Source: Acidimicrobiales bacterium (lineage in GTDB: Bacteria; Actinomycetota; Acidimicrobiia; Acidimicrobiales; Ilumatobacteraceae). Taken from it: a DNA stretch of 56,103 bases. The stretch is taken from positions 1-56,103 of the forward strand of contig JAURJB010000004.1 in NCBI GenBank assembly GCA_030832455.1, written 5' to 3'. Numbering within the stretch: position 1 is the stretch's first letter; every line of letters begins with the position of its first letter. The notes beneath the pieces are model-generated. The model ran no database searches and had not been told where the DNA came from. It saw nothing but the letters and a program-made list of their open reading frames with translations. The position numbers and the translations under genes were made by a program. Positions 1 through 56,103 of this stretch are shown one piece after another.

Positions 1-1791
1 GGTTGGAGGAATCGTGATCGATTCATTTTGTCCAATGGTCACGCGTCCATCTTGCAATACGCTGCACTATTTCTCAACGGGTATGGCCTTGAAATAGACG
101 ACATCAAGGCTTTTCGTCAATGGGATTCACTTACCCCTGGACATCCAGAAGTTGGTCATACACGCGGCGTAGAAGTCACCACCGGACCACTCGGTCAAGG
201 GTTTGCCAATGCTGTTGGTATGGCAATAGCCGAACGTAATTTACGAGAACGTTTCGGCTCAGACCTGATGAGTCATCACACGTACGTGCTCGCGGGCGAT
301 GGATGCTTTATGGAGGGCATCAGTCATGAAGCTGCTTCGCTTGCGGGTCATCTTGGCCTCGATCGTTTGGTGTGCATATTCGATGACAATGGAATAACGA
401 TTGATGGCAGCACATCCTTGACATGTTCAGATGATGTTCGTCAGCGCTTCAGCAGTTACGGATGGAATGTCATCGAGGCTGGCAACATCGCCGAGGATCT
501 AGATGCTCTTGAATCCATGCTCAACACTGCTCGCAATCATCGCGGTCAGCCAACGTTGTGCATCCTAAAAACGCAAATTGGTTTCCCATCACCTGATTTC
601 ACAGATGCTCATGAGGCGCATGGAAATCCATTTCTCGCAGAACATGTTGTGCGAACAAAGCAAGTTATGGGTATTCCGAACGAGCCCTTCTGGGCTCCAG
701 ACAGCGTTGTTCGCGAGTCGCGTGAACATGCCATCGCGCGCGGAAATACATGGTTGGATGAATATGCAACGTCTTCTATTCATGCTGAACATGCTCACGC
801 ATTTAATGCGTGTTGGACTACCCCTGATGGCTCTGTCATTTCTGAAGTGATGCCAACGTTTGCACAAGACTCGACACTTGCCACACGTCAAGCAATCCAA
901 CAATGCATTGAAGCAAGTGTCGCCTCGCTTCCAGGATTGATCATCGGTTCTGCAGATCTCACGGGAAACACCGGAGTAAAGGTGAAAGCAGTTGGCGGTC
1001 AATCACGTCAATTGCCTACTGGTCAACAGGTATATTTCGGAATTCGGGAGCATGCAATGGGCGCCGCGATGGTCGGCATGGCATTACATGGTGGAACTAT
1101 CCCCGTGGGTGGAACATTCTTCGTGTTTGCCGATTACATGCGTGGCTCAATGCGCTTGTCAGCACTGAGCAAGGCACGTGTCATTTTCGTGTTCACACAT
1201 GATTCTATTGGAGTTGGTGAAGATGGTCCAACGCACCAACCAGTTGAGCATCTTGCCAGCTTGCGAGTGATTCCGGGTTTACAAGTGATCCGTCCTGCAG
1301 ATTCCAATGAGACAAAAGTTGCTTGGGAATGCGCGCTTACATACGACGGACCAACGTGCCTGGTGCTGAGTCGACAATCATTGCCAATCACAACGGATGG
1401 TGACGCTGTTCGTTACGGTGCGCAAACCGTTATCAAACGTGATCAACCGAATGTCATCTTGGTGGCAACTGGCAGTGAGGTCTCAGTGTGTATTGCTGCC
1501 GCCGCAGCATTGCAAGAGTCAAATTGTCATGCAAACGTTGTTTCGATGCCTTCATTTGACCGATTTAACAACCAGCCTCTCCCATATCAACATGATGTAT
1601 TTCCAAAAGGTGTTCCTGTGGTTTCGGTAGAAGCTGGTGTCACTTTTGGATGGTCAGAGTATGCAGATGCAAGTATCGGAATTGACCGTTTTGGTGCAAG
1701 CGCCCCCGGTGCAACCGTGATGGAAAAACTCGGAATTTCGGTGGAACATGTGGTTCGTGTTGCCCGTGAAATTGCAATCAAACGGTCATGA
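1..1791 (+). CDS. tkt: Transketolase, 5'-truncated by the window edge
   Basis: Frame is open from base 1 (GWRNRDRFILSNGHAS...); the SNGHAS, TGPLGQG, AGDGCFMEG and GIREHAMG motifs are typical of transketolase. Confidence 0.96.
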   Translation, partial: GWRNRDRFILSNGHASILQYAALFLNGYGLEIDDIKAFRQWDSLTPGHPEVGHTRGVEVTTGPLGQGFANAVGMAIAERNLRERFGSDLMSHHTYVLAGDGCFMEGISHEAASLAGHLGLDRLVCIFDDNGITIDGSTSLTCSDDVRQRFSSYGWNVIEAGNIAEDLDALESMLNTARNHRGQPTLCILKTQIGFPSPDFTDAHEAHGNPFLAEHVVRTKQVMGIPNEPFWAPDSVVRESREHAIARGNTWLDEYATSSIHAEHAHAFNACWTTPDGSVISEVMPTFAQDSTLATRQAIQQCIEASVASLPGLIIGSADLTGNTGVKVKAVGGQSRQLPTGQQVYFGIREHAMGAAMVGMALHGGTIPVGGTFFVFADYMRGSMRLSALSKARVIFVFTHDSIGVGEDGPTHQPVEHLASLRVIPGLQVIRPADSNETKVAWECALTYDGPTCLVLSRQSLPITTDGDAVRYGAQTVIKRDQPNVILVATGSEVSVCIAAAAALQESNCHANVVSMPSFDRFNNQPLPYQHDVFPKGVPVVSVEAGVTFGWSEYADASIGIDRFGASAPGATVMEKLGISVEHVVRVAREIAIKRS

Positions 1792-2897
1792 ACTCTCCAC
1801 ATCAACAACCTTTAGTTCAGCTTTTTGATGCTGGTGGACAAAGCCCATGGCTCGACAATCTCAAGCGGGAATATATCGAGCACGGAGATTTTGAACGCGT
1901 CCTTGCCTCGGGCATTCGGGGGTTGACATCAAATCCCACCATTTTCCAGAAGGCCATTGAAGGATCCGATTTATACGATGCTCAATTCCATCAGTGCCTT
2001 GAGCAGGGATTCTCTATAGAGGACACGTATTGGGAACTCGTCAAAAGCGACATCATTGCCGCAGCCGATATCTTCCGACCGCTCTACGACAAGTCGTATG
2101 GTCTTGACGGCTACGTAAGCGTCGAAGTGTCACCGGAACTAGCCCATGACACGCTCGGAACAATTGCCGCAGCACAACTGCTCCATGATCAAATTGCTCG
2201 TCCCAATGTGATGATCAAAATACCCGCAACGGTTGAAGGTTTGCCCGCTATCGAAGAAGTCATCAGCCGTGGAATTAATGTCAATGTCACCTTGATTTTT
2301 AGCGTGCTTCGCTACGCCGAGGTGATGAGTGCGTATATCCAAGGACTCACTCGTTTAGCAGCAACCGCGCCTCAACGGGTTGCCGATGTAGCTTCCGTGG
2401 CGAGTTTCTTCATTTCTCGAGTCGATTCCGAGATCGATAAACGTCTGCAAGCGATTGGGTCTGAGGGCGCTACACAACTCATGGGCAAGGCTGCTATTGC
2501 CCAAGCTAAAATTGCGTATCAAATGTTTGAGCGCACATTTGCCGGCGATGTTTGGAAAGCGCTGTCTCAGGCAGGAGCACAGGTGCAACGGCCGCTATGG
2601 GCATCAACCAGCACGAAAAATCCAACGTATCCCGACACCATGTATGTCGATCAACTGATCGGTCCACATTCAGTCAATACGCTTCCCGACCAAACCATGG
2701 ACGCATTTATCCAACGCGGGACCATCGATGTCACCATCACTCGCGGTGTACAAGATGCTCACGATGTATGGGCTTCCCTGTCGCAATTTGCGATTGACCC
2801 AAACCAAGTGGCACAGCAACTAGAGACAGAAGGCGTGGCATCGTTTCAGAAAAGCTTCCGTGATCTTTTGGCAGTACTTGTAGCAAAAGCCAATTAG
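1788..2897 (+). CDS. tal: Transaldolase
   Basis: Overlaps the tkt stop by 4 bp; contains GIRGLTSNPTIFQKAI, MIKIPATVEGLPAI, GINVNVTLIFS and PLWASTSTKNP motifs. Confidence 0.96.
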   Translation: MNSPHQQPLVQLFDAGGQSPWLDNLKREYIEHGDFERVLASGIRGLTSNPTIFQKAIEGSDLYDAQFHQCLEQGFSIEDTYWELVKSDIIAAADIFRPLYDKSYGLDGYVSVEVSPELAHDTLGTIAAAQLLHDQIARPNVMIKIPATVEGLPAIEEVISRGINVNVTLIFSVLRYAEVMSAYIQGLTRLAATAPQRVADVASVASFFISRVDSEIDKRLQAIGSEGATQLMGKAAIAQAKIAYQMFERTFAGDVWKALSQAGAQVQRPLWASTSTKNPTYPDTMYVDQLIGPHSVNTLPDQTMDAFIQRGTIDVTITRGVQDAHDVWASLSQFAIDPNQVAQQLETEGVASFQKSFRDLLAVLVAKAN

Positions 2898-2900
2898 ATC

Positions 2901-3926
2901 ATGGTTGACGACGGGCCAGATCGCTCTCTAGACGAAGCATTAAGCCAGCTGATTGCCGAGCACGGAGGTGGTCATGACACCGACTACGTTAAGCACCTCA
3001 TTATTACTGCACTTGGGTTAGGGCAAGACAACACGTCAACGCTGGATTTAAAGATCGCTTCCTCAGCATTGAAGGAGATGCGTGAGGCGTTTTCGATGTT
3101 TGATCCGTATGCAGATCGCAAAAAGGTGACCATCTTTGGTTCTGCACGAACCAAAAAAGATGACCCACTGTATTTGCACACGCAACATGTTGCAGCAGAG
3201 TTGTCTGCGCGCGGTTGGATGGTGGTTACTGGTGCTGGTCCGGGGATCATGGAAGCGGGAATGGTTGGTGCTGGTCGAGATCAATCAATTGGGGTATCCA
3301 TCAGGTTGCCTTTTGAAGCGAGCGCGAATCCGATCATTGCTGGTGACGGCAAGTTTGTCGAGATGCGCTATTTCTTCACTCGAAAACTGATGTTGATGAA
3401 GGATTCCCAGGCGTTCATTTGTATGCCTGGTGGATTTGGAACTCTTGATGAAACATTTGAACTACTGACCTTGATGCAAACCGGCCGAGGCGCTATCGCC
3501 CCGACTGTCCTTTTGGACTTACCTGGTGATCACTTCTGGCAGACAATGGATACGTTCGTGCGAAACGAGCTACTTCCAAGAGGCTTGATCTCGCCTTCAG
3601 ATTTATCGCTGTACAAAGTCTGTGAAACCACAATCGGTGCAGTGACCGAGATCGAGGATTTCTACCGTGTATTTCATTCGATTCGTTTCGTCGGCAAGTA
3701 CCTCATCGTCCGTATGAACAAGAGTATTTCCGAGGGATATTTGGCTGCCATGCAGACTGATTTTGCACATCTTCGCAAAAATGGTCTATTTGAGGCGTGT
3801 GGTCCAACACCGCAGGAAATCAGTACCAACGACAACTTAGACAAAACCAGATTTAAGTTTGAGTTTGTACGTAACGACCTTGGTGGTTTGAGATCGTTAA
3901 TTGATCGGATTAATCAAGCCGACTAA
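2901..3926 (+). CDS. LOG family protein (lysine decarboxylase-like / cytokinin riboside phosphoribohydrolase-like)
   Basis: GAGPGIMEAGMVGAG and MPGGFGTLDETFE motifs; follows tal directly. Confidence 0.85.
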   Translation: MVDDGPDRSLDEALSQLIAEHGGGHDTDYVKHLIITALGLGQDNTSTLDLKIASSALKEMREAFSMFDPYADRKKVTIFGSARTKKDDPLYLHTQHVAAELSARGWMVVTGAGPGIMEAGMVGAGRDQSIGVSIRLPFEASANPIIAGDGKFVEMRYFFTRKLMLMKDSQAFICMPGGFGTLDETFELLTLMQTGRGAIAPTVLLDLPGDHFWQTMDTFVRNELLPRGLISPSDLSLYKVCETTIGAVTEIEDFYRVFHSIRFVGKYLIVRMNKSISEGYLAAMQTDFAHLRKNGLFEACGPTPQEISTNDNLDKTRFKFEFVRNDLGGLRSLIDRINQAD

Positions 3927-4104
3927 GCACACCGATTGCTTTTTCTACTGCTCTGCGGGCTTGGGTAATTTGGCGTTCACGTTCAGGACGCTTGGCCTGA
4001 CCTTCACGGTGTGCCTCTTTGAGCGCGTCTAGAGACTTGTCGGCAAGATCTTCGGATATGCCTTGCAGGTGAGTGATGATTTCTTCAACGGATGCCACAA
4101 ACAA
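3910..4104 (-). CDS. Small conserved hypothetical protein (64 aa)
   Basis: Helical, charged ORF filling the gap between neighbouring genes; overlaps the 3' end of the LOG gene by 17 bp. Confidence 0.55.
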   Translation of the reverse strand: MFVASVEEIITHLQGISEDLADKSLDALKEAHREGQAKRPERERQITQARRAVEKAIGVLSRLD

Positions 4105-4131
4105 ACTGTACTTCGTCTATCGTTATCGCTC

Positions 4132-4863
4132 GTGCCAAAGCCTAAAGACCTCCACGAATATGTCAGCTTCTCAGATCCCAACTCCGATCAGACATGGATG
4201 ATCGACGCAACCTATTTACAGTCCAACTGGACATGTATTTATGGCTCGGGGTGCAAGGGGGATCTTGATGATGATGCAACAAAGCTGCAGCACGGATGTT
4301 GCAGTTACGGTGCCCACTTCATCGACAAGAAAGACCTTGCTTCAGTAAAACGTTCAGTCGCCCGCCTCAAGCCAGAACACTGGCAGAATATGGAGCGCGG
4401 CAAGAACGGTAAGTGGCTGGGTAAAGAACGTGATGGCGCAGATGTCACGCGCAAAGTGAACGGTGTATGCATTTTTCACAACGATGCCGATTTTCCCGGT
4501 GGGCTTGGGTGTGCATTCCATATTGCAGCCCTTGAGGCGGGTGAACGTCCGATGGACTGGAAGCCTGATGTGTGTTGGCAAGTCCCTCTCCGATTGGAAG
4601 AGTTCACTGAAGATGATGGCCATGTTGTTTCCTTTGTGCGCGAATGGAAGCGTCGCGACTGGGGCGAGGGCGGTCATGACTTCCATTGGTGGTGCACGGA
4701 TGACTCAAAAGCATTCGTTGGCAAAAATCCTGTGTACGAGTACCTAAAAGATGAGCTCACAGAGCTGGTTGGACCAGCGATCTACAAGATGATCGTAGAG
4801 ACGCTGTCGCGGGACACTTCGGTAGCGCTTCCCCATCCCAAGATGAAGAAACCAAAAAACTAG
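4132..4863 (+). CDS. Conserved hypothetical Cys-rich protein
   Basis: The ORF track starts at 4063, but a GTG at 4132 (VPKPKDLHEYV) avoids overlap with the upstream minus-strand ORF. Multiple Cys (CIYGSGCKGD, HGCCSYGAHF, GLGCAFH) suggest metal binding. Confidence 0.65.
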   Translation: MPKPKDLHEYVSFSDPNSDQTWMIDATYLQSNWTCIYGSGCKGDLDDDATKLQHGCCSYGAHFIDKKDLASVKRSVARLKPEHWQNMERGKNGKWLGKERDGADVTRKVNGVCIFHNDADFPGGLGCAFHIAALEAGERPMDWKPDVCWQVPLRLEEFTEDDGHVVSFVREWKRRDWGEGGHDFHWWCTDDSKAFVGKNPVYEYLKDELTELVGPAIYKMIVETLSRDTSVALPHPKMKKPKN

Positions 4864-6707
4864 TTATTTGATTTCTTGGTGTACTTGCGACGTTCTTCGA
4901 GCGTCAGGTAGCGCTTACGAATCCGAATGAAGTTTGGTGTCACTTCAACTAGCTCGTCATCGCCGATCCACTCAATAGCGGACTCCAGAGTATGTGTAAC
5001 TGGCGTTGCAAGTTTTGGGCCATCGTCGTGGCTGTGTGTACGAATGTTGGTTTTCTCCTTTGCACGAACCGCGTTGACGACCATTTCGTCATCACGTGAG
5101 TTCTCACCAACAACCATGCCTTCGTAGGTGTCATCGCCCGGAGACACGAACAAGGTTCCGCGAAGTTGCAAGTTGTCCAACGCGTAAGCAGTTGTTGTAC
5201 CCATGCGATCGGCGATCATTGCACCACCTAAGCGATGCGGAAGCTCGCCGCACCACGGCATCCAGCCTGCAAGGCTTTGATGAAGCAGCGCAGTACCACG
5301 CGTCACGGTAAGCAATAGCGAACGAAAACCAATCAGACCACGGGAAGGGGCCTCAAAGCTCACAATCGTTCTCCCTGGATCGCCAGGTCGAAGGTCGGTG
5401 ATGCGACCTTTGCGGGGTGCAAGCGCCTGAGTAATTGCGCCAACATACTCTTCAGGAACGTCACAGGTACCCGACTCGAGCGGTTCATGACGCTTGCCTT
5501 CAATGTCCTTGGTAATTACTTCTGGACGACTTACCTGAAGCTCGAAACCTTCGCGACGCATGTTTTCAATGAGAACTGCAAGCTGCAATTCACCTCGTCC
5601 TGCAACTTCCATGACTTCAGCAACTTCTGTATTTGAAATCTTGATGCTTACGTTGCCCAAGATTTCCTTGTTCAAGCGATCACGCAGGTGTCGACTGGTG
5701 AGATATTTGCCATCGCGACCAGCGTATGGAGATGTGTTAACACCAAAACTCATTCGCAATACCGGTTCATCCACTTCAAGGCGCGGGAGCGCAACTGGAT
5801 TATCGACTGAGGCGATGGTGTCACCAACCTCAACTTCTTCGATACCAGAGAGAATGAACAAGTCACCTGCAACAATTTCGGTTGCATCAGAGCGTTCAAT
5901 ACCCGAGAACTGGAAAAGTGAGCTGAGCTTTCGCTTCAAAATCGGTGCAGGATTCGCGTCAGTTGGCTTCTGACAGACTGCAACATTGTCGCCTTTACGA
6001 AGTACTCCAGAAATCACGCGACCGATGGCCAAGCGACCAAGGTAATCAGACGCATCCAAATTGGTCACCATTGCTTGTAATGGAGCAGTTGGATCATTCT
6101 TTGGTGCTGGAATATGTTCAACGATGGCATCAAGCAATGGACTGAGGTCGGCATCAGATGCAGGCATTCCAAGACCCTTCATCGCTCTGCTTTCACGAGC
6201 GACAGCAGAATACACAGGGAACGACAAATGGTGATCAGCATGCGCAAGGTCGAGGAACAATTGTTCTACTTCGAGCAACACTTCTTCTTTACGCTCATCT
6301 TGACGGTCAACTTTGTTAATCACCAAGATCACGGGAAGATCCAACGTGAGAGCCTTTGACAACACATATCGCGTCTGTGGTAGTGGGCCTTCAGCAGCGT
6401 CGACAAGAAGCAAAATGCCGTCAACAAGCGCCAATGCTCGCTCTACCTCGCCACCAAAGTCAGCGTGACCAGGAGTGTCCACCAAGTTGATCTTGGTTCC
6501 CTTCCACTCGATCTGAGCAGCCTTTGCAAGAATGGTGATTCCTCGCTCTCGCTCTTGATCGTCATTGTCCATAACACGCTCAATCACTGCAGCGTGAGCG
6601 GCAAAGGTGCCGGTACTACGCAGTAAGGCGTCTACGAGGGTTGTTTTGCCATGGTCTACGTGGGCGACCAAAGCAATATTGCGCAGCTTGTCAGATTGTT
6701 GTGTCAT
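4860..6707 (-). CDS. typA: Translational GTPase TypA/BipA
   Basis: NIALVAHVDHGKTTLVD, DTPGHADFGGEVER and NKVDRQD G-motifs, with a TypA-type C-terminus. Confidence 0.97.
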   Translation of the reverse strand: MTQQSDKLRNIALVAHVDHGKTTLVDALLRSTGTFAAHAAVIERVMDNDDQERERGITILAKAAQIEWKGTKINLVDTPGHADFGGEVERALALVDGILLLVDAAEGPLPQTRYVLSKALTLDLPVILVINKVDRQDERKEEVLLEVEQLFLDLAHADHHLSFPVYSAVARESRAMKGLGMPASDADLSPLLDAIVEHIPAPKNDPTAPLQAMVTNLDASDYLGRLAIGRVISGVLRKGDNVAVCQKPTDANPAPILKRKLSSLFQFSGIERSDATEIVAGDLFILSGIEEVEVGDTIASVDNPVALPRLEVDEPVLRMSFGVNTSPYAGRDGKYLTSRHLRDRLNKEILGNVSIKISNTEVAEVMEVAGRGELQLAVLIENMRREGFELQVSRPEVITKDIEGKRHEPLESGTCDVPEEYVGAITQALAPRKGRITDLRPGDPGRTIVSFEAPSRGLIGFRSLLLTVTRGTALLHQSLAGWMPWCGELPHRLGGAMIADRMGTTTAYALDNLQLRGTLFVSPGDDTYEGMVVGENSRDDEMVVNAVRAKEKTNIRTHSHDDGPKLATPVTHTLESAIEWIGDDELVEVTPNFIRIRKRYLTLEERRKYTKKSNN

Positions 6708-6743
6708 TGTGGGGGTGAAATGTAAAAGCCGAACAGGGCTGAT

Positions 6744-6938
6744 CTAGTTCTCTTCCTCTTCGCTTTCTTCCTCATCATCGTCGAACCGCACTCCGTAGCG
6801 TTCTGCTATGGCTGCATACTCGTCTTCTTCCGTCTGCGGCGAACGCGAACGCCCACCAAAACCTAAATCTTCGGCCGTTGGGCCTGATTGCTTCAATCTG
6901 CGCGCTTCTTCAAAGCGACGATGACGACCCTTCTTCAC
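6744..6938 (-). CDS. Small hypothetical protein with basic N-terminus and acidic tail
   Basis: 64 aa ORF between typA and rnd; ends FDDDEEESEEEEN. Confidence 0.55.
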   Translation of the reverse strand: MKKGRHRRFEEARRLKQSGPTAEDLGFGGRSRSPQTEEDEYAAIAERYGVRFDDDEEESEEEEN

Positions 6939-7041
6939 GGTAGGGGCTCCGAACTGTGATCGGACGGCTACCGCCTAGGTAGCCGCCTATTGAATAAACA
7001 TCGCCGTGTACTCTAGCCGTAAACAGCCTCATTTAATGGCT

Positions 7042-8184
7042 TTATTGCAAGGTTGTTGGCAATAAACGAAGTCTTCCGTGCCCATCGAAGCTCAATCCTG
7101 CTTCTCCACTCAGAATTCGTTCGATGTCACGACCAACCATTTCTGCTCTCCAGCCTGTGGATAACCGTGATGTCTTGTTTGGTCGCAACAAATCCATGAT
7201 GTCCTGGCGAGTTCCGAGCAGTGTCGCATCGATGTCGTGAATGCGCGCTAACTCACCTATCCACGCTGCAATCAGGCTCATGGCAGGTCGAAACTCCTTA
7301 TCAATATCATCGGCATCTGACTGAGGAAATCGTGCATCTACTGATCTTCCTTTTTGAACCATTGCGATGATTTCGGATGAAATGGTTGGTCCAAGTTGGC
7401 GACTTTCTACCCCTCTGATCAGGCTGAGGTCCTCAACGGTTTCCGGCATTGCGTGCGCTATTCCGATCAATGCGATATCTGAAAGCACACGGCGCGGTGG
7501 AATATCACTTGCAATGGCTTTCAATTCACGCCATTGTGCAAGAGCTTGTGCAGTACCGCGCGACCCCGGCTTCAATGTTCGTACCTCTTTGATCTTCAAC
7601 CAAGCATCTCGCGGATCAGACGGACTCGTTGGTCGCGAACGCAGTTCCTCGCAAGCTTCTTGTGCCCATGACACTCTTCCCAATTGTTCAAGCTTTTGGT
7701 TGATCTTGTCGTGCAAAATAAACAAGTATTCGACGTCACTTGCTGCATACTTCATTTGATCCGCGCTGAGTGGTCTCCTTAACCAGTCTGTAAGCCGATC
7801 GCCTTTCGGCAGCGAAATCTTCAACTCGTTCTGGACAAGCGAAGCAAGCGATGGCGTAGATAAACCTATGAAACCAGATGACAGCTGCGTATCGAAAATA
7901 CGTTTTGGTATTGCGCCAACTGCATGTTGCAACACTTCCATATCCTGCTGTGCGGCATGAACAACGCACAAGGAATCAGAATCAAATAAACGTGAAAAAG
8001 CCGAAGTATCAACAGCTAGCGGGTCGATGATTGCAGTTGTTTCGTGGGTCTTTATCTGAACAAGAGCGAGTTTAGGAAAGTAGGTCTTTTCACGATGGAA
8101 CTCGGTGTCAAGGGCATAGCGATGGCGCAACACCGCATCGTCGATCAGCTCGCTCAGGGCGGCATCGGTGTCCACCCATATCAC
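7042..8184 (-). CDS. rnd: Ribonuclease D-like 3'-5' exonuclease with HRDC-type domain
   Basis: ALDTEFHREKTYFPKLALVQI (DEDD exonuclease), KGDRLTDWLRRPLS and AASDVEYLFILHD motifs. Confidence 0.92.
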   Translation of the reverse strand: MIWVDTDAALSELIDDAVLRHRYALDTEFHREKTYFPKLALVQIKTHETTAIIDPLAVDTSAFSRLFDSDSLCVVHAAQQDMEVLQHAVGAIPKRIFDTQLSSGFIGLSTPSLASLVQNELKISLPKGDRLTDWLRRPLSADQMKYAASDVEYLFILHDKINQKLEQLGRVSWAQEACEELRSRPTSPSDPRDAWLKIKEVRTLKPGSRGTAQALAQWRELKAIASDIPPRRVLSDIALIGIAHAMPETVEDLSLIRGVESRQLGPTISSEIIAMVQKGRSVDARFPQSDADDIDKEFRPAMSLIAAWIGELARIHDIDATLLGTRQDIMDLLRPNKTSRLSTGWRAEMVGRDIERILSGEAGLSFDGHGRLRLLPTTLQ

Positions 8185-8186
8185 GA

Positions 8187-8501
8187 TTAGGCGCCGGTTT
8201 CTACTTCGTTACCAAGGGCGATCCACCCAGAAGTACCGCCCGCAACATTGATCACATTAGTGATGCCTGCATCGTGTAAAAATTCGCACGCACGCATGCT
8301 TCTCGCACCTGAATGACAGATCACGTACACGTCGTTAGCACTGCGAAACTGCTCAACATTTTCGGGAACACTCGCAAGTGGAATCGAAATAGCGCGAGGA
8401 ACGTGCCCACCCTCGAACTCCGATGGTTCACGAACATCAATCAATTGAGCACCCGATTGCAACAACGAGTGAAGTTCAGCAGCAGAGATTTCCTTAATCA
8501 T
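8187..8501 (-). CDS. Rhodanese-like domain protein
   Basis: LIDVREPSEFEGGHVPRAISIPL and VICHSGARSM (active-site Cys loop). Confidence 0.93.
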   Translation of the reverse strand: MIKEISAAELHSLLQSGAQLIDVREPSEFEGGHVPRAISIPLASVPENVEQFRSANDVYVICHSGARSMRACEFLHDAGITNVINVAGGTSGWIALGNEVETGA

Positions 8502-8510
8502 GTCTCAATT

Positions 8511-9089
8511 CTATTCAATGTCTGAGCGTGAATTGATGTTTCGCAACTCGCGCTCATCAAACGATTCAAAGTGGACATTAAGACCACTTACAGCGCGATG
8601 GATGGCTCGCTCGCCGGAGTCATACTGATCTGCCAGATGTTTCCTACACACATCAGCATTCCAACAACTCAGTAGCCAGTGAGCATTGTCCTGCCGTTCA
8701 CTATCAACAGCGACAACAGCAGCGACATTATTCATCCGCGCAACTAATCGTGAAAACGATTCCGATGAAAAAAATGGTGTATCGCATGGGGCTACGAGAA
8801 CAATCTGGGAAGTTGTCAATTCCAGAGCATCACATAATGCTCCTAACGGTCCAGTGCCCTCACGTTTCCCGATCAATACATCACCTTGAGGAATCTTTAA
8901 ATCATCACGCGCACCGACAAAGATGGGATCACGCTCAGCCGCAGCACCGATGTTGCCAGCAACCAATTCGATCATTGGCCTTCTATCAATTTCAAAGAGT
9001 GCTTTATTTGATCCAAAGCGTCTGCTAGTTCCACCTGCAAACACAAACGCGGCGATGTGGCTTTTGGTCAAATTAATTTGGTTTTCCAT
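8511..9089 (-). CDS. mobA: Molybdenum cofactor guanylyltransferase-like protein
   Basis: FAGGTSRRFGSNKALFEIDRRPMIE nucleotidyltransferase motif and VAPCDTPFFS. Start set at internal Met (MENQINLTKS). Confidence 0.85.
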   Translation of the reverse strand: MENQINLTKSHIAAFVFAGGTSRRFGSNKALFEIDRRPMIELVAGNIGAAAERDPIFVGARDDLKIPQGDVLIGKREGTGPLGALCDALELTTSQIVLVAPCDTPFFSSESFSRLVARMNNVAAVVAVDSERQDNAHWLLSCWNADVCRKHLADQYDSGERAIHRAVSGLNVHFESFDERELRNINSRSDIE

Positions 9090-9501
9090 TGGGATCGCAT
9101 TGCAGTAAAAATTGCGAACAACGAGTTGCCTCATCATCCTCGCCGATCATGCCAGCAGTGCGTGCAAGGCCATCCAAGCAACGTAGGAAGCCATGATTGG
9201 TAGGCGCCGACCACCGCACGTAGCCACTGCCCTTCCAACCATTTGCGCGCAATGCGTCTAACCCTCGGTGATATCCAACGCGGTATGCCATGTAACTCTC
9301 AATTGTGTCGCGCGCACAATCGCCTAATGCTGCCCACGCATCAAGGAACCGTGGGTTCGATGCAACAACGCGCGCGACAGCATCGCGTTGTTGATGTTCG
9401 GGAGACGCTAACGCAGCATCTAATGCAGAAATCAGATCAGCTCGCACATCTGGCAGTACAACATCAGGGGGGCCAACACCAGACACGTTTACATTTGACA
9501 T
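9073..9501 (-). CDS. DUF3151-type conserved actinobacterial protein
   Basis: YRVGYHRGLDALRANGWKGSGYVRWS...NHGFLRCL resembles DUF3151. Start set at MSNVNVSG. Confidence 0.75.
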   Translation of the reverse strand: MSNVNVSGVGPPDVVLPDVRADLISALDAALASPEHQQRDAVARVVASNPRFLDAWAALGDCARDTIESYMAYRVGYHRGLDALRANGWKGSGYVRWSAPTNHGFLRCLDGLARTAGMIGEDDEATRCSQFLLQCDPNGKPN

Positions 9502-9558
9502 GCATTTACCGTATCCCAGATGCGCTGATCCGTGAAGTTTTGCTGGCAGAATAACAAC

Positions 9559-9852
9559 GTGGACTTGATTCAATTTGACGCTGAAAGCGCGAAAAACTAT
9601 TCGTTGTTTGCAATGGCGGGATCGTTTATTGGGTTGCTGCTTGTTCTTAAATTTGCAAAATCAATCGTGTCGAAACTCTTGCTTCTCATTGTGTTCGCAG
9701 CCATTGGAGTGCTTGCGTTCACGCAACGAGATGCTGTCAATGCATGCATTGCAACCGCAAAGGATCAGGCCGAAGCAGGTACGCCTTTGAACACCTCGTG
9801 CACATTTTTCGGTCAAGAAGTATCACTCTCTTCCATCACACAGAATCCATGA
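9559..9852 (+). CDS. Small membrane protein, hypothetical
   Basis: Two hydrophobic segments (MAGSFIGLLLVLKF; VSKLLLLIVFAAIGVLAF). Possible GTG start at 9559. Confidence 0.55.
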   Translation: MDLIQFDAESAKNYSLFAMAGSFIGLLLVLKFAKSIVSKLLLLIVFAAIGVLAFTQRDAVNACIATAKDQAEAGTPLNTSCTFFGQEVSLSSITQNP

Positions 9853-11096
9853 TTTCAACGTTCAAGAATCTGATCGATCAGTCCCCTACGGCTAACCACG
9901 TTGTTGCAAACGCTGCCAGCATCCTGAGCGAGCACGGCTTTATCGCCTACCAACCTTCGATTGACTCCACGCCTCATGGTGAACGAGGATTCGTTGTCCG
10001 AAACGGAACAATCATTGCGTGGCGAAATATTGCGGAAATCAATAGACAGGGTGTTCGTATCATTGGTGCACACACCGACTCCCCAGGTCTGCACATCAAG
10101 CCACGGCCAGATATGACAGTCCTCAATTGGCAACAGCTTCATGTTGAGGTCTACGGAGGTCCGCTTCTAAATTCGTGGCTGGACCGCGACTTGGGTATCG
10201 CGGGCCATGTTGTGCGTCGCGACGGTACGACACAGTTGTTTGCAACCGATCATTCCGTTGCGCGCATTCCCCAGCTTGCAATTCATTTAGATCGCGAAAT
10301 AAACGACAAAGGTTTGACTCTAAATCGCCATCAGCATCTCACGCCGGTGTGGTCTTTGGATCAACCATCAACATCATTTGATTCATGGATTGCAGAATTT
10401 ACGCAATGTGAGCGAGGAGAAATTGTCAACTGGTCCGCACAATTATTCGATACGCAGCGCGGTGAGATTATAGGTAAAAACAACGAGTTTTTTGCATCGT
10501 CTCGAATTGATAATCAGATCTCATGTTGGGCGGCACTAGATGCACTCGTTTCTGTAGATGGAAACGATCCGATGGTAGTTGCGTTGTTTGATCACGAAGA
10601 GGTCGGCTCTGAGTCGGCAGTCGGAGCAGCGGGTCCGATGCTCGAACATGTACTTGAATCTCTCTCGCTCCATACTGATGGATCACGTTCCAATTACCTC
10701 AGCCTGTTGCAGCACAGCCATTGCCTGTCTGTAGACAATGCCCACGCTGTTCATCCCAATTACGTCGATCGCCATGAGTTGAACAATGCGCCATTAATTA
10801 ACCACGGTGTTGTGGTCAAACATAACGCAAATCAGCGTTATGCAACATCGGCGTCGTCTTTGCTCCCTGTTGAATCGGCAGCCGCAGATGCAAAGATTTC
10901 ATTGCAGACATTTTCTTCACGCAACAACATTGCATGCGGTTCCACTATTGGACCGATCGCGGCAACACGGCTTGGGATAGACACTTGCGATATCGGTGTT
11001 CCACAACTATCGATGCACTCGGTCCGAGAAATGTGTGGGACGAAAGATCCACTTGATCTTGTTGCGCTCATGCGCAGCTATATGAAGAGAAGCTAG
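9849..11096 (+). CDS. apeB: M18 family aspartyl aminopeptidase
   Basis: GAHTDSPGLHIKPRP, FDHEEVGSES and DNAHAVHPNY motifs. ATG at 9849 preferred over the ORF-track start. Confidence 0.93.
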   Translation: MISTFKNLIDQSPTANHVVANAASILSEHGFIAYQPSIDSTPHGERGFVVRNGTIIAWRNIAEINRQGVRIIGAHTDSPGLHIKPRPDMTVLNWQQLHVEVYGGPLLNSWLDRDLGIAGHVVRRDGTTQLFATDHSVARIPQLAIHLDREINDKGLTLNRHQHLTPVWSLDQPSTSFDSWIAEFTQCERGEIVNWSAQLFDTQRGEIIGKNNEFFASSRIDNQISCWAALDALVSVDGNDPMVVALFDHEEVGSESAVGAAGPMLEHVLESLSLHTDGSRSNYLSLLQHSHCLSVDNAHAVHPNYVDRHELNNAPLINHGVVVKHNANQRYATSASSLLPVESAAADAKISLQTFSSRNNIACGSTIGPIAATRLGIDTCDIGVPQLSMHSVREMCGTKDPLDLVALMRSYMKRS

Positions 11097-11770
11097 TTGA
11101 TTAATCGATTTGCTTCATCAAGCACCGATTGAAGCCTTGACTGCAAAAACACTGTCAGTTCTGAAACTTGCTCGCGGGTTGCTCTGCCCGACTCTGGAAT
11201 GGTGACCGTGATCGGTTCGCCAATAACCATCGCGCATCGTTTAAAGCGAATTGACTTAGATCCGGACCGCATGACATCTTCAGTTCCAGCAATTCCGGCA
11301 GGAACTATCGGTACTCCGACCTTGAAAGCCACATAGGCAGCACCGTCAAACAAGGGCATCACCTCGGGACCTTCGTGCCGCGTGCCTTCAGGAAACATCA
11401 CCAAAGGTTCGCCACTATTCAACACCGCAATACATCGTTTCAAGGCTTCCAAATCGGCAGAACCGCGCGTTACGGGAAATGCACCAAGAGCCGACATCGC
11501 CTTTCCGATCAGCGCAAACTTCCAGATTGAGTCCTTGCCCATAAATCGCATCCTGCGTCGTGTTGCTGCAGAAGCCACCGGGATGTCGATTGTCGAACGA
11601 TGTGTTGGTGCGAAGATGAATGCACCGGTCTTTGGAATGTTATTGACACCTATCACCCTTAGTCTGAGCAGAGTCCGACAGAGGAACAACACGAGCGAGC
11701 GAATGGCGGCATAGAACATCTTCGTGGAACGTGTTTGTCCAACGATTCGCGTGTCAACTGTTGCCATCAA
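11093..11770 (-). CDS. plsC: 1-acyl-sn-glycerol-3-phosphate acyltransferase
   Basis: APTHRSTIDIPV (HX4D-type) and MFPEGTRHEG motifs. Confidence 0.92.
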   Translation of the reverse strand: MMATVDTRIVGQTRSTKMFYAAIRSLVLFLCRTLLRLRVIGVNNIPKTGAFIFAPTHRSTIDIPVASAATRRRMRFMGKDSIWKFALIGKAMSALGAFPVTRGSADLEALKRCIAVLNSGEPLVMFPEGTRHEGPEVMPLFDGAAYVAFKVGVPIVPAGIAGTEDVMRSGSKSIRFKRCAMVIGEPITVTIPESGRATREQVSELTVFLQSRLQSVLDEANRLIN

Positions 11771-12425
11771 TCATCCTTAACACGAACATAGTCTCTAATT
11801 CGTCGACAACTTCGTCGATCGACCGGTTGCCTGTATCAATAACGATTGAGTCACTGGATTCCGCAAGTGGACTATCACTGCGAGTGCTGTCAATGAGGTC
11901 TCGCTGTTCAATTGCTGCTGCAATCTCAAAAACATTTCCACCATTCTGGTCAACTCGTCGTTGGGCGCGGATGTGGGGACTTGCGGTGAGAAACACTTTT
12001 AAGATTGCTTCAGGAAACACAACCGTCGAAATATCACGACCTTCAATCACGCCGCCGCCATGCGTCGTTGCCCACTCTTGCTGTCTAATTCGCATTTCCT
12101 TACGGACACCAGAATTGGATGCAACTTTACTGACATTTGCGGTGACATCGGTTTGTCGAATAGCCGTGGTTACATCGTGACCGTTGATAATTACTCGGTC
12201 TAAGCCAACGTGCAAGTCGCAATCAATAGCCAACTGCGCGATGTGATCTGAGTCGTCTAGGTCAAGATCTCTCAGCATGGCCTCAAATGTGACGGCTCGG
12301 TACATGGCGCCAGTATCGAGATACTTCATTCCGAGTCGCGCTGAAAGCGCTTTGGCGATAGTCGATTTGCCTGCACCAGCTGGACCATCGATTGCGATGA
12401 CTCGTTGTTGGGGACCAATTACCAA
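11754..12425 (-). CDS. cmk: Cytidylate kinase
   Basis: AIDGPAGAGKSTIAKALSARLGMKYLDTGAMYRA and EGRDISTVVFP. Confidence 0.96.
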   Translation of the reverse strand: MVIGPQQRVIAIDGPAGAGKSTIAKALSARLGMKYLDTGAMYRAVTFEAMLRDLDLDDSDHIAQLAIDCDLHVGLDRVIINGHDVTTAIRQTDVTANVSKVASNSGVRKEMRIRQQEWATTHGGGVIEGRDISTVVFPEAILKVFLTASPHIRAQRRVDQNGGNVFEIAAAIEQRDLIDSTRSDSPLAESSDSIVIDTGNRSIDEVVDELETMFVLRMIDGNS

Positions 12426-13855
12426 CTGGTATCCCTCGGACGACCTTCTTCATAACCAGATGCACTTTGGATTCCGATTACCGCGTTGTTGCGAAATTCA
12501 ATGATGTCATTGGCTCCTGCATAGGTGCACGATGAACGTACTCCAGCAACAATTTGATCAAGGATGTCTTCAACACTTGGTCGCTCGGGATCCAAATACA
12601 TTCGAGATGTAGAAATTCCTTCTTCGAACAATTCCTTACGGGCTCGTTCGACAGCTGATTCATCCCTCGTGCGATTACGGACAGCTCGGTTGGACGCCAT
12701 GCCAAAACTTTCTTTGTATAAACGACCAGAAGTATCACGCAACGTGTCCGCGGCGGATTCATACGTACCTGCAAGCCACGAGCCAAACATGATGTTCGCT
12801 GCGCCAGCAGCAAGACCCAACGCAACATCGCGAGGATGACGAACTCCGCCGTCTGCCCATACATGCTTTCCTAAAGCCGATGCCTGTTCAGAACACTCGA
12901 GTACAGCAGAGAATTGTGGTCGCCCTACTCCGGTCATCATGCGTGTTGTACACATTGCTCCTGGTCCTACACCAACCTTGACAATGTCGGCGCCAGCATT
13001 GATGAGATCGCGTGTGCCTGCCGATGTAACGACATTGCCAGCAACAATTGGCGTGCTGGTGACAACGGCACGAACCTGTTGCAATGCAGTCAGCATGCGA
13101 GTTTGATGCCCATGTGCGGTATCCACAACCATCACATCGACGCCCATCGCCGCGAGTGCACTAGCCCGCTTGGCTGGATCACCATTGATGCCTACAGCCA
13201 CGCCAATCATCAGCTGACCTTTGCTGTCAACTGCAGGCTTGTAAATGGTGCTGCGAAGAGCACCTTTACGTGTGATCACTCCGACAAGCCGTCCATCCTT
13301 GTCAATGACTGGAGCGAATGAAATTCTCCTCTCAGTCATTTCATCGAACATGCTTTCTGCACTTAACGCCGCACTGAGTGAGATGACCTCGGTGCTCATG
13401 ACGTTATGCAACTGTGCAAACCGATCAGAACCAATTGCATCGCGTTCGGTGAAGATGCCCATAGGTTTGGCATCAGAATCGACGATTACTACAGCGCCGT
13501 GTGCACGCTTGTGAATGAGACTGAGTGCTTCACCAACTGTTCCTGTCGGTGGCATGGTGATTGGAGTTTCGTACACCGTGTGTCGAGATTTGACGAATTG
13601 GACAACGTTTTCTACTACGTCGAGCGGAATATCTTGCGGAAGGACGACAATTCCTCCCCGACGCGCAACGGTCTCGGCCATTCGCCTTCCAGCAATCGCA
13701 GTCATGTTCGAAACGACCACGGGGATCGTCGTGCCGAGGCCATCAGTGGTTCGCAAATCTACGCCTTGGCGCGAGGGCACCGAAGACAGGCTCGGAACCA
13801 TGAAGACATCGTTGTACGTAAGGTCGTAACTCGGCACACCATTGAGAAACTTCAC
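12419..13855 (-). CDS. guaB1: GuaB1-family IMP dehydrogenase-related protein (CBS domains; likely GMP reductase)
   Basis: LTYNDVFMVPSLSSVPSR, tandem CBS region, GVGPGAMCTTRMMTGVGRPQ catalytic Cys loop. Confidence 0.93.
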   Translation of the reverse strand: MKFLNGVPSYDLTYNDVFMVPSLSSVPSRQGVDLRTTDGLGTTIPVVVSNMTAIAGRRMAETVARRGGIVVLPQDIPLDVVENVVQFVKSRHTVYETPITMPPTGTVGEALSLIHKRAHGAVVIVDSDAKPMGIFTERDAIGSDRFAQLHNVMSTEVISLSAALSAESMFDEMTERRISFAPVIDKDGRLVGVITRKGALRSTIYKPAVDSKGQLMIGVAVGINGDPAKRASALAAMGVDVMVVDTAHGHQTRMLTALQQVRAVVTSTPIVAGNVVTSAGTRDLINAGADIVKVGVGPGAMCTTRMMTGVGRPQFSAVLECSEQASALGKHVWADGGVRHPRDVALGLAAGAANIMFGSWLAGTYESAADTLRDTSGRLYKESFGMASNRAVRNRTRDESAVERARKELFEEGISTSRMYLDPERPSVEDILDQIVAGVRSSCTYAGANDIIEFRNNAVIGIQSASGYEEGRPRDTSW

Positions 13856-13944
13856 CTTGTACCCCTTTAACCCACTAAGAATCGCTTCGTTCAGCCGTCT
13901 TACGACCGCTTAAGGCTACTCCGTATTTGTAGCCTCATAACTAC

Positions 13945-14865
13945 ATGAGCAACATCGTCAACAGTAATGCAATGGACACCGCAGAGCGGGCGGCCGAGGT
14001 GCTCACGCGGGGCGGACTGATTGGCTTGCCAACGGAGACGGTGTACGGATTGGCCGGAAGTGCTGCAAGCGAACGAGCATTGTCCAAGATCTTTGAAGTC
14101 AAGGGTCGTCCCGTAGGACATCCTTTGATTGTGCATCTTGCGTCGCTAGACCAACTAGATCATTACGCACAATCTGTGCCTCAAACGGCTGTTTCTCTGG
14201 TCGAAGCATGCTGGCCAGGCCCACTTACATTATTGTTGCAACGATCCAGACATGTCTCCGACTTGATTACAGGGAACCGGCACACCGTTGCCATTCGAAT
14301 ACCTGCAAATGAGTGCGCTCGTTCAATCATTGCGATGCACGGGCACGCTGTTGCAGCGCCTTCTGCAAATCGTTTCGGGCATGTCAGTCCAACCACTGCT
14401 GAACATGTGTTAGCTGATCTTGGTGAAAATGTAGACATCATCGTTGATGATGGACCTTGCACCATTGGTGTTGAGTCAACCATTATCGATTTCACAACAC
14501 CTGTTCCCCAACTGTTGCGTCCGGGTGGTTTTGCACTCGAAGATCTTGAGGAATTAATGGGCATCCACGTTGCAATGCCTGACGGTGAGTCGAGAGCATC
14601 TGGCATGCTCGAATCTCATTACGCACCAAAAGGCAAGCTCCAATTGGTGGATTCACTCCCTGATGCCATCTCCATCATCAGGGCGCATTCAGAGGCGCGG
14701 CTTATTGACCACTGGGGCAATCTCCCCCTCTACGCCGCCAGTCTGTACGCCCAAATGCGCCAGGCCGATAAAGATGGCGTGCAGTTGATGGTGGCCATTA
14801 ATCCCGCCCCAACTGGGCTCGGTAGAGCCATCCGTGACCGCCTAAAAAAGGCGGCACACCCCTAG
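13945..14865 (+). CDS. tsaC: L-threonylcarbamoyladenylate synthase (Sua5/YwlC type)
   Basis: GGLIGLPTETVYGLAGSA, KGRPVGHPLIVH, APSANRFGHVSPTTAEHV and PGGFALEDLE motifs. Confidence 0.95.
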   Translation: MSNIVNSNAMDTAERAAEVLTRGGLIGLPTETVYGLAGSAASERALSKIFEVKGRPVGHPLIVHLASLDQLDHYAQSVPQTAVSLVEACWPGPLTLLLQRSRHVSDLITGNRHTVAIRIPANECARSIIAMHGHAVAAPSANRFGHVSPTTAEHVLADLGENVDIIVDDGPCTIGVESTIIDFTTPVPQLLRPGGFALEDLEELMGIHVAMPDGESRASGMLESHYAPKGKLQLVDSLPDAISIIRAHSEARLIDHWGNLPLYAASLYAQMRQADKDGVQLMVAINPAPTGLGRAIRDRLKKAAHP

Positions 14866-14926
14866 GATTGAGTATCCAAACCCAGGGTGGCACCCGTCAC
14901 CCAACTCCTAGGGGGAGAAAACAAAC

Positions 14927-16243
14927 ATGAAGAAAACAGCAAAGCGTCGCTTCGGTGCTCTCGTTGTTAGTCTCAGCCTTGTGGCTGCGGCTTGCGGCGG
15001 AAGCAGCGAAGGTGAAGAAACTGCCACCACCGGTGGCGAATTGGAAGGCATGAAGGGCACAATGCCACTCGTCAACCTTTCATCTGAGTTCAAAGATGGC
15101 ATGAATGCGTTCTGGACTGCTGCAGGCAATGCAGCGCTTGAAGACTATTCATATGCTGCAGAATCATTTGACTCAGTAATGCTCATTGCACTTGCAGCAG
15201 AAGCAGCAGGGACTGATGGAAGCGCACTTGCTTCACAGATTCAAGCTGTCTCAGCTGGTGGTGAAACTTGCAGCGACTTCGCAGCCTGTGTTGCAATCAT
15301 TGCAGCAGGTGGCGATGTTAACTACGAAGGTGCCTCTGGCCCACAGGACATGAACGGAAACGGCGAACCAATTAATGCTTCGTACGGCGTTCTTACCTTT
15401 GGTGCAGACAACCGTTTCAAGTACGAAGATGCTTCGTACGTTCTTGCTGATGCTCCAGAGTCGGACATTGTTCCAAATGCTGAAGTAACTGTAGAGCGTA
15501 AGGGTGACGGCGTATTGAAGATTGGTTCGATGTTGCCAGAAACCGGTTCACTTGCATTCCTCGGACCACCAGAATTTGCCGGTGTTGAGTACGCAATCAG
15601 CCTCATCAATGAGGCCGGTGGTGTTCTTGGCAATCCAGTTGAATACGTTCAGGGTGACTCGGGTGACACCAGCACTGACACAGCAAGCACAACCGTTGAC
15701 CGTCTCCTCGGAGAAAACGTTGACGCCATTATTGGTGCTGCTTCATCGTCAGTGTCGCTGACCGTAATCGACAAGATCACTGCTGCTGGAGTTGTTCAGT
15801 TCAGCCCAGCAAACACATCAGACAAGTTCTCAACGTATGCCGACAATGGTTTGTACTTCCGTACCGCTCCTGCTGACAAGCTCCAGGGTGCAGTACTTGC
15901 AAACCTCATTGCAGGCGACGGTGCAGCGACTGTCTACATCATGGCGTTGGACGATGCTTACGGCACGGGTCTTGCTGACTCGATCGAAGCAAACCTCTCC
16001 GCAGCAGGTGTAACTGTTCTTGGCAAGAAGATTTACGATCCAAAGGCCACAACATTTGATGCTGAAGTTGCAGAAATCAAGGATGCAAATCCAGATGCAA
16101 TCATGCTCGTAACATTTGACGAAGGTTCACGTATCTTGCGCACCATGGTGGAGCAAGGAATCGGACCTAAGGCAAAGATGGTCTACGGCTGTGACGGCAA
16201 CATGGGTAACGCACTCGGCGAAAACTTCGACTCGGGTAAGTAA
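14927..16243 (+). CDS. Branched-chain amino acid-type ABC transporter solute-binding lipoprotein with apparently permuted domain order
   Basis: Lipobox LVAAACGG. Residues from about 38 (ELEGMKGTMP...) resemble the usual C-terminal part of LivJ-type SBPs; residues from about 193 (GDGVLKIGSMLPETGSLAFLG...ENFDSGK-stop) resemble the usual mature N-terminal part. Confidence 0.9.
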   Translation: MKKTAKRRFGALVVSLSLVAAACGGSSEGEETATTGGELEGMKGTMPLVNLSSEFKDGMNAFWTAAGNAALEDYSYAAESFDSVMLIALAAEAAGTDGSALASQIQAVSAGGETCSDFAACVAIIAAGGDVNYEGASGPQDMNGNGEPINASYGVLTFGADNRFKYEDASYVLADAPESDIVPNAEVTVERKGDGVLKIGSMLPETGSLAFLGPPEFAGVEYAISLINEAGGVLGNPVEYVQGDSGDTSTDTASTTVDRLLGENVDAIIGAASSSVSLTVIDKITAAGVVQFSPANTSDKFSTYADNGLYFRTAPADKLQGAVLANLIAGDGAATVYIMALDDAYGTGLADSIEANLSAAGVTVLGKKIYDPKATTFDAEVAEIKDANPDAIMLVTFDEGSRILRTMVEQGIGPKAKMVYGCDGNMGNALGENFDSGK

Positions 16244-16265
16244 TCCCTGACTCTGTCAGTTTACG

Positions 16266-16299
16266 AAAAGGCCCCCAACCGAAAGGTTGGGGGCCTTTT
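16266..16299. terminator. Intrinsic bidirectional terminator
   Basis: Perfect 15-bp arms AAAAGGCCCCCAACC-GAAA-GGTTGGGGGCCTTTT between convergent genes, with a T-run on either strand. Confidence 0.93.
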
Positions 16300-16320
16300 T
16301 ATTTCTCGAATTCTGAACAA

Positions 16321-17058
16321 TCAGCCGCCGGTCATTTTGGCAAGAGTGCCGAGGTACAGCTTGATCACATTCGGGTCTTCAAGTAGCTGTCTGCCGGTTC
16401 CCGTGTATGCATTCTTGCCTTGATCAAGCACATATCCACGATCAGTGACCTGCAAACAACGGCGAGCATTCTGCTCCACCATCAAAATGGCGATGCCTTC
16501 TGCGTTGATGCGCTTGCATTGGATGAACACTTCATCTTGCAACGCTGGTGCTAGACCAGCGCTTGGCTCGTCTAGCAATAGCAATTTGGGTTCCATCATT
16601 AACGCGCGACCCATGGCGACCATCTGTCGTTCACCACCACTCAGTGAACCTGCACGTTGGTTTGCGCGCTCACGAAGCTTTGGGAATAGCGAAGTGACGT
16701 ATTTAAAACGCTCATCAAATACATTTGGTTTCAGAAAACAACCCATTTCGAGATTTTCCGAAACCGTCAAGCTTTGAAAGACGTTTTGTGTCTGTGGCAC
16801 ATAGCCAACACCTTGTTCAACGAGTTCGTGAGCCTTCTTGCCTGTGATGTCGGCGCCGAGGAACGAAACAGATCCGGATCGCACTCCACACTGCCCAAGA
16901 ATTGCTTTGAGCACCGTTGACTTACCAGCACCGTTAGGCCCGATTACCCCAACGAACTCACCAGCACGCACCTCGATGTTGCAGCCGTTCAAGATATTCA
17001 CTTCGGGGATATAGCCAGCAACTAATTCATCAACTATCAGCACTCGATCGTCGGTCAT
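16321..17058 (-). CDS. livF: Branched-chain amino acid ABC transporter ATP-binding protein
   Basis: GPNGAGKSTVLK Walker A, LSGGERQMV signature, LLLLDEPSAGLAP. Confidence 0.94.
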   Translation of the reverse strand: MTDDRVLIVDELVAGYIPEVNILNGCNIEVRAGEFVGVIGPNGAGKSTVLKAILGQCGVRSGSVSFLGADITGKKAHELVEQGVGYVPQTQNVFQSLTVSENLEMGCFLKPNVFDERFKYVTSLFPKLRERANQRAGSLSGGERQMVAMGRALMMEPKLLLLDEPSAGLAPALQDEVFIQCKRINAEGIAILMVEQNARRCLQVTDRGYVLDQGKNAYTGTGRQLLEDPNVIKLYLGTLAKMTGG

Positions 17059-17936
17059 GACTTGTCCTCGCTGTCAAGCAGTGATTTGCCCTGGTGGCTG
17101 CCAAGATATGCCTCGATAACGGATTGGTTAGATGAAATCTGTTCAGGAGTACCCTCAGCAATAATTTTGCCCTCTGCCATTACTACTACCCAATCCGAAA
17201 TATCGTGCACCATGTCCATGTCGTGCTCGACAAACAGCACCGTCATTCCATCATCGCGTAATCCGCGAATATGTTCGTTCAAACTCTGTTTGAGTGCTGG
17301 GTTTACGCCAGCCATTGGCTCGTCCAACATGACGAGACGAGGGTTTGTCATCAGCGCACGCGCCATCTCGAGCAATTTGCGCTGACCGCCCGACAGAGTT
17401 CCTGCATATTGATCACGCATGTGGTCGAGTTTGAATCGCTTCAGCAGTTCTTCGGCTCGTTGCTCAATCATGGCTTCCTGTTTGCGATAGCGGAATGGAA
17501 ATAGGCCGTTCCACCACTTTTCGCCAGTTTGATGGGTGGCGCCAAGCTTCATGTTCTCGATTACGGACAATTTTGTAAGGCTCTTGGTCAATTGAAAGGT
17601 ACGCACCATGCCCAAACTGGCCGTACGGTGGGCAACGACCTTTTGAAGGTTCTTGCCATCGAACATCCACTCGCCTGCATCAGGTGAATCGAAGCCCGTG
17701 AGCAAGTTGAACAAGGTGGTTTTGCCTGCACCATTGGGGCCAATCAAAGCAGTAATAGAACCACGTTGTACCTCAAGATGAGCGACATCTACTGCGGTGA
17801 CGCCACCAAAATTGCGTTTCACATTGTTGGCAAAAAGAATTGGATCTGGTTTAGAGACACCAGGTGAGGCGTTAACTGATTGCAAAGCGGCTCGTGCTCG
17901 CAACGCTAGATCCGAATATGAGCGATCAGCGACCAT
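17055..17936 (-). CDS. livG: Branched-chain amino acid ABC transporter ATP-binding protein
   Basis: GPNGAGKTTLFNLLTGF, LSGGQRKLLE, VMLDEPMAGVNPAL. Confidence 0.94.
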   Translation of the reverse strand: MVADRSYSDLALRARAALQSVNASPGVSKPDPILFANNVKRNFGGVTAVDVAHLEVQRGSITALIGPNGAGKTTLFNLLTGFDSPDAGEWMFDGKNLQKVVAHRTASLGMVRTFQLTKSLTKLSVIENMKLGATHQTGEKWWNGLFPFRYRKQEAMIEQRAEELLKRFKLDHMRDQYAGTLSGGQRKLLEMARALMTNPRLVMLDEPMAGVNPALKQSLNEHIRGLRDDGMTVLFVEHDMDMVHDISDWVVVMAEGKIIAEGTPEQISSNQSVIEAYLGSHQGKSLLDSEDKS

Positions 17937-18930
17937 CGAGCGCCATCTCTTCCTTGCTACCGAACACTCCCTGTGGACGGAACGTCATCAGCAGCATCAG
18001 ACCAAGACCAATCAACATGTAGTTGACGGGCCCAACTTGTGATTTCTGAATCAATCCGAAGCCAAAAATTTCGAATGGCTTATCCTTTGTGAGTTCACGT
18101 AGAAAGTTGTCGCTGAACACATAGATGGCCCAAAACATCATCGGGCCTACTACAGAACCACGAACCTTTGCCACACCACCCAATACCAATGCGGTGAGAA
18201 CGTAGAACGTCACGTCGCGGCTGTAGTTATCAGGCTGGACCGATCCTCGATCAAGTGCAAAGATCATGCCCGAAAACATTCCGATTACGCCACCGATAAT
18301 CAGCGATTGCATCTTGTATGAATACACATTTTTACCAAGACTTCGAACTGCATCTTCGTCTTCTCTAATGGCCTTCACAACACGACCCCACGGGCTCTTC
18401 ATCAACATGTACACCATGAACGAGAACAGTGCTACGAGAGACCAACCAACGATTATTGTCCAGAACGAGTAACCGCTGTACTGAAATGGTCTGATTCCAT
18501 ATTTACCCGCTGGATCAAATGGACTGAGGTCTCTAAATGATTTACTAAAACTGTTGATTCCGTCGGAACCACCAAAATACTTCTTGAACTCAACGGAACG
18601 AACCACAAGGCGAACAATCTCGGCCGCTGCGATTGTCACAATTGCTAAGTAATCCGCTCGCAGACGGAGTGTGGGGATTCCAACTAAAAGACCGAGAATG
18701 ACCACAAAAACCAACCCGATAAGAATTCCCCACCACATACCAACACCGAAATATTGAGATGTCATCCCAAACCCGTAGGCGCCACAGGCCATAAATGCTG
18801 CTTGACCAAAGTTAAGCAAGCCGGTGTAACCAAACTGAATGTTGAGGCCGATTGCCGCAAGTGCGAAATACGCGGCGTCAATACCGAATAAAGCAGAAAG
18901 AGTATTCTCGAGAATTTTGATGATATCCAT
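17926..18930 (-). CDS. livM: Branched-chain amino acid ABC transporter permease
   Basis: Polytopic; GLNIQFGYTGLLNFGQAAFMACGAYG and RAIREDEDAVRSLGKNV motifs. Confidence 0.93.
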   Translation of the reverse strand: MDIIKILENTLSALFGIDAAYFALAAIGLNIQFGYTGLLNFGQAAFMACGAYGFGMTSQYFGVGMWWGILIGLVFVVILGLLVGIPTLRLRADYLAIVTIAAAEIVRLVVRSVEFKKYFGGSDGINSFSKSFRDLSPFDPAGKYGIRPFQYSGYSFWTIIVGWSLVALFSFMVYMLMKSPWGRVVKAIREDEDAVRSLGKNVYSYKMQSLIIGGVIGMFSGMIFALDRGSVQPDNYSRDVTFYVLTALVLGGVAKVRGSVVGPMMFWAIYVFSDNFLRELTKDKPFEIFGFGLIQKSQVGPVNYMLIGLGLMLLMTFRPQGVFGSKEEMALDGR

Positions 18931-18933
18931 AGA

Positions 18934-20292
18934 TCAACCAACCCTCTGTTTGCGACCAAGTATGCCCTGTGGGCGAACAACGAGCACAATGATCAAGATA
19001 AATAAAGCGGGAGCATTCTTGAGTTCTGCTGGAACCACAAGTGAAGCAAGTTCAACGAGAATGCCAACGAGGAATCCTCCTACGAGCGCTCCGTAGGCGG
19101 ACCCAAGTCCTCCAAGCGTGATGCCCGCGAACATCAGAAAGATCAAGCCAGACCCCATCTCGAACCCAACTTGTTCATCAAGCCCACGGAATAAGCCGCC
19201 CATCGCAGCAAGCGCTCCACCAGCAAACCACACAATGCGAATGATCTTCTGCGTATCAATTCCCGTACTCGATGCGAGGTTTGGATTATCCGAGACGGCA
19301 CGAATGGCCTTGCCCGTTCGGGACTTTTGCAAATACAACGCTACTGCTACAAGTGCGATCAAGGAAATGATTGCAGTAGTTAAATCACGCATGGTGATAC
19401 TCACTGGCCCAAAACTCTTGGCAACTTGCAAACTGAAGTCATCAAGTGGACGAGTTCGACCGCCAAATTGGTACAGGTACATATTTCTCAACATGATTGA
19501 GAGGCCAACCGAAACGACCAGCTGCGATATGAGTCCAATACCACGCTTGCGCAACTTGGCAAAAATGATGGCATTCATCGCTAATCCAAATACGCCACCT
19601 AGCGCGATCACTAATGGTGCGGCGATCAGCAATGGCACGCCAAGTAAAACATTTAACCAAAACGCGATCAATCCACCGAATGTCACCATTTCACCGTGCG
19701 CAAAATTGGTTAAACCGGTTGTTCCAAAAATCAAGGACAGACCCACCGAACAGATCGCGATAATCAAACCCAATCGGATGCCATCGACCAGTCGTTGCAC
19801 TACGCGATCAAAAAGCGGTGCACCTGTTGCTGTACTCGACCCCGCAAAGAATGTAACTCGCTTGGCATTAGTAGTGAACGAATCCTTTTCGATGATCGCT
19901 TGGGTCTTATTCTCGTCAATCAACGTGATGCCGTCTGGCAACGTAGCGAGATCAATGTTCACTAGATAGGAATCCTTTGACGGAACGGAGATCGTCACGA
20001 TGCCACTTGCATCGGTAATCCCCTCACCTACTGCACTTCCCGTGGCAGTAGTTACAGAAATTGACACGCCAACCACTGGATTCTTCGTCGCAACACCATC
20101 ATCAATGGTTTGATTCTGGACTGACACAACAATCGAAAACTCAGACTCTTCAGCTTGGGCTGCACCGGAAAAGGCAAACACAGACGCGGCAACAACTACG
20201 AGAGTCTTGAGCAGACCAACCCATTGTTTTCGTGCTGTGACTACATTGTTCACGAGATCCCCAATTTTATGATTCGTACTAGTCAAGCACAT
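18934..20292 (-). CDS. livH: Branched-chain amino acid ABC transporter permease with N-terminal signal peptide and extracytoplasmic domain
   Basis: C-terminal LivH-like permease (GLSLIFGTTGLTNFAHGEMVTFG), preceded by a signal-like segment (VVVAASVFAFSGAAQA) and a soluble beta-rich region. Confidence 0.9.
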   Translation of the reverse strand: MCLTSTNHKIGDLVNNVVTARKQWVGLLKTLVVVAASVFAFSGAAQAEESEFSIVVSVQNQTIDDGVATKNPVVGVSISVTTATGSAVGEGITDASGIVTISVPSKDSYLVNIDLATLPDGITLIDENKTQAIIEKDSFTTNAKRVTFFAGSSTATGAPLFDRVVQRLVDGIRLGLIIAICSVGLSLIFGTTGLTNFAHGEMVTFGGLIAFWLNVLLGVPLLIAAPLVIALGGVFGLAMNAIIFAKLRKRGIGLISQLVVSVGLSIMLRNMYLYQFGGRTRPLDDFSLQVAKSFGPVSITMRDLTTAIISLIALVAVALYLQKSRTGKAIRAVSDNPNLASSTGIDTQKIIRIVWFAGGALAAMGGLFRGLDEQVGFEMGSGLIFLMFAGITLGGLGSAYGALVGGFLVGILVELASLVVPAELKNAPALFILIIVLVVRPQGILGRKQRVG

Positions 20293-21226
20293 TGAGACGT
20301 GTAATCGGAAGAAACACAGCCAGAACTGCTATCCAGACCATGATTGATCCTGCGATGTGAATTGCCACCAAATGCGCGGGTACGCCAGCGAAGTACTGTA
20401 CATAGCCAATGAAACCCTGGGAAATCAGGGCGAACAGCAGAAACAACACTCGACTGCCTTCAACTGCCCATCTAGCGGTTGATCGGCGTGAACGAATTGC
20501 CAATACCGCAGATATTGCCACTGTGATCCACACAGATATTGAGTGAAGCTGAGTGGCTAGACGAACCGAAATATCGAGCCTGGTAACAGCCTCTGCGCCA
20601 GAATGAGGTCCACTTCCCGTTACAACGGTTCCGAGCACAACACTGACAATTGCGGACCAAAACAATCCCCATTTAATAGCTGAATCCTGCACATCAATCG
20701 TTTGAGGCCCGTTGACCAAAATGCGAACTCTATTGAGCAGCACGACAGCTGCGGTGATCAACATAAACGAGACCAAAAAATGAACCATATTCGTCCACGG
20801 ATTAAGTCCCGTTAACACTACGTAAGCGCCAATGATCACTTGGGCGATGACACCCAATACAAGCAAGAGTGCGTTATTTGTAATTCGCCGATTTGGCCTC
20901 TCCAGTAACAGCGAAAGCGCAACAGCGGCAACAACGGAAAGGGCCACAAAGCCGGTGAATAACCTGTTGATTTGCTCAATTGCCGCATGCCCGCTTGAGA
21001 CATCAATAAATCGAGTGCTGTTGCATTGTGGCCAATCCGAACAACCAAGTCCAGACCCCGTGAGCCTGACGAGGGATCCAGTAATTACGATCGAAATCAG
21101 GGCTCCTAGAGCCAACCAAACTGCCTTTTCATAGGTGGTTATGGATACCTGAGGCCAACGCACATTCGCAGAGTAGTGCTGATTCGGCAAAGTGCACGGT
21201 TGCTTCCCAACACTACTGGTGGGCAA
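20279..21226 (-). CDS. ctaA: COX15/CtaA-type heme A synthase
   Basis: Polytopic; GSLVRLTGSGLGCSDWPQC, HAAIEQINRLFTG and MVHFLVSFMLI motifs. The exact start is uncertain. Confidence 0.9.
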   Translation of the reverse strand: MPTSSVGKQPCTLPNQHYSANVRWPQVSITTYEKAVWLALGALISIVITGSLVRLTGSGLGCSDWPQCNSTRFIDVSSGHAAIEQINRLFTGFVALSVVAAVALSLLLERPNRRITNNALLLVLGVIAQVIIGAYVVLTGLNPWTNMVHFLVSFMLITAAVVLLNRVRILVNGPQTIDVQDSAIKWGLFWSAIVSVVLGTVVTGSGPHSGAEAVTRLDISVRLATQLHSISVWITVAISAVLAIRSRRSTARWAVEGSRVLFLLFALISQGFIGYVQYFAGVPAHLVAIHIAGSIMVWIAVLAVFLPITRLNVLD

Positions 21227-21248
21227 AAGACCCTAAATATCCTATTTC

Positions 21249-21263
21249 ACCACTATTAGTGGT
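21249..21263. promoter_or_regulatory. Near-perfect palindrome in divergent intergenic region
   Basis: ACCACTA-T-TAGTGGT, flanked by an 8-bp inverted repeat TATTTCAC (21243-21250) / GTGAAATA (21280-21287). Confidence 0.45.
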
Positions 21264-21296
21264 TATAGCAACATTTTTAGTGAAATAATCCTCAAG

Positions 21297-21352
21297 TTTC
21301 CCTGACTGGCGCCGATCCCTTATGCGGATCTCACACCAGAAAGTCAGGGAAA
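21297..21352 (+). promoter_or_regulatory. Candidate 5'UTR RNA structure sequestering the M23 gene ribosome-binding site
   Basis: Exact 11-bp inverted repeat TTTCCCTGACT / AGTCAGGGAAA with inner hairpin GATCC / GGATC; the 3' arm contains the AGGGA Shine-Dalgarno, 2 nt from the ATG trinucleotide. Confidence 0.5.
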
Positions 21353-21354
21353 TC

Positions 21355-22680
21355 ATGAATACATCAATTATTCGCAAGGCTGTCATCGGAGTGTCACTAT
21401 CGCTCCTTGGATCAATAACTCTGTCGACGCTGACGTTCAGTACAGCAAACGCTCAGGTAGTCAGCACAAACCCGCGTTCCCTTCCTCGCATTGGCGAATC
21501 TGGCCCCGAAATCATTCGACTGCAACAAGCAATCGTTGCACGTGGTTTCACCCTTAAGGGTGGCATTGACGGAACCTTTGGTACTGCTACCAAATCTGCA
21601 TTGCGATCGCTGCAAAGGGTTGCAGGATTCAGGGCAACCGGAAACCTCGACGAGCGGACTGCGAAGTTTCTCGGTCTTGTTGACGTAGCCCCCCTGTCAA
21701 AGACTTCATTTCCATCCGTTGGATCGTCGGGTGATGTCGTGTGGTCACTTCAACAAGCACTGATCAATAGTGGCACCACCGTCAAGGGTGGCGCAGACGG
21801 AAAATTTGGTCTAGCAACTTCAATTGCCATCGGAAGGTTCCAGTCGTCAAAGGGATTGCGTGTTACCCGGACTGTTGACGAAGCAACCGCAATCGCGTTG
21901 GGACTTCTTGCAGCGCCGGCTCCAAAAGCATCTGCCAAGAAACCAGTAGTTGCATCTGCGGTTGTCGTTCCTGCTCCAGTTGTTGCAACGGCTACTTCAC
22001 CAACAGCCATCACCATTGACTCATTACCAGTTCGTGGTCAAACGAGTGAAGCGGTTCGAACAGTACAAAATGCGTTGTTGGCCGCAGGGATCGAAGTCAA
22101 GGGTGGAGCAGACGCAGTATTTGGTGTTGCTACTTCGGTCGCAATCGGCAAGTTTCAAAGCGCACGTGGCTTAAATGTCACGACCGCTCTTGACGCTAAT
22201 ACCGCTGCTGCACTGGGACTCATCCCATCACTTTCAGAATTGGGATTGCCTTCGCTTCAGGCATTCCCGATGCAAGGCCGTTGCTCATTCTCCGATTCGT
22301 GGCATGCAACACGTGGTGGTGGACGATTGCATGAGGGTGTTGACATCATTGGTGCTCGTGGTCTTGCAATCTATGCAGTAGTTGATGGCACCATCACGCG
22401 AATGCTGACGGGTGGTGCATTGAGTGGAAATTCAATTCGCCTCACCGCACCTGATGGAACATATTTCTTTTACGCCCACCTTGACGGTTTTGCAGCAGGA
22501 TTGACAACTGGTCAGACAGTACGTGCAGGTCAGATCATCGGCTACAACGGCTCAACGGGAGCATCATCTGCCCACCTTCATTTCGAGGTTCACCCACAGG
22601 GCGGTGCTGCAGTGAATCCATACCCAATCGTTAAGGCAGTTGACGCTTGCAACGAAACAAGCATCCCAACTCAACCATAA
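21355..22680 (+). CDS. Secreted peptidoglycan-binding M23 metallopeptidase
   Basis: Signal peptide (MNTSIIRKAVIGVSLSLLGSITLSTLTFSTANAQ), three PG_binding_1-type repeats, M23 motifs HEGVD and HLHFEVHP. Confidence 0.93.
   Translation: MNTSIIRKAVIGVSLSLLGSITLSTLTFSTANAQVVSTNPRSLPRIGESGPEIIRLQQAIVARGFTLKGGIDGTFGTATKSALRSLQRVAGFRATGNLDERTAKFLGLVDVAPLSKTSFPSVGSSGDVVWSLQQALINSGTTVKGGADGKFGLATSIAIGRFQSSKGLRVTRTVDEATAIALGLLAAPAPKASAKKPVVASAVVVPAPVVATATSPTAITIDSLPVRGQTSEAVRTVQNALLAAGIEVKGGADAVFGVATSVAIGKFQSARGLNVTTALDANTAAALGLIPSLSELGLPSLQAFPMQGRCSFSDSWHATRGGGRLHEGVDIIGARGLAIYAVVDGTITRMLTGGALSGNSIRLTAPDGTYFFYAHLDGFAAGLTTGQTVRAGQIIGYNGSTGASSAHLHFEVHPQGGAAVNPYPIVKAVDACNETSIPTQP
21480..22220 (+). repeat. 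Three in-gene repeats encoding PG-binding domains
   Basis: Recurring KGG(I/A)D..FG.AT..A...(F/L)Q...G sequence at about 21480, 21714 and 22026. Confidence 0.85.
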
Positions 22681-22695
22681 GTAGGTGATCAGGTA

Positions 22696-22743
22696 GTAAA
22701 TCGGATCAGTGACGATGTGAGAACCATCATTGGTCCGATTTAC
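22696..22743. terminator. Long hairpin between convergent genes, possible bidirectional terminator
   Basis: Exact 10-bp arms GTAAATCGGA / TCCGATTTAC with a short inner GATG/CATC stem. Confidence 0.5.
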
Positions 22744-22749
22744 GAGATT

Positions 22750-23427
22750 TTAACGCGTGCGATCCTCTGCAGGTAGGTGGTCAACATCGCTTAAGCGCTC
22801 AAGACTGAATGCGTAGCCATCACCTAGCTTGATCGCCTTGAGCGTGGTGATCGAAGCGTGGTTGATGATGAACCGCTCCCACTCCCATGGGGTTGCATCT
22901 AAACCAAGAAGGTGGCAAATCAGCACGCTGTTGGTTCCCGCGTGTGCAAAGAAAACAAACTTCTCACCGGGGTTGTCAATCTCCCACACCGGCAATTGGG
23001 TATCTAATCTCCGAACACCGTTACGAGCCAAGAATTCGGCAGCACCGCCATGGATGCGATCAACGAAATCACGTACCGATTCACCTCCTTGCAAACCATT
23101 CCAACGATCATGTGACGGATGCTTAAGTTCATTTCGGTATGCCTTGATGGTTTCTTCTGCTGGAGCACCGTGCCATGAAGGCTCGCGAATTTCTTCCAGA
23201 AATGGCTCGATCTCGAGGGGCCTGTTATGCCGTGTCAAGGTTGGTAATGCTGTCAAATGTGTGCGCTGCAAAGGTGACGCAAACACGTGATCGTAATCAA
23301 AGGTCTCCAAACGCTGTCCGAGCAATTCAGCCTGGCGCAGTCCTCGTTCCGTCAACGGTGGATTAACGACGCTTAAGCCGTCCTTCACCCATTCGGGTTC
23401 GGCATGTCGAATGAGAACTAATTCCAT
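22750..23427 (-). CDS. Histidine phosphatase family protein
   Basis: LVLIRHAEPEW N-terminal motif, ERGLRQAELLGQRL, and FFAHAGTN. Confidence 0.9.
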   Translation of the reverse strand: MELVLIRHAEPEWVKDGLSVVNPPLTERGLRQAELLGQRLETFDYDHVFASPLQRTHLTALPTLTRHNRPLEIEPFLEEIREPSWHGAPAEETIKAYRNELKHPSHDRWNGLQGGESVRDFVDRIHGGAAEFLARNGVRRLDTQLPVWEIDNPGEKFVFFAHAGTNSVLICHLLGLDATPWEWERFIINHASITTLKAIKLGDGYAFSLERLSDVDHLPAEDRTR

Positions 23428-23436
23428 TGCTGCAAT

Positions 23437-24159
23437 CTACTCCACATCGATATTGCACAATGCGAATGCCTTCACAAGCGCATCATCAAAAATCTCATCT
23501 GACACCACCGCGCCGACCGCAAGATTCATCATTTCAGAACCGAGACAAAAAGCCTGTTCAGATGTGACTGCAATACCACGCTGTTCAGCAAGAAAATATG
23601 CATAAGAACGAATAGCAGTATCTTCATTGTCAAATCCGGTATTTATTTCCTCCTGCGGGTCAACCACGAACGAAGTGCTGGTTATTGGCATGTCACTATC
23701 GGGCAGGCCGTTAATACCACTTTGCAAATTGACACTGCATTGGTCAGTGACAAACTCTCGCAACACAACTAATGCTTCAATATTGTCATTACGCGACAGG
23801 TTCGCGATTGATTGTTGTGCGTTTGTATCGGCGTTGGCAATGGAACCATCCCAATAAACATTTTCGAGTGCCACGGCAAGTTCTAAATACGAACGCTCTA
23901 CCGTTTCAACATCTCGTTTGATTGTCGATGGTGCAACTTCAGCCATAACCGAAAGAGTTCCTGTGAGAACGCCAATCGTACTCTGCATCTGTCTCGGAGG
24001 AACGCTGCCAAGCGACTCAATCATCATGCCGGTAGCGACGAGCGACGATTCCAGCTCAGTTGTGTAGCGGCAAAGCGCATCAGTCTCGCCTTGTTCGCCA
24101 CATCCACTCACAACACAAGCCGACAACGCTGCAAGGACGACGAAACGAAAGATACTCAT
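23437..24159 (-). CDS. Hypothetical lipoprotein
   Basis: Start set at MSIFRFVVLAALSACVVSGCGEQGE (lipobox VVSGC). Confidence 0.7.
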   Translation of the reverse strand: MSIFRFVVLAALSACVVSGCGEQGETDALCRYTTELESSLVATGMMIESLGSVPPRQMQSTIGVLTGTLSVMAEVAPSTIKRDVETVERSYLELAVALENVYWDGSIANADTNAQQSIANLSRNDNIEALVVLREFVTDQCSVNLQSGINGLPDSDMPITSTSFVVDPQEEINTGFDNEDTAIRSYAYFLAEQRGIAVTSEQAFCLGSEMMNLAVGAVVSDEIFDDALVKAFALCNIDVE

Positions 24160-25961
24160 TACAAATTCCCGCTTGAAGTGCTTTCGAGCCACGCTGAATA
24201 CAACTTGGCGTATTGGTTGCCAGCATTCATCAATTGTGTGTGTGAACCATCTTCAAGGATTCGACCTCCAACCAACATGATGACACGCTCTGCTCGCGCT
24301 GCCGTAGACAGGCGATGAGCAATAGAGATGGTGGTTCTGCCACTAGCAAGTCGATCCAATGCACGTGAAATACGAATTTCAGTGAGCGAATCAACCGAAG
24401 AAGTTGCTTCGTCCAACACGAGCACGTCGGGCTTGACGAGAAATGCCCGCACGAGAGAAACCAATTGACGTTCCCCCGCCGACAACGATGCGCCGCGTTG
24501 TCCAACGTGGGTGTTAAGACCATCTGGTAATGACTGGATCCAGTCAAGCAGTCCTAATTGGCTGAAGGCTTCGAGCATGGCATGTTCATCCGCAATGGGG
24601 TCAACAAACTGCAAGTTGTACAGAATCGTCTCCGCGAATAGAAACGGCTCCTGAGGCACCACGATCAAGCGTGAACGCAGGTCGCTATTGGCAACTTTGA
24701 TTAAATCAACTCCACCAACTTTGACGGATCCGAATGTGGGATCTGTTAGGCGGGCAATCAAGCGCGCCACTGTTGTCTTGCCAGATCCAGATGGGCCAAC
24801 TAAAGCAACATGCTGACCGGCAGGAATATGCATCGACAAATGGTGCAATACGGGTGCATCGTCATCATCGGGAGTGCCAATTCTGCTGGAGTACGCAAAG
24901 CTCACTTCGTGCAAATCAATTGACAGCATTCCACCAGGCAGCGTTACAGGATTTGTAGATTGCATTGGCCCAATTGGCGTATCAAGTATCCCCAACACAC
25001 GACGCAAACCTGCCACGGCACTCTGGAGCTGATCAATGATCTCAGTGAACTCTGCGATTGGTTCAAGAAAACGATATGTAAGGAATACAAAACCGACCAA
25101 CGCACCCGATGTCAAGCCGCCAGCAGGACCGATGATCAGCCCTGCTGCAACGACCGCCATCACCGTAAATACTGCAAACACTTCTCCCGATGGGAATAGA
25201 AATGCACCGATGACACCTGCCTTGACATTGCTTTTGCGCCGTCTTTCCATCGATTGACGCACTGATTGAACTATCGGTCCCGAGGCGTTGTATGCGCGAA
25301 GCGTCTCTGCTCCTGCGATCATCTCTGAAGCAACGCCAAGAAAATCGGCATTGCGCTCGCGGCTTTGATTATGAGCGTGAACTAAGCGTGACTGCACATA
25401 ACGCAGCACAAATACCAATGGAGCACTCGTAATAAACACCACGAGGGCAAGCCTCCAGTCGTACGCAAGCATTACCGCAGCAACTGCGATCATCTGAGAA
25501 CCGTCTAACAACAGTCCGAGTCCTCCCCAAGAAAAAAACTGGGTAAGGGTTTCAATGTCACTCGTAACGCGCGACACCAGCGCTCCCCTCTTTTCATTAT
25601 TGTGATCCTCAATACTTAAACGATGGATATGATCAAACAGACGGCGACGCAGGGCAAACAGACCCATCTCGGCGCGAGATCCGAGTCGTTGAGTTGCGGC
25701 TCGCAATGCAATTGATGAACCGATCACACACAGCAATCCGATCAGACACAGTCTGAAAATGTATGGTATGTCCACTCCGTTTTCCGTCAGACCGTGGTCG
25801 ATAGAAAGTTGTAGCAAAATCGGTATAACGATGCGTGCACCCGTACCGAGTAAAGCAAGAAAAAACGTTAAGCCAATACCGCTTTTCAGTGCAGGCGCTA
25901 CCGATACACCTCTACCAATCACCCGCACCGCAGCGAATCGTTGGCCCTCATCGACAATCAT
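24159..25961 (-). CDS. ABC exporter, ATP-binding/permease subunit (canonical Walker B, variant signature)
   Basis: GPSGSGKTTVARL, LSAGERQ, VLVLDEATSSVD and IAHRLS; N-terminal TM domain. Confidence 0.93.
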   Translation of the reverse strand: MIVDEGQRFAAVRVIGRGVSVAPALKSGIGLTFFLALLGTGARIVIPILLQLSIDHGLTENGVDIPYIFRLCLIGLLCVIGSSIALRAATQRLGSRAEMGLFALRRRLFDHIHRLSIEDHNNEKRGALVSRVTSDIETLTQFFSWGGLGLLLDGSQMIAVAAVMLAYDWRLALVVFITSAPLVFVLRYVQSRLVHAHNQSRERNADFLGVASEMIAGAETLRAYNASGPIVQSVRQSMERRRKSNVKAGVIGAFLFPSGEVFAVFTVMAVVAAGLIIGPAGGLTSGALVGFVFLTYRFLEPIAEFTEIIDQLQSAVAGLRRVLGILDTPIGPMQSTNPVTLPGGMLSIDLHEVSFAYSSRIGTPDDDDAPVLHHLSMHIPAGQHVALVGPSGSGKTTVARLIARLTDPTFGSVKVGGVDLIKVANSDLRSRLIVVPQEPFLFAETILYNLQFVDPIADEHAMLEAFSQLGLLDWIQSLPDGLNTHVGQRGASLSAGERQLVSLVRAFLVKPDVLVLDEATSSVDSLTEIRISRALDRLASGRTTISIAHRLSTAARAERVIMLVGGRILEDGSHTQLMNAGNQYAKLYSAWLESTSSGNL

Positions 25962-27682
25962 TGCTGATCTCGATCGTGTTCGAATGAATTGATTAAATCC
26001 GAATAGTTCTCATTACGCGACATCAGTTCGTCGTGCTTAGTTGGATGATCAACAATCTGATCATGAATAAATAACACGTAATCCGCCATACGTATTGTTG
26101 AAGGACGCGAAGCAACGATCAACGTTGTCACTGCAGTTGATAGTGATCGCAACCGATCCAATACAACGCTCTCTGTTACAGGGTCGAGCGCACTCGTGGT
26201 GTCGTCAAGCAACAGTAGTCCGCGTTTACTAGCAACTGCACGTGCAAGACCCACTCGCTGTCTCTGGCCACCGCTCAGGCTTATGCCTCGCTCTCCGATG
26301 GTTGTCTCAATACCGTTCTCCAACTGCGCGACAAACTCGTCGCTTGCAGATACCCATAAAGCTTCCGCAATCGTTGCCACCGATGGCTCAGAGCCCAAAG
26401 CCATATTTTCCTTGATAGAGCCAGAGAATAAAAATGGTTCTTGAAACACGATTGCTACAGGAGCACACGAACCAATAGTTCCACTAGTCGGTGCAAATAG
26501 ACCTGAAATCAATTTCAGCAATGTTGTCTTTCCAGAACCTGTTGCTCCAACCACTGCAATAATCTGCCCTTTTGGAATATCAAGCGTTACGTTTTTGAGT
26601 ATCTGCTCGGAATCGGGTGCATACGAATACGACATATCGCGAATCTCAACTGCGTTAGTGCCAGAAGCTAACAACATACGATCTTGTGGGTCAACCACTA
26701 AAGGATCGTCAAGTACTTCCATCACACGCTTATAACCGCTTGCAGAATGAGGTATCTCACTCAGCAAATAACCGATGATCCGAAGAGGAAAAATCAGCAA
26801 GGTGAATAGATAGATGAAACTAGATAACTCTCCGATCGAGAGTGCCCCGGTATTCACCCTTACAGCACCAAAGGCGATGAGCGAAATATTGATCACAGAT
26901 GGCGAACCATCTACCAATGCCTCAAATATTGCTCGAGCATTTACAGCGCGGATACGTGCGTCTTTTAACCGAGTAGAAATATCAGCAAGACGCTGATTCT
27001 CTCGGTCTTCAGCTCCAAAAGCCTTTACGACAAGCACACCATCGAAGCTCTCATGCACTGCTTCAGAAAGATCTCCAAGCGACTGCTGAGCCGCGTCGTA
27101 GTGCCTATCTATGCGTCGTTGATAACCAAGGTTAAGAAACAACAAAATGGGAATTACTCCAATTGCAAGTAAACCGAGTTGCACATCAATAACGACGAGC
27201 CAAATGCTTGTCAGCGCTACGAGCAACACCACTGATGTACTGAAAGGCAACGGCCCTAGTACAGACGCCGCAGTGTCCGCATCTACGCCAATCCTGGCTA
27301 CCAAGTCACCCGTCATGTGCCGCTGGTGCCACGCTGACGGCTGTTTCATGATCCGATCAATGAGCTTCTGTGAGAGAGTTTGCGAAGTTGACCAATGTGA
27401 AATACCTGCGAATGAGCGCCTAAAGACCACCCCTACAGCCCTAAGAAGTCCGATACCGACGACAATCATAGAAGCAATCAAAAATGAACCCCACGGAATG
27501 ATTCCCGATTCATAACGTCGGATAATCACTTCATCGATGACAAAACCCACACCAAAACTCGAACCAACGGTGCAAGCCGCATAGACCGAAGCTCCCCCTA
27601 CAGCGATGAAGAACGGCTTCGGGTGGTAGCGAAGCAGATTACGCAATAACGAATACGCCAATCTGAATCGTGACTGCTCCAC
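25958..27682 (-). CDS. ABC exporter, ATP-binding/permease subunit (degenerate catalytic site)
   Basis: GATGSGKTTLLKL, canonical LSGGQRQRV, but Walker B LLLLDDTTSALD and H-loop VASRPS. Confidence 0.93.
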   Translation of the reverse strand: MEQSRFRLAYSLLRNLLRYHPKPFFIAVGGASVYAACTVGSSFGVGFVIDEVIIRRYESGIIPWGSFLIASMIVVGIGLLRAVGVVFRRSFAGISHWSTSQTLSQKLIDRIMKQPSAWHQRHMTGDLVARIGVDADTAASVLGPLPFSTSVVLLVALTSIWLVVIDVQLGLLAIGVIPILLFLNLGYQRRIDRHYDAAQQSLGDLSEAVHESFDGVLVVKAFGAEDRENQRLADISTRLKDARIRAVNARAIFEALVDGSPSVINISLIAFGAVRVNTGALSIGELSSFIYLFTLLIFPLRIIGYLLSEIPHSASGYKRVMEVLDDPLVVDPQDRMLLASGTNAVEIRDMSYSYAPDSEQILKNVTLDIPKGQIIAVVGATGSGKTTLLKLISGLFAPTSGTIGSCAPVAIVFQEPFLFSGSIKENMALGSEPSVATIAEALWVSASDEFVAQLENGIETTIGERGISLSGGQRQRVGLARAVASKRGLLLLDDTTSALDPVTESVVLDRLRSLSTAVTTLIVASRPSTIRMADYVLFIHDQIVDHPTKHDELMSRNENYSDLINSFEHDRDQQ

Positions 27683-27714
27683 ATCAAAACTCTAGTTGTA
27701 CGATGTTGGATCTC

Positions 27715-28254
27715 ATGACCAATACATCAATCATTCGAGTCAGAACTCTCTTCACTCGCACTTTGATTGTGATCTGTGTTTTGGCATTAAGCGTGATGTG
27801 GATCTACGCATTTGTGTTTGCATCAAAAGAGTCAGTGAACAAGATCGACGATCAAACATGGACAACTCGCGCCGAAGGAATCTGCCAAAAGGCATTTCAA
27901 GAGCGTTTGCTACTTATTGATCTTCGCCAGATTTCCGATTCAGGACCAGATGCCCTTTCCCAACGCGCAGACATTGTAGATAAGGCCACGGACATTCTTG
28001 AGCGGGCCATCATAGAACTTGAAAAAGTTTCTCCGAATGATCCCAAAGGTCTGGCTATCGTTCCGTTATGGATCGGCGACTATAAGACACTGTTATCTGA
28101 TCGACGTGACTACACAGAGCTCTTGCGCACAGGAGACAATTCTCCGTTCGCGGAAACGATGACTGAAGGTTTGCCAATCAGCGAAAAAATCTCAACCTTC
28201 GCTGCAGATAATCAGATGCTTTCATGCAAAGCTCCTATTGATCTATCAATCTGA
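27715..28254 (+). CDS. Hypothetical single-pass membrane-anchored protein
   Basis: N-terminal hydrophobic segment (TLIVICVLALSVMWIYAFVFA), then a soluble helical domain with two Cys. Confidence 0.65.
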   Translation: MTNTSIIRVRTLFTRTLIVICVLALSVMWIYAFVFASKESVNKIDDQTWTTRAEGICQKAFQERLLLIDLRQISDSGPDALSQRADIVDKATDILERAIIELEKVSPNDPKGLAIVPLWIGDYKTLLSDRRDYTELLRTGDNSPFAETMTEGLPISEKISTFAADNQMLSCKAPIDLSI

Positions 28255-28893
28255 TTGAAACTCATTCTTCGGCAACCAGCCCTGACCTTTTGCATACTGC
28301 TTAATCACTCGTGCGGGTGATCCAACAGCAACGCAATAATCTGGAATCACTCCCGTCACCACACTGTTTGCGCCTATTGCAACATGTTTCCCAATGTGTG
28401 CACCTGGCAATATAACGGCGCCGGCGCCGATCCACGAACCTTCACCAACGGTGACCATTCTCTCCGGTTGAGTTTGTTGTGAAATTGGAATATCGACACG
28501 TTCGTAACCATGGTTCTGGTCGGTGATGTATACGTGATGACCGGTCCACACATCGTTACCGATATCGATTCCCAGATGACCAACTATGCCGCTACCACGG
28601 CCAATCAGGCAACGATCGCCAATACGTACAACCGGGTTGGTCAGGCACTCTTGCCCCGGCAACATCCCAGCCGAAAGCGCCACATTTTGGCCGATCATCG
28701 TGTCATTTCCAATGTGTATGTAGTGCTCGTTGAAAATGGTTGTGACGGGAAAGCAGATAATGCTGTTGACCCCAAAGCGCCCAAACTTCTTACCCCGGGC
28801 AGTATTTGGTCCAATCGAACCATGCAGACACAACCAGTTCCACGCATTCACTGCACACTTCTCGCGCATCCGCTGTATTGACTTGGCAAGCAT
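28246..28893 (-). CDS. Left-handed beta-helix acyltransferase (hexapeptide repeat)
   Basis: Hexapeptide-type repeats (IGDRCLIGRGSGIVG, VGEGSWIGAGAVILPGAHIGKHVAIGANSVV). Internal Met start avoids overlap with panB. Confidence 0.88.
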   Translation of the reverse strand: MLAKSIQRMREKCAVNAWNWLCLHGSIGPNTARGKKFGRFGVNSIICFPVTTIFNEHYIHIGNDTMIGQNVALSAGMLPGQECLTNPVVRIGDRCLIGRGSGIVGHLGIDIGNDVWTGHHVYITDQNHGYERVDIPISQQTQPERMVTVGEGSWIGAGAVILPGAHIGKHVAIGANSVVTGVIPDYCVAVGSPARVIKQYAKGQGWLPKNEFQSD

Positions 28894-28923
28894 CTCTACG
28901 AATCTAATCTGTAGCCTGAAAAT

Positions 28924-29748
28924 ATGTCCGAAAGTACCAGTCGACCAAGGGTGACTGTTCCCGACGTTATTGCGCGTAAGAATCAGCATCTGCCGCTAAC
29001 CATGATTACCGCTTACGATGCCACATTCGCAAAGATCGTTGATGAGTCTGGCGTCGACATGATTCTCGTTGGAGATTCCGTGGGTTCAGTGGTACAAGGG
29101 GTTGCTAACACCATTCCCGTAACGCTTGAGGAAATGGAATATCACGTTCGCCTTGTTGCGCGCGCCAATCCGCGGGCGCTAATTGTTGGCGATTTACCGT
29201 TTGGCTCATACCAAGTGAATACTGAGCAAGCAGTACGTAGCGCTATTCGACTGGTTAAAGCAGGAGCTGCTGCAGTAAAACTTGAAGGCGGAGTCACGAT
29301 GCAGGACACGATTGCCGCTATCTCTCGAGTCGATATTCCCGTGATGGGCCACATCGGACTCACCCCCCAGAGCTACCACCGAATGGGCGGCCACCGAGTC
29401 CAAGGTCGCGCAGAAGGTCGCGATCCAGGTGGCAAAGAACGATTGCTCGAAGATGCCCATTCCGTTGAACAAGCAGGAGCATTTGCAGTTGTTATTGAGG
29501 GTGTTCCGCGAGAATTGGCACGAGAGATCACACAGAAAATTTCTATACCCACTATTGGGATCGGGGCTGGACCCGATTGTGATGGTCAGGTACTCGTACT
29601 GCACGACATCCTCGGCCTCAGCCCAAATAATTTGAAGTTCACTCGCAAGTATGCAAATGTCCGGGAACTGAGCATTGCAGCATGTTCTGAGTTTGTGCAG
29701 GACGTACGTGCACGACAATGGCCAGATGACGACCACTCTTTTCACTGA
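28924..29748 (+). CDS. panB: 3-methyl-2-oxobutanoate hydroxymethyltransferase
   Basis: MITAYDATFAKIVDESGVDMILVGDSVG and VMGHIGLTPQS motifs. Confidence 0.96.
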   Translation: MSESTSRPRVTVPDVIARKNQHLPLTMITAYDATFAKIVDESGVDMILVGDSVGSVVQGVANTIPVTLEEMEYHVRLVARANPRALIVGDLPFGSYQVNTEQAVRSAIRLVKAGAAAVKLEGGVTMQDTIAAISRVDIPVMGHIGLTPQSYHRMGGHRVQGRAEGRDPGGKERLLEDAHSVEQAGAFAVVIEGVPRELAREITQKISIPTIGIGAGPDCDGQVLVLHDILGLSPNNLKFTRKYANVRELSIAACSEFVQDVRARQWPDDDHSFH

Positions 29749-30574
29749 CACTCAACGGTTCGCTGACTGGCTGACGACCAAGCGAAACAACAACATCGTA
29801 GGTTTTGTGCCGACCATGGGTGCATTGCATGAAGGACACAGTTCGTTGTTTGATCTCGCTAGATCGCAGTGCGACCTAGTGGTTGCCAGTATTTATGTCA
29901 ACAATCTGCAGTTCAATTCATCATCAGATTACGATCGCTATCCACGAACACTTGACGAGGACGTCCTCGTTTGTCAGTCGCGCAATGTTGATGCGGTGTG
30001 GGCTCCATCACAACACGATCTATTTCCAGACGGACAGCAACTACTTACGACGAGTGAGAATGCCCTCGAGTATGAAGGAAGAGATCGGCCTGGTCATTTT
30101 GCGGGTGTAGCAACTGTTGTTGATCGCTTATTGTCGATCGTTCATCCAGACCGCATGTTTCTCGGCGCTAAGGATCACCAGCAAATCTCTGTAATCGCAT
30201 CAATGAGCAGTCAACTTCATCCACATGTCAATATCGTCCGCTGCCCAACCGTTCGGGAGCATGACGGTCTTGCCATGTCAAGTCGCAACAGATTCCTCAC
30301 ACAAAGCGGTCGAAGCCAGGCCCCAATAATCTCATTGGCTCTCCAGCACATGGTTGACACATGGAGAACCGGCGAAACAGAACCAACCAGATTGATCGCT
30401 CAAGCAACGTCTGATCTCCAGCAAATAAATGGTGCGACTGTTCACTACATCGCCGTGCTAGATGGAAATGAGTTGCAACAGTCAAAGAGTGTCAAACATG
30501 GAGATACTGCGATCATTGCGGTGACGATAGATAACGTTCGCTTGATTGACAATATGAAATTTGTCAACGTTTGA
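29726..30574 (+). CDS. panC: Pantothenate synthetase
   Basis: VGFVPTMGALHEGHSSLF, GVATVVDRLLSIVHPDRMFLGAKDHQQ and LAMSSRNRFL. Confidence 0.95.
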   Translation: MTTTLFTDTQRFADWLTTKRNNNIVGFVPTMGALHEGHSSLFDLARSQCDLVVASIYVNNLQFNSSSDYDRYPRTLDEDVLVCQSRNVDAVWAPSQHDLFPDGQQLLTTSENALEYEGRDRPGHFAGVATVVDRLLSIVHPDRMFLGAKDHQQISVIASMSSQLHPHVNIVRCPTVREHDGLAMSSRNRFLTQSGRSQAPIISLALQHMVDTWRTGETEPTRLIAQATSDLQQINGATVHYIAVLDGNELQQSKSVKHGDTAIIAVTIDNVRLIDNMKFVNV

Positions 30575-32021
30575 CGGTGGAATCAATCTGAGACATCCGA
30601 TAACGGATCGTGTATACAGCATCGCCACTGAGAATTCCGCCCCTACCAAGGGATCGTCCTAATTGCCAATTGGATAATCCAAGCTCAGGTTTGTTCAACG
30701 CGTACTGCCCGTCGACCCAACGAGTCATTCCGTTCCCGAAGAATGGCGAATTACTTGTATTCCATGCATATTCCTCTTCATCTGGCTTCACTGACAACAC
30801 TGACAACACAAATTGAGGAGAATGTGTGTTGAACAACTCAACAGCAGAAGCAATATTCTCCGTAACAACCAGCGTTACTTCAGGCGTTGTCTCCCACTCC
30901 CATTCCTTGGCGAGATTGCTGTCATCGGACACCACCACGGCAATCTCGTCAGACACTTCTGCAAGTTGAATGCCTTGACGAATCAATTGTTGCTCAACTT
31001 GATGTGAAAGATGGATTATTGGTCGGACACCGCCCTTCACGCCACTCTTACGTATACCGCTCATCACAGTTGTCAAAACATCGTGAACCGCTGACTCCAA
31101 GATGACGATCGTATTCAGTGTGTTGCACACCTTGCGGTCGAGCGAATGTGCAATGATGTCTGCTAACCCAGCGAGGTCGTCATACTGAGAGACCACTGCC
31201 CATGCGCCGCCGGTCCCATGCAAACTGACGGGAATACCATGCTGTTGCGCAATAGTTCCCAACAGCGCAACAGAATCACCACTTCCACGAGCAACCGCTA
31301 AAGCAACTTTGGTGTGAGAGAACAAAGCCCAAGCAGAAGCGTGTGTGATGGTTGGCAAGAGCAGCACGCAATGCTCGGGTAAACCAGCTTCAATAAGCGC
31401 CGGACGTACTGCAACCCTCATCAACGCCTCTGCAGTGTTATAGGCATCGCTCCCGATCCGAAACACACAAGTATTTCGACCGCGCAACACTCCGGTGGCG
31501 TCAGCCAAAACATTGGGTCTACCTTCAAACACGAAGGCAACAGTGCCTAACGCTGCATTGCTCGATTGAACCGTCCAACCAGAGTGCTCAATGATGGTTG
31601 AACTATCACTTGTCTCCAACAGATCTCGCCATAAGCCCAGCGAATCAATCATGTCGTTGCGCATTTTGGATGTCAGTACAAGTCTTGTTGTCGACCGACC
31701 GCGTTGTCTGGCTAGTTCAACGTCGTTTTCATTGGCAGTCATTACTTCTGCCATGATCACGTCATCAGCAAGCCGATTTGCCAACAGGCCGAAAAAGCGT
31801 GAGATCTGGTCTTCGCTGGCAGCTTGCAGCATTGAAAACGCAACCTGTGATTGCTTCATCACCCGTTCAACAATTTCTGTTTCAATTTTCGGGATCAGCA
31901 ACAACTTGCCTTCGACCGAAGTAACGATGCGATCTCCTTCGGAGTAAAGATCAGCGATTTCATCACCAATTTGAATCAATCTCCCTTTAACAAGGACATG
32001 ATCTGTGGCTCGAAGACTCAC
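30564..32021 (-). CDS. Divergent glutamate-5-semialdehyde dehydrogenase (ProA)-like aldehyde dehydrogenase
   Basis: VFEGRPNVLADATG, RKVCNTLNTIV (catalytic Cys) and a ProA-like terminal (G)DAVYTIRY; about 60 aa N-terminal extension. Confidence 0.8.
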   Translation of the reverse strand: MSLRATDHVLVKGRLIQIGDEIADLYSEGDRIVTSVEGKLLLIPKIETEIVERVMKQSQVAFSMLQAASEDQISRFFGLLANRLADDVIMAEVMTANENDVELARQRGRSTTRLVLTSKMRNDMIDSLGLWRDLLETSDSSTIIEHSGWTVQSSNAALGTVAFVFEGRPNVLADATGVLRGRNTCVFRIGSDAYNTAEALMRVAVRPALIEAGLPEHCVLLLPTITHASAWALFSHTKVALAVARGSGDSVALLGTIAQQHGIPVSLHGTGGAWAVVSQYDDLAGLADIIAHSLDRKVCNTLNTIVILESAVHDVLTTVMSGIRKSGVKGGVRPIIHLSHQVEQQLIRQGIQLAEVSDEIAVVVSDDSNLAKEWEWETTPEVTLVVTENIASAVELFNTHSPQFVLSVLSVKPDEEEYAWNTSNSPFFGNGMTRWVDGQYALNKPELGLSNWQLGRSLGRGGILSGDAVYTIRYRMSQIDSTVKR

Positions 32022-32065
32022 TGTTTTACCTTCATAGATATATCGTAGATCGCTAAGATCATTTT

Positions 32066-32776
32066 GTGGATAACCGCCTTTATTTCAAACAGCTTCTCTC
32101 TGGTCGTGATTTTGCGTGTAACGATCAAATGGCCAACCAGATGGTCAATTTTGTCTATGTCATAGGCGACCTTGTTTCACGTGAATGTGTGATTATTGAT
32201 CCGGCATATGCGGTTAAGGAACTTACTGAGATCGTTCAAGCCGACGACATGGTGATCAGTGGAGTCCTTGGCACTCACTATCACCCAGATCATTTGGGTG
32301 GATCAATGATGGGATGGAATATCGAAGGCATTTCAACCTTGCTTGAAACGGTCGATGTACCGATCCATATCAATAGCAACGAATCAGAATGGGTTCGCAA
32401 AACGACTGGAGTTTCAACGGATGTACTTTCACTCCACGATGCAGGAGATGTGATCCGAATCGGCGAAATTGACATCACGTTGCTTCATACGCCCGGCCAT
32501 ACCCCAGGAAGTCAATGCTTCCTCGTTGACAACAAACTCGTATCGGGTGACACACTATTTCTTGAGGGCTGCGGAAGAACTGACCTTCCTGGTTCGAATC
32601 CTGATGATATGTACGACAGTTTGACACTTCTGTCACTACTACCCGACGAAGTCATTGTCTACCCCGGTCACCAATACTCTCAACCAACACACATGCCGCT
32701 GGGAGATGTCCGATTAACCAATTATGTTTTCAAGCCAAAAACCAAAGAAGCCTGGTTGCAATGGTTTGGACAGTAA
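32066..32776 (+). CDS. MBL-fold metallo-hydrolase (glyoxalase II-like)
   Basis: GTHYHPDHLGG, HTPGHTPGSQCF, SGDTLF and YPGHQYS; GTG start. Confidence 0.93.
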   Translation: MDNRLYFKQLLSGRDFACNDQMANQMVNFVYVIGDLVSRECVIIDPAYAVKELTEIVQADDMVISGVLGTHYHPDHLGGSMMGWNIEGISTLLETVDVPIHINSNESEWVRKTTGVSTDVLSLHDAGDVIRIGEIDITLLHTPGHTPGSQCFLVDNKLVSGDTLFLEGCGRTDLPGSNPDDMYDSLTLLSLLPDEVIVYPGHQYSQPTHMPLGDVRLTNYVFKPKTKEAWLQWFGQ

Positions 32777-32779
32777 TTG

Positions 32780-33520
32780 CTAGCCAACCAACCCGCCATA
32801 CATACTGCTAAACGCACCAAAGCACAGTAGTAGCAATACTGCGGTTCTAAAACGAAGTGGATCAATACGTTTTCTCACCATACGTCCGATCAGCACACCG
32901 ACAACCATCGCAGGCAAGACAGTGATTGCAAGCAACACATCCTCTACAGCTATCTCGCCGAACAGGGCGAACAATGCGATGCCATACAAACCGCTGACCA
33001 AAAAAATCAAGTTCAGTGTTGCCCTAAAAACCGCGGGTGGACTTCTGCGAGCTTGCAATGCGAACACCAAAGGCGGACCATTAGTCGAAGTCGACGTCAA
33101 TAAAACGCCACTGATAATCCCCATCGCCCAAGCAAGGCCGACATGGGCCTCCGAAAGATCACGTCCACGCGCTAATAACACCACTCCAAATAAAACCCCA
33201 CAACCAAGAATGATTTTTAGAGCATCCTGATTGGCGTAGAGAAAAACTGCCAAACCTGCCGGCGCGCCGATAAATGACGCGTAAAGAAATCGTTTTACTT
33301 GAACGGTGTCTTGATCTTTACGTAAATCCTTGAATTGGAATATGTTGTTGGATGTACCGATCAGTGAAGCAAGTATCACTGCTTGTTGAAGCTCGATGAC
33401 TTGAATGAGCAAAGGTACGGCCAACAGTGCGAATCCAAAGCCAGCAACAGATTGCACAAAGGCAGTGAACAGAACTATTCCAAATACCAACACAAAATCA
33501 GCTACAGATAGTTCGATCAT
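32780..33520 (-). CDS. TauE/SafE family sulfite-exporter-like membrane protein
   Basis: Polytopic; FVQSVAGFGFALLAVPLL N-terminal motif. Confidence 0.85.
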   Translation of the reverse strand: MIELSVADFVLVFGIVLFTAFVQSVAGFGFALLAVPLLIQVIELQQAVILASLIGTSNNIFQFKDLRKDQDTVQVKRFLYASFIGAPAGLAVFLYANQDALKIILGCGVLFGVVLLARGRDLSEAHVGLAWAMGIISGVLLTSTSTNGPPLVFALQARRSPPAVFRATLNLIFLVSGLYGIALFALFGEIAVEDVLLAITVLPAMVVGVLIGRMVRKRIDPLRFRTAVLLLLCFGAFSSMYGGLVG

Positions 33521-34860
33521 GCGAGCAATGCTTTGACGGCTTCCTCAAATAAGTCAGAATGCTTATCGACATTCGCCTCACTGTGATGTGGTGTCATCAG
33601 TGCCATATTGTGAAAAGGTGTGAGGAGCACACCCCTATTCAAAGCCCACAGATGCATGAATGACTCAAGAGCATCATCGACCGTCGCTGCAGCCTGAGCA
33701 CCATTAGTTGGATGTTCTGCAAACCAATACTCAGCACGACAACCCAGCTGCTGGACTGTCCACGGAAGCGAGTGATGATTGATAACTGATTGCACGGCCT
33801 CGTTCCAACGCGTTGCGAGTGGAATCGATATCGCAAAATCCTCTTCTCTCAGCGAATTTCCCAGGGTTGCTTTCATCGCTGCAGCACTGAGCGCACTGCC
33901 ACTTAATGTGCCACCAATTCCAGAGACATCAAGATCATGCCCCTTCATCAGCGCCTCTACTAATCCTGCGACATGCTGAGACATGCCATAGGCAGCAACA
34001 GGCACTCCACCACCGATAGTTTTACCAATGACCAACATGTCTGGTTCAATGCCCCACAACCGCGAGGCTCCACGAGGTCCAGCACAGATCGTATGAGTTT
34101 CATCCATGATGAGAAGTACGTCATACTGCGCTGTCAAACGACGAACACCTTCTAAGTATCCAGCCACCGGAAGCACAATGCCGATATTTGTCAGTGCTGG
34201 CTCCATCAGCACACATGCGACGTCACCCATTTTCAGTGCTGCTTCCAATGCAACCAAATCGTTGTATGGAACAGCGCGTGTCGTTAATCCAGGATTCACT
34301 TGGGGCCCAATCGCGCCAGGACGACTCACGGTGTTGTTGTTCTCATCAAGAATGACCAACGTCTCGTCGACCGTTCCGTGATAACACCAGTCGTTGACGA
34401 CCACCTTGCTTCGTCCAGTTAACTGTCTCGCGATACGCAAACTAAATCGATTCGCATCGGTAGCACTTAGACAAAACTGCCACTTCGGCAATCCGAACCG
34501 ATGAGATAGATGATCGGCTACCCACGTGATGTCTTCAGATGGCAACATCGTCGTCAAGCCATCAAGAGACTGTTTGCTGATTGCAATTGATACGTCTGGA
34601 GATGAATGCCCGATCATCGCCCCTGTGTCACCCAAACAGAAATCAACATAGACATTTCCGTCAATGTCCGTAATCGTTCCACCACTGGCCTTTGCCGCGA
34701 CTATTGGAAACGGACCAGCCCAGCGTTTCATCCATGGCATAGGTACACCCGCAAGCAGCGAACCCGAACTGTTCGTTGATTGACTCTTGGACTTGGGATG
34801 CCTGTCTTCGAAGCGAATGACTTCTTGATTCAGCAACTCAGGCAGACGCGGAAACTTCAT
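33517..34860 (-). CDS. Class III PLP-dependent aminotransferase (glutamate-1-semialdehyde aminomutase-like)
   Basis: LLIMDETHT and LVIGKTIGGGVPVAAYG (PLP Lys). Start at MKFPRLPEL. Confidence 0.88.
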   Translation of the reverse strand: MKFPRLPELLNQEVIRFEDRHPKSKSQSTNSSGSLLAGVPMPWMKRWAGPFPIVAAKASGGTITDIDGNVYVDFCLGDTGAMIGHSSPDVSIAISKQSLDGLTTMLPSEDITWVADHLSHRFGLPKWQFCLSATDANRFSLRIARQLTGRSKVVVNDWCYHGTVDETLVILDENNNTVSRPGAIGPQVNPGLTTRAVPYNDLVALEAALKMGDVACVLMEPALTNIGIVLPVAGYLEGVRRLTAQYDVLLIMDETHTICAGPRGASRLWGIEPDMLVIGKTIGGGVPVAAYGMSQHVAGLVEALMKGHDLDVSGIGGTLSGSALSAAAMKATLGNSLREEDFAISIPLATRWNEAVQSVINHHSLPWTVQQLGCRAEYWFAEHPTNGAQAAATVDDALESFMHLWALNRGVLLTPFHNMALMTPHHSEANVDKHSDLFEEAVKALLA

Positions 34861-34912
34861 AAACTCATTCTTGTTGACAGTCAGGAGCAAACTGAACTTC
34901 TACACTGACTAC

Positions 34913-36148
34913 ATGACAGCACTACAGGTCAATGGCACGCGCCTCATGGAACGGATCATGGCTTTAGCCGAGATATCTCCTATCCCAGGAGGAGGCAACT
35001 GTCGCCTGGCGTTGACTGATGAAGACAAACTCGGCCGTGACCTGGTAGTCACATGGATGAAGGATTTAGGTCTTCGAGTCAGCATCGATGTAATCGGGAA
35101 CATCGTAGGTACGTGGGAGGTTGGCTCTGGCGCACCTGTGATGACGGGGTCGCATATTGACACGGTTAAAACCGGTGGAAAGTACGACGGGAATTATGGC
35201 GTCATTGCAGGTTTGGAAGTCATTGAATCATGCCAGCAAATGGGAGTTACTCCACAACGACCACTGGCAGTTGCAATTTTCACCGACGAAGAAGGTGCGC
35301 GCTTTGCTCCGGACATGCTTGGTTCACTTGTTTATGTAGGAGGCTTATCAGTAGAAGAGGCACTCGACATTCGCGCGATTGATGGCCCTCGATTGGGCGA
35401 TGAACTCGAGCGAATCGGATACGGAGGCAATATTCCATGCCCTCAACAGTCCCCCCATGCATTCGTCGAATTACATATTGAGCAAGGTCCTATTCTTGAA
35501 TCACGCAATGTACGAATCGGTGCAGTGACCGGCGTTCAAGGTATCTCTTGGACGGAGGTAACCATTGTTGGACAAAGCAACCACGCAGGCACAACACCCA
35601 TGAACCTGAGACGTGACCCCGTGGTTGCGTGTTCAGAAATCGGAAAGTATGTCCATGATCTCGCATTGAGATACGGCGGCAATCAAGTATGCACAGTTGG
35701 CAAGATTGACATCCATCCCAACCTTGTCAATGTTGTGCCTTCACAGGTGGTAATGACATTAGATGTTCGCAACACGGACGAAGGCTTGCTACAACAAGCT
35801 GAAGCAGAAATATCTCGCTTTATCAACCAAATGGCCGATCGTGAAAATTTGGTGATCACTACGAGAACCCTTGCTCGCTTCGAACCTGTCAAATTTGATC
35901 CACGCGTCATTGAGATCATTGCTGAACATGCAAAAGGCCAAGGCAACACTGTGGACCATCTCCCGTCTGGGGCTGGACATGACGCACAAATGCTTGCACG
36001 TGTTTGCCCCACAGCAATGATCTTCACTCAAAGCAAAAACGGACTCAGCCATAATCCAGCCGAGTACACGTCTCCCGATGACCTAGTGGCTGGTGCGAAT
36101 GTGTTATTCGCAACCATGCTCACACTGTGCGAAACATCTTTCCGCTAA
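34913..36148 (+). CDS. M20-family Zn-dependent amidohydrolase (L-carbamoylase / allantoate amidohydrolase-like)
   Basis: TGSHIDTVKTGGKYDGNYGVIAGLEV, TDEEGARF, ELHIEQGPILE and GAGHDAQ motifs. Confidence 0.9.
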   Translation: MTALQVNGTRLMERIMALAEISPIPGGGNCRLALTDEDKLGRDLVVTWMKDLGLRVSIDVIGNIVGTWEVGSGAPVMTGSHIDTVKTGGKYDGNYGVIAGLEVIESCQQMGVTPQRPLAVAIFTDEEGARFAPDMLGSLVYVGGLSVEEALDIRAIDGPRLGDELERIGYGGNIPCPQQSPHAFVELHIEQGPILESRNVRIGAVTGVQGISWTEVTIVGQSNHAGTTPMNLRRDPVVACSEIGKYVHDLALRYGGNQVCTVGKIDIHPNLVNVVPSQVVMTLDVRNTDEGLLQQAEAEISRFINQMADRENLVITTRTLARFEPVKFDPRVIEIIAEHAKGQGNTVDHLPSGAGHDAQMLARVCPTAMIFTQSKNGLSHNPAEYTSPDDLVAGANVLFATMLTLCETSFR

Positions 36149-36166
36149 CCGCCAACAATTAGGCTG

Positions 36167-37099
36167 ATGAATATGGCAAGAAACATCACCGTTGCCGCGG
36201 CTCAGATGGGTCCGATACAACGAGACCACACGCGAGAATCCTGCGTAGAACGACTGATAACGCTCCTGCGTAATGCCCACAACAAGGGTGCCGAACTCGT
36301 GGTGTTTCCAGAACTTGCTCTCACGACGTTTTTCCCTAGATGGTTTGTGGATGACATTACGCAAGCTCATCACTGGTATGAAACATCGATGCCAAGCAAG
36401 ACCACTCAGCCATTATTCGACGAAGCAAAACGACTTGGTGTTGGCTTTTGTCTTGGCTACGCAGAGCTCACCGATGCCGGCGAACGGTTTAACACTCAGA
36501 TATTGGTTGATGCGCAAGGCAACACCGTTGCCAAGTATCGCAAGGTGCATATTCCCGGGCATGCCGAACACGAACCGGATCGACCGTTTCAACATGCCGA
36601 GCGCTATTACTTCACTCCAAGCGATGAAGGTTTCGGTGTATGGAAGGCGTTTGGTGGCCGAATTGGAATGATGATCTGCAATGATCGACGCTGGCCGGAG
36701 TCGTACCGCGAGATGGGGCTACAGGGTGTCGAGATGATCCTCTGTGGTTACAACACGCCTCTTCATTACGTGCCAGATCCATCCCAGGATCCTCTCGCTG
36801 GGTTCCATAATGCACTGGTCATGCAAAGTGGCGCGTATCAGAACGGCACCTTTGTTGTCGGTGTTGCTAAAGGCGGCGTTGAGGAGGGTGTCGACAGCCT
36901 TGCTGAGTCAACGATCATTGGTCCATCAGGAGAGGTCCTTGCCAAAACCGTCACCTCAGCCGACGAAGTTGTCGTTGCTCGTTGCGACCTTGACTGGTGC
37001 TACCAATATAAGAACACACTGTTTGACTTCGATCGTTATCGCCGACCCGAGGTGTACTCGCGCATCACCGCCCAACGCGGCGCCATCGTTACTGACTGA
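36167..37099 (+). CDS. Nitrilase-superfamily N-carbamoyl-D-amino acid hydrolase-like
   Basis: VVFPELALTTFFPRWF (Glu), KYRKVHIPGH (Lys), MMICNDRRWPESYR (Cys); overall order as in D-carbamoylases. Confidence 0.87.
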   Translation: MNMARNITVAAAQMGPIQRDHTRESCVERLITLLRNAHNKGAELVVFPELALTTFFPRWFVDDITQAHHWYETSMPSKTTQPLFDEAKRLGVGFCLGYAELTDAGERFNTQILVDAQGNTVAKYRKVHIPGHAEHEPDRPFQHAERYYFTPSDEGFGVWKAFGGRIGMMICNDRRWPESYREMGLQGVEMILCGYNTPLHYVPDPSQDPLAGFHNALVMQSGAYQNGTFVVGVAKGGVEEGVDSLAESTIIGPSGEVLAKTVTSADEVVVARCDLDWCYQYKNTLFDFDRYRRPEVYSRITAQRGAIVTD

Positions 37100-37102
37100 T
37101 TT

Positions 37103-37117
37103 TTTACATTCTGTAAA
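37103..37117. promoter_or_regulatory. Palindrome TTTACA-TTC-TGTAAA upstream of catabolic operon
   Basis: Exact 6-bp arms; a second palindrome ACCCA-A-TGGGT lies at 37124-37134. Confidence 0.4.
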
Positions 37118-37174
37118 TCCCAAACCCAATGGGTGTATGGTTTAGACAGAAATCAGGGCATGTGGGGGTTGGAC

Positions 37175-39772
37175 ATGAGCGAGGCCACTAAGACACAACA
37201 GATTGAGTTTGTTGTCAACGGTGTACCTGTGCGCGTCCGCTCTCATCACCCGCATCTTCTGTCAGCGTTGCGCGACGAACTCAATATTACATCTCCAAAA
37301 GATGGGTGTTCACCCAGCGGACAATGTGGTTGCTGCACCGTTTTTGTCAATGGCAAGGCCGTAGTGAGTTGCCAAACAAGTCTTGACAAAGTATCGGGTG
37401 GCGAAGTAATGACACTCGAAGGCGTTGATGAACAAGAACGCCAGAAATACGCACATGCTTTTGCAGCGTGTGGCGGTTTGCAATGCGGTTTCTGCATTCC
37501 AGGCATCGTTGTTCGGGCAAAAGCCCAAGTTGATAAAAAGGGTGCATCGCTGAAACGTGAAGATATGGCACGGCATCTTGGCGCCCACCTATGCCGCTGC
37601 ACCGGTTATGTGAAGATTCTCGACGCAATTGAAATGGTTGCAACCGGCCAATCTCCACATTGCGAACCTGTCGGCGGAGTTGGTTCACGCAGCGTTAAGT
37701 ATGAAGCACAACAACTAGCCCTCGGAGATCGAGGTTATGTCGATGACATTCGCATTGATGGCATGCAACATGGCGCATTGCACCTCACCTCACATGCTCG
37801 CGCGCGAGTAATTAACATTGATGCCACAGCAGCCCTCGCTCATCCGAATGTAACCGCCGTGTTCACGGCAGCAGATATTCCAGGTGAACTCATGGTGGGG
37901 ATTATTTATAAGGACTGGCCAGTGATGATTCCGGTTGGAGGGATGACTTCATATGCGGGCGACGTTCTTGCAATCGTTGTCGCTACGGATCGGATTTCAG
38001 CACGCGAGGCCGCACAACTCGTAGACGTGACGTATGAAGTTTTGCCACCAGTCACCGATCCACGCAAGGCATTAACCAATGAAGACATTGCTGTGTGGAA
38101 AACCGAAAGCAACATTCTGAGTACAAGCTCATACTCGAGAGGCGATGTTGACGCAGCTTTCACGCAATCCACCCACATTGTTGAACAGGATTTCAGCACT
38201 CAACGAATCGAGCACGCTTTTCTCGAACCAGAAAGCACTCTTGCAGTTCCTTCTCTAGATGGATCCTCTGTTCATGTGTATTCAGGCGGACAAGGCATCT
38301 GGGACGACCGCAATGACATTGCCAAGGTGCTCGGAATTGACAACAGCCAAGTAACGGTTGAGCTGATTACTAATGGTGGCGCATTCGGCGGCAAAGAAGA
38401 CATGAGCAACCAAGCGCACGCGGCACTTGCTGCGTGGTTGCTTAAGGTGCCAGTCAAATGCACCTTGTCCCGTGAAGAAAGCTTCCTGATGCATGCAAAG
38501 CGTCACCCCATTGAGATGTCATACAAAATTGGGTGCAACGAAGCTGGAGAAATCCTTGCACTTCACGTGCGAGCACTTGGCGACAGCGGCGCCTACGCCA
38601 GCGTGGGCATGAAGGTTCTTGAACGCATGGCTGGCCACGCAAGTGGACCATACAGTGTCCCAAATATCAATGTTGAAGCAATTGCGGTGCGCACGAATAA
38701 TCCCATCTGCGGAGCGTTTAGAGGTTTCGGCGCAAATCAAGCTCAATTCGCGATGGAAGGCGTGCTGGATCGTCTCGCTGAAAAGGTTGGAATTGACGGT
38801 TGGACGCTGCGTCGTCGCAATGTGATCATGCCGGGAATGGTGTGGGGACCCGGTCAGATCATGGACGATGGTTGCCTTGGCGCATCAAAATGCCTTGATG
38901 AAATCAAACCTGCATACGACAAAGCACGTCGCGATGGAAAAGCGATTGGGCTTGGTCTTGGGCTCAAGAATTCAGGTTTAGGTAACGGCTTTAAAGAGAT
39001 CACACGTGCGGTGGTTCACTTCACACACGACGGACGAATTGAGGTTCGCCACGGCTGGACAGAGATGGGTCAAGGGATCAATACCGTCGCTCAGCAAGTT
39101 GTTGTTCATGAACTCGGAGTTGATGGCTCGTTAATCGATGTCATCGTAGATACAACACGCGAACTTGGACTAGGTCAAACCACCGGTTCGCGAGGAACAC
39201 TGATGGGGGCTGGCGCTGTTCAAGCTGCTTGCCAAGCAGCACTGGCCGCCAATTGCGCGGTTGGAGTTGACCATCTTGGTGAATACCGAGTGGATTGGAC
39301 AACCAAACTTGGCGACCCAGGTGTCGAGCACCCGATCATTCATTCAACATTTGGTTATGCCGCCCAACTTGTTGTTATTGATAAAGAGACGGGAAAGATC
39401 GAAGAAGTGATTGCTGCTCACGATGTTGGCAAGGCTGTGAACCCACAACTATGTGAGGGACAAATTGAAGGTTCCGTGCACATGGGACTTGGTTACGCAC
39501 TCAGTGAAGATTTCCCGAGCGATCCGATAACTGGATACCCGACGAACACCACACTACGAAGCTTGGGCATCCTACGGGCTAAAGATGTTCCCAAGATTTC
39601 CGTGATGATCGTTGAGTCTCCTCAACCGAACTCACCGTACGGAATTAAAGGCGTTGGAGAGATCGGCCTTGTGCCAACCGCGGGTGCAGTTGCGGCCGCG
39701 CTCTATGAGTATGACGGTCAATGGCGTAACAAGTTACCGATGCGCCGCAACGACGCGAGCTCTGAAGAGTAG
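37175..39772 (+). CDS. Fused [2Fe-2S]/molybdopterin-binding xanthine dehydrogenase family protein (XdhD / Se-dependent hydroxylase-like)
   Basis: DGCSPSGQCGCCTV and CGFCIPGIVV...CRCTGYVKI (two 2Fe-2S), then a Moco domain with GGAFGGKED, GAFRGFGANQ and YGIKGVGEIG; no FAD domain between. Confidence 0.9.
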   Translation: MSEATKTQQIEFVVNGVPVRVRSHHPHLLSALRDELNITSPKDGCSPSGQCGCCTVFVNGKAVVSCQTSLDKVSGGEVMTLEGVDEQERQKYAHAFAACGGLQCGFCIPGIVVRAKAQVDKKGASLKREDMARHLGAHLCRCTGYVKILDAIEMVATGQSPHCEPVGGVGSRSVKYEAQQLALGDRGYVDDIRIDGMQHGALHLTSHARARVINIDATAALAHPNVTAVFTAADIPGELMVGIIYKDWPVMIPVGGMTSYAGDVLAIVVATDRISAREAAQLVDVTYEVLPPVTDPRKALTNEDIAVWKTESNILSTSSYSRGDVDAAFTQSTHIVEQDFSTQRIEHAFLEPESTLAVPSLDGSSVHVYSGGQGIWDDRNDIAKVLGIDNSQVTVELITNGGAFGGKEDMSNQAHAALAAWLLKVPVKCTLSREESFLMHAKRHPIEMSYKIGCNEAGEILALHVRALGDSGAYASVGMKVLERMAGHASGPYSVPNINVEAIAVRTNNPICGAFRGFGANQAQFAMEGVLDRLAEKVGIDGWTLRRRNVIMPGMVWGPGQIMDDGCLGASKCLDEIKPAYDKARRDGKAIGLGLGLKNSGLGNGFKEITRAVVHFTHDGRIEVRHGWTEMGQGINTVAQQVVVHELGVDGSLIDVIVDTTRELGLGQTTGSRGTLMGAGAVQAACQAALAANCAVGVDHLGEYRVDWTTKLGDPGVEHPIIHSTFGYAAQLVVIDKETGKIEEVIAAHDVGKAVNPQLCEGQIEGSVHMGLGYALSEDFPSDPITGYPTNTTLRSLGILRAKDVPKISVMIVESPQPNSPYGIKGVGEIGLVPTAGAVAAALYEYDGQWRNKLPMRRNDASSEE

Positions 39773-39774
39773 CA

Positions 39775-40845
39775 ATGACACATTCCACATCTGGTCTTGT
39801 GTGCGCCCATCACCATTTGTACAGTGCGCTGGCACGGGGCATGCCTGCTCCTCCACTTCCCACTACCGATTTCATCAGTATTCTTGAAAACGTCTGGTGG
39901 CGTCTAGATGCAGCGCTTGATCTTGACATGATCTACTGGTCTGCCGCGCTTGGTGCATCAGAGGCACTTGCGAGTGGCACGACATGCATCATTGACCACC
40001 ATGAGTCGCCAAATGCTATTGAAGGATCGCTTGCAACAATTGCTAAAGCATGTCGCGATGTAGGAGTTCGAGTGAACACGTGTTACGGAGTAACCGATCG
40101 CTGGAGCGACACGGGACAAATCTCGCCTTCAGTATCAGCATCAACAAAGATGACTTCTGCTGCACGCAGAGGGCTCGATGAATGTCACTCGTTCATCAAA
40201 AGCGGGGGCGATGCAATGATTGGCGTCCACGCAGCATTCACATGCGGAAACGAGACATTGAACGCTGCCGCAGACTTGGCGAAATCTCTAAACGTCGGTG
40301 TGCACATTCATGTCGCCGAAGGCATTGACGATATTTCTGCAGGAGAACGGTTGGAGGCTTTAGCGCAAGACAACTGGCTGCTTGTGCACGGTGTGCATCT
40401 AGACCGCCAACTTCTTGGTCGAATTGTTCACAATCCGCGGTCCAACATGAACAATGCGGTTGGCTATGCACGACCTGCGCATAAGCCAAATACCATTCTT
40501 TTAGGCACAGATGGAATTGGTGCGAACATGATGGAAGAGGCCAGGCTTGCCTACGCTCGTCTTCGCGAAGATGATGTTTCGGAGACACCTGAGACCGTTG
40601 CCCAATGGTTGAATAACGGCTACGAGTTATTTCCAGATGCCAAGCGTGACACAGTGGTGTGGTCTTACGAGCACATGGAAAATGCGTGGCACACTGCCTT
40701 CACCACACACATGCAACCAATTTCGGTCGATATTGATGGCGAACGTGTGTATGAAGATGGAAAATTTCTCAAGATTGACATTCAAGAAATTCGCAGAAAA
40801 GCAAATGAACAAGCGTTACGGCTATTTGAAAGGTTAGAAGTATGA
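39775..40845 (+). CDS. SsnA-like amidohydrolase lacking the usual N-terminal segment
   Basis: [17 protein letters not shown] metal motif close to the N-terminus, [36 protein letters not shown] and [14 protein letters not shown]. Confidence 0.88.
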
Positions 40846-41882
40846 CACTTCCGCAGGCAGCGATCAATCCCGCCACAGGCAAAGCTCGAATGGCTATCTA
40901 TCTCCAAGATGCACATCCCATTCGAGAAGGTATGGCCTTTGCTCAGTATGCAGAAGCAAAAGGATTTGAAGCAGTGTGGCAAGCCGAAAGCCGTCTTGTT
41001 CGTGAAGCAACCGTTCCGATGGCTGCTTTCGCTTCAGTTACATCATCGATCAAGGTTGGATCTGGTGTTGTTGACTGCTGGAGTCGCAATCCAGCACGCC
41101 TTGCTGCAACATTTTCGACACTCGACGACCTTGCTCCTGGCCGCGTGATCCTTGGAATTGGCGCTTGGTGGGATCCTCTAGCGCAAAAGGTAGGCATCTC
41201 ACGGGCAAAGCCACTCCGCGCAATGCGTGAAATCGTCAATGCGGTACGTGCATTGCTCAATAACGAGAATGTCACGTTTAATGGTGAATTCGTGCATTTC
41301 GACGGCATCGAACTTGACTACGTGTATCAAGATCGCCGCGCCAAAGACGTTCCTATCTACATAGGAGCTACGGGCATGCAAATGATGGAACTCACTGGTG
41401 AGATAGCTGACGGAGTCGTACTTAACTATTTGGTTTCTCCCGATTACAACAAACAAGCGATGCAAGCATTACAAACCGGCGCAGATAAGGCTGGTCGCAG
41501 CATCGACACTATTGACCGACCACAATTGGTCGTCTGTAGTGTGCATGAAGATCGCCAGACGGCACTAGATATGGCGCGAGAGATGGTGACTCAATATCTT
41601 GGTCAGCAACCGCACATCATGAAAGCATCAGGAGTCCCTCAGTCACTTCTTGACAAGGTTGGCGAAGTGTTGACATGGCCCGCCACGCACGAACAGGTCA
41701 CCAAGGCTTCAAAGCTTGTTCCCGATGAGATCGTGCAGATGCTTACAGCAAGTGGAACACCAAGTGAGGCTCGACAGCAGGTAAAGCATTACATCGAAAA
41801 CGGGGCTACATGTCCGATTTTGTACCCACTAGGTGACGTGCACGCCATGATCGACGCATTTGCTGATTGGGATGGGAATTAG
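40842..41882 (+). CDS. LLM-class (F420/flavin-dependent) oxidoreductase
   Basis: [30 protein letters not shown] and [19 protein letters not shown] resemble luciferase-like F420-dependent enzymes. Confidence 0.87.
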
Positions 41883-41890
41883 ACGTGTCA

Positions 41891-42730
41891 ATGATTGTTG
41901 CAAAGAACCTAGAAGCCGCCCTTTTCGCCCTGCGTGAACACGATGATGCTCGTGTGATTCAAGGTGGAACCGATCTGATGGTAGAGATCAACTTCAATCA
42001 TCTGAAGCCAACCACAATGGTGAGCCTTCGACACATCCCCGAGCTACGCACCATCACTCGCCCAGACAGCAACACCATCTCTATCGGGTCCGGTGTCCCG
42101 TATTCACAGCTCGAGATTGAGCCTGTTGCCTCGGTGCTGCCCGCGCTCGCCCAAGCATCCCGTACCGTTGGCTCTCCTCAGATTCGCGCTGCCGGTTCAC
42201 TCGGGGGCAATCTCGGCACATGCTCACCGGCTGGCGACACACTTCCTGTCATGTTCGCACTTGATGCCAACATCCACTTGCAGTCGGCCGATTCACAACG
42301 TACGGTCTCAATTCATCAATTCATGACGGGCGTAAAACGTAATGTCAAACGCCAAGATGAAATCATTACCGCCGTTGACTTCCCCATCATTGACGGCTGG
42401 CAGGGATATTCAAAAGTTGGAGTGCGAAATGCCATGGTGATTTCCGTTGCATCTGCATGCCTGGTTGCAGATCACGAGTCGGGCGATGTGCGACTGGCTC
42501 TCGGATCCGTTGGACCAACCATCATTCGCTGCCGAGAGACCGAACAATGGCTAAAAGACAACACATCACTAACCCGCAATTCGGTGATTTCTCCGGACAT
42601 TGCTCGCGAGTTTGGCGCACGTGCGAGTCGCGAATGCTCGCCAATTGACGACCATCGAAGTACCGCGCAATATCGTCGTCATGCTATTTCAATTCTGGCT
42701 GCTCGTCTACTACAGAAGGCTTATGCATGA
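41891..42730 (+). CDS. Xanthine dehydrogenase family FAD-binding subunit
   Basis: ARVIQGGTDLMVEIN and AAGSLGGNLGTCSPAGDTLPVMFALDA FAD motifs. Confidence 0.93.
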   Translation: MIVAKNLEAALFALREHDDARVIQGGTDLMVEINFNHLKPTTMVSLRHIPELRTITRPDSNTISIGSGVPYSQLEIEPVASVLPALAQASRTVGSPQIRAAGSLGGNLGTCSPAGDTLPVMFALDANIHLQSADSQRTVSIHQFMTGVKRNVKRQDEIITAVDFPIIDGWQGYSKVGVRNAMVISVASACLVADHESGDVRLALGSVGPTIIRCRETEQWLKDNTSLTRNSVISPDIAREFGARASRECSPIDDHRSTAQYRRHAISILAARLLQKAYA

Positions 42731-43221
42731 GCATGAACGAGTTCTACACACTCAATGTCAATGGTCAATCGATGCAGGTACAGGACTCATGGGTTGGTGA
42801 AAGCCTCCTCTATGTCCTGCGCGAACGTTTGGGCTTGCCAGGTTCGAAGGGTGCTTGTGAGCAAGGTGAATGTGGCAGTTGCACAGTTCTCCTTGATGGG
42901 CAGGCTGTGTGTTCGTGTTTGGTCATGGCAGCCACTGCAGTGGATAGCACGATCGTGACCGTTGAAGGTTTAGATGCACATGGCGCCGAACTGACCGATG
43001 TTCAAGATGCCTTTGTCCAACAAGGTGCCGTCCAGTGTGGCTTTTGTACACCAGGCCTGATCGTTGCAATACATCACCTACTTGACGAAAATCCACAACC
43101 TTCCGAACTAGAGGTAAAAGAAGCAATATCGGGAAATATTTGTCGCTGTACTGGCTACGGCAGGATTTTTGCCGCAGTTGAACAAGCCGTTGCCGTGCGA
43201 AAGGCTTCGCACACATCATGA
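42727..43221 (+). CDS. Xanthine dehydrogenase family [2Fe-2S] subunit
   Basis: GACEQGECGSCTV and CGFCTPGLIVA...CRCTGYGRI. Confidence 0.95.
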   Translation: MSMNEFYTLNVNGQSMQVQDSWVGESLLYVLRERLGLPGSKGACEQGECGSCTVLLDGQAVCSCLVMAATAVDSTIVTVEGLDAHGAELTDVQDAFVQQGAVQCGFCTPGLIVAIHHLLDENPQPSELEVKEAISGNICRCTGYGRIFAAVEQAVAVRKASHTS

Positions 43222-45488
43222 GTACTACAAAAGTCGAACAACGAGAACGTGACATTTTGGGCGTTAGCGCTATACGCCCGGACGGTGCCGCGAAGGTAAC
43301 GGGTGACTTTTCATTTACCTCTGATATGAATGCCGAGAATATGTTGTGGGGAGCCACTCTTCGATCACCACACCCGTATGCCCGTATCGTCAGTATCGAT
43401 ACATCGCGTGCGTTGGCACTACCGGGCGTGCATTGCGTCATTACTGCTGACGATGTTCCTGGCAAGCCGACATATGGCTTGATCAGTAGCGATCAGCCCG
43501 TCTTTGCACGTGACTACGTTCGCTATATGGGCGAGCCAGTTGCCGCACTCGCCGCGGACCATCCTGAAACATGCCGCAGAGCGCTTGCTCTCATCGACAT
43601 TGAATACGAAGTGTTGAAGCCTCTTACTAACGCCGAAGATGCAATCGCCGGATCGTTTCCTCCTATTCACCCAGATGGAAACATTATTCGTCACCAACGC
43701 ATCGTTCGAGGTGATCAAAGTGCAACAGGTCCAATCATCGTTGAGGGTGAGTACGAAATTGGCATGCAAGACCAAGCCTTCTTGGGACTAGAGGCTGCGT
43801 TGGCTATCCCCGATAGTCACGGCAAAGGTGTTGAGTTGCACGTGGCAACACAATGGCTACACGAAGACCTTGGGCAAATTTCTGCGTGCCTCGATCTGCC
43901 ACCGCAAAACGTGCGCCTTATTCTTGGTGGAGTTGGCGGAGCGTTCGGCGCACGTGAAGACATCAGCTTGCAAGTTCACTGTTGCTTGCTCGCGCTTAAA
44001 GCGGGACGCCCGATCAAAATGCAATATGGTCGCGAAGAGAGTTTTTTTGGCCACGTCCACAGACACCCAGCAAAAATCTTTATGCGCCATTACGCCCAGT
44101 CAGATGGTCGTATTATCAAAATTGAAGCGCGTTTTGTATTTGATGGTGGTGCATACACCAGCACTTCGCCTGCGGTATTAATCAACGGCATCACCCATAC
44201 GCAGGGGCCATATAAGTGTGACAACGCAACCGTAGATGGGTGGGCAATTCGAACGAACAACCCTCCTTGTGGTGCAATGCGTGGATTCGGAGTAGTCCAA
44301 GCATGCTTCGCCCACGAATCCCAGATGGACAAGATCGCAACAGCTGCCGGATTATCCGCCGTTGACGTTCGGCTCATTAATGCAATGGAAACCGGCGACA
44401 CATTGATAACAGGTCAGGCAATGGAAAGCATCGCACCAGTTGCTCGCTGCATCATCGAAACCGATCACATCCCTCTTCCCGCGCCGCTCGCTGCCAATGC
44501 ACACGAACTGCTTCTACCTGGAGGCAGTGGTTTGACAGCGTCGGCATCACATATTGTTCGCGGTGTTGGCTGGGGTGTCTCGATGAAGAATCTCATGTAC
44601 AGCGAAGGTTTTGACGATTTTGCAACCGCACGCTGCTCGATCAAAGAAGGCGTTGTCTATCTCAAATTTGCAACATCTGAGGTAGGTCAAGGTTTCGTGA
44701 CACTAGCGCCCCAGATCGCACGTTCCGTACTGGGTCTTGACGATGTTGTAGTTGAACCAATCGATACGCAGATTGGTTCTGCGGGATCTACCTCCGCATC
44801 TCGACAGACATGGATGAGTGGAGGTGCTGTAGACGGTGCATGTCGTTTGGTTCGTGAACAGATCTTCCAACACGTTGGCAAACAGAACAACATCGATCCA
44901 CTGCGGCTTGTCATTGAAGGCACCGACATTATCGATCAAATTGGAACATTTCGCATTGCCGTTCGTGAAGCAATAGACGGGCTGTCAATCTCTGAAACAT
45001 TCGAGCATCATCACAAACCGACTGAGGAGCTTGACGAAAACGGACAAGGTAACTGCCATACTGCTTTTGCATTCGTTGCCCACCGTGCAGTTGTTGACGT
45101 TGATCCCGAACTCGGTCTGGTCAAGGTTGTCCAAATCGCTACGGCTCAAGATGTCGGACGCGTCCTTAATCCACTCTCCGCATTAGGACAAATCGAGGGA
45201 GGCATCGCCCAAGGTTTGGGACTAGCAGTGATGGAAGAAATTGTGATCCAAGACGGCAAGGTACGTAACCCAAGCTTTACCGACTATCTCCTACCTACAA
45301 CCCTCGATGCACCGGATGTTGTGGCGAAGATGATCGAAGAATACGAGCCCCAGGCACCACTTGGTGCAAAAGGTATCGGTGAACCACCGTGTATTTCTGT
45401 CACCCCAGCTATTGTTGCTGCGATTCGTGATGCGATTGCCAAGGATCTACATCGGATCCCTGTGCGACCTCAAGATATTTGCCTTTAG
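43218..45488 (+). CDS. Xanthine dehydrogenase family molybdopterin-binding subunit (PucD-like)
   Basis: GGVGGAFGAREDIS, GAMRGFGVVQ, PLGAKGIGEPPCISVTPAI and C-terminal RIPVRPQDI. Confidence 0.93.
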   Translation: MSTTKVEQRERDILGVSAIRPDGAAKVTGDFSFTSDMNAENMLWGATLRSPHPYARIVSIDTSRALALPGVHCVITADDVPGKPTYGLISSDQPVFARDYVRYMGEPVAALAADHPETCRRALALIDIEYEVLKPLTNAEDAIAGSFPPIHPDGNIIRHQRIVRGDQSATGPIIVEGEYEIGMQDQAFLGLEAALAIPDSHGKGVELHVATQWLHEDLGQISACLDLPPQNVRLILGGVGGAFGAREDISLQVHCCLLALKAGRPIKMQYGREESFFGHVHRHPAKIFMRHYAQSDGRIIKIEARFVFDGGAYTSTSPAVLINGITHTQGPYKCDNATVDGWAIRTNNPPCGAMRGFGVVQACFAHESQMDKIATAAGLSAVDVRLINAMETGDTLITGQAMESIAPVARCIIETDHIPLPAPLAANAHELLLPGGSGLTASASHIVRGVGWGVSMKNLMYSEGFDDFATARCSIKEGVVYLKFATSEVGQGFVTLAPQIARSVLGLDDVVVEPIDTQIGSAGSTSASRQTWMSGGAVDGACRLVREQIFQHVGKQNNIDPLRLVIEGTDIIDQIGTFRIAVREAIDGLSISETFEHHHKPTEELDENGQGNCHTAFAFVAHRAVVDVDPELGLVKVVQIATAQDVGRVLNPLSALGQIEGGIAQGLGLAVMEEIVIQDGKVRNPSFTDYLLPTTLDAPDVVAKMIEEYEPQAPLGAKGIGEPPCISVTPAIVAAIRDAIAKDLHRIPVRPQDICL

Positions 45489-46672
45489 TCTGATTCAACC
45501 TTCAATAAGGTTGCAACGACTGCCCCAATTTCACCTGGGCGTACGGCCTTGGTTGGCTCACTGAGGTCAAAATTTGGATCGTCATAGATCACATCAAACT
45601 TCATTCCCCTGCACAACGATGCTGTTGTTCTTCGCATTGACTTATCAATGAGCGAAATAACAGTGCCTTTCATACCAGCTCGTCCCGTTCGACCTGAACG
45701 GTGAATGTAATCTTTCGGATCCTCTGGCATATCGAAATGCACAACCACAGGAACTGCGTCGATGTGAATTCCGCGAGCAGCAACGTCTGTTGCCACCATT
45801 ACCGTTGCTTTGCCGCGGCGAAACTGCTCCAGGGCCTTTTCACGTTGCGCTTGGCTTCGGTTGCCGTGGATTACGCACGTGTTGATTCCAAGTGACTCCA
45901 AGTTTCCGGCAAGCCGATCGGAACCATGTTTTGTGCGACAAAACACAATTGCTCGTTCGTACTGCGTGGCAATTTCTGCAAGCACTTTCGTGCGGTTGTC
46001 GCGCGAAACGTTCCAAAAAAGGTGATCAATTTCACCAGCATTCTCAGCGGTTGCGACTGCGTGGCGCTTTGGGTTGTGTTGAAACTCGCGAATCAAGGTG
46101 TCGATATCGCCATCGAGGGTTGCTGAGAACAGCAACGTCTGACGATTCGTGGTAACCGCGCGCATAATGCGTTTAACCGCTGGCATGAAACCCATATCGG
46201 CCATCCGATCGGCTTCATCGATGACCGCTACGGCCACTGCACCAAGGTCAAGATCTCGCCTCTTGATTAAGTCTTCCAATCGACCCGGAGTAGCCACAAC
46301 GATGCTTGAGGCACGAGCTGCTTTTACTTGTGGTCCATAACCAGCGCCGCCATACACGGCAGATACGCGAATATCGCTTCCGCCACACAACAGTGAAATC
46401 TCTTTGGCGACCTGGGCTGCAAGTTCGCGCGTTGGAACAAGCACCAATCCAGTTGGACGGCCTGGCCTGCTTTTTGTCACCTTGGCTGCAATTGCAATAC
46501 CAAAAGCCAGAGTCTTACCCGATCCAGTAGGTGCCTTTCCGCAGATGTCATTACCTGCAAGGGCATCTGGCAACGTGGCTTCCTGGACGGGAAACGGACT
46601 CTCAATTCCGCGTGCTACCAGCCCGGAAACAATGTTCTTGGGCACGCCAAGTTCGGTCCATGTTTTAGTCAT
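45485..46672 (-). CDS. DEAD-box RNA helicase
   Basis: APTGSGKTLAFG, PTRELAAQ, VIDEADRM, FSATL and HRSGRTGRAG motifs. Confidence 0.94.
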   Translation of the reverse strand: MTKTWTELGVPKNIVSGLVARGIESPFPVQEATLPDALAGNDICGKAPTGSGKTLAFGIAIAAKVTKSRPGRPTGLVLVPTRELAAQVAKEISLLCGGSDIRVSAVYGGAGYGPQVKAARASSIVVATPGRLEDLIKRRDLDLGAVAVAVIDEADRMADMGFMPAVKRIMRAVTTNRQTLLFSATLDGDIDTLIREFQHNPKRHAVATAENAGEIDHLFWNVSRDNRTKVLAEIATQYERAIVFCRTKHGSDRLAGNLESLGINTCVIHGNRSQAQREKALEQFRRGKATVMVATDVAARGIHIDAVPVVVHFDMPEDPKDYIHRSGRTGRAGMKGTVISLIDKSMRRTTASLCRGMKFDVIYDDPNFDLSEPTKAVRPGEIGAVVATLLKVESD

Positions 46673-46737
46673 TTCATACTCCTCGATCAATACTTTGTGG
46701 TTGTGTTCCTCAGGTATGTTCCTGGGATTGTGAAGGG

Positions 46738-48033
46738 CTAGCGACCCAACACACGACGCAAATAGTCGTTAGTGAACACACCCTCGGGATCGAGTTGGTT
46801 CCGAACTTCAATAAAACGCTGATATTCAGGATACAGGCTAGACAGTTGAGTTCCATCCATGTAATGAAGCTTGCCCCAATGTGGACGACCTTCATATCTG
46901 ACCAGAATCTCTTCAACAGCCTTGAAGTATTCGTCATAGTCACAACCCTGATACATGTGCACTGCAATGTATGCACTTTCACGTCCTGTAGAAGTTGATA
47001 AAGGTATGTCATCAGCACCTGTACTGCGAACTTCGATCGGAAAACTGATCTTCAAATCTCGTTGTTCAATCATCTGCATAATTTCATTCAATGCCCTACC
47101 GACGGCACTTATCGAAATCGAATACTCCATCTCATAAAATTTGACCAAACGCTTGCTACTAAACACACGATGGCTGACATTCACAAACTCAACACGGCCC
47201 GCACCTGGCAACAGCGTCGCAAAGCGTGGAATCAGCGAAGGGGCAACCCGTCCGATTCGGCACAACATACCGAATGCGATGTTTTCCAGCACGATCTTGT
47301 GAATCCATGTTGAGAAACGTGCCGGTGGATCAGCAGGTAAATTCGTCACATTATTCGCTTTTGTGAGCGCCCATTTTGTGTGCGGAATCCAATAGAACTC
47401 GAAGAAATCGTTGTTTTTAATAAGTTGCTCAAACTGCGACACAACATCAGAAATGAGCATCGGTCTCTCGACTGCATGCAGGTTAAACAACGGAACGACA
47501 CGAATTGAATACTCGGTGATAATGCCAAGCGCCCCAAGAGACACGCGTCCACAATGGAAGACTTCCTGATTCTCTTCAGTACTACAGGTGATGATTTCGC
47601 CAGTCGCAACCACCATCTTGAAGCCAAGAATCTGCGCGGCCAATCCAGTTCTCAGTAGACCCGTTCCATGGGTCGAGGTTGACATCGCTCCGGCCAAAGT
47701 TTGATAGGTAACATCTCCCAAATTCGGCATCGAAAGACCATGACTTTCTAGATACATGTTAAGTTCACTCAGCACGATTCCAGATTGAACACGAACGACA
47801 CCATTCACTGGGTCAATTTCAATTACTGCATTGAGCGACGACATGTCGAGCATCATCTCATCGGGCTTGCTGATATCTGTGAAGCTGTGTCCCGAACCGG
47901 TTGCTTTCACCCGCATTCCAGACTGCGTGGCCCGTCGAACGGCATCAACAACATCCTGTTCGGTCTTTGGCCGTGCTAAGGCTATGGGCCGTGAGTGCTG
48001 GTTACCAGCCCAGTTACGCCATTTCCTTGTCAT
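46738..48033 (-). CDS. FAD-dependent sugar-1,4-lactone oxidase-like protein (VAO family)
   Basis: KATGSGHSFTDIS (FAD-linking His motif), TSTHGTG, HWGKLHYMDGTQLSSLYP and DPEGVFTNDYL. Confidence 0.88.
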   Translation of the reverse strand: MTRKWRNWAGNQHSRPIALARPKTEQDVVDAVRRATQSGMRVKATGSGHSFTDISKPDEMMLDMSSLNAVIEIDPVNGVVRVQSGIVLSELNMYLESHGLSMPNLGDVTYQTLAGAMSTSTHGTGLLRTGLAAQILGFKMVVATGEIITCSTEENQEVFHCGRVSLGALGIITEYSIRVVPLFNLHAVERPMLISDVVSQFEQLIKNNDFFEFYWIPHTKWALTKANNVTNLPADPPARFSTWIHKIVLENIAFGMLCRIGRVAPSLIPRFATLLPGAGRVEFVNVSHRVFSSKRLVKFYEMEYSISISAVGRALNEIMQMIEQRDLKISFPIEVRSTGADDIPLSTSTGRESAYIAVHMYQGCDYDEYFKAVEEILVRYEGRPHWGKLHYMDGTQLSSLYPEYQRFIEVRNQLDPEGVFTNDYLRRVLGR

Positions 48034-49277
48034 GATTCAGCAGCCACAACATGTTCGATGTTAAGCAATAACGTAAGTGTCAAGCCAAGCACGACAAACG
48101 TTCCAAGCATTGAAAGCCATGGAAATCCCAGTGACTTCCTGATGAAACCACTTGAGAATCCTGCGATCCCTCCGCACAAGCTCATCGCTACGTCTGCCGA
48201 TCCTTGCACTCTCACACGATGTTCAATAGGCACCGAGTCAACGAGCAAACTTGATGCCCCAATCAGGCCAAAACTCCACCCAATGCCAAGCAGCCACAGC
48301 GATGGGAAAAACACAATTGGATTACTTCCTGCAAAAGCCGACATCACGGTGCTCACAATCAATATAAAACATCCCACAAGCATGGTGTTAAGACGACCAT
48401 TGCGATCACTGAAGCGACCGATAAATGGGCTGAACGCATACATTCCAGCAATGTGAAGCGAAATGATGTAGGCACTCACCGTTTCGTGCCCATGTTGTTT
48501 GAGATGAACTGGAGTCATCGTCATCACCGCCACCATGGTGATGTGAGAAATCATCATCCCATAGAACGCAAGACGTGTTTTTGGTGATGATTTAAGATAC
48601 GAAATAACTTTCACACCCGGATTCACCAAACCGTTGACATCGCGCGTCTGCTGACTACGCAGACCACCGGCAACAAACAGCGGATCGGGTTTCAATCTCA
48701 AGGCCACGTTGACTAGTGATGAAAAGAAGAACACACCAGAGAACACCCACGGACCTGTGTATTGATTCCAGCCGAATAATGACTGACCAAGCTCTTCTGC
48801 TGGTCGAATAAGCAAAGGACCGAACACTGCACCGAAGGTAGATGCAAACAAAATTCGACTCATAGCCGCACCGCGTTCAGTGGGTTCTGCCAAATCAGTT
48901 GCAGCGTAGCGTGAAAGTAAATTGGCCGATTGACCATTGCCGAATAAAAACAGGCCGATGAGGAAAACGGTCAAAGACTGCAATTCGACTCCGAGCCCTG
49001 CAACAAGCCCTCCCATAATTGCCATTGAATAACCGGCCATCAGACCTATGCGCCGTCCCTGTCTCAGCATCAATCTGGAAAGCACCTGTGCCATAAACGC
49101 GGTACCGATCGTGACCGTTGCAGAGGCAACGCCTCCCCATGGAGTTGTCTGTCCCAGCAGATCTTGAATGACAAATGCACCGACAGTGACCGCTGCAGAT
49201 AGCGCTGCCGACCCAGCAATTTGACCTACAACCAAAACCCGAAGCGTTCGCGCTTGAATCTGCTGAACGCTGCTCAC
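48030..49277 (-). CDS. MFS transporter
   Basis: About 12 hydrophobic segments; loop GRFSDRNGRLNTM. Confidence 0.88.
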   Translation of the reverse strand: MSSVQQIQARTLRVLVVGQIAGSAALSAAVTVGAFVIQDLLGQTTPWGGVASATVTIGTAFMAQVLSRLMLRQGRRIGLMAGYSMAIMGGLVAGLGVELQSLTVFLIGLFLFGNGQSANLLSRYAATDLAEPTERGAAMSRILFASTFGAVFGPLLIRPAEELGQSLFGWNQYTGPWVFSGVFFFSSLVNVALRLKPDPLFVAGGLRSQQTRDVNGLVNPGVKVISYLKSSPKTRLAFYGMMISHITMVAVMTMTPVHLKQHGHETVSAYIISLHIAGMYAFSPFIGRFSDRNGRLNTMLVGCFILIVSTVMSAFAGSNPIVFFPSLWLLGIGWSFGLIGASSLLVDSVPIEHRVRVQGSADVAMSLCGGIAGFSSGFIRKSLGFPWLSMLGTFVVLGLTLTLLLNIEHVVAAES

Positions 49278-49297
49278 AAGAAAATTCTACGCAACAA

Positions 49298-49384
49298 TGG
49301 TGTCGAAGAGGGGACTTGAACCCCTACGCCCTTTCGAGCGCCAGCCCCTCAAGCTGGTGCGTCTGCCAATTTCGCCACTCCGAC
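49298..49384 (-). tRNA. tRNA-Leu (anticodon GAG), CCA encoded
   Basis: Reverse complement GTCGGAGTGGCGAAATTGGCAGACGCACCAGCTTGAGGGGCTGG...GGGTTCAAGTCCCCTCTTCGACACCA; acceptor GTCGGAG/CTTCGAC, anticodon loop TTGAGGG, long variable arm. Confidence 0.96.
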
Positions 49385-49415
49385 GTGGACTTCTATTTTA
49401 CCTGACTGTTGGTGC

Positions 49416-49652
49416 TTACGCGAGAAACATTCCGAGTGCGATGACCGTGATGACCCACACCAACGCGAACACCGTGGTAATTCGATTGAGATTGCGCTCG
49501 GCAGCCGCCGAACCCAATGCAGCACCACCGCCTCCACCAAACATATCGCTCAAACCACCGCCACGACCACTGTGGAGAAGAACTCCTACAACAAGTGCAA
49601 CGAGTGAAACGACGTTAATGATGACCGTGATGATTGTGATCAAATTACGCAC
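49416..49652 (-). CDS. secG: Preprotein translocase subunit SecG
   Basis: Two TM segments and LLHSGRGGGLSDMFGGGGG. Confidence 0.92.
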   Translation of the reverse strand: MRNLITIITVIINVVSLVALVVGVLLHSGRGGGLSDMFGGGGGAALGSAAAERNLNRITTVFALVWVITVIALGMFLA

Positions 49653-49685
49653 GAGTTAATGCTACCGAGAGAAAAACGACTTTAA

Positions 49686-50669
49686 CTATTCGGGGAAATG
49701 GCAGGCGGACTGCTGCCCCGTTGCTCGAGCCACAAGTTCGGGTTCGGTTTGCGCACACAATTCGGTCGCTTTCCAACACCTGGTACGGAATCGACATCCA
49801 GTCGGCGGGTTGACGGGTGAAGGAACATCGCCCTCCAGCATGATCCGATGACGCAACCGTTCCACTTTTGGATCCGGTAACGGCACAGCAGACAACAGAG
49901 CCTTCGTATACGGATGCGATGGATCGTTGTACACGGCATTCTTATTGCCAATTTCTACAATCTTTCCGAGATACATCACCGCAACATCATCTGCAATGTG
50001 ACGGACGACAGACAAATCATGAGCGATGAACACAAATGACATGCCAAGACGTTTCTGTAAATCACCAAACAAGTTGACCACTCCGGCCTGAATGCTCACA
50101 TCCAAAGCAGATACTGGTTCGTCAAGCACAATCAGTTTGGGATCCAGAGCAAGTGCTCGCGCGATTCCGACCCGTTGTCGCTGTCCACCAGAAAATTCAT
50201 GCGGAAACCTTCGAGCATGGTCTGGTGCGAGGCCAACTAAATCAAGCAACTCAGCAACACGATCTTGATGATCACCGGAGATTCCCTGGACTACCAATGG
50301 TTCGGAAATTGAAGTACCAACTGTCATTTTCGGATCAAGTGATGCGAAAGGATCCTGAAATACAATCTGCATCTGACGACGCACCACACGCAACTCTTCG
50401 AACGACAGCTCCGTGAGATCCTGTCCGTCAAAAAAGATCCTGCCCGACGTTGGAGTGATCAGCTGCAGGATTGACCGACCAACAGTTGTCTTTCCAGACC
50501 CAGACTCACCAACAATGCCAAGTGTCTTACCTGTGCTGACATTAAATGAGACATCAGAGACTGCTTGGACGATACGTTTTGATTTTCGCAGGCCCTTACT
50601 CGCCCGCAGTTCAAAATTCTTAACCAAATTCTGGACGCTGAGAAGCGGGGCTTGAGATTGCATGTTCAT
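49686..50669 (-). CDS. oppF: Oligopeptide/dipeptide ABC transporter ATP-binding protein
   Basis: GESGSGKTTVGRSIL, FSGGQRQRVGIARAL, LIVLDEPVSALDVS; C-terminal oligo-HPY-type Cys region (GCRFRTRCWKATELC). Confidence 0.92.
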   Translation of the reverse strand: MNMQSQAPLLSVQNLVKNFELRASKGLRKSKRIVQAVSDVSFNVSTGKTLGIVGESGSGKTTVGRSILQLITPTSGRIFFDGQDLTELSFEELRVVRRQMQIVFQDPFASLDPKMTVGTSISEPLVVQGISGDHQDRVAELLDLVGLAPDHARRFPHEFSGGQRQRVGIARALALDPKLIVLDEPVSALDVSIQAGVVNLFGDLQKRLGMSFVFIAHDLSVVRHIADDVAVMYLGKIVEIGNKNAVYNDPSHPYTKALLSAVPLPDPKVERLRHRIMLEGDVPSPVNPPTGCRFRTRCWKATELCAQTEPELVARATGQQSACHFPE

Positions 50670-51649
50670 GATCGCAATCCCCCAATCCGCAACTCGTCAG
50701 CACGAATGCATGACGTCATTAGGCCTTCAAAAGGAACCAATGATGGCAATGATGCATTGCAACTTTGAATGACATGTGGACAGCGTGGAGCAAATCCACA
50801 ACCTGGAGGCGGCGCAAGCATGTTCGGAGGGAAACCGGCTATCGGGACCAGCCTTTCGATACCTTCCTGTGGCAACGAGCTGAGCAAGCCTCGTGTATAC
50901 GGATGTGAAGGATGATCGAACAAGTCCTGCACCGATCCACTCTCTACATTGCGTCCTGCATACATCACATTCACCGAATCGGCCACACGCGCAATAACAC
51001 CTAAATCGTGAGTAATCAATACAACAGCAGTTCCAAAGGATTGCTGCACACGCTGAATTACTTCCAAGATCTGTGCTTGGACAGTTACGTCCAAAGCGGT
51101 GGTTGGCTCATCGGCAATCAGTACTTTCGGATTGTTCGCAATCGCCATCGCGATAACCACTCGCTGGCGCATACCGCCCGAAAATTCGTGCGGATATTGT
51201 TTTGCTCGCTCATCAGGCTGAGGAATCCCCACAATTTCAAGTAGCTCAACAGCACGCGCGAACGCCTTTGTCTCGTCAATCTTTTGATGAGACTGAATCA
51301 TTTCGACAATCTGGTCGCCAACTCGGTGCACAGGATTCAGCGCCGAAAGTGGATCTTGAAACACCATACTCATCAACCGCCCACGAATTGAGCGAACTAG
51401 CTTCTTCTTTGCACCGATGAGTTCAACGCCGTCGAGCATGACGCTTCCCGTTACTGTTGCTGTTGCTGGCAGTAATCCCATTGCGGCGAGGAACGAAACG
51501 GACTTCCCCGAACCTGACTCGCCAACGACTCCAAGGATTTCACCCGCAGCGATGTCAACGTCAACACCTCGCACAGCACATAATTCACCCATTTGAGTTT
51601 GGAAAGTGACACGTAGATCACGAATGCTCAGAACTGATTCAGCCATCAC
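50666..51649 (-). CDS. oppD: Oligopeptide/dipeptide ABC transporter ATP-binding protein
   Basis: [57 protein letters not shown]. Confidence 0.92.
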
Positions 51650-52593
51650 TTGGTGGCATCCAGCCGTGGGTCAGTGGCGTCTCGCAGGGCATCACCAATA
51701 AAATTGATACATAACGAAATGAGTACAAGAATCAAACATGGAAACAAGGCGATCCACCAAAAGCCAGTCTGCACAGCACCCTTAGCCTGGCCAACTAAAA
51801 GACCAAGCGATGTAGCGCCAGCTCCCGGTTGCGGTCCATAGCCAAAGAACGACAACGTTGCTTCACCAGAAATCGCACCAACCACAGAAAATGTCAGGGC
51901 CACCATAATTGGTCCAATTGAGTTTGGCAGTAAATGTCGCTTGATGATGTAGCTGCGAGATGCCCCTGCGGCACGAGCAGCCTCTATGAATTCTCGCTCT
52001 TTCAAGGCAAGTACTTGGCCACGAACGATTCGGGCCACGCCCATCCACCCAAAGAACGACAGCAAGAAGATGATGAATCGCAACGACGACATATCTCCGA
52101 TGATGAAAGTAAGCCAATCAACTGAACCGAACATGTTGCGTACTACCAGCAATGCGACCAAGAACGGAAACGCCAGAAACAAGTCCGTTACACGCATAAT
52201 TACATCGTCAAAACGGCCTCCCCTAAATCCAGCAATAGCTCCAACTACGCAACCGACAAACACAGAAATAAACGCGCTGCACAGCCCAATTAAGAGAGAC
52301 ACTCGAGTGCCATAGATCAATCGACTGTATAAGTCGCGTCCAATATCATCAGTTCCTAACCACGCCAGTTTTGACGGAGACAAATAGGAATTCGGTGGAG
52401 CCTTAACGGACTCGTTCACCCCGTAACGAGCGGTCAAAGGAGACAAAATCACAGCCAGGGCCAACAGCACAAGAACGATCGAGCATACGACTGCAGCCTT
52501 GTGGCCGATGAATCGTTTCCACGCCAATTGACGCGGGGTAAACGTTGGGATAACGATCTCAGTCAAGTCGGATCCTCGGATCAAGAATGGCAT
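51646..52593 (-). CDS. oppC: Oligopeptide/dipeptide ABC transporter permease
   Basis: WLGTDDIGRDLYSRLIYGTRVSL and EAARAAGASRSYIIKRHLLPNSIGPI (EAA loop). Overlaps oppB by 35 bp, so the true start may be internal. Confidence 0.9.
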   Translation of the reverse strand: MPFLIRGSDLTEIVIPTFTPRQLAWKRFIGHKAAVVCSIVLVLLALAVILSPLTARYGVNESVKAPPNSYLSPSKLAWLGTDDIGRDLYSRLIYGTRVSLLIGLCSAFISVFVGCVVGAIAGFRGGRFDDVIMRVTDLFLAFPFLVALLVVRNMFGSVDWLTFIIGDMSSLRFIIFLLSFFGWMGVARIVRGQVLALKEREFIEAARAAGASRSYIIKRHLLPNSIGPIMVALTFSVVGAISGEATLSFFGYGPQPGAGATSLGLLVGQAKGAVQTGFWWIALFPCLILVLISLCINFIGDALRDATDPRLDATK

Positions 52594-53539
52594 ATGACAA
52601 ATCAGCGATCAAATTGAACAACAACACTGAGCCAACGATAATCACCATCAGCGGCATCAATAGAGGGAAATCTCCGTTAGCAAAAGCGCTGAGGAAGTAC
52701 TTTCCAGTGCCGGGGTAGTCAAAAATATTTTCTGTAATGATCAAACCACCAACAATTGCTCCAATATCTAGAGCAGCGATCGTGATCACGGGGATGAGTG
52801 CGTTGCGTACGCCGTGGCGCATCAACACACGAAACTCGCTTAATCCTTTCGATCTAGCGGTCCTCATATAGTCAGAATTCAATACATCAAGAAGTGATGA
52901 TCGCATATAACGGCTATACACAGCAATGATTTGGATCGCAACGACGACTGTTGGCAACGCCATGTGTTTCAACATGAGCACCAAGTTGAAACCATCCTGA
53001 CCTGGTGGATACACACCGGACGTAGGAAACAAAGTGCTGCCGAACCACTTGCTCCAATACACCGCAAACAATAATTGCAACAATATTGATGAGATATACG
53101 GAGGGATCGAAATGCCAACAAATGCAACCGTATTGACAGCCACATCCCGCTTGCCGCCTGGTCGAAGCGCTGCGAAAATTCCTATTGTCAAACCGATTGA
53201 TACACCTACCGTTGTTGCGGCAGCACCGAGACGCGCGCTATTTGCCAATGCATCCTTAAGTTCAGGCCAGACTTCGCGACTGCCTTTGATGCTGCGTGGC
53301 CAGTTAAATGTTACGAAATTTTGCAACCAACTGAAATAGCCCGTGACGAAGTTTGAGCCAAGACCATTGAGTTCCTTGTATTGCGCGATCTTCGAACGCG
53401 TAGCACGCGGATTTGAGCGCATATAACTCGCTAGTGGGTCGGTGCCCATGCGCAATGCGATGTACACCAGAAATGTGACGAGGAACAAAGTTGGAATAGC
53501 CCAGGCCGAGCGGCGAAGCGCAAACCTAAACATCCACAC
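52559..53539 (-). CDS. oppB: Oligopeptide/dipeptide ABC transporter permease
   Basis: Polytopic; DYMRTARSKGLSEFRVLMRHGVRNALIPVIT EAA loop. Confidence 0.9.
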   Translation of the reverse strand: MWMFRFALRRSAWAIPTLFLVTFLVYIALRMGTDPLASYMRSNPRATRSKIAQYKELNGLGSNFVTGYFSWLQNFVTFNWPRSIKGSREVWPELKDALANSARLGAAATTVGVSIGLTIGIFAALRPGGKRDVAVNTVAFVGISIPPYISSILLQLLFAVYWSKWFGSTLFPTSGVYPPGQDGFNLVLMLKHMALPTVVVAIQIIAVYSRYMRSSLLDVLNSDYMRTARSKGLSEFRVLMRHGVRNALIPVITIAALDIGAIVGGLIITENIFDYPGTGKYFLSAFANGDFPLLMPLMVIIVGSVLLFNLIADLSYAILDPRIRLD

Positions 53540-53577
53540 CTCCCTATTTCACAAAGACATTTGCACTACTTATGCAG

Positions 53578-53619
53578 ACGGTGCGCGACCCGTACCTTTC
53601 GGCTCAGGTCGCGCACCGT
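53578..53619. promoter_or_regulatory. Strong intercistronic stem-loop between oppA-type gene and oppB
   Basis: Exact 13-bp arms ACGGTGCGCGACC / GGTCGCGCACCGT with a 16-nt loop. Confidence 0.6.
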
Positions 53620-53643
53620 ACATGCGTAATGATTAATAGTTAT

Positions 53644-55356
53644 CTAGAGAACCGTAACTACCGGCTCACTAACCAACAAGTTGGTCACTTCATAAGCACC
53701 ATCATTAGTGGTTGCAAATGCACCTGGGCTAACAGGGAATGCTGTTGTCCAGACCATCCACGAAGAGTTTGCACACTCCGTGATTGGGTTGAGGCACTCT
53801 GGCCACTGCTCTGCACCGATGACGATCTTTCCGTCACCATCAACGTCAGTCCACTGGTTGAAGTTGATAAAGGCGGTGTAGTTATTCAAGTCAGCATCAA
53901 CTGGACCACCAACTCGGTCTGTGCGCCAGAAGCCCGACTTCGGGAACTGGAACAATGGCAACATGACATGATCCTCAGCCATCAAACGAAGAGCAGCCTT
54001 GATGTTGTCGGCACGCTGTGTTGCATCAACTTCGACGTCTGCTGCATGGAGCAAATCTGATGCTTCAGTGTTGCACCAACCCTGTGAGTTCTGACCTACG
54101 TTGCCATTGGCATCGGTTGGAATCTGATCACACACAAATGAAGATGTGAGGTACGCAGGATCCGGTGGAGCCGTGCTGATGTACATCGCCAAGTCGTAGT
54201 CGAGTGCTGGCAAACGCTTCTGGAAATAGCACGCTGCATCGCAGTTATCAGCCTTTACGTTGAATCCTGCTGCTTGCAGCAATGGAATCAAATAAGCCTG
54301 TGTGCTTTCACGACGGGTGTTACCGGTGTTGACGACCCAGCGAATTTCAGGCGCTACGCCATCCTTCGCCCAGAAGCCCGAACCATCTTTTTCCCATCCA
54401 GCATCTTCCATGATTTTTGCAGCACCTTCAGCGTCAAAGCTTCCGGCAAACTCATCACCGACACAGAAATCACCAGGGGTGATTGGACCACATTCCAACA
54501 GTATTCCTGTCGGTGCGATCGGTGTGTAGATCTGAGCGAACAGTGCCTCACGGTCAATTGACATCGAGAATGCTGCACGGAAGTCATCGTCTGCAAAAGG
54601 TCCACACTTCTGATTGAAGTAGAACCCTTCGTAGTCACCACCGAATTGAACCGATGATGCAATGTTTTCTTGTGCAACTGCTTCTTCAATGCCCTGGTAG
54701 TACTGCGGATAGATGAAGTCGACGTCGCCAGCCTTGATTGCTGCAATTTCGGTATCTTGGTCAGCCTTTGGAACCATCACGATCTTTGGAGCTACTGCTT
54801 TATCAGTACCCCAATAATTTTCGTTCGGAACATAGACCAACTGGTCCTTGCTCCATGATTCCATCTTGTAAGCGCGACCTGAGTACGGAAGCAAATCAGA
54901 AAAATCTGCGGAGATATCTGATGTGTTCTCCACTGATGCTGCCTTGATCAATGAGCCAAATAGACCCTTATACGGCGCGTAAATGGCCTTCAAGGTGACA
55001 ATCACTTGCTTGTCGCTCGATCCTGCCTCAACTGACAACACCTGGTCATAACCAGTTGTTGACAATGAACCAGGTGTGTTCAATGATGCATCCCACGTTG
55101 CTGCAAAGTCTGCAACAGTGATTGGCGATCCGTCTTCCCACACTGCTTCTGGAGCAATGTCGTAAGTAATCGTCATACCTGCACTGGTTGATTCTGGTTT
55201 TACATAGTCGTAGGTGCGGGTTGCACAAGCATCAAGGCTTGTAAATGCCGCTCCTTCGTTGCTTTCGTCGCTACTGCTTCCACCACATGCCGCCACAATG
55301 AGTGACAGTGCAGCGAATCCAGCAACAGCTCCAGCGAGCTTGTTGGTTTTCTTCAC
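53644..55356 (-). CDS. oppA: Peptide/oligopeptide ABC transporter solute-binding lipoprotein
   Basis: GTG start at 55356 after GGGAGGTCG; VKKTNKLAGAVAGFAALSLIVAACGGSS lipobox; family 5 SBP features. The ORF-track N-terminal extension is unlikely to be translated. Confidence 0.9.
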   Translation of the reverse strand: MKKTNKLAGAVAGFAALSLIVAACGGSSSDESNEGAAFTSLDACATRTYDYVKPESTSAGMTITYDIAPEAVWEDGSPITVADFAATWDASLNTPGSLSTTGYDQVLSVEAGSSDKQVIVTLKAIYAPYKGLFGSLIKAASVENTSDISADFSDLLPYSGRAYKMESWSKDQLVYVPNENYWGTDKAVAPKIVMVPKADQDTEIAAIKAGDVDFIYPQYYQGIEEAVAQENIASSVQFGGDYEGFYFNQKCGPFADDDFRAAFSMSIDREALFAQIYTPIAPTGILLECGPITPGDFCVGDEFAGSFDAEGAAKIMEDAGWEKDGSGFWAKDGVAPEIRWVVNTGNTRRESTQAYLIPLLQAAGFNVKADNCDAACYFQKRLPALDYDLAMYISTAPPDPAYLTSSFVCDQIPTDANGNVGQNSQGWCNTEASDLLHAADVEVDATQRADNIKAALRLMAEDHVMLPLFQFPKSGFWRTDRVGGPVDADLNNYTAFINFNQWTDVDGDGKIVIGAEQWPECLNPITECANSSWMVWTTAFPVSPGAFATTNDGAYEVTNLLVSEPVVTVL

Positions 55357-55453
55357 TTTCGACCTCCCCGTCGATAAGTTGGGTTGCCCCAATTGGATCG
55401 GGCAATGCGTCCCGATAGGTAAACAATAGGTTACAAGGTTGGGCGCAATCGCA

Positions 55454-56103
55454 CTATCGGTTGCGATATTGGATGATCCGAGCGAACTCACTTGGATCAA
55501 GCGAGGCCCCACCGACCAAGGCCCCATCAATGTCTGGCTGTGCCATAATTTCCCCGATATTGCCGGCTTTGACACTTCCCCCATATTGAAGCCGAACTGC
55601 AGATGAAGCTTTTTCACCAGCCACCTCTTGCACCTGTGCCCGAATTGCCCCAATTACCGCCTGTGCGTCACCCGCTGATGCGGTACGACCGGTACCGATA
55701 GCCCAAATGGGTTCATAGGCGATCACCATGTTGCACACTTGCTCAACGTTTCGCCCAACAAGGGCTGCCCGAACCTGTCCCATGACTTTTTCTGTTGTAC
55801 GACCCGACTCGCGCTCTTCAAGTGTTTCACCCACGCACACGATGGGATACATGTTCAATTTCTGGACAGTAGTGATTTTTTTAGAAACGTCTGTATCGGT
55901 TTCACCGAATAATTCACGACGTTCACTGTGCCCAATAATAACGTACTGAACAGCGAGCTTGGCAAGAAACGATGCTGCGACTTCTCCCGTGAATGCCCCC
56001 TTATCTTCCCAATGACAATTTTGCGCTCCAAGATGTATGCGTAAATCATCAGCATCTATCAACGTCTGCACACTGCGAATGTCTGTGAACGGTGGATGAA
56101 TGG
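55454..56103 (-). CDS. tpiA: Triosephosphate isomerase, N-terminus beyond window edge
   Basis: Minus-strand frame stays open past 56071 (PFIHPPFTDIRSVQTLIDADD); YVIIGHSERRELFGETD, AYEPIWAIGTG and LQYGGSVKAGN. Confidence 0.96.
   Translation of the reverse strand, partial: IHPPFTDIRSVQTLIDADDLRIHLGAQNCHWEDKGAFTGEVAASFLAKLAVQYVIIGHSERRELFGETDTDVSKKITTVQKLNMYPIVCVGETLEERESGRTTEKVMGQVRAALVGRNVEQVCNMVIAYEPIWAIGTGRTASAGDAQAVIGAIRAQVQEVAGEKASSAVRLQYGGSVKAGNIGEIMAQPDIDGALVGGASLDPSEFARIIQYRNR

Follow-up and report, generated by a model that had tools for sequence, protein, structure and literature searches.

The window, i.e., the whole stretch of 56,103 nucleotides analysed here, is contig C64 in a draft genome of 1.47 Mb, which comprises 119 contigs and is 88% complete. 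It carries a gene for a LivJ-type solute-binding protein (SBP), which is adjoined by a full set of cognate LivFGMH genes; a strong hairpin lies where the SBP and LivF genes converge. The features of the locus are the following:

14927..16243, plus strand: permuted LivJ-type solute-binding lipoprotein gene, open reading frame of 438 amino acids
14927..14995, plus strand: lipoprotein signal peptide, ending at lipobox Cys23 (VAAAC), from the sequence
14996..15037, plus strand: low-complexity tether, residues 24-37 (GGSSEGEETATTGG), from the sequence; pLDDT <50 for residues 1-34
15038..15451, plus strand: old C-terminal part, now N-terminal, residues 38-175 (PF01094 271-350/353; HMM order)
15452..15508, plus strand: joint where the old C-terminus meets the old N-terminus, residues 176-194 (about 19), from sequence comparison
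15509..16240, plus strand: old N-terminal part, now C-terminal, residues 195-438 (PF13458 2-231/343)
16265..16300, no strand assigned: strong hairpin flanked on either side by T/A runs, putative bidirectional terminator (-31.5 kcal/mol, z -6.4)
16321..17058, minus strand: LivF-type ATPase
17055..17936, minus strand: LivG-type ATPase
17926..18930, minus strand: LivM-type permease
18934..20292, minus strand: LivH-type permease, extended at the N-terminus by about 160 amino acids (PF02653 on residues 169-437)

Inspection of the sequence by eye identified both a signal peptide and a lipobox, as in a secreted lipoprotein, and the signal peptide is 61-76% identical to that of colinear orthologs of the same genus (residues 1-25/26). 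The hairpin at 16265..16300 was not in the output of a consensus scanner, and a consensus promoter scan gave no match above chance. The 452-residue LivH-type permease has a signal-like start, and its extension, which shows weak bMG3 and CarboxypepD_reg matches and is of the same kind as one found in the colinear-type cluster L089, could conceivably be a beta-sandwich turned toward the binding protein. Elsewhere in the window (37133-45488, plus strand), the ORF translations show two sets of molybdenum-hydroxylase (xanthine dehydrogenase-like) genes with amidohydrolase-like genes, a content suggestive of purine or heterocycle catabolism.

The sequence-only reading of this DNA had proposed that the lipoprotein is circularly permuted, opened in the crossover loop FDSG|ELEGMKG and with the old termini fused in frame. 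The residues that it quoted are present in the open 438-aa frame, and both the permutation and its cut point are borne out by the order of the HMM matches, the predicted structure and the conservation of the arrangement in many genomes. When the two parts were scanned separately, residues 38-191 matched positions 271-350 of the 353 of PF01094 (E = 1.3e-5), and residues 193-438 matched positions 2-231 of the 343 of PF13458 (E = 1.5e-38), so the profile coordinates appear in swapped order. A single colinear full-length match, which would have spoken against the proposal, was not obtained, and the colinear succession of N-lobe, C-lobe and N-lobe segments is absent, the C-terminal part coming first. 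As controls, the same-genus ortholog L021 aligned colinearly to PF13458 2-338 over its residues 51-411, and L125 to PF01094 6-350 over its residues 113-449. Membership of the window protein in PF13458 is clear (135.6 bits against a curated cut-off of 31.7), and chance resemblance of its first part was excluded by the PF01094 match and the HMM scores. At the level of known structures, residues 7-234 of the chain of PDB 4gnr correspond to residues 196-428 of the query, and residues 251-306 of the chain to residues 42-100. The order of the gene is confirmed as the C-terminal third followed by the N-terminal two thirds of a LivJ-type (PF13458/PF01094) protein, where residues 195-438 represent the first half of the N lobe plus the C lobe.

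Comparison with colinear relatives localizes the cut and the joint. The colinear protein L125 reads ...NALGEQFTEPG-ALEGMKGTTP... at the position of the cut and ends with ...TEFRTAQL, while the permuted proteins end like ...NALGENFDAGK, begin like ...GGELEGMKGTTP and have a joint like ...TEYKIAN-APPEADVPQQPAQGTRK-GDGVLKIG. The two halves are complementary with respect to a colinear relative, i.e., no residues are doubled or lost and there is no overlap. Neither a stop codon nor a second signal peptide is present near 15470-15510, as the earlier reading had maintained. Two cysteine residues, 115 and 121 (15269-15271 and 15287-15289), are invariant in 31/31 permuted proteins; the same KCT-F--C motif occurs in the colinear relatives inspected, and a disulfide bond between them is possible.

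The permutation would take out the third of the inter-lobe crossovers of the LivJ fold and add a new joint between the old C-terminus and strand beta-1, which would leave three inter-lobe connections. An AlphaFold (AF2) model, run with an alignment of 31 permuted sequences, was confident (pLDDT 88.9, pTM 0.86), with only residues 1-34 poorly modelled. Its best sequential PDB match was the Leu-bound structure 4n0q (2.3 A, 241 columns); because Foldseek aligns sequentially, this match covers the N-part only (TMq 0.50), and the evidence for the way in which the moved part is predicted to pack is the AF2 confidence. The distances to the superopen structure 1z15 (6.9 A) and to the apo structure 1usg (7.7 A) are larger, so that the model represents a closed form. 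The three putative ligand-contact residues, all invariant in 31 permuted proteins, were located by alignment with Atu2422 (3ipc):

15746..15748, plus strand: Ser274, aligned to Ser79 of Atu2422
15815..15817, plus strand: Thr297, aligned to Thr102 of Atu2422
16193..16195, plus strand: Asp423, aligned to Asp226 of Atu2422

We take S79, T102 and E/D226 to be the residues that contact the alpha-amino and carboxylate groups in amino-acid binding. Asp423 stands 15 residues before the new C-terminus.

The order of parts seen in the window was also found in related genomes, some of them assembled independently and from other sites. Within the genus, the majority of the 23 genomes encode a protein that aligns colinearly with the permuted form. 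According to counts made by hand from the match listing, this form is present in about 80 of the 201 genomes and in 12 of the 27 genera of the family, at 44-95% identity, and the permuted order extends to seven further families of the order. The gene order Cmk-GuaB-Sua5-SBP-LivF-LivG-LivM-LivH-CtaA is widely kept among relatives. The SBP slot in it is occupied by the permuted form in many genera and by a colinear protein in g9, g12, g13, g16, g17 and g26, in some genomes of g10 and g19, and in three of the genomes that belong to the genus of the window. Under the names Ferrithrix thermotolerans or Bifidobacterium breve, some public records (L059, L060, L062, L063) carry this same acidimicrobial locus, and their names look wrong.

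With this distribution, an assembly or binning artefact, in which a collapsed repeat gave an artificial order, has a negligible probability. The draft genome is in 119 contigs and relatives do have tandem SBP genes, both of which speak for such an artefact; however, the identical order, joint and cut recur in many assemblies, with public records from different studies holding the permuted form. Long contigs carry it as well (G043:C1, 1.3 Mb; G405:C1, 5.1 Mb), and the f139 permuted type, described below, is present in the single-contig genome G855. Additionally, dN/dS values against relatives (0.08-0.19 overall, 0.05-0.21 per half) indicate that both halves are under purifying selection. The earlier judgement that an assembly error was the less likely explanation is thus upheld by the recurrence of the same order in the independent assemblies of relatives.

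In trees built from the parts after re-ordering, the main permuted clade, which comprises f1, f3, f9, f13, f19, f41, f42 and f47, is monophyletic, with support of 100/99, and the linker pattern AP-S--VP is common to most of it. The permuted protein L150 (G758), a form also present in G1080, nests with the colinear proteins L138 and L141, and forcing it into the main clade was rejected (dlnL 99.6, AU p 7e-51). Since L150 is nested among colinear proteins and the forced joining is rejected, we infer at least two permutation events, one in the ancestor of the large clade spread over the order and one in another actinobacterial family (f101: G758, G1080), at the same loop. The f101 pair (L202, L203) is cut as in the main clade and has a different linker.

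A further permuted type, that of f139, begins with ...VRLYGTDGNMQNSF..., ends with ...ALADAGVPIRH, and has its cut about 25 residues earlier and a third linker. Its clade is solid (100/100) and sits on a long branch, and joining it to the main clade gave AU p values of 0.28 and 0.19. The type is conserved in 33 genera with many single-contig genomes, a count that includes any colinear-only genomes at the threshold used. Its other cut and linker suggest that f139 was trimmed separately, either in an event of its own or from a fused precursor that it shared and that was cut down differently; f139 is probably a third permutation event, about 25 residues away from the others. The f139 permuted SBPs (L167, L182-L201) are widespread in a family with genomes of 3.5-14 Mb. 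Plasmid-collection matches to this type from Nonomuraea and Arthrobacter were set aside, as Nonomuraea proved colinear, with three tandem copies, and the Arthrobacter ORF is incomplete. Three tandem colinear SBP genes are located at L222:3869-9122 (plus strand), in a Nonomuraea gerenzanensis record named "plasmid I" that, at 11.85 Mb, is probably a chromosome.

A single event for all permuted proteins, with the inner colinear relatives as reversions or mosaics, would explain why the f101 pair and the main clade share their cut point, and the grouping of the main clade with f139 survives the AU test (p 0.28 and 0.19). We consider it very improbable, since the grouping of the main clade with L150 is strongly rejected, the linkers of the three groups differ, f139 is cut elsewhere, and a reversion would itself require a second permutation. 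Beyond the separate events, we put forward tentatively, at somewhat below even chances, that permutation is recurrent in actinobacterial LivJ-type lipoproteins, having taken place independently three times or more, each time at one crossover loop or no farther than about 25 residues from it, and fed by frequent tandem and fused gene copies; it may be favoured because the lipid tether then sits at the hinge instead of the N-lobe pole.

The route that the earlier reading had suggested, i.e., a tandem duplication followed by loss of the outer halves, is supported indirectly: tandem and in-frame fused copies exist at the same locus in relatives. Separate copies in tandem are frequent, occurring as permuted pairs in L077 and L165 and as colinear pairs in L164 and L177. 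Fused in-frame copies with the order N-C-N-C (818 and 962 aa) are present as single ORFs in two f35 genomes, and their internal joint has neither stop codon nor signal peptide:

L162:6824-9277, minus strand: double binding-protein lipoprotein N-C-N-C, ORF running towards LivF at the customary place of the SBP gene
L163:4521-7406, minus strand: double binding-protein lipoprotein N-C-N-C, single ORF

More tandem SBP copies lie alongside both double proteins. Given that the fused forms belong to a distant colinear branch (f35), they establish that an intermediate of this kind exists, and are not proof of the ancestor of this lineage. Long upstream frames fused to the SBP, such as that of L080 (906 aa), were also considered as fusions; their upstream part has no match to the window protein, and since GC-rich genomes make the start ambiguous they were not counted.

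The permutation-by-duplication model predicts tandem and fused duplicates (PMC3320104). Under this model, an in-frame tandem duplication would have produced an N-C-N-C protein, and trimming of its outer halves would then have left the C-N order. A real permutation could also have come about otherwise, by gene fission and re-fusion in reverse order, a recognised model (PMC3320104), or by pasting of a C-terminal segment behind a signal peptide, and the clean and complementary cut, with no leftover duplicate sequence, would suit such a route. Nevertheless, we regard it as unlikely: the family has duplicates both in tandem and fused in frame, the ordinary signal peptide still stands in front, and in the family genome listing, which was read unsystematically, separately encoded halves were noticed only at contig ends.

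We conclude that the gene very probably encodes a working, naturally permuted type I (cluster B, LivJ/HAAT) lipoprotein that would have arisen by duplication and trimming and would deliver an amino-acid-like ligand to the adjoining LivHMGF transporter. The permuted protein would fold and bind like LivJ, with its lipid anchor now at the crossover or hinge end of the N lobe instead of at strand beta-1. That it is instead an orphan sensor or decoy lipoprotein, with the fold kept and the transport role lost, seems quite improbable. In the window and in nearly all of its clade, an intact LivFGMH set adjoins the gene and its phylogeny largely tracks that of the SBP, most permuted-associated transporters standing apart from the colinear-associated ones in the LivFGMH tree, with weak mixing at the base. 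Furthermore, the ligand-contact positions are invariant, and no other PF13458 match was found in the window genome (88% complete). What speaks for an orphan role is the occurrence of permuted homologs without Liv genes. In genus g23 (L077 8186-11750, L078, L079), a permuted SBP lies near CtaA with the LivFGMH genes absent; Sua5 is also nearby in L077 and L079, and L077 has its two permuted SBPs in tandem. The one f139 locus inspected, L167:8804-10153 (plus strand), likewise has no Liv genes around the permuted SBP. Therefore, not every member need serve LivHMGF.

The finding is of interest chiefly for its recurrence and for the coexisting evolutionary states. As colinear and permuted forms occupy one slot, even within one genus, and tandem and fused forms occur too, the duplication model, as well as what permutation costs or brings, becomes testable on natural proteins instead of designed ones. 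Annotation as PF13458 alone conceals this topological change across many actinobacterial genera.

The sequence-only reading knew of no described natural permutation in LivJ proteins. This holds for the LivJ family, as the open-licence papers searched contain no permuted LivJ/PF13458 protein besides engineered sensors; it does not hold for type I lipoproteins at large, where Tp0684/TpMglB-2 of Treponema pallidum, a glucose binder of "Type Ic / Cluster Bc", is a natural permuted case (PMC4990184). TpMglB-2 is the nearest described case, belongs to another family, the sugar-binding MglB family, and is cut elsewhere. It retains ligand binding and closure and is encoded beside its ABC transporter genes; its cut lies inside the N-lobe sheet, with strands one to three transferred to the C-terminal end, and adds a fourth crossover (PMC4990184). 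Both systems are permuted type I lipoproteins adjoining ABC transporter genes. In contrast, the window protein belongs to the LivJ family (PF13458) and is cut at the crossover from the C lobe to the N lobe; it has no sugar-binding PF13407 match listed, with PF13458, PF01094 and PF13433 matches instead. Moreover, each of its two parts has clear homology to the colinear orthologs that occupy the same locus, whereas the permuted part of TpMglB-2 shares only 13% identity with EcMglB and may have another origin (PMC4990184). The authors of that study suggested that tethering may favour the permuted topology (PMC4990184).

With the HAAT proteins LivJ/LivK, PRK15404, 4gnr, 4n0q and 3ipc, the window protein shares the profile and structure match of its N-part, the contact residues and the LivFGMH neighbours, and it differs from them in its swapped parts and in having no single colinear match. 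Permutation by duplication has been documented for DNA methyltransferases and for saposin/swaposin (PMC3320104) and was not previously shown for PF13458 binding proteins in the papers searched. As in those families, fused tandem duplicates and permuted and colinear forms occur here within one family; partly trimmed intermediates were not found. Finally, the LIV-binding part of engineered LIV sensors (e.g., NeIle, 8z0g/9jti) matches the query; these are laboratory constructs and not natural proteins, and the natural cut sites described here are on offer for permuted biosensors.
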